In this document: positions 1-30,626 of the stretch, one piece after another | Numbering within the stretch: position 1 is the stretch's first letter | Layout: each line of letters opens with the position of its first letter | From: a virus | Reading direction: 5' to 3' (one strand) | Virus record (IMG/VR): IMGVR_UViG_3300020159_003101 | Coordinates: 1 to 30,626 of that record | DNA: 30,626 nt | Translations under genes and position numbers: made by a program | The notes under the pieces: generated by a model | Seen by the model: only the letters and a program-made list of their open reading frames with translations | What the model was told of the DNA's origin: nothing | Database searches by the model: none

Positions 1-111
1 GGTGTAGGTGTTGGTGTAGATGTACTAGTTGGTGTACTAGTTGGTATAGGTGTTGATGTACTAGTTGGTGTACTAGTTGGTATAGGTGTTGATGTACGTG
101 TAGGCGTTGCG
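1..111. repeat. 36-bp tandem repeat encoding Thr/Pro/Ser linker
   Basis: A 36-bp unit starts at 31 and again at 67; the first 30 bases of the two copies are identical. Bases 1-30 and 97-111 are degenerate copies. The period is a multiple of three, and on the minus strand it encodes a 12-residue Thr/Pro/Ser unit at the C-terminal end of the cut-off virion protein. The array probably continues beyond the left edge. Confidence 0.85.
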
Positions 112-1514
112 GTCGGCAAAGGTAACCCACTTAAATCATCAATACAATCAATACCACATATCTCAAAATCATAGTTGTTTAAAATATTTAAAAAATCATG
201 TCTAACATGAACAAAATCTAATGGTTCCTCATAATATTTTATTTTTTTCATTTTAAAACAACAAGCACCACTGTGGATATTGTTCATTAAACCAGTTCCA
301 GCTCCCCAAGATTGTATAAATGGTTGAGTTCCCCTCGTTGATGGAATAACCTCTTCCCAATTCTCTAACTTATATATAGGTCTTCCGTTTAGGTATATTT
401 TAAGTGTACCTAATCTTCTTTGTCTTTCTTCTGACCATTCTTCTCTCAATGATTCAGAAGCATTCCAAACCGTTAGTTGTGTTGATGTAACTGCGGTAAC
501 TACTGTGTTTTGATAGGGTGATGTTCTATAACCAATCATATCATTCCAACCACCATCGTTTTCAATATCACAAAAATCATAATGCTTGTACCTATCAAAT
601 GTTATTGTAATATTAAAATCTTTTATTGCGTTGGTTGTACATAACGTGGGTGTTTGTCCGCTAGATAGATAATATGACTCAGAATAAGCCCCATTAACAC
701 ACGCACCGGAATAACGATACGCGGACCATTTTATTCTTCCGTCAGAGGTAAATCCAAACGAAAGATTATTGTCTGCATAATCAGAAACAACATTACTACC
801 TCTAACACCCCAATAATAAAATATCCCACCAGAAGACCAACTTAAATTATTTCTATTAAAAATAAAATCTAATGTCCAACCCTTTTCGGTTCTTCTTGCT
901 AATGTTGGTGTACAATTGTCGGTTCCTTGACCTTGATTAAAATCATATGCCCACGGCTTAACAACTTGAATTGGAGCTAAAGGTGAGCACGCATTAGCGT
1001 TAATAATGTTTTTTCTTGATTTATATACATCTGTTGTAAATCCAGATATTAATTGGGGCTTAGTATATCCAGTTAAAGCATTAGAATCTGGAGTGGCTAA
1101 ATTATATGAATTTATTTTAAAATAATGTGTTCTACCACTAATTAATGTAAATTTATATCTATTTGAGTCTAATAATATGTTTTTATAGTTCGATCCAATA
1201 TAATTAGTGAAATCATCATAGTTAAGAGTCATTTGTAAACCAGAATAGGTATATCCATTAACCAAGTCTGAAATGTCGTCCTCAGATAGGTTAATCAATG
1301 ATTTTACACATTGTAAGTTTGTTAAACTTTGATTAATCTTTAAACTTTCATATACAATTGGTGTATATAAATCTAAAACGTCAGTATTATAGTCAGTATC
1401 GACTTTTGTGATTTCATAATCATAAAATTCTGACGAATCTAGTTTGGCATCCAATCTTGTACCATAAAACTTTAAAATATTCTGGCTATTCATATTTAGA
1501 TAAATATCTTTCAT
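1..1514 (-). CDS. Virion/tail adhesin-like protein with Thr-Pro repeat tail (partial)
   Basis: This reading frame is open from an ATG at 1514 to the left edge (504 codons, no stop), so the C-terminus is missing. I do not recognise a named family. Residues 1-460 look like beta-rich extracellular or virion protein, with many aromatic and Asn residues and about ten Cys. A segment around residues 375-425 contains GTLKIYLNGRPIY followed by a Gly/Trp-rich stretch, reminiscent of LamG/concanavalin-like sandwich domains. From about residue 466 it becomes a Thr/Pro/Ser tandem repeat, typical of extended linkers in virion fibres. It is divergent from the gene at 1545; the 30-bp gap holds an AT-rich promoter-like element. 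A tail fibre or decoration protein is the best guess, by inference only. Confidence 0.6.
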   Translation of the reverse strand, partial: MKDIYLNMNSQNILKFYGTRLDAKLDSSEFYDYEITKVDTDYNTDVLDLYTPIVYESLKINQSLTNLQCVKSLINLSEDDISDLVNGYTYSGLQMTLNYDDFTNYIGSNYKNILLDSNRYKFTLISGRTHYFKINSYNLATPDSNALTGYTKPQLISGFTTDVYKSRKNIINANACSPLAPIQVVKPWAYDFNQGQGTDNCTPTLARRTEKGWTLDFIFNRNNLSWSSGGIFYYWGVRGSNVVSDYADNNLSFGFTSDGRIKWSAYRYSGACVNGAYSESYYLSSGQTPTLCTTNAIKDFNITITFDRYKHYDFCDIENDGGWNDMIGYRTSPYQNTVVTAVTSTQLTVWNASESLREEWSEERQRRLGTLKIYLNGRPIYKLENWEEVIPSTRGTQPFIQSWGAGTGLMNNIHSGACCFKMKKIKYYEEPLDFVHVRHDFLNILNNYDFEICGIDCIDDLSGLPLPTATPTRTSTPIPTSTPTSTSTPIPTSTPTSTSTPTPT

Positions 1515-1523
1515 AGCGTTTGA

Positions 1524-1531
1524 TATTTATA
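1524..1531. promoter_or_regulatory. TATTTATA element in a divergent intergenic gap
   Basis: TATTTATA lies 13 bases before the ATG at 1545 on the plus strand. Read on the minus strand it is TATAAATA, identical to the T4 late -10 consensus, 9 bases before the ATG at 1514. The 30-bp gap could therefore drive both genes. Promoter function is inference. Confidence 0.45.
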
Positions 1532-1544
1532 TAAAAAAGATTCC

Positions 1545-2303
1545 ATGAACGATTTTATAAAACAAGTAATAGAAGAGAAGTTTGCATCGAAGGCACAGCA
1601 AAGGTATTTCTATGCAAAAGCCAATGAAAAGGGCGCACCTAAAAAAGATAAGAAAAAGTGGAAAAAGTGGGCTAGCGAGTTCTCTAGCGACACTAATTTC
1701 GAAAAAATACCTGATAAAATTGAAAAGAAAGAGGAAGATATTGAAGAAATTGTTGATGAAAAAGGTAACATTATGAGAGGTAATATTCCAACTCAAATTA
1801 AAAAATCTTTAATTGGAGCCAAAAGAAGAACGGATAAAGTTGTAAAAACTGGTGCTGGAGCAATGGGAAATTATGGAATTAACAGTACTAACATCAGATC
1901 AAGGGCTTGGGGTGAAGGTCAAGAGGTGAAAGAAATTGCAATGGATGACATATTAGGATATGAAAATACCATGGGTGATGATAAAACATATGACGAAGCT
2001 TATAATTATTTTATTAAAGACTTGGGGCTTCCAGAAGATGAGGCTAAGGAGAGATTAGCAGCAATGGGGTATATTGAGGGAGAAAAAGAATTAGTTAGAT
2101 TGGTTGAAAATCCCAAAAGATTTATGCAAGATTATATTGAAAGCGTTTTAGTTAAGAAATCTCAAGATTCTGATGTTTTGGAAAAAGAAAGTGATGAAAC
2201 TGTAAATCCACTAATATTAAAGCAAATTGAGTCTCTTAAAAAATCACTAAATAAAAATAACATACCGGTAGAAAAAATTATAAAACATTTAAAAGGTGAA
2301 TAG
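1545..2303 (+). CDS. Hypothetical protein with SKAQQR N-terminal motif
   Basis: This is a 252-residue hydrophilic, Lys/Glu-rich protein of unknown function. The N-terminus carries the motif SKAQQRYFYAKA at residues 15-26, followed by a Lys/Trp-rich stretch. Similar SKAQQRF-type openings are common in small phage and bacterial proteins, but they do not define a function. The first 11 residues form an amphipathic stretch ending in IEE, which fits the [L/I]xE cleavage rule of T4 gp21, so it could be a packaged head protein; this is speculative. The C-terminal third is helical and charged. It starts the plus-strand block 13 bases after a TATTTATA element and overlaps the next gene by 8 bases. Confidence 0.75.
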   Translation: MNDFIKQVIEEKFASKAQQRYFYAKANEKGAPKKDKKKWKKWASEFSSDTNFEKIPDKIEKKEEDIEEIVDEKGNIMRGNIPTQIKKSLIGAKRRTDKVVKTGAGAMGNYGINSTNIRSRAWGEGQEVKEIAMDDILGYENTMGDDKTYDEAYNYFIKDLGLPEDEAKERLAAMGYIEGEKELVRLVENPKRFMQDYIESVLVKKSQDSDVLEKESDETVNPLILKQIESLKKSLNKNNIPVEKIIKHLKGE

Positions 2304-2787
2304 TGATTTAAAAGATAGGGTATATGATATACCCAATGATGTAATAGAAAAAATTAATCAAACATTAGCTAGTGCGGCCGGTAATGATCTTCATGGTATT
2401 AAACGAGCAAAAACACTTTGTTCAGAAAAAAAAGTAACATATGGCCAGTTAAAGAGGATTATTCATGATATTAAAACTCTTGATAAAAATACCGAACAGG
2501 CTAGATACAATTTATATGGGGGTGAATTGATGGAAAAATGGGCCAACACCTTTTTAGATGGTGAAAGACAACTGGTTAAAGATAAAAAAATCTCATCACA
2601 TAAAATAAATAATAATACCGGAATGAATGGTTTAAGAAAAAACCCATTCAGAAAAGAGGGTGAAAGAAAACACAGCAATAAAATGTCTGTTGATCTATTA
2701 AAATCAAATTCAGAAGAAAACTCTGTTTCCTCAATAAAACAAAATGGTTTATTTGAACAAATCAAAAGAATTAAAAAATTAATGTAA
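2296..2787 (+). CDS. Hypothetical protein, GTG start
   Basis: This is a 163-residue basic protein of unknown function. The GTG start at 2296 overlaps the end of the previous gene by 8 bases. I see no in-frame ATG near the N-terminus that would give a similar protein, so the GTG is preferred. Residues 1-60 look helical (PNDVIEKINQTLASAAG), and the middle is rich in Lys, Asn and Ser. It ends in GLFEQIKRIKKLM, a short amphipathic helix preceded by an LxE tripeptide. The protein at 3446-4444 ends in a similar way (LSESFVHRVKKLISYF), suggesting a shared C-terminal signal or docking peptide. It lies 3 bases from the next gene and is probably in the same operon. Confidence 0.7.
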   Translation: MNSDLKDRVYDIPNDVIEKINQTLASAAGNDLHGIKRAKTLCSEKKVTYGQLKRIIHDIKTLDKNTEQARYNLYGGELMEKWANTFLDGERQLVKDKKISSHKINNNTGMNGLRKNPFRKEGERKHSNKMSVDLLKSNSEENSVSSIKQNGLFEQIKRIKKLM

Positions 2788-2790
2788 GAT

Positions 2791-3444
2791 ATGGCAACAC
2801 AATTAGAAATCATTGCTGAAAAAGAAAGACAGGCACATTTAACAAGAAATTCATACATTGAAAAAAATGGCTATGGTGTAACACATGAAAATGCACTATC
2901 AAATGGTGATGAAAAAGGTAAAGGAGAAGCTGGTACAATTGGATCATCTGTAGATATTCAAGCCAGAGTTGAAAACCTTCTTAGAAATCCGTATTCATCA
3001 AATAATCAATATAATTCAAAAAATATTAACGCATTATCTGATGGTGATGAAAAAGGTAAAGGTGAAAATGGAACTATTGGTTCTTCTGTAGACATATTAA
3101 CAAGAAATGAGTTAATGTCTAAAAATACATATTTACAAAACAAAGCATATGGTGTAACTAGTCCTAATGCATTATCTGATGATGATGAAAAGGGAAAGGG
3201 TGAAAATAGTGGTAAAATTGGTTCATTAACAGATATCAAAGTTAGAACCGAAAGTTTATCTAGAAATTCATATAATAATCAAAACGCTTATAATTCTAAA
3301 AACCCTAACGCATTATCTGATGGTGATGAAAAGGGTAAGGGAGAAAACAACGGATCTGTTGGATCATTAACAGATGTTAATTCAAGAAAAGATAGTGTCG
3401 CTAGAAATAAATTTGGCGAAACAAAAAAATACCCAGATTTTTAA
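2791..3444 (+). CDS. Four-repeat NALS-GDEKGKGE protein
   Basis: This 217-residue, highly hydrophilic protein contains no Cys or Trp. It is built of four repeats of 46-47 residues starting at residues 34, 80, 126 and 173. Each repeat opens with NALS followed by D/N-G/D-DEKGKGE, then a Gly/Ser segment (GTIGSSVDI or GSLTDI), an Arg-containing helix, and an RN-x-Y...N-x-Y segment. I do not recognise the fold. The conserved acidic-Gly core could bind metal or form a repeated turn; this is inference. It is flanked 3 bases upstream and 1 base downstream by other unassigned genes, consistent with one transcript. Its products may be virion or head proteins, but nothing in the sequence proves this. Confidence 0.8.
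   Translation: MATQLEIIAEKERQAHLTRNSYIEKNGYGVTHENALSNGDEKGKGEAGTIGSSVDIQARVENLLRNPYSSNNQYNSKNINALSDGDEKGKGENGTIGSSVDILTRNELMSKNTYLQNKAYGVTSPNALSDDDEKGKGENSGKIGSLTDIKVRTESLSRNSYNNQNAYNSKNPNALSDGDEKGKGENNGSVGSLTDVNSRKDSVARNKFGETKKYPDF
2890..3420 (+). repeat. Four intragenic repeats of about 138-141 bp
   Basis: Coding repeats begin at about 2890, 3028, 3166 and 3307 and encode the NALS...GDEKGKGE modules. Third-position differences between copies show that the repetition is kept at protein level rather than being a recent DNA duplication. Confidence 0.75.
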
Positions 3445-3445
3445 T

Positions 3446-4444
3446 ATGACACTAAACGACTTTTTTACAGATATATTAGAAGAACAAAATGATCTTGTTT
3501 TAAAAACAACTAAAAACAAGCCATTAGCGGATGCCATTACAAATAGACATCCCATTACTTTCTATTATACTGGTCCAAGAAAACCCAAAAAAACAAACGT
3601 TAAGGCAGGCTATAGGGTTAAAGCCGAAGCGGTTGCATTAGGGTCAAACAAAAAAGGTAATTTAGTTATTAGGGCGTGGATAGATAATCCATCAAAGTCA
3701 AAAAGAGGAACACCTTCTGATGTTGGTAATGAAAAAGCAAATTATGGATGGAGAACATTTTTAGTATCCAGAATGAGCGCGATTGATGTACTAAAAAATG
3801 AAACATTTGATGTGCCAAGAGAAAAGTTTAATGGTGGTGGTGACGATAAATCAATGAGTGTAACATATGTTAGTACCGATTTCTCACCTAAACAAAAAGA
3901 ACCAAAAGTAACCACAGAACCAAAAGCAAAAGTTGAACCAACTAAACCAACAAAAAAACCTGGGGTAACTAAAACAACTAGAAATTTTGATAAGGAAATG
4001 ACAACCGCACAAAACGATTTGGCAAAGGTTGTTTCAGATTTAAAATCAACAAACGAAAAATACAAACAAGTTAAAGATACACCAGAAGCTGAACCTCTTC
4101 TAAACACATTAAAAGATTTAACAGCAAAGAAAAAAGAACTAGTAGTTAAGATTGATGATCTAGTTAATCAAATTGCACAGTCTGGTGTCGATATGAAAAA
4201 TGTTAATGTTCAGAAATTTTTAAGTGCTAATAGAGCTATTAAATCGGAGCCAGAAATTAATATACCAGAGCCAAGTAAGAAACCTACGAAAAAACCAAAC
4301 GAGCCAAATCCAACTATAGAAAAAAATAAACTACCTGAACCTAAAAAGACAGAAAAACCAGATAAAAGTCCAGAAGATGAAAATCGATATGATTTAAGTG
4401 AATCATTTGTTCATAGAGTTAAAAAACTTATTTCGTATTTTTAA
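3446..4444 (+). CDS. WYL-like domain and coiled-coil protein
   Basis: The ATG at 3446, 1 base after the upstream stop, gives 332 residues; the frame is open further upstream but only inside the previous gene. Residues 25-125 form a compact beta-rich domain (ITFYYTG, VALGSNKKGNLVIRAW, WRTFLVSRMS) resembling the WYL/SH3-like fold that binds ligands or nucleic acid in bacterial regulators. A Lys/Pro/Thr-rich linker follows, then a coiled coil around residues 185-260, a second Pro/Lys-rich linker, and a terminal amphipathic helix preceded by LSE. The N-terminal DILEE also matches the gp21 cleavage rule. A virion-associated or regulatory role is possible. The WYL assignment is by pattern only. Confidence 0.65.
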   Translation: MTLNDFFTDILEEQNDLVLKTTKNKPLADAITNRHPITFYYTGPRKPKKTNVKAGYRVKAEAVALGSNKKGNLVIRAWIDNPSKSKRGTPSDVGNEKANYGWRTFLVSRMSAIDVLKNETFDVPREKFNGGGDDKSMSVTYVSTDFSPKQKEPKVTTEPKAKVEPTKPTKKPGVTKTTRNFDKEMTTAQNDLAKVVSDLKSTNEKYKQVKDTPEAEPLLNTLKDLTAKKKELVVKIDDLVNQIAQSGVDMKNVNVQKFLSANRAIKSEPEINIPEPSKKPTKKPNEPNPTIEKNKLPEPKKTEKPDKSPEDENRYDLSESFVHRVKKLISYF

Positions 4445-4457
4445 CTTTATTTTTGGA

Positions 4458-4463
4458 TATAAT
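4458..4463 (+). promoter_or_regulatory. Possible promoter -10 (TATAAT)
   Basis: TATAAT lies 18 bases before the ATG at 4482 and follows a T-rich stretch. The gap before 5118 has a related arrangement. In DNA this AT-rich such a hexamer is weak evidence. Confidence 0.25.
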
Positions 4464-4481
4464 TAGAATATACTTATTAAT

Positions 4482-5069
4482 ATGACACAATTAAATACCG
4501 GCCCAATTAGTTCAAACGATTTGATGCAAAAATTGGCACAAGCAAAAAAGATAATGAATAAAGTAGATACAGGTAATTTCGAAAGAGGCCACGTTAATGA
4601 GGACGTATTAATAAATGATCCAGAAGAATATATTCATACAAATAATATGCCACCATTATCCGAGACAAGAAACGTATCTGCACCAGCTAGTATCAGTAAA
4701 ATTCAAAATTCGAGGCTGCCTGATAATATTAAAAAAGCGATGATTGAAAATCCTATTGAACAAATGTCACAAATTTCATTAAATGAAACCTTGGATATGA
4801 ATTTTATAAAAGGGGCTAAAAGATTAATGGAACAAGAGGGTACACCCAAAAGCAAACAAGTACCGTCAAAGCCAACATTACAATCTTCAAATATTGATAT
4901 GAACTCAATTGCAACTATTATCGAAAATACTGTTCGTAAAGTTATGGATGAAAAATTAAGCCAACTTTTATCTGCACAACAAACTCAATCAATTAATGAA
5001 AACTTAGTACTCAAGGTTGGTGATTCAATTTTTAAAGGTAAAATTACCGGAGTTAATAAGTCAAAATAA
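4482..5069 (+). CDS. Hypothetical protein, helical C-terminus
   Basis: This is a 195-residue protein of unknown function. The N-terminal half is Asn/Pro-rich and probably flexible. The middle contains a conserved-looking segment, RLPDNIKKAMIENPI (about residues 79-93), then a short helix with KRLMEQ. Residues 140-170 form a helix (IATIIENTVRKVMDEKLSQLL). The C-terminus NLVLKVGDSIFKGKITGV looks like a small beta-hairpin. The 37-bp gap upstream breaks the tight packing of the preceding genes and holds a TATAAT-like hexamer. A virion or assembly role is possible from the context, but I cannot name a family. Confidence 0.65.
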   Translation: MTQLNTGPISSNDLMQKLAQAKKIMNKVDTGNFERGHVNEDVLINDPEEYIHTNNMPPLSETRNVSAPASISKIQNSRLPDNIKKAMIENPIEQMSQISLNETLDMNFIKGAKRLMEQEGTPKSKQVPSKPTLQSSNIDMNSIATIIENTVRKVMDEKLSQLLSAQQTQSINENLVLKVGDSIFKGKITGVNKSK

Positions 5070-5092
5070 TTTACTTTTATTTTTTATTCCCT

Positions 5093-5098
5093 TATACT
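5093..5098 (+). promoter_or_regulatory. Possible promoter -10 (TATACT)
   Basis: TATACT after a T-rich stretch, 19 bases before the ATG at 5118. It resembles the arrangement ahead of 4482: a TAGA and an ATATA follow in both. Low confidence. Confidence 0.25.
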
Positions 5099-5117
5099 AG
5101 ACATATAATATTAAGAT

Positions 5118-6347
5118 ATGTCAAAAGTAAGAATTTTAGCTATTCCTTCAGATGCTCATGGGGTTGGTAAGTACAGAGTATTAGATCCATTTAAGTATAT
5201 TGGTAATAATTTCAATGATGAAATTCATGTAGATATCACTATGAATTTAGAAGATAGTGATGAGGTCTTTAACAACTATGATATTGTTGTTTTTCATAGT
5301 TTCATTCATCAAACTAATCACGAAAGAAACGTAGAAAGAGTTAAGTGGTTGAAAGCCAAAGGAATAAAAACAATAATGGATATTGATGATTTTTGGACCG
5401 TAGATCAAAGACACCCACTATATGAACAAATTAGAATTGCCAAAGTTGGTGAAAAAAAGATAGAACTATTAAAACTAGTAGACTATGTAACATGTACAAC
5501 ACCATTTTTTGCTGATGAAATTAAAAAAAGATTGGGGTTAAAAAATAACGTATTTATTTTCCCCAATGCTGTTGATGAAAACGAACCACAGTTCAAATCA
5601 AATCCAATTAAATCAGATAGATTAAGATTTGGTTGGCTTGGCGGATCATCCCATTTACATGATATTGAATTATTGCAGTCAGGAATTGAAAGTATACAAA
5701 ATTTATATTTAGATAAAACACAATTTGTTTTGTGTGGTTTTGATCTAAGAGGTACTGTTACAGAAATCGATAAATCCACCGGCCAACAAAGACAAAGACC
5801 AATTATGCCACATGAAACCGTGTGGAGTAAGTACGAAAGCATTTTTACAAAATCATATAAAGTTTTAAATGATGAGTATAAAAATTATTTAACATCATTT
5901 AAAGAAACCGATTATCCATCAATGGACGTACCATATGTTAGAAGGTGGACACAAGAGGTCAGCAAATACGCAATGAACTACAACTATTTTGATGTATCAT
6001 TAGCACCACTTGTTGAATCATTTTTCAATTCATGTAAATCTCAATTAAAAGTCATTGAAGCTGGGTTCCATAAAAAGGCCATCATTGCTAGCGAAACTAA
6101 TCCATATACCATAGATTTAGTATCGGCTGTCGATAGTGGTGTGTTTAATGACAAAGGTAATGCCCTATTGGTCTCACCAAGAAAAAACCATAAAGATTGG
6201 GCTAAACACATGAAAAGATTGGTAGATAACCCCGCTTTAGTTGAAGACCTAGGAAATAGGTTATACGAAACGGTTAAGGTTAAATATTCCTTAAAAAAGG
6301 TGTGTGAAGATAGGGTTGAGTTTTTCAAGTCTATTGTTAATAAATAA
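5118..6347 (+). CDS. GT-B type glycosyltransferase
   Basis: This is a 409-residue protein with the two-Rossmann-domain layout of GT4-like glycosyltransferases. The N-terminal domain opens with VRILAIPSDAHGVGKYR, a start typical of GT-B enzymes, and includes TIMDIDDFW, seen in many phage homologues. The C-terminal domain begins near residue 170 with RFGWLGGSSHLHD. Around residue 310 is KVIEAGFHKKAIIAS, which matches the C-terminal nucleotide-sugar binding helix region (E...G.P.i.s). It would transfer an activated sugar to DNA, to a virion protein or to host surface glycan; the acceptor cannot be read from sequence. It is the first of three glycosyltransferases in 6.3 kb. Confidence 0.85.
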   Translation: MSKVRILAIPSDAHGVGKYRVLDPFKYIGNNFNDEIHVDITMNLEDSDEVFNNYDIVVFHSFIHQTNHERNVERVKWLKAKGIKTIMDIDDFWTVDQRHPLYEQIRIAKVGEKKIELLKLVDYVTCTTPFFADEIKKRLGLKNNVFIFPNAVDENEPQFKSNPIKSDRLRFGWLGGSSHLHDIELLQSGIESIQNLYLDKTQFVLCGFDLRGTVTEIDKSTGQQRQRPIMPHETVWSKYESIFTKSYKVLNDEYKNYLTSFKETDYPSMDVPYVRRWTQEVSKYAMNYNYFDVSLAPLVESFFNSCKSQLKVIEAGFHKKAIIASETNPYTIDLVSAVDSGVFNDKGNALLVSPRKNHKDWAKHMKRLVDNPALVEDLGNRLYETVKVKYSLKKVCEDRVEFFKSIVNK

Positions 6348-6364
6348 TTTATTACCCTTTTTTT
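6338..6364 (+). terminator. Weak AT-only hairpin with T-tract
   Basis: The inverted repeat TAATAAA/TTTATTA overlaps the stop codon of the glycosyltransferase gene and is followed by CCC and seven or more T. The stem has no G:C pairs, so termination would be inefficient. Confidence 0.25.
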
Positions 6365-6418
6365 GTTTTATAAGTAATATTACATATATTAGTAGTGAAC
6401 ATTAAAATATAAAAAATT

Positions 6419-6649
6419 ATGTATTATCTAATTACAATTGGTTACGAAACTGAACAAATGGACAGAGAGGGTAACCCAAGAATTAAAAAAGTTAAGTATG
6501 TGTTACAAGCTAACTCGGTTGAAGAAGCAACAATTGTTGCAGCAAAATATCGCTCAGGTGATATCCGAGGTAGCGAAAGCCTAAGCGTCTCTAAGATGCA
6601 AATTGAGTGTGTTATAGACGAAAATAACACGCCAGAATATTACAAGTAA
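6419..6649 (+). CDS. Small DUF4494-like protein
   Basis: This is a 76-residue protein. The order of elements, a beta-strand opening (YYLITIGYETEQMDREG), a KVKYVLQANSVEEA segment and a short C-terminal strand, resembles small Bacteroidota and phage proteins of the DUF4494 type, where a partial strand motif is followed by a 'sfteAE' helix. The function of that family is unknown. The resemblance is by eye and could be wrong. It lies 4 bases upstream of the HD-like gene and after a 71-bp AT-rich gap, the longest in this block, so a promoter probably lies there. Confidence 0.6.
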   Translation: MYYLITIGYETEQMDREGNPRIKKVKYVLQANSVEEATIVAAKYRSGDIRGSESLSVSKMQIECVIDENNTPEYYK

Positions 6650-6653
6650 AAAC

Positions 6654-7223
6654 ATGATCTCTAAGGATAGAATTGAAAGAAACAAACAAAAATTTCAAGA
6701 AACTAACGAGAGATACAATGTTTTTACAAAAGAGTTAGAGGAGTTTCTGGGGAATGATTTTTATCACGCCCCAGCTTCTCCTTCTTTAGATTTATATGGG
6801 TGTTATCCTGGTGGTCTTTTAGATCATTTAATGAAAGTTTGCAAATATTCATTAAACATAAATGAGATCTTACCAGAAAAAATAAAATTAAATAAAGAAA
6901 AAATAATAAGAACCGTTTTTCTTTCTCAAATAGGAAAGGTCTTTCTTTTTAAAATGAATGATAGTGAATGGCATAGAACCAATTTAGGTAAAATGTACGT
7001 TTACAATACAGAAGGAATGGCAGCAATGAAAGTTGGAGAAAGAAGCGCATATTACGCAACCAAGTTTGGTTGTAATTTAGAAGAGGATGAATATCAAGCC
7101 ATTATAAACATAGATAAGGATTCGGATGACAAAATGGCTAAATGGTATTCATTAATTTTAAGTCAAGTAATGAAGCACGGTTTTGAATTAGCATTAATAG
7201 AAGAAAAATATGGAACAAGGTAA
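6654..7223 (+). CDS. Degenerate HD-domain protein (probable pseudoenzyme)
   Basis: This 189-residue protein fits the pattern of a phage/bacterial HD-family hydrolase that begins with an APAS..YHgay-GGLleH segment: here HAPASPSLDLYGCYPGGLLDH at about residues 38-58. The first His is kept. The signature HD in the next helix, normally HDicK, is SQIGK. The later GHGE-type His motif is KVGERS, and the final His region (normally RWHmg) reads NIDKD. Three of the metal-ligand positions are therefore gone. The fold is probably kept for binding or scaffolding rather than phosphohydrolysis. The C-terminus overlaps the dUTPase gene by 14 bases, suggesting coupled translation. Confidence 0.65.
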   Translation: MISKDRIERNKQKFQETNERYNVFTKELEEFLGNDFYHAPASPSLDLYGCYPGGLLDHLMKVCKYSLNINEILPEKIKLNKEKIIRTVFLSQIGKVFLFKMNDSEWHRTNLGKMYVYNTEGMAAMKVGERSAYYATKFGCNLEEDEYQAIINIDKDSDDKMAKWYSLILSQVMKHGFELALIEEKYGTR

Positions 7224-7827
7224 TTTTCAGGAAATTCTAGAAAAATTAAAAGAGTATGAAAAATTGTTATCTACAGATGAAGATGATGATACAATTGATG
7301 AAACATTAGCACAACAAATTAATTTAACATTAGACGAGTTAAATAACGAAGTTTATAATGCACAAAAAGAAGAATACTCAAAACTTTCAGTTAAGTATGT
7401 AAACAAATCAACTAATGATGATCCAAAATTTGCATACGAGGGAGATAGTGGATTTGATCTCAGAGCAGATATTTCTGAAACAATTATATTAAACCCATTA
7501 AAAAGAGTTTTAGTCCCAACCGGTCTTTATTTTCAATTAGAAAAGGGTACTGAAATACAAGTTAGACCCAGAAGTGGTTTAGCTGTTAAAAATGGTATTA
7601 CCGTTTTAAATAGCCCAGGAACCGTTGATAGCCATTATAGGGGTGAAATTAAGGTTCCGTTAATTAATCTTGGGGAAGAGCCATTTACCATACAAAAGGG
7701 AGATAGGATCGCCCAAGCGGTGATTATGCCAGTATTTGGTGAGGGTAAGGTGATTTTAGCAAAAACAGAAGGTATTAATGAAACTGCAAGAGGGGAGGCC
7801 GGATTTAATTCTAGTGGGGTTAAGTGA
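7210..7827 (+). CDS. dut: dUTPase with N-terminal extension
   Basis: This 205-residue trimeric-type dUTPase hydrolyses dUTP to dUMP and pyrophosphate, keeping uracil out of phage DNA and supplying dUMP for thymidylate. All five motifs are visible: motif 1 GDSGFDLRA (79-86), motif 2 RPRSGLA (119-125), motif 3 GTVDSHYRGE (137-146) with catalytic Asp140, motif 4 GDRIAQAVI, and motif 5 ARGEAGFNSSG near the C-terminus, where Asn replaces the usual Gly after Phe. The core enzyme is about 145 residues. The first 55 or so residues are an acidic, helical extension not needed for catalysis. The ATG at 7210 lies inside the end of the HD-like gene. Confidence 0.93.
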   Translation: MEQGNFQEILEKLKEYEKLLSTDEDDDTIDETLAQQINLTLDELNNEVYNAQKEEYSKLSVKYVNKSTNDDPKFAYEGDSGFDLRADISETIILNPLKRVLVPTGLYFQLEKGTEIQVRPRSGLAVKNGITVLNSPGTVDSHYRGEIKVPLINLGEEPFTIQKGDRIAQAVIMPVFGEGKVILAKTEGINETARGEAGFNSSGVK

Positions 7828-7835
7828 TATTTATA
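7828..7835 (+). promoter_or_regulatory. TATTTATA element upstream of phoH
   Basis: TATTTATA, directly after the dUTPase stop and 31 bases before the TTG start of the PhoH-like gene. Same word and orientation as the elements before capsid genes. Confidence 0.4.
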
Positions 7836-7866
7836 GGTAATAAAAAATTATTAAAAACAACATACT

Positions 7867-8595
7867 TTGGCATTAAAACCTAAAACAGGAAGAAACTACC
7901 CCTTAGTTGCGGTAGAAGAAAAGAAAATACCACATAAGCAGAGAATCAGAGAGATTATCAAAAAACCAAAGGAAAAATTTCTAACAAAAAATCAAGAAAT
8001 ATACTGGAATATCTTAGGAGAAAATCAAATAACACTATGTTTTGGACCAGCTGGTGTTGGTAAATCATACATAGCTATGAAAAGAGCGGTAGATTTATTG
8101 CATGATGATGATAATAAATTTGAAAAAATAATCATAGTTAGACCGGCTGTTGAGGCTGAAGAAAAACTTGGTTCTTTACCTGGTGGATTAGAAGAAAAAT
8201 TAGATCCGTACATTTATCCTTCATATTACTTATTAAATAAAATTATAGGTAAAGAAGCTAGAGAGCAATTAAAAGATGAGGGGTATATTGAAGTTGCAGC
8301 ATTAGCATACATGAGAGGATGGAATGTTGATAACACAATATTAGTTTTTGAAGAAGCACAAAACGCAACACCATCTCAAATTAAATTATTATTAACCAGA
8401 ATTGGATTCAACTCCAAGTTTTTCCTATCTGGTGATTTAGAACAATCTGACAAATATAAAGATAAAACCAAATCCGGATTATATGATGCTAAGAAAAGAT
8501 TAGATGGTGTTAAAGGAATTGGAATTTTTGAATTCGGACATCAGGATATTGTTAGAAATCCAATCATTGGTGAAATATTAAACAGATACGAGTAA
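7867..8595 (+). CDS. phoH: PhoH-like ATPase
   Basis: This 242-residue P-loop ATPase belongs to the PhoH family, frequent in T4-like and marine phages and of uncertain biological role, possibly RNA metabolism. Walker A is GPAGVGKS at residues 60-67. Other family motifs are present: RPAVEAEEKLGSLPG, Walker B ILVFEEAQNATPSQIK, and FLSGDLEQSD. The start is a TTG at 7867. An in-frame TAA at 7852-7854 closes the frame just upstream, and the next Met lies beyond Walker A, so no ATG can give an intact protein. No Shine-Dalgarno sequence is seen. The gene stands alone between short gaps. Confidence 0.92.
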   Translation: MALKPKTGRNYPLVAVEEKKIPHKQRIREIIKKPKEKFLTKNQEIYWNILGENQITLCFGPAGVGKSYIAMKRAVDLLHDDDNKFEKIIIVRPAVEAEEKLGSLPGGLEEKLDPYIYPSYYLLNKIIGKEAREQLKDEGYIEVAALAYMRGWNVDNTILVFEEAQNATPSQIKLLLTRIGFNSKFFLSGDLEQSDKYKDKTKSGLYDAKKRLDGVKGIGIFEFGHQDIVRNPIIGEILNRYE

Positions 8596-8638
8596 TAACT
8601 CATTTACTTTATCTAAATTAAGCCCTATCTTTTGAAAT

Positions 8639-9271
8639 ATGAATATCTATATTTCAATCGATGGGGTTTTACGTAATTTTGTAAACAGGTTTCATTATCA
8701 CTATGAAAATGCTTACATAAATGTTGATGAAGAAGAGGCGTCAACAGATACTTTTGAGTATAAAGTTACTGAACCAATAACCAATCTAAATCTTACAGAT
8801 CATTTTGCATTTCAATCAAAAGATCAAAGCAATCACTTCCAGTATATAGAATACCCAATGGAACTATATGGGCATTCGCCAGTTAGCTATGTTAATGTTT
8901 ATAACGAGTTTAATAAATTTGTTTTTGACTATAAAGATCATGACGTTTATTTAATTGGTTTAGACGAGTTCGCTAAAGCAAAACCAGCAACATTTTTCTT
9001 CTTGGCTAGAAGTGGATTCATGCCCAACAATATCAAATTTATTTTAAGTGAAGATATTAGCGAAGAGTGGAATAAAGCAGATGTGTGGATTTCAGACTCT
9101 AAAAGAATTTTAGATTTAAAGCCAGAAAATAAAGAGTTTATTTTATTTGAAACAACTTATAACAATTTCTTTACTTATGAGAAAAAAATCAATAAATTAA
9201 GTGATATTATTATTGATAATCAAAATAATATAATATTCAATAAAGATGAACAAAAATTATTAAATGCATAA
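8639..9271 (+). CDS. HAD-like protein with altered nucleophile
   Basis: This 210-residue protein opens with IYISIDGVLRNF, the position where HAD-fold phosphatases and nucleotidases have DxDG. Here the first (nucleophilic) Asp is Ser, while the second Asp and the GVLR context remain. The middle (DVYLIGLDEFAKAKPATFFFLARSG) and ADVWISDSKRIL look like the later HAD core strands; the latter normally carries acidic metal ligands. The protein is probably related to phage 5'-nucleotidase-like proteins but is unlikely to use the normal phospho-aspartate chemistry. Assignment by motif only. It overlaps the next gene by 8 bases. Confidence 0.55.
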   Translation: MNIYISIDGVLRNFVNRFHYHYENAYINVDEEEASTDTFEYKVTEPITNLNLTDHFAFQSKDQSNHFQYIEYPMELYGHSPVSYVNVYNEFNKFVFDYKDHDVYLIGLDEFAKAKPATFFFLARSGFMPNNIKFILSEDISEEWNKADVWISDSKRILDLKPENKEFILFETTYNNFFTYEKKINKLSDIIIDNQNNIIFNKDEQKLLNA

Positions 9272-9548
9272 ATTTAACGGAAAAGATTATTACATTGATA
9301 TTGACGGTATTGTCGATAAATGTAGAACTGGCGGAACAATAAGTGACGAAGATGGTAAAGACGTTATTGAAATAAACGTTTTTAAGTATGAATTAATAAA
9401 GATGATGTTAGATAGAGTTCTAAACGAATTTGATGACGAGGGAGAAGATGATATGTTATCTTCTTTAAAAGATAGTTCGGGGTCATTATCATTTAATTTA
9501 GCTTTTAACACCCTAATACATAACGGAATAATAAACGAAGAAATATAA
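9264..9548 (+). CDS. Small acidic hypothetical protein
   Basis: This is a 94-residue acidic protein of unknown function. It opens with FNGKDYYIDIDGIVDKC, a short strand-turn-helix; the DIDG string resembles a HAD motif, but the protein is too short for that fold. The rest is helical with a run of acidic residues (NEFDDEGEDD). It overlaps the end of the HAD-like gene by 8 bases and is followed 4 bases later by a glycosyltransferase, so it is likely cotranscribed with both. Confidence 0.6.
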   Translation: MHKFNGKDYYIDIDGIVDKCRTGGTISDEDGKDVIEINVFKYELIKMMLDRVLNEFDDEGEDDMLSSLKDSSGSLSFNLAFNTLIHNGIINEEI

Positions 9549-9552
9549 AAAA

Positions 9553-10623
9553 ATGAGTGAAAAATTAAAAAACATCGAAAAATTAGAAGATGCTCTAACC
9601 AGAATTGAATCTAAAGAAAATGCGATTTATTTTTTGTGTTATGACACTAAAGGTAATCCAAGAGCATCAGTTAAACATATCTATGATATGGCATTATACT
9701 TAAAACAAGCGGGTATGAATTCAAAGATACTTGTTGAGGATTCTAAGTATAGTGGGGTTTCAGCATGGCTCGGAGATTCTTATAATGAAATACCAGTGGT
9801 TTCAATTAAAGAAGATAAAGTAGAAATGAGTATTGATGATATTCTTGTTGTTCCAGAGAGCTACGCAAATGTTTTACAACAATTAGCAAATGTTAGATGT
9901 ACTAAAATTATGTTAATTCAACAAAAAGAATACATGTTTGATACATTATCAATTGGTAGCAGATTTAGCGATTTTGGTTTTGATAAAGTCATTACAACAA
10001 CTGAAGCGGCTAAAAAATACATTCTAGAATATTTTCCAGAATCTTTGGTCTTTATCATTCCGCCGGTTATTGAAGATCACTTTAGTGTACCAACATCACC
10101 AGCAAAACCATTTATTGCTATTAGCTGTAGAGACAGGGTTAAACATAGAAAGTTAATTTCAGAATTTTATTTAAAGTATCCACAATTAAGATGGATCACA
10201 TTTAGAGATATGGTTCAAATGTCAAATGTGGAATTTGCTGAAGGATTAAAAGAATGTTTTGTTTCATTATGGTTAGATGACGATAGTACATTTGGAACCT
10301 TTCCGTTAGAGTCAATGAAGTCTGGTGTACCAATTATTGGTAAAATACCAATGAGTGAACCTGATTGGTTATCTGAAAATGGTATGTGGACATATGATGA
10401 AAGTAAACTTATTGAATTATTAGGGACATATTCTTTAGCTTGGTTAGAGGGTGTTGAAATTAATGAAGAAGTAAAACAAAAAATGCAAGACACATTATTA
10501 CCATACAATAAAGATATCACCAAAAATAACACCATTAACATTTTTGAATCATTCAATTCTAAAAGAAAAGATACGATTTTAAAAGGATTAGAAAAATTAA
10601 AAAAAGAAGAAGAAGCTATATGA
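9553..10623 (+). CDS. GT-B type glycosyltransferase (second)
   Basis: This is a 356-residue GT4-like protein. The N-terminal domain begins after a 22-residue helical lead with AIYFLCYDTKGNPRASVKH, including the Gly-rich loop and the acceptor-binding His region. The interdomain linker runs through PPVIEDHF. The C-terminal domain shows FIAISCRDRVKHRKLI and the donor-binding segment GTFPLESMKSGVPIIG (about residues 250-270), the standard E-x(7)-E area of GT4 enzymes. It overlaps the following GT-A gene by an ATGA junction at 10620-10623, which implies translational coupling and a shared pathway. The acceptor is unknown. Confidence 0.82.
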   Translation: MSEKLKNIEKLEDALTRIESKENAIYFLCYDTKGNPRASVKHIYDMALYLKQAGMNSKILVEDSKYSGVSAWLGDSYNEIPVVSIKEDKVEMSIDDILVVPESYANVLQQLANVRCTKIMLIQQKEYMFDTLSIGSRFSDFGFDKVITTTEAAKKYILEYFPESLVFIIPPVIEDHFSVPTSPAKPFIAISCRDRVKHRKLISEFYLKYPQLRWITFRDMVQMSNVEFAEGLKECFVSLWLDDDSTFGTFPLESMKSGVPIIGKIPMSEPDWLSENGMWTYDESKLIELLGTYSLAWLEGVEINEEVKQKMQDTLLPYNKDITKNNTINIFESFNSKRKDTILKGLEKLKKEEEAI

Positions 10624-11405
10624 AAAATATAACAATAATATTACCGGTACATAAATTAAACGATGATTATAATTTAATGTTACAAAAAGCTGTAGAATCT
10701 GCTAAAGAATTTTACAACGATGTTAAACTAATGATCGTTGCACCAGCAAGTTTAAAAACAAAATTAGACGCCGTTGATTTAGGTAAAAAATTAGAAATTG
10801 AATATAAACTTCACAATAATAATACTGACTTCTGCACACAAGTAAATGAAGGTATTAATAGTTGCGATACTGAGTGGTTCTCAATTTTAGAGATTGATGA
10901 TGAATATCAAAAAATCTGGTTAAAGTCGGTTAATCAATATGTTAACGAAAATCCGGATGTTGATGTTTTTTTACCAATCGTTAAGGATATTGACGAAGAA
11001 GGTAATTTTACAAACTTCACAAATGAATCTGTTTGGGCATATGGGTTTTCTGAAAAACAAGGATTTATTGATAATGAAGTTTTAATTGAATACCAAAGCT
11101 ATCAAATTAGTGGTGGGTTATACAAAACAAAGGTAGTTAAAGAAAATGGTGGCCTTAAAGAAAATATCAAATTAACCTTCGGTTATGAATTTTTATTAAG
11201 ACTTACACATAATGGTGCCAAGGTTATGGTTGTACCTAGAATAGGATATAGACACGTTAATTTAAGAGAAGACTCTTTGTTCTGGTCATATAAGAATGAT
11301 GAGAAAACTAAACTTGTAGAAAACGAAGCTAAATTTTGGGTAGAAACAGCTAAAAAAGAATTTTTCTTTACCAATAAACGAGAAGTCAATTATAATGCAA
11401 TTTAA
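10620..11405 (+). CDS. GT-A (family 2-like) glycosyltransferase
   Basis: This is a 261-residue protein with the GT2 layout. ITIILPVHKLND at the N-terminus is the first strand and loop of the nucleotide-sugar binding domain. EWFSILEIDDEY near residues 85-96 holds the DxD-like metal-binding pair (IDD). A later aromatic/charged segment contains SGGLYKTKVVKENGG, as in acceptor-binding regions. It lacks membrane helices, so it is cytoplasmic. The start overlaps the GT-B gene (ATGA) and its TAA overlaps the ATG of the sigma-factor gene (TAATG). This links glycosylation genes to the late-transcription factor in one transcript. Confidence 0.8.
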   Translation: MKNITIILPVHKLNDDYNLMLQKAVESAKEFYNDVKLMIVAPASLKTKLDAVDLGKKLEIEYKLHNNNTDFCTQVNEGINSCDTEWFSILEIDDEYQKIWLKSVNQYVNENPDVDVFLPIVKDIDEEGNFTNFTNESVWAYGFSEKQGFIDNEVLIEYQSYQISGGLYKTKVVKENGGLKENIKLTFGYEFLLRLTHNGAKVMVVPRIGYRHVNLREDSLFWSYKNDEKTKLVENEAKFWVETAKKEFFFTNKREVNYNAI

Positions 11406-12103
11406 TGCCAAGAAAAAGAACCCAAAAAGTTTATTTTGGGGAGGATCAAGAAAAGGCAGTAGTTAAATACTTAGAAAGTACTGACGATGCGGAAAGGAAT
11501 AAGATATTCAACGAATATTTACGTGAACCCCTAATTATAATGGTCGAATCAATTATTCGACGTTATAAACTATACAGAAAAGACATGGAATTTGAAGAGA
11601 TTCATACTGATACCATGTCTTTTTTAATAACTAAGATCAACAAGTTTGATCACACAAAAAACCACAAAGCCTATTCCTATTTTGGAACCATTTGTAAGAA
11701 CTACTTAATGGGTGCAATCCAAAAAGATACTAAGGAGCAAAATAGGAGTATTTCATATGAGGACATATCTGAAGACATTGAAAGCAGAGTTGAGTTTTCA
11801 TATACAATTGATGAGTATCATATAGATTATACCAATGTTATAATCAATCTAACCAACAAATTGGAAGACTTTATTGAAAAAGAAGATCTAACGGATAATG
11901 AGAAAAAACTAGGCTATGCCCTCTTAGAAATATTTAGCAATTTTGACCAAATATTTCAAATAGGTGATGGTAATAAGTTCAATAAGAATTTAATCCTCCT
12001 GTCTCTAAGAGAGATGACATCATTATCAACAAAAGAAATTAGAATATCCCTTAAAAGATATAAACTTTTATATGACGGTGTTTTAGGTGGATTTTTAGAA
12101 TAA
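11405..12103 (+). CDS. gp55: gp55-like late sigma factor
   Basis: This 232-residue protein is related to T4 gp55, which directs host RNA polymerase to late promoters. Residues 15-60 contain a YLESTDDAERN...LREPLIIMVESIIRRYKLYRK segment typical of phage gp55 relatives. It is followed by INKFDHTKNHKAYSYFGTIC at 73-92 and NYLMGAIQKDTKEQNR (94-109), which matches sigma region 2 (T4: FDETKYKNPHAYITQ...). An acidic segment follows and then a helical C-terminal half. The last residues GVLGGFLE could be a sliding-clamp-binding tail, as in T4 gp55/gp33, but this is speculative. It would recognise the late promoters of the head and tail genes here. TAATG overlap with the glycosyltransferase upstream. 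Confidence 0.8.
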   Translation: MPRKRTQKVYFGEDQEKAVVKYLESTDDAERNKIFNEYLREPLIIMVESIIRRYKLYRKDMEFEEIHTDTMSFLITKINKFDHTKNHKAYSYFGTICKNYLMGAIQKDTKEQNRSISYEDISEDIESRVEFSYTIDEYHIDYTNVIINLTNKLEDFIEKEDLTDNEKKLGYALLEIFSNFDQIFQIGDGNKFNKNLILLSLREMTSLSTKEIRISLKRYKLLYDGVLGGFLE

Positions 12104-12106
12104 ACC

Positions 12107-12114
12107 TATTTATT
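12107..12114 (+). promoter_or_regulatory. TATTTATT element before 12118
   Basis: A one-base variant of the recurring element, 3 bases before the ATG at 12118, in the gap after the sigma-factor gene. This spacing would give a leaderless mRNA if it is a -10 box. Confidence 0.4.
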
Positions 12115-12117
12115 GAT

Positions 12118-12492
12118 ATGAGACCACCTAAGAAAAACTTAGCGATAGATACAGAATCTGCGCTATCATTGATGCAAGAAATCTACCATGACATTGTAGA
12201 GCAAAAAAACACGGCCACACTGATAATGAAAAAGATGCTTTCCTTTATGAAAGAATCTGAAGATATGTCTGTTATTGGCCCAGTAATTAAAGAACAACAA
12301 AAAATACTAAATGAGTGTACAGAAAAGAAAATCTCTTTAGTTAAAATTCAGAACACCCTTATACAAAAGGGTGGTGGATCGTCAGAGAAATTCTCACCAG
12401 GTAAAATGACACTTACCGATGAAGATCGAGAATTACTTGAAAAGTTAGTTGGGGACAACGATAACGACAAAGGTCAAAAATATGAGTTATAA
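12118..12492 (+). CDS. Coiled-coil hypothetical protein
   Basis: This is a 124-residue helical protein of unknown function. Residues 8-90 form two or three predicted helices (SLMQEIYHDIVEQKN, LIMKKMLSFMKESED, IKEQQKILNECTEKK), followed by a Gly/Ser turn and a charged C-terminus ending in an acidic stretch. The TAA overlaps the ATG of the 627-residue protein (TAATG), so the two are probably translated together and may be a chaperone or adaptor pair for tail assembly. The name is not known. Confidence 0.65.
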   Translation: MRPPKKNLAIDTESALSLMQEIYHDIVEQKNTATLIMKKMLSFMKESEDMSVIGPVIKEQQKILNECTEKKISLVKIQNTLIQKGGGSSEKFSPGKMTLTDEDRELLEKLVGDNDNDKGQKYEL

Positions 12493-14375
12493 TGATAGAT
12501 TTAAAAAGTAAACAAAGGGAGATTAAATCCAAGTTTAAAATTATTCAACAAGCCAATGATACAAAAAAGGGTGTTGATGATCTATTGAAGAAGTATGACG
12601 ATACCTTAGAAAATTTACAAGGACAGATTGGTGGTACATTATCGAGTTATGCAGATAAGGCAAAACAGAAATTACCAAATGTTGAAAATATATTTGAAAA
12701 AATTACATCCGATCTACAAAAGATACTTCCCGTTAAACAAAAAGATGGGGAAAGTATGTTAAGAAGAATTACCAGAGAATCTGTCAAAGAAACAACCGAA
12801 GCAGTTAAGCCGATTTTTTTAGATAATGTTAGAAAACTATTCTTTGCTAGTGATAGTGATATGAACTGTGGAACAACAACCGCAATGCCGGTTAGTGGAT
12901 TAACAATCTCACCAAAAGAGTTTGATCTTTTAGATATGTTACAAACAGATCCTCAAACAGGGTTAGGTAAAATAATATATGAAGGAACACAGGCCAATGG
13001 TGATAAAATAAAAATGAATAAAATATTTTATGAAAAGTTTAGTGGTGGTGTCCATATATTTAAGTCAATAGATGAAACTCAGTTATTTTCTTTAGAATGG
13101 GACAGTGCGATTCAGAAATATAAAATAGAAGGACTTCAAGGAGCTGGAACAACCATCGACCAGTTTATTACAAAATATTATGAATCGATTGAGTTTCCAA
13201 AAATTTCAGATGTACTAAAGAATAGTTTTTCAATGTTAATTCCCGCCGGCGGTATTAATGTTACAAATAGTAGCTATGATGTTAACATGAATAAGCTAAC
13301 TAGAGTTATTGATAAAATATGTGCTGTTTGTGCTAAATCAGAAAATACCGGATTAAAACAGAATGCTGTTGATCAGTTTAATGAGGGTGATATAGATTTC
13401 GGTGCATTTTTTAACTTTGATGATGTTGAAGGTATTGACATTGATGATGAAAACTTAAGGTATCAAAAAGTATTGAGATTCACTGATTGTAATAATTTTA
13501 CAATTCCAGTTAACCAAGGTATTGTTGAAGAGTTTGCATTTTTTTCAACAACTAAAACCGATATTACTGATTTATACAATAGTGCATTATCAAAGGTAGC
13601 AAAGGATGCTGCAAGTAAAAATTTATCAATACCATATCCACAATTTGCTGCTAACCTAGATTTTAATGCTTTAAAGAATTTACCTAAGGCGTTAATATCA
13701 TCTATATTTTCAGCAAAAATGTTTTTCCCCATTGTTGTTCTTTGGAAAATAATAAAATCTGGTGCAATCAATGCTATTTCATCAATACAAACAATTATTA
13801 AGAATTTAACTAAAATGGTTTATAATATTATTAAAGATATTTTTAATAAATTTTTAACCGTTTTTTGGACAAAAGTTAAACCTCAATTAGCATTAATTTT
13901 AAAAGATTTAGCTAAAAAAATATTAAAAAATTCTAAAAAAAGATACCTTGTAATATTAACTGCGTTGATTGATATTTTAGCTGCCCTAGTTCCGTTTATT
14001 GGTATTGCTTCATGTGAAGATTTTTATAACGCTATTTTACAATTATTAAATCTATTAAAAGTTGGGATAACGCAAAAAATACCTGGATTATTGTTACAGG
14101 TATCAAAAATGCTTCCAGGATATAGTGAAGATAGAGCAATTATGAATGTTGGGGAATTGTTGGAAGCTAATGGAATCCCCACCGGTGACTTATATGGTCA
14201 AGACAACAATGTTGTTGCATTTTTTTCATCTATAATTAAAGGTCACCAAAAAGAAATGGATCAAAACTCTTTTGTTCAGGTAAGCTTAGATTACGCACAA
14301 ATACCTGTGGCACCATTAGGTGGGGTGGCGATCATACCTCCAGGTTTATTAAAAGCACATGGTAAATTAACATAA
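12492..14375 (+). CDS. Large baseplate/tail-cluster protein with hydrophobic segments
   Basis: This is a 627-residue protein that I cannot assign to a named family. The N-terminal 100 residues are coiled-coil-like. The middle (110-380) is mixed alpha/beta. Around residues 405-425 and 483-510 lie strongly hydrophobic segments (MFFPIVVLWKII and YLVILTALIDILAALVPFIG), separated by amphipathic Lys/Ile helices, as in tail tape-measure or hub proteins that meet the membrane. The C-terminus VAPLGGVAIIPPGLL is Gly/Pro-rich. Its place between a gp55-like gene and a gp5-like OB-fold gene supports a baseplate hub or tail role; this is inference. Confidence 0.6.
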   Translation: MIDLKSKQREIKSKFKIIQQANDTKKGVDDLLKKYDDTLENLQGQIGGTLSSYADKAKQKLPNVENIFEKITSDLQKILPVKQKDGESMLRRITRESVKETTEAVKPIFLDNVRKLFFASDSDMNCGTTTAMPVSGLTISPKEFDLLDMLQTDPQTGLGKIIYEGTQANGDKIKMNKIFYEKFSGGVHIFKSIDETQLFSLEWDSAIQKYKIEGLQGAGTTIDQFITKYYESIEFPKISDVLKNSFSMLIPAGGINVTNSSYDVNMNKLTRVIDKICAVCAKSENTGLKQNAVDQFNEGDIDFGAFFNFDDVEGIDIDDENLRYQKVLRFTDCNNFTIPVNQGIVEEFAFFSTTKTDITDLYNSALSKVAKDAASKNLSIPYPQFAANLDFNALKNLPKALISSIFSAKMFFPIVVLWKIIKSGAINAISSIQTIIKNLTKMVYNIIKDIFNKFLTVFWTKVKPQLALILKDLAKKILKNSKKRYLVILTALIDILAALVPFIGIASCEDFYNAILQLLNLLKVGITQKIPGLLLQVSKMLPGYSEDRAIMNVGELLEANGIPTGDLYGQDNNVVAFFSSIIKGHQKEMDQNSFVQVSLDYAQIPVAPLGGVAIIPPGLLKAHGKLT

Positions 14376-14376
14376 T

Positions 14377-14574
14377 ATGGAATTAAATAAGGTTATAGAA
14401 ATTGGGAATGATGTTATAAACACGGGTAACAAAGATCTTGTTGATGCTAGAGATTTTTTAATTTCTGAATTTGATAAAACAAAAGAAATAATTATTGAAT
14501 TAACAAGACAATTAGAATCAATAGAGGTGTTGTATAATAATATTAACGGTGAACTAAATAAGAGATATAAATGA
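14377..14574 (+). CDS. Small coiled-coil protein
   Basis: This is a 65-residue, almost entirely helical protein (NTGNKDLVDARDFLISEFD, IIIELTRQLESIEVLYN) of unknown function. The start lies 1 base after the stop of the large tail-cluster gene, and the stop overlaps the ATG of the gp5-like gene (ATGA). This tight packing and the uninterrupted frame support a real gene. A small assembly chaperone or subunit for the neighbouring baseplate proteins is a reasonable guess. Confidence 0.65.
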   Translation: MELNKVIEIGNDVINTGNKDLVDARDFLISEFDKTKEIIIELTRQLESIEVLYNNINGELNKRYK

Positions 14575-16055
14575 AAATAATTGATATTGGTATTTGTGTT
14601 GACAACAAAGATCCCAGAGGTATTGGTAGAATTAGAATAAGAGATATTTCTGAAACAGAGAGTGATAGATCTAAATCTATACCAGTTTGGGAGCAATGGA
14701 GTAAAGACGACCCATTTGTTTATTCTCCATTTCTACCAACACATATCAATATCATACCACAAAAGGAACAAGCCGTAAAAATTATCAGATATGATAATGA
14801 GAAATCTTTACAAAATCAGGAATATATTCCAGGACCATTTACAACAACATTTGATTACACATATCAAAATGAATTATCACAGTTAACAGAAACAACATAT
14901 TCTAAAAGGTCAGAGAAATCTCCAGCTATTAAATCGTTTACTGGTGAAAAAAAATCATTTGATGATGGTTTCATTAGACCCGAATCTGTTGGAACATTAC
15001 CAAAGTTAAATGATATTGGTCTTGTTGGTAACTACGGGTCAGATGTTATATTAACAGAACACGGTGTACAACTTAGGGCTGGTAAATTAGTTGATAAATT
15101 TGCAACTAACCCAAAGTTCAAAAATGAACTTTCAAAATATCCAATATACTCTAAAAAACAAGCTAAATTAAGTATAAAGAAATTCCCGCAAACATTACAA
15201 CTAGATAAACAAATAATTGTTGATAGCGTTGTAAGTAGAACAGATATTAAGCATGTTATTGAATACAAAATGGATAATGTTTTATCACCTACTGAATTAA
15301 CATTTTATATTTACAGAATAAATAAAACTTTTGGAGAAAAATATAAAACAGACGTTTTTGGGTTAAACACGGAAATTGACTTAGTAAATACTGCTGAGTT
15401 AATATATGAGGATACCCAAACATTAGAGTCAACAAGCAAACAACAAGAAGCATATATTCTTATTAGAGATTTTATATCTAGAGTTGATAGAGAAAATTTA
15501 AAAATTATCGAACCAACACTTCAAGACATCCCAGCACATCCATTTTATTTTAGGCCAAAAAATGATTTAAGAGGACAACTTGGATCTGCTGAATTTCTAT
15601 CGAATGTATTTTATCTTAGCAAAACCGGTGGATACGGTTTAATTTATAGTAGAACATCAATCGAAGTTCCTATTATTAGTCAAAAAAAGGAAGTCCCATA
15701 CCTTAAGAAAGTAAGTGATGTTGATCAAACATTTGCAGCAATAACTGCAGATCAAATTATCCAGATGTCAACAGTCAATAGTGGGGTTGATGGTAAAAGC
15801 ATAGATTTTGGGTCATTGGACAAATATGAATATACTCAGGAAGATTATTTAATGAGAATACTACCAAATACCTTTTCAACCGTTAGGGGTGAGAAATTAA
15901 TTGAAATTCTTGAATTAATTACCCTTATTTTACTCAATCACACGCATGGTATCATAACACCACCAAAGTATTTTAAAGCCACCACAGACAGCTTAAAGCG
16001 TTTAATAGAGCGTTCCAAGATAGATATGATTAATTCTTCGATAAGAATAAATTAA
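14571..16055 (+). CDS. gp5-like baseplate hub protein (OB-fold)
   Basis: This is a 494-residue protein. It opens with KIIDIGICVDNKDPRGIGRI and RIRD, the opening of the OB-fold of T4 gp5/VgrG-like hub proteins, and continues with FVYSPFLPTHINIIP and KIIRYDNE. The segment GNYGSDVILTEHGVQLRAGK (about 151-170) matches the region following the OB domain. Residues 190-400 are beta-rich and unassigned. The C-terminus is helical (TVRGEKLIEILELITLILL with THGI). I see no lysozyme domain, which T4 gp5 carries after the OB domain. It would sit in the baseplate hub and anchor the spike. It is coupled to the preceding 65-residue gene by ATGA. Confidence 0.65.
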   Translation: MKIIDIGICVDNKDPRGIGRIRIRDISETESDRSKSIPVWEQWSKDDPFVYSPFLPTHINIIPQKEQAVKIIRYDNEKSLQNQEYIPGPFTTTFDYTYQNELSQLTETTYSKRSEKSPAIKSFTGEKKSFDDGFIRPESVGTLPKLNDIGLVGNYGSDVILTEHGVQLRAGKLVDKFATNPKFKNELSKYPIYSKKQAKLSIKKFPQTLQLDKQIIVDSVVSRTDIKHVIEYKMDNVLSPTELTFYIYRINKTFGEKYKTDVFGLNTEIDLVNTAELIYEDTQTLESTSKQQEAYILIRDFISRVDRENLKIIEPTLQDIPAHPFYFRPKNDLRGQLGSAEFLSNVFYLSKTGGYGLIYSRTSIEVPIISQKKEVPYLKKVSDVDQTFAAITADQIIQMSTVNSGVDGKSIDFGSLDKYEYTQEDYLMRILPNTFSTVRGEKLIEILELITLILLNHTHGIITPPKYFKATTDSLKRLIERSKIDMINSSIRIN

Positions 16056-16060
16056 TTTGA

Positions 16061-16068
16061 TATTTATT
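16061..16068 (+). promoter_or_regulatory. TATTTATT element before 16079
   Basis: Preceded by GA and followed by AAATAAAAAG, 10 bases before the ATG at 16079. One mismatch to TATTTATA. Candidate late promoter element. Confidence 0.35.
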
Positions 16069-16078
16069 AAATAAAAAG

Positions 16079-17452
16079 ATGTCATATTTTCGCTCTTACT
16101 TCGAGAAAAACAACACCATTTTAAAGGATTCTCAGGTTAATACCTCAAAGAACCCTAATACTGAACTTATATATGGTTCAACTTTCTCTAAATTTATATT
16201 TAAAGTTGATTTTACGGAATTGAGAAACAAAGTAAGTTCTGGTGAATTTGTCATTACTAGTGGCACAACACATAAATTACATTTAACAAACACTATTTTT
16301 GGGGATGAAACATTACTTAGACAAAAAAATGGTAGAGGTAGGGATAGAACAGCCTCATTTGATTTAATCATATTTAAAGTCCCAGAATATTGGGATGAGG
16401 GTATCGGTTTTGATTATGAAGCCCAAGTTTATGACTTTGCTGATGGTAACAACACTTTTGATGAAAGACCATCAAACTGGTTTAATAGAACAACCCTTGA
16501 TTCATGGAATAGCCAAGGTGTATACATCAACGCCCCTGTTATAGTTAGTACAATTCATTTTGATAATGGTAATGAGGATATCTCAGCAGATATCACCAAT
16601 TATGTAAATGGAATAATTGTTTCCGGAAATACCGATCACGGATTAGGGTTGGCATTCTCCGTTTTATATCAAGACATTGAATCTGAAGTTGACCAATCTG
16701 TCGCTTTTTTCACAAAATATACACAAACATTTTTTGAACCATTTGTTGAAACATACTTTAATGATACAATATATGATAATCGACAAAATTTCATTGAAAA
16801 GGTAAATCAAAATTTATACTTATATGTCACGAAAGGTAATAATTTTTATGACCTAGCAACATTACCAACCGTAGACATAACAGATAGCAATGGTGCCGTT
16901 CTTTCTGGATTAGCAAATCTAGCAACAACCAAAATAAGAAAAGGGGTATACAAGGTTACATTTGGTTTAACCGGGGTTTTATGTGATGGTAAGAGATTTT
17001 ATCATGACAAATGGAAAGGATTAATCCTAGACGGTGTTGGTATCAATCCAGTTATACAAAAGTTTGTACCTAAACCGTATACATTTAATTTTAGCGTTGG
17101 CGAAAACATTAAAGAACTAGAAAGGTATTCTGTTCAATTTTTTGGAATAAAACTAAATGAAAAGATTAAAAGTGGTGAAATAAGAAAAATTGTTACCACA
17201 TTCAGATCAATCGATGCCCCACAAAATGTTTTATTTGATGAAGTTTTCTATAGAATATACATTAGAGAAGGTAAAACAAATGTAAATGTCTTCGATTGGA
17301 CGCTACTTGATAAAACAAATGAAAATTCATTTATGTTAGATACCTCTTATTTAATACCAAGAGAATACTACTTGGAAATTAAGGGTAAAAAGCACAACGA
17401 ATACATTTACTATAATGATGTCATAAAATTTGAGATTGTCTCAGAAAAGTAA
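16079..17452 (+). CDS. Beta-sandwich virion protein (tail/baseplate)
   Basis: This is a 457-residue protein rich in aromatics, Thr and Asn, with no coiled coils. The first 230 residues repeat a strand pattern (FSKFIFKVDFTEL, KLHLTN, FDLIIFKVPEYWDEG, DISADITNYVN, SVAFFTKYT) that resembles DNRLR/CBM-type jelly-roll domains, which bind carbohydrate or occur in virion proteins. The region DNRQNFIEKVNQNLYLYV and the later strands form two further beta domains. I cannot name it. It sits directly after the gp5-like gene and after a TATTTATT element, so it is likely a late tail or baseplate component. Confidence 0.6.
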   Translation: MSYFRSYFEKNNTILKDSQVNTSKNPNTELIYGSTFSKFIFKVDFTELRNKVSSGEFVITSGTTHKLHLTNTIFGDETLLRQKNGRGRDRTASFDLIIFKVPEYWDEGIGFDYEAQVYDFADGNNTFDERPSNWFNRTTLDSWNSQGVYINAPVIVSTIHFDNGNEDISADITNYVNGIIVSGNTDHGLGLAFSVLYQDIESEVDQSVAFFTKYTQTFFEPFVETYFNDTIYDNRQNFIEKVNQNLYLYVTKGNNFYDLATLPTVDITDSNGAVLSGLANLATTKIRKGVYKVTFGLTGVLCDGKRFYHDKWKGLILDGVGINPVIQKFVPKPYTFNFSVGENIKELERYSVQFFGIKLNEKIKSGEIRKIVTTFRSIDAPQNVLFDEVFYRIYIREGKTNVNVFDWTLLDKTNENSFMLDTSYLIPREYYLEIKGKKHNEYIYYNDVIKFEIVSEK

Positions 17453-17454
17453 AA

Positions 17455-17462
17455 TATTTATA
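17455..17462 (+). promoter_or_regulatory. TATTTATA element before 17466
   Basis: Exact element in the 13-bp gap between two genes, 3 bases before the ATG. No Shine-Dalgarno sequence fits in the remaining space. Confidence 0.45.
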
Positions 17463-17465
17463 ATC

Positions 17466-17849
17466 ATGGAAATCAATAAAATCGTGAGAAAACACCTAAA
17501 ACAAATTGTAAAAGAAGGAGAAGAACATATTACCGAAAAGGGGACATATATGGTTTTACAAAACCTTCAACAAATAATGGACGATATTCAACTCATCCTA
17601 AAATATAAACATCACAGTATGTTCCCTCAATTAGTTACCGGGGAGCACGCATGGGCTGGTGATCATATAACAACATCAAAAGATGATATTGAAGAGGTTG
17701 CTAATTTTATTAAACTTCAAATAGAAGGTGGAAATGAAGCAGATTTAAATGAAATGAAAAATCCTTGTTGGAGTGGTTATGAAATGATTGGTACAAAAAA
17801 GAAAAATGGTAAAGAAGTACCTAATTGTGTAAAAAAAAGTAAAAAATAA
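17466..17849 (+). CDS. Small protein with C-x-GY...NGK-x-VPNCV tail
   Basis: The ATG at 17466 gives 127 residues. The frame is open upstream to an ATG at 17430, but that lies inside the previous gene and 17466 follows the TATTTATA element, so 17466 is preferred. The N-terminus is a basic amphipathic helix (INKIVRKHLKQIVKE). The middle is helical with a His-rich patch (KYKHHSMFP, GEHAWAGDH). The C-terminus PCWSGYEMIGTKKKNGKEVPNCV recurs in small T4-like phage proteins, with two Cys that could form a zinc or disulfide site. Function unknown; a head-interior protein is possible. Its TAA overlaps the next ATG. Confidence 0.7.
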   Translation: MEINKIVRKHLKQIVKEGEEHITEKGTYMVLQNLQQIMDDIQLILKYKHHSMFPQLVTGEHAWAGDHITTSKDDIEEVANFIKLQIEGGNEADLNEMKNPCWSGYEMIGTKKKNGKEVPNCVKKSKK

Positions 17850-18241
17850 TGAAACTTATTATAACTGAATCACAGTTCAAAAGACTATTTGAATATAATG
17901 ACGATACCACAGTTCTAATTTACGAAGACGATTGTGGATCAATAGAAAGCACTAATTACACATTTAACAAAATGTTAAATGAGGCTGAATACCAAGGACG
18001 TAAAGTTCAGTTAGGTAAAATCATGCAAGGTGATGTTAAGAAGTTTAAGGTGTATGTTAAAAATGACAAAGGTAAGGTTGTTAAAGTAAATTTTGGCTTT
18101 GGTGGTAAATCTGCTAAAGGTAAAAGAATGGTCATTAAGAAAAATAATCCCGAAAGACGTAAATCATTCAGAGCTAGAATGAATTGTGCAAATCCTGGCC
18201 CACGTTGGAAACCTCGTTATTGGGCATGTAAAACTTGGTAA
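17849..18241 (+). CDS. Small basic protein with Cys/Trp tail
   Basis: This is a 130-residue protein that begins with LIITESQFKRLFEYND, where ITE and LFE fit the T4 gp21 cleavage rule. Residues 1-17 look like a capsid-targeting peptide. The acidic N-terminal third changes to a basic segment (KSAKGKRMVIKKNNPERRKSF) and ends in RARMNCANPGPRWKPRYWACKTW, read in two parts: the RARMNC motif and RYWACKTW. Similar Cys/Trp tails occur in several phage small proteins. Nucleic acid binding or an internal head role is plausible. Both ends overlap neighbours by TAATG. Confidence 0.65.
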   Translation: MKLIITESQFKRLFEYNDDTTVLIYEDDCGSIESTNYTFNKMLNEAEYQGRKVQLGKIMQGDVKKFKVYVKNDKGKVVKVNFGFGGKSAKGKRMVIKKNNPERRKSFRARMNCANPGPRWKPRYWACKTW

Positions 18242-18771
18242 TGATTAGTTTAGTTAATATAGCAAAAAATTTACTTGAATCATACAATGATGATTTCGGA
18301 TTTGTTGATGGTGCATATGATGATAGAACGCCAATATATGATGTTTTAATTACATATGGTGATAGCGGTATTGAATTAGCATTAGTAAGAAAAAAGGGAA
18401 CCAAAGAAACATATATCATTGATATCGAAGAAGTTCCCTACGAATATTATCAAGGAGATTACCATTGGGTAAATGATGACGATCCCGATTTTGAAGATGA
18501 AGATTCTTGGGAAGAAGCGTACAGAGAATTCGATGATGACACTCAATTGTTTGATGATGGTGTCGCTTTTTATGCTGAAGATTCAATAAACACTGATGAT
18601 GTGGTTACTACAGACGTAAATGAGATGTTAGATTGGGAGAGAGCTAATAAATATGTTTTAAAGATTACACCAGAAAATAAAGCGGATGTTTACAGGGAGT
18701 TTCATGGCTTAATTGAGGCTTATCTTGAGCCAAGCTATGAAGAGGTCAAGAATCAAAAGAAAGTCTCTTAA
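18241..18771 (+). CDS. Acidic hypothetical protein with LLES N-terminus
   Basis: The ATG at 18241, overlapping the upstream TAA (TAATG), gives 176 residues; an in-frame TTG 6 bases earlier is less likely. The N-terminus ISLVNIAKNLLESYND ends in LLE followed by Ser, matching the gp21 site. The rest is very acidic, with a stretch of Asp/Glu/Tyr/Trp (DDDPDFEDEDSWEE, about residues 78-91) and beta-rich flanks (YDVLITYGDSGIELALV). Unknown function; an internal head protein is one hypothesis. The stop overlaps the stop of the convergent gene (TTAA at 18768-18771). Confidence 0.65.
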   Translation: MISLVNIAKNLLESYNDDFGFVDGAYDDRTPIYDVLITYGDSGIELALVRKKGTKETYIIDIEEVPYEYYQGDYHWVNDDDPDFEDEDSWEEAYREFDDDTQLFDDGVAFYAEDSINTDDVVTTDVNEMLDWERANKYVLKITPENKADVYREFHGLIEAYLEPSYEEVKNQKKVS

Positions 18772-19085
18772 ATGAGCTTATTTGGGCCCCAGTAATAGAC
18801 CCTACCAGAAGCATAACGATTTAATCTTTTAGCTTCTTTTTTTTCAACCAATTTACCCATTTGTACTAATTGTGTATGATTTTTTAAATCTATACCTATT
18901 GTAAACCCACCCTCACTTTTATCATATGTTGTTTCCAACATTGGTTCCACGTATTTACCCTCATCATATAGTTTAAGCATTCTTATCATTTCATCCTTCT
19001 TTAATTTACAATCAATACCTCGTTGGTATATCATTTTTTCAAGGACATCTAATCTAAGTTTACTATAATCTACAATTTCACCCAT
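18768..19085 (-). CDS. Small SAP-like protein
   Basis: The ATG at 19085 gives 105 residues; a longer frame starts at 19130 but that region is the gp23 terminator hairpin, so it is rejected. Residues 7-45 resemble a SAP (helix-extended-helix) DNA-binding motif: KLRLDVLEKMIYQRGID, then KKDEMIRMLKLYDEGKYVEP. The C-terminal half is mixed and ends in RVYYWGPNKLI. It could bind phage or host DNA. It is the only gene in the block with an exact TAnnTTTG element 5 bases before the ATG, so it may be expressed from a host-type promoter, separately from gp23. Confidence 0.6.
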   Translation of the reverse strand: MGEIVDYSKLRLDVLEKMIYQRGIDCKLKKDEMIRMLKLYDEGKYVEPMLETTYDKSEGGFTIGIDLKNHTQLVQMGKLVEKKEAKRLNRYASGRVYYWGPNKLI

Positions 19086-19090
19086 AAACA

Positions 19091-19098
19091 CAAATATA
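19091..19098 (-). promoter_or_regulatory. TAnnTTTG element, Bacteroidota -7 type
   Basis: On the minus strand TATATTTG, 5 bases before the ATG at 19085. TAnnTTTG is the known primary -7 motif of Bacteroidota. I do not find a convincing upstream TTG at -33. Confidence 0.35.
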
Positions 19099-19105
19099 CG
19101 GAATT

Positions 19106-19143
19106 TTATAAAAATAAAAAACCCCCACATTTCTGTGAGGGTT
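19106..19143 (-). terminator. Rho-independent terminator after gp23
   Basis: Stem 19122-19129 with 19134-19141 (8 bp, one T:G pair on the transcript strand), closing a GAAA loop on the minus strand, extended by two A:T pairs. It is followed by a T-rich tract towards 19106. It stands just downstream of the capsid gene stop, so it should end the highly expressed gp23 message. Confidence 0.85.
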
Positions 19144-19164
19144 CTTATTATGATAATTTTAAGA

Positions 19165-20898
19165 CTATCTTAAAGTATTCATATCGAACGTTTGTAAACC
19201 ACTTACGTTGATTACACCGAAGTAACGGTTGTTCACCATTTTCTTTGCGTAACGTGTCATGATACCTTTAATCGGAGTCATGTTAAATGGATTGTACATT
19301 GTTGGAGTTAACTGTAACGGCACATATGGAGCGTAGATATAACCTGCGTCTAATAGTGACTTACCTTTGTGACCTACAAGGATCTTACCTGCTGGTAAGT
19401 ATGGATCACGGTATACTTGATAACGTCCAGCAAGTGTACCAACTTTCTCGATACCCATGTTGTACTGATCTTGCTCTGGACCTGCATTAGATACGTGGAA
19501 ATACTCTAAATCATCGAATACTGCAGAAACTTCTGAAGAAACAACGATCCAGTTTGCACCACCTCTTAATGTAGTCTTATGGATTTGAGCTGATAATTGG
19601 TTAATTTTAGTAACCAACGTTTGGTTCCAATCTTTTTGAGTGTAACCCATGAATGGAGTGTTTCCAGTTGCACCATATTTCCACTCGTTATAATCCCACT
19701 TAGCAGTCCAAGCAGCACCTTTTCTAAGGTCACGTAAAATTTCACGGTCAACCTCAGCAGCGATTTGCTCAGATAATAAAGCTGTTAATTCAGCTTCAGC
19801 ATCGATGTTATGAAACGCAGAAACGTCTTGTGCTAATTCTGGAGACCAGCTAGCTCTTAATTTTCTTTCAGTTACAGAAACTGTTACAGAAGCTAAATCA
19901 AAAGATACTTCACCAATTTGATCTTCAAATTCTAATGAATCGTAAACTCTGAAAACTAATGTTACACCAGCTGAAGTGAAACCTGAAGGAACAGTAAGGT
20001 TAGAGAAACCTGAAGTTGCGCTGTAAGATTGTAAATCTACTTTTATGTAAATTGTACCTTCTTCATCACAAATATCTTGGTATCTTCCTGAAGGATATGA
20101 TGCTGAAGTTGATTTTTGACCATATTCAACAATACCTTTACCATACTTTTGTGTAACAATGTTGAAGTTTCTTGCTGCACCTGCGTAGTTAACTACAGCA
20201 GAAGCTAAGAAATCTTCAGTATCCATTACAGAACCATTTGGCCCGATTAATTTACCTTGACCATCTTTTGCAAATCCTGTGAATTTAATGATTAAGTCAG
20301 AAACTGAAGTTCCTGTTACAGCAGAGTTAGCCACATCTGTAGTTGCTCCGTTAGAGAAAGTTACAACTGTAGCACCTGTTAAAGTTACTGCAGAGTAAGC
20401 TCCTTTAGAGTAATCATAGATACCAGTATCAGCTGCATCATTTGCTTCGTAGAAACGATCGTAAAGACTTCTTGGGTCATTTGTACCTGAAGTATAACCT
20501 AAGGTAGATGCGTCAGAATTACCTGGCATACCATAAGGTGAAGTGTGTGCTCCTGATTGTCTTTCTTGAATTTTAGGTACGAAGTAGAACAATTTACCAA
20601 TTGGTAAGTTCATTGCTTGTACAGAAACGATATCGTTTGCTAATAATTTAGAGAATACACGGCGGATAATTGGGAATACCACTGTCTCGAAAGAACCACT
20701 AGCATCAGAAACTGCTGCTTCGTTGATTAAATAAGACGCTTGGTTTTCATACAATTGCGCGATGTTATCTTTTTGATGACCGTCTAGGCCTTCTAGGAAT
20801 CCTAAGTCATCCCATTTTTTGATGGTATCTTCTTTGATAACTCTAAGGTGTTTTAAACCGATGTTACCTACCATACCTGATTCTAATAATGCTCCCAT
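19165..20898 (-). CDS. gp23: Major capsid protein gp23
   Basis: This 577-residue protein is homologous to T4 gp23 (521 residues). The HK97-fold core begins after a delta domain that is cleaved in T4 at LTE|A (residue 65). Here the equivalent site is LINE|AAV after residue 60, fitting the [L/I]xE rule of gp21. The following block PIIRRVFSKLLANDIVSVQ and AMNLPIGKLFYFVPK matches gp23 (VRRAIPNLIAFDICGVQPMNSPTG). Near the C-terminus, AGRYQVYRDPYLPAGKILVGHKG and DAGYIYAPYVPLQL correspond to T4 GGKYRVYIDQYAK...DAGIYYAPYVAL. Codons such as CGT, TAC, TTC and AAC are more common here than elsewhere, typical of high expression. Terminator 21 bases downstream. Confidence 0.95.
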   Translation of the reverse strand: MGALLESGMVGNIGLKHLRVIKEDTIKKWDDLGFLEGLDGHQKDNIAQLYENQASYLINEAAVSDASGSFETVVFPIIRRVFSKLLANDIVSVQAMNLPIGKLFYFVPKIQERQSGAHTSPYGMPGNSDASTLGYTSGTNDPRSLYDRFYEANDAADTGIYDYSKGAYSAVTLTGATVVTFSNGATTDVANSAVTGTSVSDLIIKFTGFAKDGQGKLIGPNGSVMDTEDFLASAVVNYAGAARNFNIVTQKYGKGIVEYGQKSTSASYPSGRYQDICDEEGTIYIKVDLQSYSATSGFSNLTVPSGFTSAGVTLVFRVYDSLEFEDQIGEVSFDLASVTVSVTERKLRASWSPELAQDVSAFHNIDAEAELTALLSEQIAAEVDREILRDLRKGAAWTAKWDYNEWKYGATGNTPFMGYTQKDWNQTLVTKINQLSAQIHKTTLRGGANWIVVSSEVSAVFDDLEYFHVSNAGPEQDQYNMGIEKVGTLAGRYQVYRDPYLPAGKILVGHKGKSLLDAGYIYAPYVPLQLTPTMYNPFNMTPIKGIMTRYAKKMVNNRYFGVINVSGLQTFDMNTLR

Positions 20899-20923
20899 TT
20901 TTAATATTTGGTTTTAATTTTTT

Positions 20924-22126
20924 TTATTTATTTAATTTACTCATCAAATCTCTCATTCTCTTAAACTGAGGGGCTTCGTAAGCTTTTGACTCAGATAAAA
21001 CTTCTTGAGAAGAAGATGTTGATGCTGTATTAGCAATTTTACCTGCTACAGTCTCAGTCACTGGTTTTTTAGTGTCTAATTCTGCTTTGATAGAATTGTA
21101 AAGATTTTTAGATTCGTTTATAGTAGAGATTGAATCAAATTTCTTCAAAATATTCAATTTCTCCTGTTTTGTTGTTGAATGTTCAGTAAATAGTCTAGTT
21201 GCATAAGCAAGGTTAGCGTTGAATACAGCAACTTCGTTTAATTTATCTTTAAACAGAATTAACGCTTTTTTATATTCGCCATTTTGTTTTCTAAGATTTT
21301 CAACTTCTTCGTTAATTGCTTTTGATGCTTTTTTTGTTTCATTTTTAGCACCGGCCGCAAAAACTTTTTTGCTTGTTAATCCAGCTCTTTTACCACCATG
21401 TACGTTCCACTTAGTACGAGCAGCTTCGCCAACTTCTTCTTCAGGTGCCATATCTTCTTCAGACATTTCATCTTCCGCTTCGTCGTCTAACTCAATCTCA
21501 TAGATAGTTTCTTCGTCTGCAACATCAATGTTAGTTTCTCCTTCAGTCCAGTCTTCAGACATTTCGTCTTCTTCCTCTTCTTCTGATTCGGCTAACTTAA
21601 TAATGTACTCATCATCAGCATCTGTAAGTTCAATGTTGTTACCATCTTTTTTAACAATAATACCATCTTCATCTGACATTGCTTTAAACACCTTTAGAAC
21701 CTCATCATCTGCGGCTCCTGTCATGTCTAATGTATCGTCATCATCTGATGCCATATCATCCATAGATGGAAACTCATCGTCTTCCATTTCAGGTGATTCA
21801 TCGTCAGTAGAAAACTCATCATCTTCTTCTTCTTCGTCTTCACCATCGATATCTTTTGATGGTTCATCATTTATTGAGGGGATTTCATCTTCATCATCAG
21901 CTGCATCTTCATCATCTGCTGGCTGCTCTGACATGTCGTTTTCCTCTTCTTCAGGACCTAAGTAAGCTTCAGCTGCCATAGTATCCTCTTCTTCTGATTC
22001 TTTAAGCAATTCGTTTAGTTCTTGCTTCATTACTGAAGAAAGTATACCTTTTGCATTTTGCTTTACTGCTTCTTCAAGTGTATTAACTTGAAGTAGTGCT
22101 TGTTCTAAAATCGATTTTTCGCTCAT
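20924..22126 (-). CDS. gp22: Prohead core scaffold (gp22-like)
   Basis: This is a 400-residue acidic protein at the gp22 position between protease and capsid genes. The N-terminal 45 residues are helical. Residues 45-240 are extremely rich in Asp and Glu with Ser and Met (blocks of ADDEDEIPS and EEEEDEMSE). Residues 240-400 are a Lys/Leu helical region with FKDKLNEVAVFNANLAYATRLF. T4 gp22 is shorter (269 residues), acidic and alpha-helical, and is degraded by gp21 during maturation. The acidic core fills the prohead. Identity rests on composition and gene order more than on sequence. A TATTTATA element lies 20 bases before the ATG. Confidence 0.8.
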   Translation of the reverse strand: MSEKSILEQALLQVNTLEEAVKQNAKGILSSVMKQELNELLKESEEEDTMAAEAYLGPEEEENDMSEQPADDEDAADDEDEIPSINDEPSKDIDGEDEEEEDDEFSTDDESPEMEDDEFPSMDDMASDDDDTLDMTGAADDEVLKVFKAMSDEDGIIVKKDGNNIELTDADDEYIIKLAESEEEEEDEMSEDWTEGETNIDVADEETIYEIELDDEAEDEMSEEDMAPEEEVGEAARTKWNVHGGKRAGLTSKKVFAAGAKNETKKASKAINEEVENLRKQNGEYKKALILFKDKLNEVAVFNANLAYATRLFTEHSTTKQEKLNILKKFDSISTINESKNLYNSIKAELDTKKPVTETVAGKIANTASTSSSQEVLSESKAYEAPQFKRMRDLMSKLNK

Positions 22127-22146
22127 TATTTTTGTTTGATTTACTA

Positions 22147-22154
22147 TATAAATA
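22147..22154 (-). promoter_or_regulatory. TATTTATA element before gp22
   Basis: On the minus strand the element lies 20 bases before the ATG at 22126, just downstream of an AT-rich hairpin. The spacing fits a -10 element with a short leader. Confidence 0.5.
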
Positions 22155-22162
22155 TGTACGTA

Positions 22163-22185
22163 ATTAAAAAAATCTCTTTTTTAAT
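22163..22185 (-). terminator. AT-only hairpin between gp21 and gp22
   Basis: ATTAAAAAA pairs with TTTTTTAAT around a GAGA loop on the transcript strand. The stem is all A:T and its T-run is part of the stem, so it may be only a weak pause site. Confidence 0.3.
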
Positions 22186-22218
22186 ATCAAAATAGATGAT
22201 TTTTTAATGTTTTATTGT

Positions 22219-22908
22219 TTATCTCTTAAGAAAAGTGTCTAGGTTACCCATTAATTTTTTTAATCTGTTATCCATTGTTGGCTTTTCTTCAATTGTTTCG
22301 TTGAATTTATCTTTATCAGCCATGTCTTGAAATACGTAAGCTCCTGGTGTTGATGGCGATGATACCAAATCAAAACAAACTAATTCAAAATCATCTTGTA
22401 CAATGTTCTGTCCTTTTATTTGCTTTAACGAACCAACGCCTCTTGAAGAAATACCTAATGTAACGCCATTTAGAAGTAGCATGGCTGCTTGATCACCCTT
22501 ACAACTAACAATCCCCATTTTTTTCCAACCTGGAGATGTTAATATTTTAATTTTACCCATTAGGGTTCTACCATCCCACCACGTTTCTGTAATTGTGTGG
22601 GAAACCCTATCTAAATCAATAAGTGATGATGATGGATGATTAAGTTCGTTAAGTGCCGAACCTTTACTGATTATTTGTTGATACTTGTCATTTTCCCTTT
22701 TAAGTAACGATTCAGGATAAATCCTTCCGTTCTTATTTGGGGTATCGTATTTTTGTAGAACAGCATACAGAATAAGATCCTGATCGGTATCCTTATTCTG
22801 TATCTCTGTTATTATGTTTTTGTTTTTTAACTCTTCTGGAGATATGTGACCTGCGTCATACTCAATCAATAGTCCTCTTCCAGATTCATTAGGCCCTAAT
22901 ACTTTCAT
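22219..22908 (-). CDS. gp21: Prohead protease gp21
   Basis: This 229-residue serine protease of the T4 gp21 / herpesvirus assemblin-like fold cleaves head proteins at [L/I]xE during maturation. Visible motifs: NGRIYPESLL, ELNHP with the catalytic His at residue 91, DLDRVSHTITETWWDG, and LGISSRGVGSL with the active Ser at 154 or 155. The N-terminus (VLGPNESGRGLLIEYDAG) and C-terminus (MDNRLKKLMGNLDTFLKR) are short. It sits between the core proteins and gp22, the same place as in T4. A TATTTATA element lies 20 bases upstream of the ATG. Confidence 0.93.
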   Translation of the reverse strand: MKVLGPNESGRGLLIEYDAGHISPEELKNKNIITEIQNKDTDQDLILYAVLQKYDTPNKNGRIYPESLLKRENDKYQQIISKGSALNELNHPSSSLIDLDRVSHTITETWWDGRTLMGKIKILTSPGWKKMGIVSCKGDQAAMLLLNGVTLGISSRGVGSLKQIKGQNIVQDDFELVCFDLVSSPSTPGAYVFQDMADKDKFNETIEEKPTMDNRLKKLMGNLDTFLKR

Positions 22909-22928
22909 TATGATATATTAATATACCA

Positions 22929-22936
22929 TATAAATA
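22929..22936 (-). promoter_or_regulatory. TATTTATA element before gp21
   Basis: Minus strand, 20 bases before the ATG at 22908, the same spacing as the element before gp22. A perfect AT palindrome (TATATTAATATA, 22914-22925) lies between. Confidence 0.5.
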
Positions 22937-22950
22937 CAAGGATAATTAAA

Positions 22951-23379
22951 TCAAATCTTAGTTTTATTAAAATTGAATAATGTTTTATCCCCTAAACACA
23001 GATCTATTGACTCGCTAGTGAATTTTTTTAGTAAATTTTTAATTAAACCACTCTTAACATCAAAAAATTTATCAACAAATAAAGTGATCTCTAGATTCAT
23101 AAACGACCTTTTATTCAATTTAATTCCCTTTGTTCTAATGTCTAAATCTACAATACTTTCTTTTTTAAAGTTTTCGCCCAAATTATAGTCTCGAATGAAG
23201 TCTTTTATCTTCTTTCTTGCTTTAGATATTGTTTTATCAAAATCTTCGTTTTCATTATCTGGTTCTACCCAGGCATTCATTTTTACATAAATGGTCTTTA
23301 GATTTTTAAAATCTACTGTTCCATAACCAACTTTTACATCCTTGTGGTCTTCTAATGGAATAAATTTTCCAATTTTCAT
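22951..23379 (-). CDS. Hypothetical protein between core and protease genes
   Basis: This is a 142-residue basic protein of unknown function. It opens with a strand segment (MKIGKFIPLEDHKDVKVGYG), has an IYVKMNAWVEPDN strand and a Lys-rich helix (KARKKIKDFIRDY), and ends in helices (GLIKNLLKKF). The mixed strand-helix alternation suggests a small alpha/beta fold rather than a core coiled coil. In T4 the genes between 20 and 21 are 67 and 68, both prohead core proteins; this and the gene at 23667 occupy that position. No sequence similarity to either is apparent, so the role is positional inference only. Confidence 0.6.
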   Translation of the reverse strand: MKIGKFIPLEDHKDVKVGYGTVDFKNLKTIYVKMNAWVEPDNENEDFDKTISKARKKIKDFIRDYNLGENFKKESIVDLDIRTKGIKLNKRSFMNLEITLFVDKFFDVKSGLIKNLLKKFTSESIDLCLGDKTLFNFNKTKI

Positions 23380-23466
23380 TAATTTTTTTCATAATTTTAC
23401 TTATATTATGGTGATATAGTAAAAAATAAGAAAAATTTCTTAATTTTCCAAAAATTTAAATAAAAA

Positions 23467-23474
23467 TATTTATA
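23467..23474 (+). promoter_or_regulatory. TATTTATA element before the bS21 gene
   Basis: Exact element on the plus strand, 4 bases before the ATG at 23479. The bS21 gene thus carries the same element as capsid genes, though on the opposite strand from them. Confidence 0.5.
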
Positions 23475-23478
23475 AATT

Positions 23479-23670
23479 ATGATTATAATTGACATGAAAA
23501 AAGAAAAGAGCATTGAATCTGCTCTTAAAAGTTACAAAAGTAAAGTGCAAAAAACTAAACAAATCCAAAAACTAAGGGAAAGGGAAAAGTTTGTTAAACC
23601 TTCGGTTAAAAGAAGAGTTGAAGTATTAAAAGCCGTTTATGTAGAAAAATTAAAAAATGGTCTGAATTAA
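23479..23670 (+). CDS. rpsU: Ribosomal protein bS21 (phage-encoded)
   Basis: This 63-residue protein matches bacterial bS21 throughout: MIIIDMKKEKSIESALKSYK aligns with the usual opening (M-I-v-x(7)-sid.ALkryK). KTKQIQKLREREKFVKPS and VKRR follow the conserved helix and KPS-RR motif, and KAVY (51-54) matches the C-terminal helix. Its length, 63 residues, is that of the short Bacteroidota form rather than the 71-residue E. coli form. bS21 binds the small subunit near the 16S 3' end. In Bacteroidota it helps bury the anti-Shine-Dalgarno sequence, and the phage copy could replace the host protein. It is the only plus-strand gene in the minus-strand head cassette and shares a terminator with the gene at 23667-24407. 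Confidence 0.92.
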   Translation: MIIIDMKKEKSIESALKSYKSKVQKTKQIQKLREREKFVKPSVKRRVEVLKAVYVEKLKNGLN

Positions 23671-23689
23671 TCAAGACCATTTTTTAATT
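23648..23689. terminator. Bidirectional terminator overlapping two gene ends
   Basis: A perfect 16-bp inverted repeat, 23648-23663 with 23674-23689, around a 10-base loop. Each arm has a GGTCT core and ends in an A-run or T-run, so it can act as a rho-independent terminator in both directions. The two stop codons lie in the loop, and the arms encode the last residues of both convergent genes. Confidence 0.88.
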
Positions 23690-24407
23690 GTGTTAATCTG
23701 TAGTAATTATATTTTGATGGTTCCATTGTGGTAACCTCAGTTCTAACCGATTCAAGTTTTACACCTAAATCAGTATCCTTAGATTCTGATAATATATTTT
23801 GGACCTTAGTAAGGATAGCTTCTTTTAGTTCAGATGTTTTTGTTACCAACTCCTCGCCATTTAATACTAATATGTTTTTAAGTGCTTCTTTATCTTCTTT
23901 AGATAATGTATTCTCATATAATGTATTGAAATTGTTTACTAATACCGCATGTAACAAATTTTCATTTGCTGTGTATGTGCTACCCTCAACAATGTTTTGT
24001 ACTAACTTTTTTGTTGTTAAATGTTCAACTAATTTCTTCTTCGCTTTTACTTTCTTTTCAATATTTGATAAACTATCATTTTCAGCTAAAATGTCTAATG
24101 AGTTATAAATTTCGTTTTCGTTAAATAATTCCACGTTAATCATTTTGTTTAATGATGTGCAGAAGGTACTCAAATCAGTCGTTTCTTGTTTTAAGATGTT
24201 AATAATCCCTTCTACAAACAACTGTGCGGTTTCTTTATCGTCAATATATTTGTTTTCAATTTCTTCATAAAAAAGATACATTTCCTTAAATTCTTTATTT
24301 TCAACAACAGACTTTAAAATGTTTTTCATTTCAGACTTATTGTTAGAACCGTATGATTCTGTTAACTTTTTTAAAAGCTTGCTTTTTATAATCCCTATTT
24401 TATTCAT
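23667..24407 (-). CDS. Candidate prohead core protein
   Basis: This is a 246-residue helical, Lys/Glu/Leu-rich protein. The N-terminus IIKSKLLKKLTESYGS is an amphipathic helix ending in LTE, a gp21-type cleavage site. There are further [L/I]xE tripeptides, such as ILSE. The body is a run of helices (MKNILKSVVENKEFKEMYLF, KKLVEHLTTKKLVQNIVEG) resembling internal core proteins. It lies 2 bases downstream of gp20, in the position of T4 genes 67/68, so a prohead core role is likely but inferred. The 3' end overlaps the bidirectional terminator shared with bS21, and both proteins end in LKNGL. Confidence 0.65.
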   Translation of the reverse strand: MNKIGIIKSKLLKKLTESYGSNNKSEMKNILKSVVENKEFKEMYLFYEEIENKYIDDKETAQLFVEGIINILKQETTDLSTFCTSLNKMINVELFNENEIYNSLDILAENDSLSNIEKKVKAKKKLVEHLTTKKLVQNIVEGSTYTANENLLHAVLVNNFNTLYENTLSKEDKEALKNILVLNGEELVTKTSELKEAILTKVQNILSESKDTDLGVKLESVRTEVTTMEPSKYNYYRLTQLKNGLD

Positions 24408-24409
24408 TT

Positions 24410-26212
24410 TTAATCGTTTAAAATGTCGTTCAATTTATTCTCTATTTCATAAATATTCTTCTGTGCCTTTTCAAGATTAAACAAATCATCATTTTCTTGA
24501 GATTCTCCTAAAACACTTCTAATCTTACTAAATTTCTTTCTTTCACTTAATGGTTCTGATGCTTCTCCAGATGGAGGTGCCGCTGGAGTAGGTGATGACA
24601 TACCACCTAATGCGCCCTCTTCACCACCTTCTGGTGCTTGTGCCTCTATCTTAGCTCTTTCCTCTTCAGGTATACCATATTTATTATCCACTTCGTCAAA
24701 CACACCAGATCTTCTGATAATTTGTGCTGTGTTTTGTAATTCGGTACCCATAGCTCTTTCAAGACGTTGTTGTTGTAAATCTAACAATACTTCATTATCA
24801 CTCATACCAAGAATATTTTTCTTAGCCCACGTATGTGATACTGGTAATATACCAATTTGAGATTGATCTGAAGTAGCGTCTTTGTATAAAGTAACTTTTT
24901 CTTTCCATTGCTCGATCTTTAATAAATCTGCTTGTGAAGATGGGTTTGTTAAACCTAATGTGAAATTCTCTAATTCATCTTCTAATCCTAAAAGATATAA
25001 ATGAATTAATGCTATCTTATTTAACTCTTGTATTAAAGACTTTTGTATTCTATTAATAGTTCTTGCAAAACGAATATCCATTAATGCAAGATTCTTACCA
25101 TCACCAACAACTTCTTCAAAACCTAAGAATGCCTTAGGAATACGAAGCGCTGCCAATAGTTTCTTTTGAATATATTCAATATCCGCAATCTCACCTAAGT
25201 TTTGTGCGCCAGCTAATGTCTCAATTGGACTAGGAGCTGCAGGATCACGAACAGGAATAAAATAATCCTGATCAACAGCCATTTGGTTATATCTCATATC
25301 CACCTGACCGTTTCTGCTGTCTACTACTTGATCTCTTTTAAATTTATTTGCAACACGTTGTACATATGGTTCAATATCTTTATCATCCATGTTACCAACA
25401 AAAATTTTAAATACACGTCTTTCTGGTGCTCTTGATGTTCTATAAATTAACATAGCATCTTCTGCAAGTAAAAGTTGTTTCCAAATTCTTCTAATCTTAT
25501 CTAACATAGATGTACCATATGGTAACTTTCTATCATCACCTAATAATCTAAAGTGAGCAAGTTCCCAAGATTGAAACTCCATATCTTTGTTTTTCCACTG
25601 AAATCGCAATTCGCGAATTGGAGATTTTATATCACCAGCAGTTGGATTTTTTGATTGTGCACCCTCAATTCTTTCAATTTCGATGTTTGGTAATTGTTGA
25701 CAACCAACAATACCCCTTTCTGGATCACTCTTTAGATAAACAAAGTTGTCACCATACTTACATACGTTTCTAGCCCACATTTGTAGGTTAGTATTTATAT
25801 CTAATCTATTTTCAAATAAATCTATTAAAACATTTTTTACTCTTTTTGATTCGGAGTATACATTTAAAATATATCCCTTTTCTGAAACTGTTGTTGATTC
25901 TTCTGCGTAAATGTCTAACGCGGCAGATACCTCTGGAGTAAACTCCATAGACTCATAATCATAATAAGCCGCTAATCTGTTTGGTTCATAATATACCGAT
26001 TGGTTATATAATGAATTATCCAATTTAGCCCACTTATCAAAAAGATACTGGGATTGCTGTGCTTGTAATCTTGCTTTTTCAAATTCAACTGGATCATCGG
26101 TCTTAAGTAACTCCTCTCTCGAAAAGTTAAAAGATGGACTCTGCTCTCCTTTATTCTGAAAGCCGAATATTTTAGTTAATTTCTGAAAAACTGTCAAATC
26201 TTGATTCGCCAT
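24410..26212 (-). CDS. gp20: Portal protein gp20
   Basis: This 600-residue protein is homologous to the T4 portal (524 residues), the dodecameric ring at one vertex through which DNA is packaged and to which the neck attaches. The N-terminal part contains EYDYESMEFTPEVSAALDIY-like residues (AYYDYESMEFTPEVSAAL), the GDNFVYLKSDPERG strand, the ELAHFRLLGDDRKLPYGTS segment and RRIWKQLLLAEDAMLIYRTS, all typical of the gp20 family. KIFVGNMDDKDIEPYVQR and LRIPKAFLGFEE follow. The C-terminus is a Pro/Gly/Ala-rich linker (residues 535-560) and a helical tail. A TATTTATA element lies 4 bases before the ATG. Confidence 0.92.
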   Translation of the reverse strand: MANQDLTVFQKLTKIFGFQNKGEQSPSFNFSREELLKTDDPVEFEKARLQAQQSQYLFDKWAKLDNSLYNQSVYYEPNRLAAYYDYESMEFTPEVSAALDIYAEESTTVSEKGYILNVYSESKRVKNVLIDLFENRLDINTNLQMWARNVCKYGDNFVYLKSDPERGIVGCQQLPNIEIERIEGAQSKNPTAGDIKSPIRELRFQWKNKDMEFQSWELAHFRLLGDDRKLPYGTSMLDKIRRIWKQLLLAEDAMLIYRTSRAPERRVFKIFVGNMDDKDIEPYVQRVANKFKRDQVVDSRNGQVDMRYNQMAVDQDYFIPVRDPAAPSPIETLAGAQNLGEIADIEYIQKKLLAALRIPKAFLGFEEVVGDGKNLALMDIRFARTINRIQKSLIQELNKIALIHLYLLGLEDELENFTLGLTNPSSQADLLKIEQWKEKVTLYKDATSDQSQIGILPVSHTWAKKNILGMSDNEVLLDLQQQRLERAMGTELQNTAQIIRRSGVFDEVDNKYGIPEEERAKIEAQAPEGGEEGALGGMSSPTPAAPPSGEASEPLSERKKFSKIRSVLGESQENDDLFNLEKAQKNIYEIENKLNDILND

Positions 26213-26216
26213 ACTA

Positions 26217-26224
26217 TATAAATA
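26217..26224 (-). promoter_or_regulatory. TATTTATA element before gp20
   Basis: Minus strand, 4 bases before the ATG at 26212. Followed by TAGT, so there is no room for a Shine-Dalgarno sequence. Confidence 0.45.
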
Positions 26225-26257
26225 CTATTGTAATTAATCTAATCAATTTTTATTGAA

Positions 26258-28045
26258 TTATAAAGCCTTTTTATTTGTTCCAAACAACCAAGAATATTGA
26301 TTGTACTGTTCTTTTGCTGGCGTTCCGTTATTATTGCTCTTAGCATATGGTGAACTATCGATCTGCATCATACCAACCTGATCAAAGCTGGTACCATATG
26401 AGTATGCTTCTGTTTGTGGTGATTGGTACGTTCTTTCAGACATAACCCAAGAGTCCAACATTGCTTTGTTTTGCTGTTCGTTTCTAACTAATTGTGTAAA
26501 AGATATATCACCAGCATATAATGCAATTGCCAAACTCATAATAGAATCGTCATGCTGACCTTTCATGTGATCCGGTCTACCGTTTATATAAACAAAGGTA
26601 TTAAGTTCATTTAAAAGTCTATTTGATCTAACAATAAAATCATGTCTCAATTGCTCTTCAAATGCGGAAATAATCTGCGTTCTTTTATTGTTGAAATTAA
26701 TTCCAGGTATTTTTTCCATTGCTTTTGCATTATATTCCCAAACATTCTTGGTATTAATACCGTCAATGAATAAGTTTTTATAATTCATTTCTTGCAATTT
26801 TCTTGATGTTGCAACACCCATACCACCCGTGATATCAATTACAATAAACGCATCATACAATACACCCCATTTATAAGCAACAGCTGCTAAATCATCTGGT
26901 GGCATTTTACCAACATATTCAACAACTTGTTCCCTTTCATCAAAATCAATAATATTGATTGATGAAAAATCCTCACTATCACCTCTACTAACATCAACTC
27001 CCATAATATACCTATGTCCCTGAACTGGTTCATTCCATTGCCAAAGCAAACCTTGTATATATTTTTCTTTTGGTTGTTTAATCATGTTTTTGGCAATCTT
27101 TTCCATTATATCATTTGGTATAACGCTATCACCGGAACCCAAGAAATCACATTCAAGTTCTTGCGCAATTTTTCTTTTGTCATATTTGAATTTTTTGGAC
27201 ATGGACTCAAACCATGTTGAATATGGTTGATAACCATTATCCATTAATTCTTGATACTTTGTTAAATCAAATTCCTTTAAAATAATCTCATCATCATTAT
27301 ATTGTTCTCTATTCAACATATAATGCACAATATCAGGAACTTTAATCCAAACTAAATCTTTAGTATATCTAGGATCTTTAAACCATCTTAAATCGGTTAT
27401 GTGAAAATCATTAATACCTCTTATTGCTTGCTCATAAACACCATAATAAATTGGATCATAACCATTTGGCGTTGATATTAATATAATCTTACCACCGGTT
27501 GATAACGAGGCCATAGAAGCCGCCCAGAAGTCATCTCCAGCTTCAATATACGCAGCCTCGTCAAATACTAATATTGTTGGTGTAAAACCACGAAGAGCAT
27601 CAGCAGATGTAGCCACAGCTTTTACCTCTGATCCGTTATTTAATCTAAATCTACTTTCTGAATTTTTATCTGGTGAAAACCCAACATTAATCCATTCTGG
27701 CCATTGATCTAAAAAGTGACGAACTTTATTCGCCATCTCAATTGCTGTATCACGTTTGTTTGCGATAATCAAAACCCTTTCTGGATTTTCTGGTTTTGCT
27801 AATTGTAATTTTTTTGATAACCATGCGGCCGTTACTGTTGTAACACCAGCTTGACGATATTTTCTTGTGATGTTTTCATTATATGTTTCGTAATCTTTTA
27901 ATAATTGTACTTGATCCGGAAACAACTCCAATGGTACAAACTTTCTTTGTGTGTTATCGAAGGTTTGAAGATATGTTCTAAGTGCGTATGGAGTATCTTT
28001 TATTATACGAGCATACTCTTTTAATTGTTCTATTTTTTGACTCAT
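26258..28045 (-). CDS. gp17: Terminase large subunit gp17
   Basis: The ATG at 28045 gives 595 residues. The longer frame to 28081 is rejected because it runs into the upstream terminator. The packaging ATPase domain has a Gln motif (FPDQVQLL), Walker A RQAGVTT (64-70, without the usual Lys before Thr), Walker B ILVFDEA (D162, E163) and motif III ISTPNG (190-195). The RNase H-fold nuclease domain has GVDVSRGD (D351), VIDITGG (D404) and DDSIMS (D499/D500), the expected acidic triad. It pumps and cuts the concatemeric genome at the portal. Upstream lies a terminator and the TATTTATA element; the next gene downstream is gp20. Confidence 0.95.
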   Translation of the reverse strand: MSQKIEQLKEYARIIKDTPYALRTYLQTFDNTQRKFVPLELFPDQVQLLKDYETYNENITRKYRQAGVTTVTAAWLSKKLQLAKPENPERVLIIANKRDTAIEMANKVRHFLDQWPEWINVGFSPDKNSESRFRLNNGSEVKAVATSADALRGFTPTILVFDEAAYIEAGDDFWAASMASLSTGGKIILISTPNGYDPIYYGVYEQAIRGINDFHITDLRWFKDPRYTKDLVWIKVPDIVHYMLNREQYNDDEIILKEFDLTKYQELMDNGYQPYSTWFESMSKKFKYDKRKIAQELECDFLGSGDSVIPNDIMEKIAKNMIKQPKEKYIQGLLWQWNEPVQGHRYIMGVDVSRGDSEDFSSINIIDFDEREQVVEYVGKMPPDDLAAVAYKWGVLYDAFIVIDITGGMGVATSRKLQEMNYKNLFIDGINTKNVWEYNAKAMEKIPGINFNNKRTQIISAFEEQLRHDFIVRSNRLLNELNTFVYINGRPDHMKGQHDDSIMSLAIALYAGDISFTQLVRNEQQNKAMLDSWVMSERTYQSPQTEAYSYGTSFDQVGMMQIDSSPYAKSNNNGTPAKEQYNQYSWLFGTNKKAL

Positions 28046-28048
28046 ATA

Positions 28049-28056
28049 TATAAATA
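28049..28056 (-). promoter_or_regulatory. TATTTATA element before gp17
   Basis: Minus strand, 3 bases before the ATG at 28045 and directly after the terminator of the previous gene, so gp17 needs a start signal here. If it is a -10 element the mRNA would be leaderless. Confidence 0.5.
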
Positions 28057-28058
28057 TG

Positions 28059-28084
28059 AAAAAAGTGGTCAAATTGACCACTTT
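28059..28084 (-). terminator. Rho-independent terminator before gp17
   Basis: AAAGTGGTC (28062-28070) pairs perfectly with GACCACTTT (28076-28084) around a 5-base loop. On the minus strand it is followed by six T. It ends the transcript of the 432-residue gene and separates it from gp17, whose ATG is only 13 bases further on. Confidence 0.85.
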
Positions 28085-28087
28085 AAG

Positions 28088-29386
28088 TTAATCTCTTGGT
28101 TTATCTATTCCCAGATCACTGAGAAAATCTAGTAGATCGTCTTCATCGGTATTCTCTGAGGTTGTTTCTAATTCTTCATTAAAAGTATTCATGGCGACTT
28201 TATAATCATAGTCATTTATTTCACCATTAATCATTTCATATAATGATTTCATCAATCTTTTACCTGTTTCGCTACTAGAAAGAATTTCTCTCATAAAAAC
28301 TAAAAATTCTTTGGCTGGTTTGGATATTATTGTTTGAAACATAAGCAACTGAATACCAGCCTTGTCTTCATCTGTAATTGTTTCTTCTGGAAAGGAATCT
28401 TTAACCATATCCCATATTGCGGGGCCCAATCTAAAATCCCAAATTTCTTTGTTTTTACTATCTTCCTTATCCATCACTCTTCTAGCCAAATCCTTATCTT
28501 TTGGTTGACCATGTAGAGCTGAAATAACTTCATATGTTCCTTTAATTAATTCATGAACCAATATTGGAAAGTTAATTGCTGTTGCAACAACTCTTGGCGG
28601 ATTCTCGTTTGGATATGCTTTTTCTTTACCTCCTACTGGTGGTGTGCCACCGCCTCCGCCAACACCTAAACCTCTATTACTTCCCTGCCATAACATAGCA
28701 TCTGCTGCTGACATTAAAGCGCCATACATTGCTATTAATCTTTCTCCTTCACCGGTTATTTCTTGTATCTTACCTGCGGCGTAATGGAACATAAAATGGC
28801 CTTTACTTGACGCACCTTGCATCATGGCATTTATCATTCTTCTCTTTGCTCTTTCTAATGTAAAATCATCTAATTCATCAACAAGTTCTTTTTCTAACTC
28901 AACTTCTTCTGGTTCCATTTCACCTTCTGGTGAATTTTTAAAACCTTCATTAGATGGTTGTTCAATCTTTGCTTCATAAACAATATCACCCTCCTCAACA
29001 CCTAATTCTTTCATAACTAACTCAATAGCTAGTGCTTCTAATTCTTCTAAGTGTCTTGATTCAATTCTTGATACTTCACCTTGAGCCTGCATCATTGTAC
29101 CTATCAATGTTTGAGCTTTTTGTTCACCCACACCCAATGACATACCTAAATTTTGTCTAACATTATCAACAATTTGTTTATAACGCTTGGACGCTAATAG
29201 TTCTTCAAAATTTGAATTGGGTTGTTCAACATCCTTAGGGAAGTTAACTTTTTTAAATGTGTGATTCCTGTTTGCTAAATCCCTCTCAACGTCTGGATTA
29301 GGTCTACTATCAGGAGTGTCAAAGTCCATTGGCATCTCGTTAAGGTTTTCTAATCTTAACAATAACGCTTTTTTTGTTAATTTCAT
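28088..29386 (-). CDS. Hypothetical head-region protein upstream of terminase
   Basis: This is a 432-residue protein with no family I recognise. The N-terminus LTKKALLLRLENLNEM is an amphipathic helix ending in LNE, a possible gp21 site. The central part is helical and acidic (EPEEVELEKELVDELDDF), followed by ERAKRRMINAMMQGASSKGHFMFHYAAGKI and a Gly-rich loop (GLGVGGGGGTPPVGG, about residues 240-254). The C-terminal half is helical, with an acidic tail (DEDDLLDFLSDLGID). It occupies the slot where T4 has neck and small-terminase genes (13-16) but shows no similarity I can name. It lies 8 bases from the upstream gene. Confidence 0.65.
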   Translation of the reverse strand: MKLTKKALLLRLENLNEMPMDFDTPDSRPNPDVERDLANRNHTFKKVNFPKDVEQPNSNFEELLASKRYKQIVDNVRQNLGMSLGVGEQKAQTLIGTMMQAQGEVSRIESRHLEELEALAIELVMKELGVEEGDIVYEAKIEQPSNEGFKNSPEGEMEPEEVELEKELVDELDDFTLERAKRRMINAMMQGASSKGHFMFHYAAGKIQEITGEGERLIAMYGALMSAADAMLWQGSNRGLGVGGGGGTPPVGGKEKAYPNENPPRVVATAINFPILVHELIKGTYEVISALHGQPKDKDLARRVMDKEDSKNKEIWDFRLGPAIWDMVKDSFPEETITDEDKAGIQLLMFQTIISKPAKEFLVFMREILSSSETGKRLMKSLYEMINGEINDYDYKVAMNTFNEELETTSENTDEDDLLDFLSDLGIDKPRD

Positions 29387-29394
29387 AGTTAAAA

Positions 29395-30240
29395 TTATTC
29401 TGCGGCCATAGACATTTTAGGTCTATTCAATTTTCTTATTTTTGCTTTTGGATCTGGATCTGCAGCTGGTTCTTCATTTGGATTTCTAAATGGTCTTTTT
29501 CTAGGATCATCTTCTCTTGTTGGTTTTTCTCTTGTTGGTGTATCAGGAATTACTTCCGGTTGTACTGGTGCCTCTTCTGGCTTACCCGCAGACACAATAG
29601 AATCGAATGATAAGAACTCAGGTAATTTTGGTATTTTTCTTTCGTTTAAATCCTCAGACACAACTGTGTTCATTTTTGATTTAACCATTTCGATAATTTC
29701 AGATTTAGTTGTAAGTGTGTGATATTTCTTAGCAACAACATTATTAACAAACTCATTAACTTGTTTAATCCCTTCTAATGATTTTATTGATTCATTTGTA
29801 TCTCTGTTATACCACTTTTCCTTCTTTTTATTCCAGCGATAACCTAAATTCATTGCTGCTTCAGCAAATCCATCATCGTCAAAATCTTCGCTACCGTACT
29901 TCCCATAATCCCATCCCATATCAGACATAGCATTGTATAATTCCTCATCAGTTTGCCCATCATCTGATTTAGATGATTTTTTAGTGGCTTTCTTTTTACC
30001 ACCTTCTTTAACTTCCGCAGGTTGATTTTTTAATGCGTCTGGATTTTTTAATGCTGTATTTAATGCTGCAATATCTTTTGGGTCTTTACTGTTATAAACT
30101 GTTTTAGTTGTTGTTACAGTTTGAGCTTCTTTTAATATTTTATCAGCAAATTTCTTTAACTGATTATCATTAAATTTAACTAATGTTTTTTCTGAGAATC
30201 CTTCTTTAATAAGCTTCTCTATTGTTTCCGCTCTTTTCAT
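29395..30240 (-). CDS. Hypothetical Lys-rich protein
   Basis: This is a 281-residue hydrophilic protein of unknown function. The N-terminal 42 residues are a helical pair (AETIEKLIKEGFSEKTLVKF and DNQLKKFADKILKEAQ), with IKE and LKE fitting the gp21 rule. A Lys-rich linker (GGKKKATKKSSKSDDG) leads to an acidic, aromatic motif (DMGWDYGKYGSEDFDDDG) and a small LGYRWNKKKEKWYNR unit around residues 130-146. The C-terminal 60 residues are a Pro/Arg/Glu-rich tail. Composition suggests an internal or DNA-interacting head protein. Its ATG overlaps the stop of the preceding gene (ATGA at 30237-30240). Confidence 0.65.
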   Translation of the reverse strand: MKRAETIEKLIKEGFSEKTLVKFNDNQLKKFADKILKEAQTVTTTKTVYNSKDPKDIAALNTALKNPDALKNQPAEVKEGGKKKATKKSSKSDDGQTDEELYNAMSDMGWDYGKYGSEDFDDDGFAEAAMNLGYRWNKKKEKWYNRDTNESIKSLEGIKQVNEFVNNVVAKKYHTLTTKSEIIEMVKSKMNTVVSEDLNERKIPKLPEFLSFDSIVSAGKPEEAPVQPEVIPDTPTREKPTREDDPRKRPFRNPNEEPAADPDPKAKIRKLNRPKMSMAAE

Positions 30241-30626
30241 TTTAATTTATATTTTATTTCTTCGTTAATTAATCTAAGCCCTTTTGTTGCTAATTTCTGT
30301 GTTATACTTTCTAATTCTTCAGCAAAATGAAATGAAATCCTTATTGGTCTTTCTTCTGCTTCAATATCGAAAGCTTCCCACCCTAATGCAACAATTCCAT
30401 CAACCGCATCGATAACACCAAAATAATCAGAATTCTGTACTAATTCAAGTTTTAAATCAGAATTCTTAAGTAAACCAACTAAATCAATTGATTCTACTTC
30501 TGGTGGTATCGCCCTACCGGCAGATGGAATTATAAACCATTCTTCAACTAACGTATCTGGATCATTACCAAAGATAAATTCATATTGTCTTTGGCCTTTA
30601 TAGTCTTGACCTAACTCGTTAATATA
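30237..30626 (-). CDS. Hypothetical protein (partial, C-terminal part)
   Basis: The last 129 residues of a gene that enters from the right edge; the start is not in the window. The visible part is beta-rich and then helical: YINELGQDYKGQRQYEFIFG, EEWFIIPSAGRAIPPEVESI, KLELVQNSDYFGVIDAVDG, and a C-terminal helix (EELESITQKLATKGLRLI). I do not recognise the family. The TGA overlaps the ATG of the next gene (ATGA), so the two are translationally coupled and probably belong to the same head/neck operon. Confidence 0.7.
   Translation of the reverse strand, partial: YINELGQDYKGQRQYEFIFGNDPDTLVEEWFIIPSAGRAIPPEVESIDLVGLLKNSDLKLELVQNSDYFGVIDAVDGIVALGWEAFDIEAEERPIRISFHFAEELESITQKLATKGLRLINEEIKYKLK

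Follow-up and report, generated by a model that had tools for sequence, protein, structure and literature searches.

Among ribosomal proteins, bS21 is the one most often carried by phages. The Bacteroidota offer a clean case for asking why, since their bS21 both hides the anti-Shine-Dalgarno (anti-SD) sequence and controls its own gene. The closest described systems are those of Chen et al. 2022 (PMC9723584), who report 47 phage genomes from Bacteroidetes hosts with bS21 encoded on the opposite strand within the region of the large terminase (TerL), portal, protease and major capsid protein (MCP) genes, Tyr54 in 54 of 61 sequences with an aromatic residue in the rest, RNA evidence that bS21 is expressed late with structural genes, and sequence divergence located in the N-terminal helix, close to where the mRNA passes. 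On the host side, McNutt et al. 2023 (PMC9976891) describe autoregulation of Flavobacterium johnsoniae bS21 through an extended SD, an increase of rpsU'-gfp with Y54A, and the speculation that autoregulation could counter phages carrying bS21. A more distant case is pelagiphage HTVC008M, whose bS21, according to Mizuno et al. 2019 (PMC6375957), enters E. coli ribosomes and leaves GFP synthesis/activity at ~5% of wild type.

The window analyzed here (30,626 bases, from IMG/VR) is a virus record and carries such a gene at 23479-23670 on the plus strand (63 aa, ATG start). A sequence-only reading had called the product a full-length bS21 in the 63-residue Bacteroidota form with Tyr at position 54, and had suggested a profile search as a check. 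That search matched Pfam PF01165 at 42.4 bits (cut-off 27, E=5.6e-11, residues 4-54), and the other parts of the assignment held as well: F. johnsoniae bS21 (7jil chain z) matches the viral protein without gaps over residues 1-62 in phmmer (E=1.9e-12; ~45% identity across the 62 alignable residues), and Tyr54 aligns on Tyr54 of 7jil_z, which indicates that the A1534-stacking residue of Bacteroidota-type bS21 is present. The same residue occurs in 79/79 viral rows of 63 aa (drawn from the window sequence and the 80 most similar of its 143 relatives) and in 80/80 cellular rows (the best 80 of 577, passing one peptide pattern). In total, 143 IMG/VR stretches encode relatives of the viral protein, which together with the conserved phage flanks rules out a chance ORF or bacterial contamination; the relatives and a median dN/dS of 0.124 in core codons (471 pairs), indicating purifying selection, both speak against chance. 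Viral bS21 is, judged from these comparisons, a real gene under selection.

Because Chen et al. 2022 describe the same arrangement, the window bS21 can be regarded as one more example from a group already described. As in those phages, it lies between two hypothetical genes on the opposite strand within the TerL/portal/protease/MCP region, and its product is Bacteroidota-like with Tyr54; unlike them, namely myoviruses of ~293-331 kb with late bS21 transcription, the window is a 30.6-kb fragment. The late-gene placement that had first been thought notable is thus not new, being the very subject of that paper (PMC9723584). The bS21 of HTVC008M is likewise phage-borne, but it is set apart by its description as of alphaproteobacterial type and host. 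With cellular Bacteroidota bS21 (F. johnsoniae, 7jil) the window protein shares fold family, length and Tyr54, whereas the viral gene differs in having no extended SD, a late-type upstream element and a terminator-shaped C-terminus.

The surrounding head module is of T4 type and lies on the minus strand. It comprises the major capsid protein Gp23 (19165-20898; Pfam 248.4 bits), an acidic 400-aa protein that is scaffold-like by position only (20924-22126; no PHROG match), a prohead protease of the Peptidase_S77 family (22219-22908; 83.3 bits), the portal protein Gp20 (24410-26212; 255.6 bits) and TerL (26258-28045; Terminase_6N, 43.5 bits). The sole plus-strand gene inside it is bS21, in agreement with the earlier description of a bS21 gene among head genes on the opposite strand. 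Its immediate neighbors, also on the minus strand, are a divergent gene of 142 aa (22951-23379) and a convergent gene of 246 aa (23667-24407). Both flanking genes were seen in 62 of 80 portal-selected loci, and bS21 was present in 60 of these 62, opposite to the portal strand in every case; in the other two (L201 and L267) only 103-109 nt separate the flanking genes, where the median is 294 nt. Since these two phages belong to the same group and have both flanking genes without bS21, the gene is, on this sampling, usual in the group yet dispensable, and the bS21-less sister phages may serve as natural controls. Dependence of the 142-aa or the 246-aa neighbor on bS21 is ruled out, as L201 and L267 have both genes.

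Comparison of 40 viral with 61 cellular distinct proteins showed no common residue at positions 8, 9, 10, 14, 18, 21, 23, 24, 28 and 30 and almost none at positions 27 and 50, with Tyr54 constant. These differences in the N-terminal half agree with the divergence described by Chen et al. and leave room for an altered choice of mRNA. In a tree of 42 distinct viral, 63 cellular and 2 other sequences (64 columns, with a long-branch warning and unsettled bootstrap), the viral rows form one clade (96/91); its branch of 0.93 lies beside Bacteroidota rows and inside no single family, a position that 64 columns and long branches make suggestive only. A tblastn search of named phage records with bS21 gave four matches, all in uncultured huge phages and all below 60% identity.

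The clearest departure from the host gene lies upstream of the start codon. SD pairing was computed for the 24 nt upstream against the 16S tail, with thresholds of -7 and -13 kcal/mol; each viral start was placed at the ATG that aligns with residue 1, which shifted it in 18 loci, and another in-frame ATG lies farther upstream in 9 loci. For cellular Bacteroidota rpsU the median was -18.8 kcal/mol, with 76/80 rows at -7 or lower (the exceptions being L098, L133, L150 and L152) and 71/80 at -13 or lower. For viral rpsU the median was -0.6 kcal/mol and none of the 81 rows (39 distinct upstreams) reached -7, nor did any of 50 distinct portal-selected viral bS21 genes; the window gene itself, at +1.6 kcal/mol, does not have the extended SD of rpsU autoregulation. 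Viral rpsU thus lacks the extended SD that Bacteroidota use to autoregulate bS21. Other window genes are also SD-poor, with an SD at 1 of 34. In the sister phage G001, whose genes were taken from a simple ORF caller (ATG, at least 60 aa) run stretch by stretch, SDs precede 12/255 genes, compared with 33/255 in a mock window 40-64 nt upstream whose base make-up may differ. An SD-driven preference for phage mRNA was ruled out on this comparison, SDs being rarer before G001 genes than in the mock window.

In place of an SD, the window bS21 has a copy of TATTTATA (23467-23474, plus strand) that ends 4 nt before its ATG. The distance from this element to the start is also 4 nt for the portal gene, 3 nt for TerL (element at 28049-28056, start at 28045), and 20 nt for both the protease and the 20924-22126 gene. 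The claim that bS21 has the same upstream element as the capsid genes therefore stands for most head genes and fails for the major capsid gene, which has no copy within its 70 nt upstream. Of the nine TATTTATA sites in the window, eight are followed after 3-31 nt by a gene in the same orientation, a count that rests on moving the TerL start from GTG 28081 to ATG 28045; 200 dinucleotide shuffles gave a mean of 0.26 and a maximum of 3 such placements. The ATG at 28045 is likely the true start, judged by sequence; TerL of G001 has the same start, taken from an ATG-only caller. In the same region (28043-28086), a hairpin with a T run directly precedes the TerL copy.

The element is not confined to the window. 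As an oriented 8-mer, TATTTATA is the top enriched upstream 8-mer in G001, occurring within 45 nt of 36/255 genes against 1.58 expected; within 60 nt it occurs at 38 genes and its reverse complement at 8. Thirteen of these 38 genes have a PHROG match, the best match being to head, connector or tail families in 6 and a lower-ranked one in 2 more; the others are one bS21, one CopG repressor and three unknown or mixed, and none of the 13 is a replication or nucleotide gene. Among control genes without TATTTATA (20 of 30 sampled G001 genes), virion families accounted for 2/20 and replication, nucleotide or metabolic families for 5/20. In distinct relatives the element lies upstream of the portal gene in 56/60, of TerL in 40/46 and of the protease in 35/44. 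We suggest that TATTTATA marks virion genes and is a putative phage late promoter element. Consistent with this reading, the protein encoded at 11405-12103 (plus strand; phrog_234, E=0.0027; Sigma70_r2, E=0.0012, under the Pfam cut-off) is a possible, weakly matched late sigma factor of the gp55 type. The late motif of T4 is TATAAATA; taken in that orientation as the element, it was rejected, as 8 G001 genes have it in the 60 nt before them, compared with 38 that have TATTTATA there.

Before bS21 itself, most relatives have a degenerate TACTTATA instead of the exact element, which lies within 40 nt of bS21 in 9/46 distinct portal-selected and 8/39 bS21-selected loci. At the ATG-proximal place in the bS21-selected upstreams, TATTTATA is exact in 8/39 and within one mismatch in 27/39, compared with 4.6 in shuffles, 0/79 in cellular rpsU and 8/39 at a place 20 nt further up; the signal is weaker in the portal-selected loci (exact in 7/46, within one mismatch in 23/46). 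Exact sites end 3-6 nt before the ATG in 49/56 portal and 40/40 TerL relatives and in 15 of the 38 G001 genes (last 60 nt), whereas protease-type late genes have a longer spacing. Transcription usually begins at a set distance downstream of a -10 element. If the same spacing applies to TATTTATA, sites ending 3-4 nt before the ATG hint at near-leaderless late mRNAs.

The other end of the gene is shaped by a bidirectional terminator-like hairpin (23648-23689), which covers the final codons and stop of both bS21 and the convergent 246-aa gene and folds at -17.8 and -18.2 kcal/mol on the two strands. Among bS21-selected relatives, an exact stem of 9-14 bp was found at 39/39 distinct sites, leaving aside sites with fewer than 36 nt downstream. 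The two proteins end alike (LKNGL and similar; LKNGLD in the 246-aa protein) because each reads one arm of the hairpin. Among 50 distinct portal-selected sites, 33 have both a GL end on bS21 and a stem of at least 8 bp, and 17 have neither; within the 33, synonymous changes are mirrored between the two genes (AAC in both at 6 sites, GGA in both at 1), with unmirrored cases of AAC versus AAT at 1 and GGC versus GGT at 1. The terminal Leu of viral bS21 is CTN in 39/39, while TTA and TTG account for 71% of the Leu codons of G001 and for 104/145 of those elsewhere in viral bS21, and cellular Flavobacterium-type genes use TTA at the terminal Leu in 12/14. Synonymous difference is 0.23 at codons 59-62 against 0.48 in the core. 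The codon and mirrored-change evidence therefore suggests that the bS21 tail is held at the DNA or RNA level, and the KNGL tail is, as far as sequence can tell, one arm of a bidirectional terminator common with the convergent gene. Conservation of KNGL thus need not reflect ribosome binding. Chen et al. (PMC9723584) saw C-terminal conservation as a sign of ribosome adaptation; the terminator would account for it more simply, a warning against reading a conserved viral C-terminus in that way. However, DGLES is a frequent ending of Flavobacterium bS21, and the viral C-terminal peptide may therefore be partly inherited, which counts against a terminator-only reading.

A search of the open-licence PMC literature by title and abstract start found no report of SD loss in viral rpsU or of TATTTATA as a phage promoter, and the main text of Chen et al. 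2022 (PMC9723584) contains none of the words terminator, hairpin, palindrom-, autoregul-, leaderless or promoter. The SD loss, the TATTTATA element and the terminator-shaped tail are apparently new within the literature examined. The novelty thus concerns the wiring of the gene; the gene itself is of a known kind. A phage moron is a gene that brings a promoter and a terminator of its own and is inserted between two genes which are adjacent in related phages. The features of bS21 here correspond to this, with the element at 23467-23474, the hairpin at 23648-23689 and flanks that adjoin in the two bS21-less relatives, whether bS21 was lost there or never present.

We speculate, giving the idea about an even chance, that viral bS21 forms a self-contained late cassette and that its product replaces the host protein beyond the reach of the host feedback. 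The cassette would combine the viral bS21 gene with a promoter-like element and a bidirectional terminator of its own, and it lies between two head genes in a Bacteroidota phage of T4 type. Late in infection, the phage transcription machinery would read TATTTATA, so that bS21 would be made together with TerL, portal and protease; for this phage we infer such timing by analogy with the RNA evidence from its relatives in Chen et al. Since Tyr54 is kept, viral bS21 would be expected to replace host bS21 at the 30S platform and, like it, to sequester the anti-SD tail. As its mRNA has no SD, viral bS21 could be translated without bS21-free ribosomes, while host rpsU mRNA, which needs such ribosomes, would stay off as long as ribosomes remain bS21-replete. 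Hiding the anti-SD and requiring none exposed, the viral gene would therefore escape the host loop and its product would replace the host copy. With the control signal shed and the hiding residue kept, the proposal makes a specific prediction, that host rpsU stays off, which is testable with existing F. johnsoniae reporters. Remodeling or takeover of host ribosomes late in infection, as the sequence-only reading supposed, is plausible, and the wiring suggests a testable route to it. Several points weigh against the cassette: L201 and L267 do without bS21, the element before bS21 is mostly the degenerate TACTTATA, and the mock SD window may differ in base make-up. Moreover, full equivalence of the viral and host proteins is not given, because 10 positions in the N-terminal half differ from every compared cellular sequence.

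Those same positions, together with the near exclusivity at 27 and 50, would speak for a rival reading in which viral bS21 alters initiation in favor of late phage mRNAs, a good number of which would be near-leaderless, over those of the host. Selective ribosomes were proposed by Chen et al., leaderlessness being our addition. The short spacing of TATTTATA in portal, TerL and G001 genes points the same way, as do E. coli 61S ribosomes without bS1, uS2 and bS21, which selectively translate leaderless mRNA (PMC4929434). However, that case concerns loss of bS21 rather than a variant, the start positions are predicted from spacing, protease-type late genes retain longer spacing, and most mRNAs of F. 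johnsoniae have leaders (>10 nt in 87%; PMC6847099); we consider this reading unlikely. A stronger version, in which viral bS21 turns host autoregulation against the host, SD-less synthesis and a hidden anti-SD blocking rpsU replenishment while the altered N-terminal half tunes ribosomes to near-leaderless late mRNAs, seems to us a long shot.

The ~5% activity obtained with pelagiphage bS21 (PMC6375957) speaks for poisoning no less than for replacement, although the host in that test was a foreign one. Viral bS21 might accordingly cripple initiation as a whole, which would free resources or block stress responses, but it is made alongside capsid genes that need translation too, and Tyr54 and the C-terminal helix are kept; host shut-off of this kind strikes us as quite improbable. 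Retention of Tyr54 and purifying selection would equally suit a phage that merely tops up host bS21, limiting or lost in infection, with specificity unchanged, and the 22 tRNA genes of G001 would fit a general supply strategy. The sharp fixed differences from cellular sequences run against such a role, to which we give little credence. Finally, the position among head genes could suggest a packaged protein or an RNA-binding head protein, and Chen et al. raised packaging as a possibility (PMC9723584); given the conserved ribosome-contact residues and the family-wide identity, an extraribosomal or virion role is highly improbable. Replacement outside the host feedback is thus the reading that we prefer.

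Some further observations concern the genes around bS21 and the rest of the window. The 142-aa neighbor has no Pfam match above the cut-off, a DUF3194 match falling below it. Its AlphaFold2 model (pLDDT 89.8 with 59 sequences; a poor 59.5 from the single sequence) gave nothing at E<=0.001 in Foldseek against the PDB, a top VIA-align Z of 7.3, in the range flagged as common, and one viral structural match (TM ~0.79) whose function is unannotated. Among 57 distinct upstreams of this gene, ACCATAA occurs in 52 and ACCATTAA in 3 more, below a TTTTGG-like box. For this gene, which is divergent from bS21, the element thus appears to be conserved, different and host-like, either a promoter or a leader element. 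In G001 (L272, L282; 251 kb), 21 of the tRNA genes form one cluster; none was found in the window. Elsewhere in the window, 2791-3444 (plus strand) encodes a protein of about four repeats around ALSDGDEKGKGE, and the ORF at 3-1514 (minus strand), which runs past the contig end, has a tail of Thr/Pro/Ser repeats.
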